Below, in pieces: positions 1-8,116 of a stretch of DNA of 8,116 bases. Origin of the DNA: Pseudomonadota bacterium (GTDB taxonomy: Bacteria > Myxococcota > UBA9042 > PHBI01); NCBI GenBank assembly GCA_005772945.1, contig SXIE01000135.1, forward strand, positions 1 to 8,116. The letters run 5' to 3'. Position 1 is the first letter of the stretch. Each line of letters begins with the position of its first letter. The notes beneath the pieces are model-generated. The model saw only the letters and a program-made list of their open reading frames with translations, ran no database searches and had not been told where the DNA came from. The position numbers and the translations under genes are program-made.

Positions 1-338
1 ACGCGGCGGTGCGCGCCGTGATCGCGCGCACGCTGCGCGGTGCTGGCTACGCCGTCGTCGAGGCGGCCAACGGGGCCGAGGCACTGCTGAAGCTGCAGGC
101 CATCGGCGGCCGCGCGGACCTCGTCTTCACCGACCTCGTCATGCCCCAGATGGGAGGGCGCGAGCTGGCCGACAAGATTCACGCAGAGGCGCCCGCCATG
201 CGCATCCTCTTCGCGTCCGGCTATTCCGAGAACGCGGTCGTTCACCACGGCGAGCTGGACGCGGGCCTGCAGTTTCTGGCGAAGCCGTTCTCGCCCGAGG
301 CGTTGCTGCGGGGCGTGCGCGCGGTGCTGGATGCGTGA
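1..338 (+). CDS. Response-regulator receiver (REC) domain, C-terminal end of a truncated signalling protein
   Basis: Partial gene whose 5' end lies outside the window; the frame is open to base 1, and the stop is TGA at 336-338. The visible ~111 residues cover most of a CheY-like receiver domain. Numbering residues from the codon at base 9, the phospho-acceptor aspartate is D42 in FTDLVMP, the switch Ser is S70 in FASGY, and the conserved lysine is K92 in AKPF. The first beta strand with its acidic pocket would lie upstream. The protein stops right after the last receiver helix, and the SGYSENAVVHHGELD stretch resembles C-terminal receivers of PAS-containing hybrid histidine kinases. I therefore infer a hybrid kinase, but a stand-alone receiver protein cannot be excluded. 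It is convergent with the toxin-antitoxin genes to its right, with only 36 bp between stop codons, and has no evident functional tie to them. Confidence 0.88.
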   Translation, partial: AAVRAVIARTLRGAGYAVVEAANGAEALLKLQAIGGRADLVFTDLVMPQMGGRELADKIHAEAPAMRILFASGYSENAVVHHGELDAGLQFLAKPFSPEALLRGVRAVLDA

Positions 339-353
339 GCGGCACGGTGCCGC
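339..353. terminator. Short GC hairpin between convergent genes
   Basis: A perfect inverted repeat, GCGGCAC-G-GTGCCGC, starts on the base after the receiver stop codon. It lies between that stop and the HepT-like stop at 375. Its place between two convergent genes suggests a bidirectional transcription-end signal. There is no T-tract on either strand, so a canonical intrinsic terminator is not shown; chance palindromy in GC-rich DNA is the alternative. Confidence 0.4.
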
Positions 354-374
354 CGACTGCGGCGAGGGGGCGCG

Positions 375-875
375 CTACTCCGGCGGCAGGTCGCGGGCCG
401 CTGCGAGCCACGCGGCGAACCGATCGAGCGCCGCTATGAACGCCGGCGCGTTGGCGAGCAGCTTGGCGACGTGTCGTCCGAGCTCGGACGGATCGAGCTC
501 GACGCAATAGGCGTTGCGAAAGAAGTGCCGGAAACGACGAAGCTCTTGAAGCCAGTCGCGGAGCGCCGTGTCGATGAGGGCGTCGCGCAGGCCCGGGATC
601 TCGAGCGCCATTTGGTCGATGAGCTGGCGATGTGAATCCGGCCCACTCGGGACGTCCTCGTCGAGGAGGCGCGCCACGCGCTCGAAGGCGGTCTCGACGG
701 CGGTATAGTAATGGTGCAAGTCGATGGCGACGAGCCCGAGGTCGCGTCGATCGGGCTCGGGAGCTGCGAGGCTCGGCGCGAGGCGGGCCAGCTCGGACGA
801 GAGCAACGCAAGCGCGCGGTGCTCCCGCTGGAGCTCGGCGAGGAGGCGTGTGAGACGTGTTCGCGCGCCGCTCAT
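375..875 (-). CDS. HepT-like HEPN-domain protein, toxin partner of the MntA-type nucleotidyltransferase
   Basis: 166 residues, mostly helical, resembling the HepT-like ribonuclease family. Known HepT toxins are HEPN-fold RNases that cleave RNA and are neutralised when the partner MNT enzyme adds AMP groups to a tyrosine of the RX4HXY motif. The N-terminal half carries HHYYTAVETAFERVAR (residues 54-69), matching the conserved helix around the LHxxYTxxExxFERIA pattern. The C-terminal half has RFRHFFRNAYCVELD, with R116, N121 and Y123 in the positions of RX4HXY. The histidine expected at 121 is therefore Asn; the arginine and the modifiable tyrosine are kept. The start at 875 was chosen because its ATG overlaps the MntA stop (ATGA) and matches family length. 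The same frame stays open upstream to 1079, but that extension is Arg/Gly/Pro-rich shadow of the MntA gene. The Asn may mean a weakened RNase or a subfamily variant. Confidence 0.83.
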   Translation of the reverse strand: MSGARTRLTRLLAELQREHRALALLSSELARLAPSLAAPEPDRRDLGLVAIDLHHYYTAVETAFERVARLLDEDVPSGPDSHRQLIDQMALEIPGLRDALIDTALRDWLQELRRFRHFFRNAYCVELDPSELGRHVAKLLANAPAFIAALDRFAAWLAAARDLPPE

Positions 876-1225
876 CGGAGTCGCACCCCGTCCGCCCGAA
901 TGTGCGTCGCGAAGTCGGCGCCGAGGGCTTCGAGGCGCAGCACGTCGACGGGCCGTCCCAGCGCGCGCTCCGCGGCCACGCCGAAGGCGAGGGCCTGCTC
1001 GAGGGCGAGACCGGCGACGCCCAGATCGACGTCGGACGCCGCTTGGAAGTCCCCCGAGGCCAGCGAGCCAAAGAGCCACACGGCAGCCTCGGCCGGAAGC
1101 GGCCAGGTGCCGAGGAACGCGTCGAGCCGGGCGCGCACCGCCAGGCCCAGCGCGCGATCGGCGCTACGGGCCGCGGCCCGGCGTGCGCGCATGGCGGCGG
1201 CAAGATCCTGGGGCCGGGTGGTCAT
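872..1225 (-). CDS. MntA-type minimal nucleotidyltransferase (antitoxin of a HepT/MntA pair)
   Basis: 117 residues forming a minimal DNA polymerase beta-like nucleotidyltransferase. The catalytic signature GSX10DXD is complete: G53 S54, then D65 and D67 in GSLASGDFQAASDVDL. A third carboxylate, D94 in RPVDVLRLEAL, sits at the expected next strand, so the enzyme looks active. Characterised MntA proteins are antitoxins that oligo-adenylylate the HepT toxin. The stop TGA (872-874) overlaps the HepT ATG (873-875), giving an ATGA junction that implies translational coupling at a fixed ratio. The ATG at 1225 has only a weak Shine-Dalgarno match; an in-frame Met at residue 12 is an alternative start. 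The 225 bp upstream to the GNAT stop hold a 13-bp direct repeat, a perfect palindrome and one copy of the 59-bp repeat, so a promoter must lie there, but I cannot assign one with confidence. Confidence 0.87.
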   Translation of the reverse strand: MTTRPQDLAAAMRARRAAARSADRALGLAVRARLDAFLGTWPLPAEAAVWLFGSLASGDFQAASDVDLGVAGLALEQALAFGVAAERALGRPVDVLRLEALGADFATHIRADGVRLR

Positions 1226-1288
1226 CGCGTCCGAGCCTACACGAGGGCGGGCGAGGTGCCCAGCGGGGGCGCGCCGTGGCCGACCGGA

Positions 1289-1328
1289 TCGGGGCGGTTG
1301 GGCCGATCGGGTCGTTCGGGGCGGTTGG
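1289..1328. repeat. 13-bp direct repeat upstream of mntA-like gene
   Basis: TCGGGGCGGTTGG occurs at 1289-1301 and again at 1316-1328, with start points 27 bp apart, in the leader of the MntA-HepT operon. The surrounding sequence is low in complexity (GGC/GGTT-rich), so slippage or chance is possible. Spaced direct repeats in a toxin-antitoxin leader could also be regulator-binding sites. Confidence 0.4.
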
Positions 1329-1347
1329 AGCGTTCAGTCTTGGACTA

Positions 1348-1406
1348 ATCGCGTTTAGTCGAAAACTAAACGCGTGGCGCGGCCGCGTCGGTCACGGCAG
1401 GTAGAA
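1348..1406. repeat. 59-bp direct repeat, left copy, with orphan gene terminus
   Basis: Aligns without gaps to 2351-2409 at an offset of exactly 1003 bp. The two copies match at 53 of 59 positions. Bases 1369-1406 and 2372-2409 are identical (38 bp), and all six differences fall in the inverted-repeat half. Read on the minus strand, 1406-1392 encodes F-Y-L-P-stop, the exact end of the giant lipoprotein gene, but here no such gene precedes it: the upstream sequence is the GNAT tail and 44 bp of unique DNA. I interpret this as the displaced original end of the lipoprotein gene after insertion of the RHH-GNAT module. Confidence 0.85.
1350..1374. promoter_or_regulatory. Perfect 10-bp inverted repeat inside left 59-bp repeat
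   Basis: CGCGTTTAGT (1350-1359) and ACTAAACGCG (1365-1374) are perfect reverse complements around a CGAAA spacer. The palindrome lies 125 bp upstream of the MntA start and downstream of the GNAT stop. It has no T-tract, so it is a poor intrinsic terminator. It could be an operator, a recombinase-binding core, or a hairpin. A further GACTA (1343-1347) pairs with TAGTC (1356-1360), so the same half-site motif recurs just outside. Confidence 0.6.
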
Positions 1407-1450
1407 TCGGTTGCGCGCGTGCTCGGCAAATCGCCCCAGGGCGGCGGCGA

Positions 1451-1975
1451 TCAATGCGGGGGCTCGGCGGCCGCTTTGATGTCCTGCATCATCAGGTACA
1501 CCGCCGTCGGTTGCGGGCGGGCATCCGACTGACCCTCGAGGGGCTCGAAGGCGGTGAAGCCGTACTTCGCGTAGAAGTCGATCGCGCCCGGCTTGGCATC
1601 GACGACGACGGCGCCGCAACCGACCTCGTCGGCCATCTTCGATGCGAGCTCGAGCACGAAGCGGAGGAGCTGTCCTCCAATCCCCTGCGACTGTGCCGAC
1701 TGGTCTACGGCGAGCCGTGCGAGCCCGAGCGCCGGCATCGGGTAGCGGGGTAGCGTCTTCCTTGCGCGCTCCGGCAGTTCCTCCATGTCCACGTGACGTG
1801 CAGCGACCGTGGCGAAGCCCAGGATGCGGCCCCGATGGACGGCGACGTACGTCACCCCGATGTGGTGACGAAACTGGTTCTGGCCGGCGTACCGGCGGAA
1901 GAACCGATCGAGCGCCTCGTCGCCGGACCGGAACGCCGAGCGGTCGTCACTCGGGCGGAGCGCCCTAATCTCCAT
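1451..1975 (-). CDS. GNAT-family acetyltransferase, toxin of an RHH-GNAT toxin-antitoxin pair
   Basis: 174 residues with a complete GNAT fold resembling the TacT/AtaT/KacT/ItaT toxin group. Those toxins acetylate the amino acid on charged tRNAs and so block translation. The N-terminal part has the group-typical pattern FRSGDEALDRFFRRYAGQNQ (residues 15-34). Motif A is RLAVDQSAQSQGIGGQLL (87-104), with the acetyl-CoA pyrophosphate loop Q-x-x-G-x-G at Q95-G100. FYAKYGF (134-140) supplies the usual catalytic tyrosine, Y135. Length is normal for the family and nothing is missing, so the toxin looks intact. The ATG at 1975 overlaps the antitoxin stop by 11 bp with no strong Shine-Dalgarno of its own, pointing to translational coupling. 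The target tRNA cannot be read from sequence. Confidence 0.9.
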   Translation of the reverse strand: MEIRALRPSDDRSAFRSGDEALDRFFRRYAGQNQFRHHIGVTYVAVHRGRILGFATVAARHVDMEELPERARKTLPRYPMPALGLARLAVDQSAQSQGIGGQLLRFVLELASKMADEVGCGAVVVDAKPGAIDFYAKYGFTAFEPLEGQSDARPQPTAVYLMMQDIKAAAEPPH

Positions 1976-2234
1976 CGCGCATCAGCTTGCGCAGCGCGGG
2001 AGTGGGATTCGGATTCTCGGCCTTGCGGAGCATCTCCTCGGCGGTTTTCCGCGAGACGACGATGCGCGGGTGGATGATGTACTCGGCCGGGATCTCGTCG
2101 AGAGCCTGCAGATGATGCAGCAACGCCTGTTCGACGAGGTGGCCCTTCTTGACCCCCGTCCGGCGGACGTGCTTCTCCATCCGCTCGCGCGTAGCCTCGG
2201 AGATCTGGGCCGAAATCTGGGTTTCCTTCGCCAT
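1965..2234 (-). CDS. Ribbon-helix-helix antitoxin of the RHH-GNAT pair
   Basis: 89 residues. The N-terminal half is a ribbon-helix-helix DNA-binding domain: a beta strand around ETQISAQIS (4-12), helix A about 13-26, a turn at TGVKKG, and helix B about 31-45. The C-terminal tail (46-89, with EYIIHPRIVVS and a charged end) is the region that in such antitoxins wraps the toxin. RHH antitoxins bind their own promoter and sequester the acetyltransferase. I chose the ATG at 2234 over the TTG two codons upstream because a GGGAG Shine-Dalgarno lies six bases before it and the family consensus begins there. It precedes and overlaps the toxin gene, the usual order for this type. The domain looks closer to CopG-like antitoxins than to DUF1778 ones, which is a judgement by eye. 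Confidence 0.87.
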   Translation of the reverse strand: MAKETQISAQISEATRERMEKHVRRTGVKKGHLVEQALLHHLQALDEIPAEYIIHPRIVVSRKTAEEMLRKAENPNPTPALRKLMRDGD

Positions 2235-2246
2235 GGACAACTCCCA

Positions 2247-2269
2247 GTAGAAAATCTACGGTTTTGTAG
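2247..2269. promoter_or_regulatory. Candidate RHH antitoxin operator (alternating GTAG/CTAC half-sites)
   Basis: GTAGA-AAA-TCTAC (2247-2259) is a perfect 5-bp inverted repeat. The CTAC at 2256-2259 also pairs with GTAG at 2266-2269, giving three alternating half-sites. The first palindrome covers the -10 element of the antitoxin promoter. Ribbon-helix-helix antitoxins commonly repress by binding short inverted repeats in this position, so this is the likely autoregulatory site. Binding is inferred, not shown. Confidence 0.6.
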
Positions 2270-2281
2270 CCGAGGGGTCAA
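2253..2281 (-). promoter_or_regulatory. Sigma-70-type promoter of the RHH-GNAT operon
   Basis: On the minus strand TTGACC (2281-2276) matches five of six bases of the -35 consensus. After a 17-bp spacer, TAGATT (2258-2253) matches four of six at -10. The AT-rich patch stands out in GC-rich surroundings. The expected start lies just upstream of the GGGAG ribosome-binding site and the ATG at 2234, giving a short leader. The promoter lies inside the 1003-bp repeat-bracketed unit, so the module carries its own expression signals. Confidence 0.7.
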
Positions 2282-2350
2282 GCCCGCGCTACAGGCTGCT
2301 GCGGCCGGGCCCTGAGTCTCGTCCCGGCGGATTGGGGCGCGGCCATCGGC

Positions 2351-2409
2351 ATTGCGTTTGGTCCAGACCTGAACGCGTGGCGCGGCCGCGTCGGTCACGG
2401 CAGGTAGAA
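2351..2409. repeat. 59-bp direct repeat, right copy, forming the 3' end of the lipoprotein gene
   Basis: Partner of 1348-1406. Bases 2395-2409 are the last four codons (F-Y-L-P) and the TGA of the giant lipoprotein. The rest is its immediate 3' flank, including a GC palindrome CGCGGCCGCG in the identical core. The inverted repeat found in the left copy is present but degraded here (about 2353-2377): several pairs are G-T wobbles and one is mismatched. It may act as a weak hairpin after the lipoprotein gene. Confidence 0.85.
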
Positions 2410-5400
2410 CCAGGCCTCGTTTGTCGTCCAGCTGTCGCGCGCGTAGATGCTGAACTCGCGCGTCGTGTAGTCGTCGATGTCGAAGTTCTGGTTCAAGACG
2501 CGAAGGACGCCGAGGCGCATGCGGCTCTGCGACGGAAGCGCGGTGATGCCGGCGGCGGTCTGGAGATCGGGGAGGTAGGCGGTCGTGACCGCGCCGTCGA
2601 CGATGAGGGTCCAGAGGGTGATCTGGCCTTCGGGGGTCAGATCGAGGCGCGTGTATTGGTTGGCGGGGCCGCCGTCCCAGGTCCAGCCGAAGGCGAGGCT
2701 GTCGAGGGATGCGGCGTGGAGCGGGGCCGTGACGATCGGGAAGTGGAGGAAGGGGCCGAGGATGAAGGCGGCGCTGCCGACGACGCGCACGCGGCCGTCC
2801 GGCTCGGCGAGGGCGCCGAAGGCCTTCGAGCGGTAGTCGTCGATGGGCTCGAGGTGGAGCGTCGCGGGGTCGGGGCCGACCAGGGCGGTGCCGTGATCGC
2901 CGACCACGACCAGGGTGCGGTCCGGGGTCTCGGTGAGGGCGGTGAGATCGTAGGGGGTCGAGGCGACGGGCAAGGGTGGCGTGGTCAGGCCGAGGTCGAG
3001 CTGGGCGAGCGAGGCGCCGAGGCCGACGAGGCCGACGAGGATCGTCCCGCGGTCGCCGACGACGACGAGCGTGCCGTCGGCGCGGACGAGCGCGGCGCGC
3101 AGGGTCTGGGTGGTGTCGGTCGGGATGCGGCGCCAGGTGCTATCGCGTCCGGCGTAGACGCGGCCGCCGGTGCCGAGCGCGAGGACCTCGCCGCCGGGGA
3201 GGGAGAGGAGCCCGCGGATAGCTTGCAGGGAGGGGCCGCCGACGATGCTCCAGCTGCGGTCGGCGAGGGACAGGCGCCGGAGGCGACTCGCGCCGGCGAC
3301 GTAGAGGGCGTCGTCCGTGAGGGCGGCCGCGACGAAGCTGTCGGTGTTGGCGGGGGTGGGCTGGCCCGAGGGGGCGGGGGGCCCCGAGGGGACGCTGGGG
3401 CCGGGGACCGCTTCCCAGGCGAGGCCGGTGAAGTGACGGATCGTCTCGTGGTCGCCGACGGCCCAGAGATCGATCGCAACGTCCGGAGCGGGCGGAGTGG
3501 CGGGGGCGTCGGCGACGCGGCCGACGATGGCGCGGAGGTGTTCTTGGGTGAAGCTCGGTTGGGGCGTCCAGCCGTTGCCGACGTGGAGGAGGATGAGGCC
3601 GCGCTCGCCGACCGCCCAGGCGCGCGTGCCGGTGGCGCCGGTGAAGGTGGGGGCAGGCGCGGCGAAGACGGCGTAGAGGTCGCGCTCGAGTTGGCTGCCC
3701 TCGAGGTGCCAGCCGCCGCCCGGGTCGCGCACCGGAAAGCGGTCCTCGACGATGCGCTGCACGTTCTGGACGAAGTTCAGGCTGCGTGGCTGGGCGCCGG
3801 CGACGTCCTTCGGGGCGAGCGTCGTGTAGAAGAAATACTGCGCGTCGTAGAGCTCGCGGTCGAGCGAGGCCAGCTCGTTCGGGAGCAGGTAGGTGTCGTC
3901 GCCGATCGGGACGGGCTTGCGCGAGAAGGGGACCGCGCCGTCGGCGCCGAGGTCGAGCGTGACCGCGATATTCGGCTCGGCAAGGCCGCTGGGCCAGACC
4001 GGGGGATCCATGAGCCGCACCCGAAAGCTGCGGCGCAGCGGGTGATCGAGCGTCACGTCGAGGTCCGTCTGGGTCGCGCCCGAAAGTGCGTAGACATGGC
4101 GCCGGACGCCGAAGGCGGTCGGGAGGAAGGTGCCGAGCGTGTCCTTGTAGCCGCCGAAACAATAGATCGCGAGATCGCCGAGGCGGCGCGAGTCGAGCTG
4201 GTAGGCGGCGTCGCCCGTGATGTCGACCCAGCCGGTCTCTTGGATCGGGTACTCGTAACCGAAGTCGCTGGTCGAGGTGACGTTGCAGTAGGCGGCCTTC
4301 TGGCCCGGGGAGGGCAGGCAGCGGAGCCCGGCCGAGGAGTTGCTGCACGCGTAACCGGCGGGGCAATCGTCGCTTGCGAGGCATGCCTGGGCGCAGAATT
4401 GGCCCTGATCGCCGACGGTGACACAAGCGAAGTCGGCGGCTGCCTCGGGCGCGGCATCGGGGCGCGCCGGGTCGTCGCAGCCGGGCCCGAGTGCGGGGTC
4501 GTCCTCACACGGCGCGCAGTGGCGCGAGTCCGCGATGGCGAGGGCGGCGCAGCTGCCGGGCGGGGCGACGACGTACTTGCCGAGGCCGAGGACGTGCCCG
4601 CTGAGCGTCGCGTTCGGGTACGGCGGGGGCGGGGTGACGCCGCCGTTGCCTTGGTCGGGGATCGGGTTCTGCTGGAGGACGATCGTGACGTTGGTCGCGT
4701 CGAAGGCGACGACCGAATAGGAAGTAAAGCCGGTCTTGCTGGCGGTGACGTCGAGCGGCCCGACGCGGCCCGGGGTCGAGAACGTGACCTGGCCGCGGTC
4801 GTCGGTGAGGCCTTGCCACTGCCACTCCGACGGGGGGGGCGAGGTGTCCGCGCGCGCGGGGGTTGCAAGGACGAACGCGCCCGCGACGGGGCCGTAGCCG
4901 TTCCCGCCGTAGACCGTGACGTTGAGCGTCTCGTCGATCGGCGGGCCCCAGGTGCCGCCGTAGCCCGAGCGCGGATCATAGACGGTGAGGGCGCGCGCGA
5001 GCGTCGCGGTGTGGGCGCCATCGCTGAGGACCGCGTCGTACGTCCCGACGTCGAGGCGCGGGCTGCTCACTGCGAGCTCGGCGGAGGAGACCCGGGCGAT
5101 GGGGGTGCAGGGGGCGCCACCGATCGTCAAGGTCGCGTCGGGACCGAAGCCCGCGCCGAAGACGCGCAGGTGCGTTCCGCCGGCCTGGGCCGCGGTCGGG
5201 GGCGTGATGAGCTGGAGGCTCGGCGTGTCGGCGGTGAAGTCGTAGCCCGCGGGAAGGCGCGCCGTGAGGCCCGACGAGCGGACGATGACGTCGGCGCTAC
5301 CGGGGGCGCCGGGGGGTGTGGTGGCCGTCAGGTGCTCGGCGTCGAGGACCGTGATGGCGGTCGCGGGGAGGGCGCCGATCTGGACGACCATGCCGGGCTC

Positions 5401-6840
5401 GAAGCCCTGGCCGGTGAGCGTCACCGCTTGGCCGCCGGCGAGGGGGCCGGTGGCCGGGGCGATTGCAGCGAGCTGCAAGCGTGGCGCGGGGTCGTAGTGG
5501 AAGGGGGTGGCGAGCTGGGTGTCGGCGGCGGCGGTGCGGACCGTAATGATGGCGTCGCCGTGGCCTGGCGGGGTGCGGACCTGGAGGGTGTCGGCGCCGC
5601 TCGCGGGCCCGTTGGGGTCGGCGAGAAGCTCGGCCGGGGCGTCGCCGAACGTCACGGCGAGGTCGCCGTAGGCGAGGCCGCGGCACGCGATCGTGACGAC
5701 CTCGCCGCCCGCCTCGGCGCCGTGATTCGGGACGGCGTGCGTGCAGGCGAGGACCATGGGATCGGCGAGGGGGTCGCGCCACTGAAAGGCGCGCGCGAGG
5801 GAGGCGACGCCCCAGCGCGTCACGATGCGCACGTCGGCCCATGCGCCCGCGAAGAGCGCGGAGTTCTCGCCCGGTGGCCCTGGTGGGGCGGCGGGCGAGA
5901 GGACCTCGAGCCAGCTTCCGTCGGGCGCGGCGCGGGTGATGGTCGCTGGTTGGTCGCTGCCTTGGGAGGCAAAGACGACGCTTGCGACGCCCTCGGAATC
6001 GGCCTCGAGCGCGTGGCCGATGAGCCGGACGGTCTCGCCGCCGGTGGCGCGGCCGACGATCGGGGCGAGCGCGCTGAGCGTGGGTGGGGCTCCGAACGTG
6101 AAGGCGTCGGCCGCGATGGCGACGCCGTTGGAGCTGACGACCTGGACGTCGGCGGGGCCGAAGGCGCCGGGCGGGAGGACGCCCGAGAGGCGGGTGTCGC
6201 TCTCGCGGAGTGGGGCCAGGACGGGGCGGCCGCCGACGAAGAGCGTGCCGTCGGGGGCGAAGCCGCGGCCTTCGACGGCGATGGGGATCCCGCCGTCGGT
6301 CGGGCCGCGCGCGGGGGTGACGGCGGTGATGGCGACGCCGCTGAAGTAGCGAAAGGCGGTGGGTAGGATCTGCGGGCGGCCGTCATCGCTATCGGGGTGG
6401 GCGACCGCCACGTCGACGCGCCCGGCGGGGTGCGGCGGGACGCGGGCGATGGCGGTCGTGGTGCTCGCGACGAAGACGAGCTCCGAGGGGGTCTCGTCGA
6501 AGTAGACGGCGAGGCCCTCGCGGAAGCCGTTGCCGCGAATGGTCACGTCATAGCCGCCGGCGACGTCGCCCTCGGCGGGGTCGAGCGCCGCGATGGCGAG
6601 GATGGCCGACGGGCTCGCGTCGGGGTTGGCGTGGGTCGGCTCCTCGGTCGGCAGGCCGGCGATGTCGCCGGGGAGGGATGTGTCGGGGCCGAGGTCGGGG
6701 CCTGGGTCGTTCGCCCGCGGGATGGGGAGGAGATCGGAGCAGCCTGCAGACGCCAGCGTGGCGAGGAGCAGCGCTGCGGCCCATCCTGCGCCCCGCTTCG
6801 TGACCCGCTTCACATGCGGCGCATCGGGGCGTGGCCCCAT
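2395..6840 (-). CDS. Giant IPT/TIG-repeat lipoprotein with Cys-rich segment and propeller-like C-terminus
   Basis: 1481 residues, function unknown. A cationic N-terminus and hydrophobic stretch WAAALLLATLASAGC end at C34, a candidate lipidation site. The lipobox is weak, since SAG precedes Cys. An Asp/Pro-rich linker follows. Six IPT/TIG-type Ig-like modules lie at about 80-166, 168-250, 252-356, 361-450, 452-537 and 539-622, recognisable by PxxGPxxGG and GxGF cores. A carboxypeptidase-regulatory-like beta module spans about 636-722. A Cys-rich segment (764-894, twelve Cys, including CPAGYAC) is followed by a mixed region. Seven short VG-x-x-G-type motifs then occur between 1074 and 1363. The architecture suggests an exposed binding or scaffold protein in the outer envelope. 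The ATG at 6840 overlaps the upstream HD stop (TGATG). A GTG at 6813 gives a more standard signal peptide and is a real alternative. The last codons lie in a duplicated repeat. Confidence 0.87.
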   Translation of the reverse strand: MGPRPDAPHVKRVTKRGAGWAAALLLATLASAGCSDLLPIPRANDPGPDLGPDTSLPGDIAGLPTEEPTHANPDASPSAILAIAALDPAEGDVAGGYDVTIRGNGFREGLAVYFDETPSELVFVASTTTAIARVPPHPAGRVDVAVAHPDSDDGRPQILPTAFRYFSGVAITAVTPARGPTDGGIPIAVEGRGFAPDGTLFVGGRPVLAPLRESDTRLSGVLPPGAFGPADVQVVSSNGVAIAADAFTFGAPPTLSALAPIVGRATGGETVRLIGHALEADSEGVASVVFASQGSDQPATITRAAPDGSWLEVLSPAAPPGPPGENSALFAGAWADVRIVTRWGVASLARAFQWRDPLADPMVLACTHAVPNHGAEAGGEVVTIACRGLAYGDLAVTFGDAPAELLADPNGPASGADTLQVRTPPGHGDAIITVRTAAADTQLATPFHYDPAPRLQLAAIAPATGPLAGGQAVTLTGQGFEPGMVVQIGALPATAITVLDAEHLTATTPPGAPGSADVIVRSSGLTARLPAGYDFTADTPSLQLITPPTAAQAGGTHLRVFGAGFGPDATLTIGGAPCTPIARVSSAELAVSSPRLDVGTYDAVLSDGAHTATLARALTVYDPRSGYGGTWGPPIDETLNVTVYGGNGYGPVAGAFVLATPARADTSPPPSEWQWQGLTDDRGQVTFSTPGRVGPLDVTASKTGFTSYSVVAFDATNVTIVLQQNPIPDQGNGGVTPPPPYPNATLSGHVLGLGKYVVAPPGSCAALAIADSRHCAPCEDDPALGPGCDDPARPDAAPEAAADFACVTVGDQGQFCAQACLASDDCPAGYACSNSSAGLRCLPSPGQKAAYCNVTSTSDFGYEYPIQETGWVDITGDAAYQLDSRRLGDLAIYCFGGYKDTLGTFLPTAFGVRRHVYALSGATQTDLDVTLDHPLRRSFRVRLMDPPVWPSGLAEPNIAVTLDLGADGAVPFSRKPVPIGDDTYLLPNELASLDRELYDAQYFFYTTLAPKDVAGAQPRSLNFVQNVQRIVEDRFPVRDPGGGWHLEGSQLERDLYAVFAAPAPTFTGATGTRAWAVGERGLILLHVGNGWTPQPSFTQEHLRAIVGRVADAPATPPAPDVAIDLWAVGDHETIRHFTGLAWEAVPGPSVPSGPPAPSGQPTPANTDSFVAAALTDDALYVAGASRLRRLSLADRSWSIVGGPSLQAIRGLLSLPGGEVLALGTGGRVYAGRDSTWRRIPTDTTQTLRAALVRADGTLVVVGDRGTILVGLVGLGASLAQLDLGLTTPPLPVASTPYDLTALTETPDRTLVVVGDHGTALVGPDPATLHLEPIDDYRSKAFGALAEPDGRVRVVGSAAFILGPFLHFPIVTAPLHAASLDSLAFGWTWDGGPANQYTRLDLTPEGQITLWTLIVDGAVTTAYLPDLQTAAGITALPSQSRMRLGVLRVLNQNFDIDDYTTREFSIYARDSWTTNEAWFYLP

Positions 6841-7487
6841 CAGGAGGTGACCCCAGGGGCCCCCGCGGTGGTCGCGGCGTGCGGCGTCGGGAGGTGGGCG
6901 AGGCGCTCGAGCTCGGCGACGTTGCGCTCGAGGAGGCGCGCGAGCGGGCCGTCGTCGAGGGCGCGGGCGCTGTCGACGAAGGCGCGATAGAACCAGAGCT
7001 GCTCGGCGCGGGCCGCGTTGAAGCGCTCGAAGGTGCGCGCGCCGTGCTCGTGCAGGTCGGCGATGGTGGTGCGGCAGTTGTGGAGCTTGTCGGCCATCGA
7101 CACGCGCCGCGTCGAGGCGTCGCAGCCAGCGAAGTGCGCGAGGTACTTCACCTTGCGCTCTTTCCAGGGCGCCTTCTGCGTGTCGTCCACGGCCAGCGAA
7201 TCGCTGCAGCCCTCGACGATCTGGGCGACGCGGTCGCCGAAGCGCAGCGCGATCGTGTCGAGGACGGGCTGGCCGCCCTGGTCCTCGGCCGCGTCGTGGA
7301 GGAGCCCCGCGATCGCCTCGTCCTCGTCGCCGCCGTGCTCGAGGACGATCCCCGCGACCGCCAGGAGGTGGCTCACGTAGGGAATCTCGGAGCCCTTGCG
7401 GATCTGCGCGCGATGAAGCTCGTGGGCGTAGGCGAGGGCATCGGCAAAGCGCGGCCCGAGGATCGGATTGTCGGTCGAGAGCGGCAT
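6840..7487 (-). CDS. Stand-alone HD hydrolase of the RelA/SpoT-hydrolase (small alarmone hydrolase, MESH1-like) type
   Basis: 215 residues, single domain, no synthetase half. The N-terminal HELHRAQIRKGSEIPYVSHL (residues 22-41) is the classic ppGpp-hydrolase entry motif with R30-K31-G32. The four expected metal ligands are H40, H64-D65 in GLLHDAAED, and D133 in MADKLHN; E68-D69 and N137 are also present. All core residues are there, so activity is plausible. Enzymes of this fold remove the 3' diphosphate of (p)ppGpp, and some serve as antitoxins to alarmone-type synthetase toxins. The substrate here could be another nucleotide. The start at 7487 follows the DGQHR stop by one base, with GAGGA about five bases upstream inside the preceding gene; the stop overlaps the lipoprotein ATG by one base. 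No partner synthetase is visible. Confidence 0.85.
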   Translation of the reverse strand: MPLSTDNPILGPRFADALAYAHELHRAQIRKGSEIPYVSHLLAVAGIVLEHGGDEDEAIAGLLHDAAEDQGGQPVLDTIALRFGDRVAQIVEGCSDSLAVDDTQKAPWKERKVKYLAHFAGCDASTRRVSMADKLHNCRTTIADLHEHGARTFERFNAARAEQLWFYRAFVDSARALDDGPLARLLERNVAELERLAHLPTPHAATTAGAPGVTS

Positions 7488-7488
7488 G

Positions 7489-8116
7489 TCAGTCCTCGCC
7501 TTTCGCGCTCTTGCGCGCGGGAATGTTCGCGATGCGGCCGAGCTCGCGGTGGATGCGGGAGACGCGCTCGACTTGGCCCTTGGCCGGAAAGCGCTCGTAG
7601 AACCCCTCGGCGCGGAAAGTGCGCACCTCTGTCCCCCACGGGGCGAGGCGGGCCTCCCAACGGGCGACGCGCCCGTCGACCGGGTCGCCGTCGAGCGCCG
7701 CGAGGTCCCCGCAGACGCGCAACATCGCCTTCAAAACGACGGGGCGGGTGACCATGAAACTCGCGTGGCCCCAGGCGTCGCCCCAGACGCGCGCGGCGGC
7801 CTTCAGGAAGTCGCGCACGACGTCGTAGAGGCGCTCGGCCTCGCGCGCGGTGGGCTTGCCGGCGGCGTCGCGCGTCCAGCGATGCACCTCGTTGAAGAGC
7901 TCCGCTTGCAGGATCCACTTCTCTTGTTTGCTGCGTCCGCCGAGGCGGTTGATGCGATAGCGGAGCGGGCTGTCGTGCTCCTCGTAGAGCTTCTGGACGA
8001 CGCGCGCGGCGAGCTTGCGGTCGGCGCCGGTCCACGACACGCGCTCATAGAGATCGATGAGGTGGCTCTTGTTGATGCGCGTCGGGGTCGAGTTGATCGT
8101 CACGAACATCTCGGTC
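7489..8116 (-). CDS. DGQHR/DndB-like domain protein, C-terminal part (5' end beyond window)
   Basis: The frame is open to the window edge. The Met at 8109 is internal: codons for T-E precede it, and the sequence begins mid-domain. The visible 208 or so residues open with MFVTINSTPTRINKSHLIDL, the conserved late strand-helix of DGQHR-type proteins. HDSPLRYRINRLGG and WILQAELFNEV follow, matching that family's SPL-x-x-x-I-x-x-L-G-G and I-x-Q-A-x-F blocks. The DGQHR motif itself would be upstream. The family includes DndB, the regulator of DNA phosphorothioation, and relatives in DNA-modification islands, but many members have no known role. The C-terminal half (about 90-206) is helical, rich in Trp and Arg, and not recognised further. 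It lies one base upstream of the HD hydrolase gene, so the two are surely co-transcribed. Family assignment is from remembered motifs only. Confidence 0.68.
   Translation of the reverse strand, partial: TEMFVTINSTPTRINKSHLIDLYERVSWTGADRKLAARVVQKLYEEHDSPLRYRINRLGGRSKQEKWILQAELFNEVHRWTRDAAGKPTAREAERLYDVVRDFLKAAARVWGDAWGHASFMVTRPVVLKAMLRVCGDLAALDGDPVDGRVARWEARLAPWGTEVRTFRAEGFYERFPAKGQVERVSRIHRELGRIANIPARKSAKGED

Follow-up and report, generated by a model that had tools for sequence, protein, structure and literature searches.

Within the window, by which we mean the whole 8,116-nt stretch of DNA analysed here, a compact toxin-antitoxin module lies between two direct repeats. Both of its genes are on the minus strand, with the antitoxin ORF (1965..2234, 89 aa) directly upstream of the GNAT toxin gene (1451..1975, 174 aa) and overlapping it by 11 bp. 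The toxin was recognised by Pfam and by PDB profile matches to the TacT/AtaT/KacT group (7e-23 to 4e-12), 4602 homologues were confirmed among 4882 candidates, and its predicted model (pLDDT 80.5) found its best fold match in TacT3 (E 4e-13). By sequence and predicted fold, this protein is related to the TacT/AtaT/KacT toxins. The antitoxin has 1258 homologues and is suspected to be of the RHH type. That class is only likely because the NCBIfam match is weak (RelB-like, 6e-4, below cut-off), Pfam gave no match and PDB profiles no significant one, and the model is poor (pLDDT 68), with no fold match at E 0.001. Upstream lies a promoter-like sequence, TTGACC-17-TAGATT (2253..2281, minus strand), which agrees with the consensus at 9 of 12 positions; a promoter scan found one such site for the module versus a mean of 0.1 in shuffled sequence. 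A perfect palindrome, GTAGAAAATCTAC (2247..2259), overlaps the -10 region and is a likely operator. The sequence-only reading had described an RHH-GNAT module with its own promoter; the GNAT gene and a promoter-like site were borne out, and the RHH half of the description depends on the weak match.

The direct repeats that frame the module occupy 1348..1406 and 2351..2409, at a spacing of 1003 bp, and their ends delimit a presumed inserted segment of 944 bp (1407..2350); all three features are oriented on the minus strand. Compared base by base, 53 of 59 positions are identical, including an ungapped 38-bp core at 1369-1406, and all six mismatches fall in 1350-1368. About 7e-13 exact 38-mer pairs would be expected by chance in the window. 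Repeats of this length, identity and core had been reported from the letters alone and were recovered at the same coordinates. The final codons of a lipoprotein gene, FYLP and stop, lie together with 3′ flank in the right copy, and the left, displaced copy contains the same codons with no lipoprotein ORF, as open reading frames and alignment confirmed for this earlier claim as well. The copies agree in all 12 duplicated coding bases ahead of the stop, and the six mismatches are confined to the 3′ flank.

A dispersed intergenic repeat, or the remnant of a paralogous lipoprotein gene, could in principle yield such a pair without any insertion, and the recurrence in related genomes of sequence adjoining the repeat at another locus (L079) would agree with this. 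Nonetheless, similarity in the left copy breaks off sharply just before the FYLP codons and the bracket pattern recurs at unrelated sites, so that we give this explanation scarcely any credence.

Folding of the left copy revealed a hairpin (1350..1374, minus strand; -17.1 kcal/mol, z -3.15) that is a candidate terminator of the toxin gene, though it has no T run and a terminator scan called no terminator there. A hairpin common to both copies was considered and rejected, as the strong fold occurs in the left copy only (right copy z +0.55). An Rfam search gave a single match, far below its gathering score. Adjoining the left repeat, positions 1260-1345 are GC-rich and, by eye, contain recurrent GGTTGGG/CGTTCGGGG-like words.

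The target gene (2395..6840, minus strand) encodes a 1481-aa TIG-domain lipoprotein, as judged from its ORF, a domain search and an alignment of homologues. This alignment comprises 22 rows, namely the window protein and 21 of the 46 other proteins found, and its consensus ends ...SWSTNEAxFxxP; the FYLP end of the lipoprotein is therefore native. Searches for relatives of the window lipoprotein at E up to 1e-20 gave partial TIG matches only, in 4 of 29 genomes. At 1e-60 one of 195 genomes matched, again partially, and the C-terminal part at 1e-30 matched none of 195. No relative of the window's own insertion site was found in the genomes searched with the lipoprotein.

Directly beyond the left repeat and outside the insert lies a second toxin-antitoxin pair (375-1225), consisting of an MntA-like nucleotidyltransferase gene (872..1225, minus strand; domain searches, with an NCBIfam match below cut-off) and a HepT-like (HEPN) gene assigned by Pfam (375..872, minus strand). 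Upstream of the lipoprotein gene, the stretch 6840-8109 contains an HD_4 (SpoT-like) gene and a DGQHR-domain ORF.

Brackets at related loci

A scan of genome contigs with the GNAT alignment supplied 80 loci, the best 80 of 142 confirmed, and the window brought the set to 81. Three loci with short or missing flanks (L029, L059 and L067) were left out, and 78 were analysed. A close bracket was defined as direct repeats at most 400 bp from the module edges with a score of at least 17. Twelve of the 78 loci (from the best 80 of 142 plus the window) had a close bracket, versus 15 of 1251 control windows of identical geometry taken at shifted positions on the same contigs (Fisher p 6e-9). With a single control window drawn per locus, 0.76 of 74 loci were bracketed on average and never more than 5. 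The twelve are the window, L011, L017, L036, L039, L048, L052, L056, L058, L065, L073 and L079, and their repeats measure 20-249 bp. L048, L052, L056 and L058 form one Desulfobacterales family with a repeat that recurs at several sites; since this terminal repeat is common to different sites, it belongs to the cassette. Leaving these four out, 8 of 74 loci are closely bracketed among the best 80 of 142 plus the window. The remaining 66 of the 78 (same selection) have no close bracket, which counts against the insertion reading. A wider-range test at score 18, on a set of 66 loci, found brackets at 14 of them versus 9 of 270 controls, with six of the nine control matches coming from L017, L020 and L021, all of which are repeat-rich.

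Comparing 18 repeats with one another, wider-spaced ones included (153 pairs), revealed clear similarity only within the Desulfobacterales group and between the tRNA-Ser pair L053 and L065. Related units that lie between unrelated repeats suggest that small selfish gene pairs may settle by duplicating their landing site. Relatives of the module occurred in 2 of 395 and 3 of 297 genomes in phylum samples, the centre genome being counted each time. A search of IMG/VR for GNAT relatives yielded 71 pattern matches, none of which was confirmed. Four related modules were present on three examined plasmid records (of 3046 with matches); three of the four had no bracket at a score of at least 13, and the fourth has a repeat and sits beside a tandem second module. 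The window module itself had one weak DNA match to plasmids.

The acidobacterial loci L020 (5338-8541) and L021 (5464-7508) contain many duplicated stretches, and in L021 the GNAT module lies, by eye, between copies of an apparent antitoxin gene start, beside a PIN gene. In L024 (5079-7384), nested repeats flank the module on either side with their order altered, which gives the impression of a bracketed unit that was later enclosed in a second bracket.

By raw count, the repeat enters the 3′ end of a gene or tRNA in six of the twelve close brackets, that of the window among them. The 29-bp repeat of L073 holds the stops of two convergent genes, with each copy serving one of them, and at L017 the 249-bp repeat comes from the terminal part of a thiamine pyrophosphate enzyme gene. 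At L011 the repeat takes in the final codons of a gene truncated by the edge of the contig. At L036 (3800-4135) it is made up of fragments from the final 80 bp of a ParE-family toxin gene, apparently a case of one toxin-antitoxin pair inserted at the end of another. The L065 repeat resembles a tRNA-Ser 3′ end by eye, and ARAGORN finds no tRNA at that position. Three repeats of the twelve lie just past a gene. At L039 the repeat lies 7 nt past the stop of an mlaC gene, and at L079 it follows a radical SAM gene and a terminator-like hairpin. The 91-bp outer repeat of L048 starts 14 nt past the stop of a DUF4143 gene and encloses (4225-6780) a nucleotidyltransferase gene together with a GNAT module that has inner repeats of its own; L048 is a compound insertion. 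The apparent tendency towards 3′ ends could result from selection against gene damage. Outside the twelve, L053 has an intact tRNA-Ser, the 3′ end of which is repeated 1.85 kb away (5298-7242); L053 has the appearance of an ordinary remnant of tRNA-Ser integration, and the sequence of L065 suggests the same.

Empty sites and the extent of the shared unit

Sister genomes supplied two empty sites. L109, with flanks 94-95% identical to those of L073, contains both L073 genes and a single site copy but lacks the module. Its single site is split mid-target by a palindromic, REP-like element of ∼116 bp (1381-1507), which counts against the insertion reading. L116, with flanks 92-93% identical to those of L039, contains both flanks, one site copy and no module. 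The two copies at L039 are identical to each other and differ from the site in L116, and it was therefore resident sequence that became duplicated. An origin of both copies from the resident target fits L039 and does not fit L017. In L087, a relative of L017, a single copy is present and the module is missing, but the neighbour is a different one. Six further attempts, for the window, L011, L017, L052, L053 and L079, gave no clean empty site: no close relative of L011 was found, and in L150, a relative of L079, the left flank runs into sequence found 5.6 kb farther along in L079.

Pairs of similar modules show how much sequence is held in common. In six pairs with 86-97% DNA identity (L038/L043, L013/L014, L017/L019, L025/L028, L035/L039 and L036/L075) the common stretch hardly extends past the promoter at one end and the stop codon at the other: it starts 38-87 bp ahead of the antitoxin gene and finishes within ∼40 bp of the toxin stop. 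Their flanks have short further similarity at most, except in L038/L043. That pair has 3 kb of left neighbourhood in common, ending ∼160 bp before the module in L043 and ∼2.7 kb before it in L038; because the common neighbourhood stops at unequal distances from the module, the junctions differ. The module genes of this pair have 13 third-position changes in 260 codons. In the 90%-identical flank, the two longest minus-strand frames, taken as coding, have 102 in 663 and 65 in 532. With fewer third-position changes than its flank, the module has been in common for a shorter time than its surroundings. There are counter-examples: the ∼1.4 kb common to L034 and L053 exceeds the bare module, similarity in the Desulfobacterales pairs takes in the end repeats too, and L003/L022 as well as L044/L057 have long flanking stretches in common.

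The last of these pairs, from Thiorhodococcus and Imhoffiella, is 97.8% identical for 6.5 kb and diverges near the toxin 3′ end (6500). Agreement of this extent as far as the toxin, followed by different sequence, is what might remain if larger islands had been trimmed by deletion to an undeletable toxin-antitoxin pair plus their outer repeats, and the ∼1.85 kb between the tRNA-Ser 3′ end copies of L053 could be read in the same way. We nevertheless see only a slim chance for trimmed islands as the explanation. At 12 of 78 loci (best 80 of 142 plus the window) no more than 400 bp separates the repeats from the module edges, neither L109 nor L116 shows a trace of an island, and the six module pairs share little beyond the bare unit.

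Possible routes of insertion

That insertion duplicated a gene end, as the sequence-only reading had held, is well supported for the family by the bracket enrichment, the two empty sites and the gene and tRNA 3′ ends within repeats, and is likely for the window, whose own insertion event we infer from its bracket alone. The same reading had attributed the event to a site-specific integrative cassette that uses attachment sites at gene 3′ ends, rebuilds the end that it enters and is served by a recombinase in trans. Gene and tRNA 3′ ends in several repeats would suit such a cassette, as would the cassette-owned terminal repeat at four Desulfobacterales loci. However, no common attachment core was found across the other sites in the 153 repeat pairs outside the Desulfobacterales group and the tRNA-Ser pair, and repeat length varies from 20 to 249 bp. 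The 8 window ORFs gave no recombinase match, in agreement with what had been seen before. Nor did 30 ORFs chosen from nine bracketed loci, although several of these ORFs had no Pfam match of any kind. Sixteen of the 18 repeats, that of the window included, lack the attC consensus GTTRRRY. Moreover, the gene beside the module at L017 ends in new codons, and the displaced codons are the native-looking ones. This part of the earlier proposal is therefore not supported, and we hold a site-specific cassette to be decidedly improbable.

L017 points in another direction. There, 16 of the 19 differences between copies fall at third codon positions, a bias which argues that the two copies diverged as working gene ends before they became neighbours, and hence that one of them would have been imported rather than made by simple target duplication. 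The codon pattern favours homologous recombination at L017, and the sequence-only reading, which had named homologous recombination as an alternative, gained support at this locus. Extended to the family, the idea is that a module linked to the gene end of a relative, on a circle or a linear fragment, recombined at the resident end and left two diverged copies. Two of three differences at L011 are also at third positions (by eye), and the window copies are 90% identical, both of which accord with import. The copies at L039, mutually identical yet different from that of the sister species, do not, and import leaves the first arrival of the module at unrelated sites unexplained. Homologous import thus seems to us an unlikely explanation, though one with some substance.

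We lean, by a little, towards the view that a bare two-gene toxin-antitoxin unit entered at the lipoprotein 3′ end and left a target duplication of 56-59 bp without an element-specific recombinase. On this insertion reading, the unit would have entered the 3′ end of the lipoprotein gene with duplication of the target, such that one copy keeps the gene whole and the other is the displaced original end. A fragment of ∼0.9-1.1 kb may have been captured by break repair or other illegitimate recombination, with no element-specific recombinase taking part. We propose that selection favours capture, since loss of a toxin-antitoxin source kills the cell, and that gene ends tolerate insertion because the duplication leaves the gene intact. 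The duplicates might later serve homologous recombination between relatives, as L017 suggests. We infer both the molecular recombination step and the role of addiction in capture.

A broader and more tentative idea is that GNAT toxin-antitoxin pairs are minimal selfish mobile genes. Their mobile unit would consist of no more than a promoter, an antitoxin and a toxin; in unrelated bacteria it would settle at gene 3′ ends with a target duplication of tens to hundreds of bp, need no recombinase of its own and owe the selection and retention of rare captures to addiction alone. We consider this possible rather than probable.

Relation to known systems

The means by which chromosomal toxin-antitoxin pairs move in the absence of a carrier has long been an open question, and target-duplication brackets would record individual insertions, matched by empty sites in sister species. 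If the insertion reading is true, addiction genes could be counted, like restriction-modification genes, as mobile elements themselves, and a laboratory strain would allow a direct test of how post-segregational killing is linked to gene capture.

The module resembles TacAT, AtaRT and KacAT in the sequence and predicted fold of the GNAT toxin and in the small, overlapping antitoxin gene upstream; it differs from them in an antitoxin that has no Pfam match and a weak RHH-like match. No bracket or mobility of TacAT, AtaRT or KacAT is described in the accessible parts of the literature examined. The dif modules of Acinetobacter are small non-autonomous cassettes, some with toxin-antitoxin genes, that lie between recombination sites and share one kind of Xer site. 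As far as partial accounts of dif modules go, a small toxin-antitoxin cassette between repeats is common to both systems, whereas the repeats described here vary from site to site. Integron gene cassettes are likewise small gene units, flanked by ∼60-bp repeats. Unlike these, the window repeat lacks the attC consensus and contains the coding end of a neighbour.

According to the available text of PMC3874152, some restriction-modification systems insert with long, variable target duplications on the order of 100 bp, a finding for which it cites Nobusato 2000 and Furuta 2010; the available portions of PMC1643837 and PMC3031569 describe the same phenomenon. In the sections available of PMC3874152, PMC2654758 and PMC3031569 there is no case of a toxin-antitoxin insertion with a long target duplication, and no report of one was found in the literature searched, which consisted mostly of titles and the beginnings of abstracts. 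Set against these partial accounts, the insertions considered here are like those of restriction-modification systems in their addictive genes, in having no mobile element attached, in their variable duplications and in being detected by the comparison of related genomes. They differ in that the genes are a type II toxin-antitoxin pair, the insert is ∼0.9-1.1 kb, and the site is often a gene 3′ end. We read the window and its relatives as insertion with long target duplication, a process known for restriction-modification genes and proposed here for a toxin-antitoxin pair.
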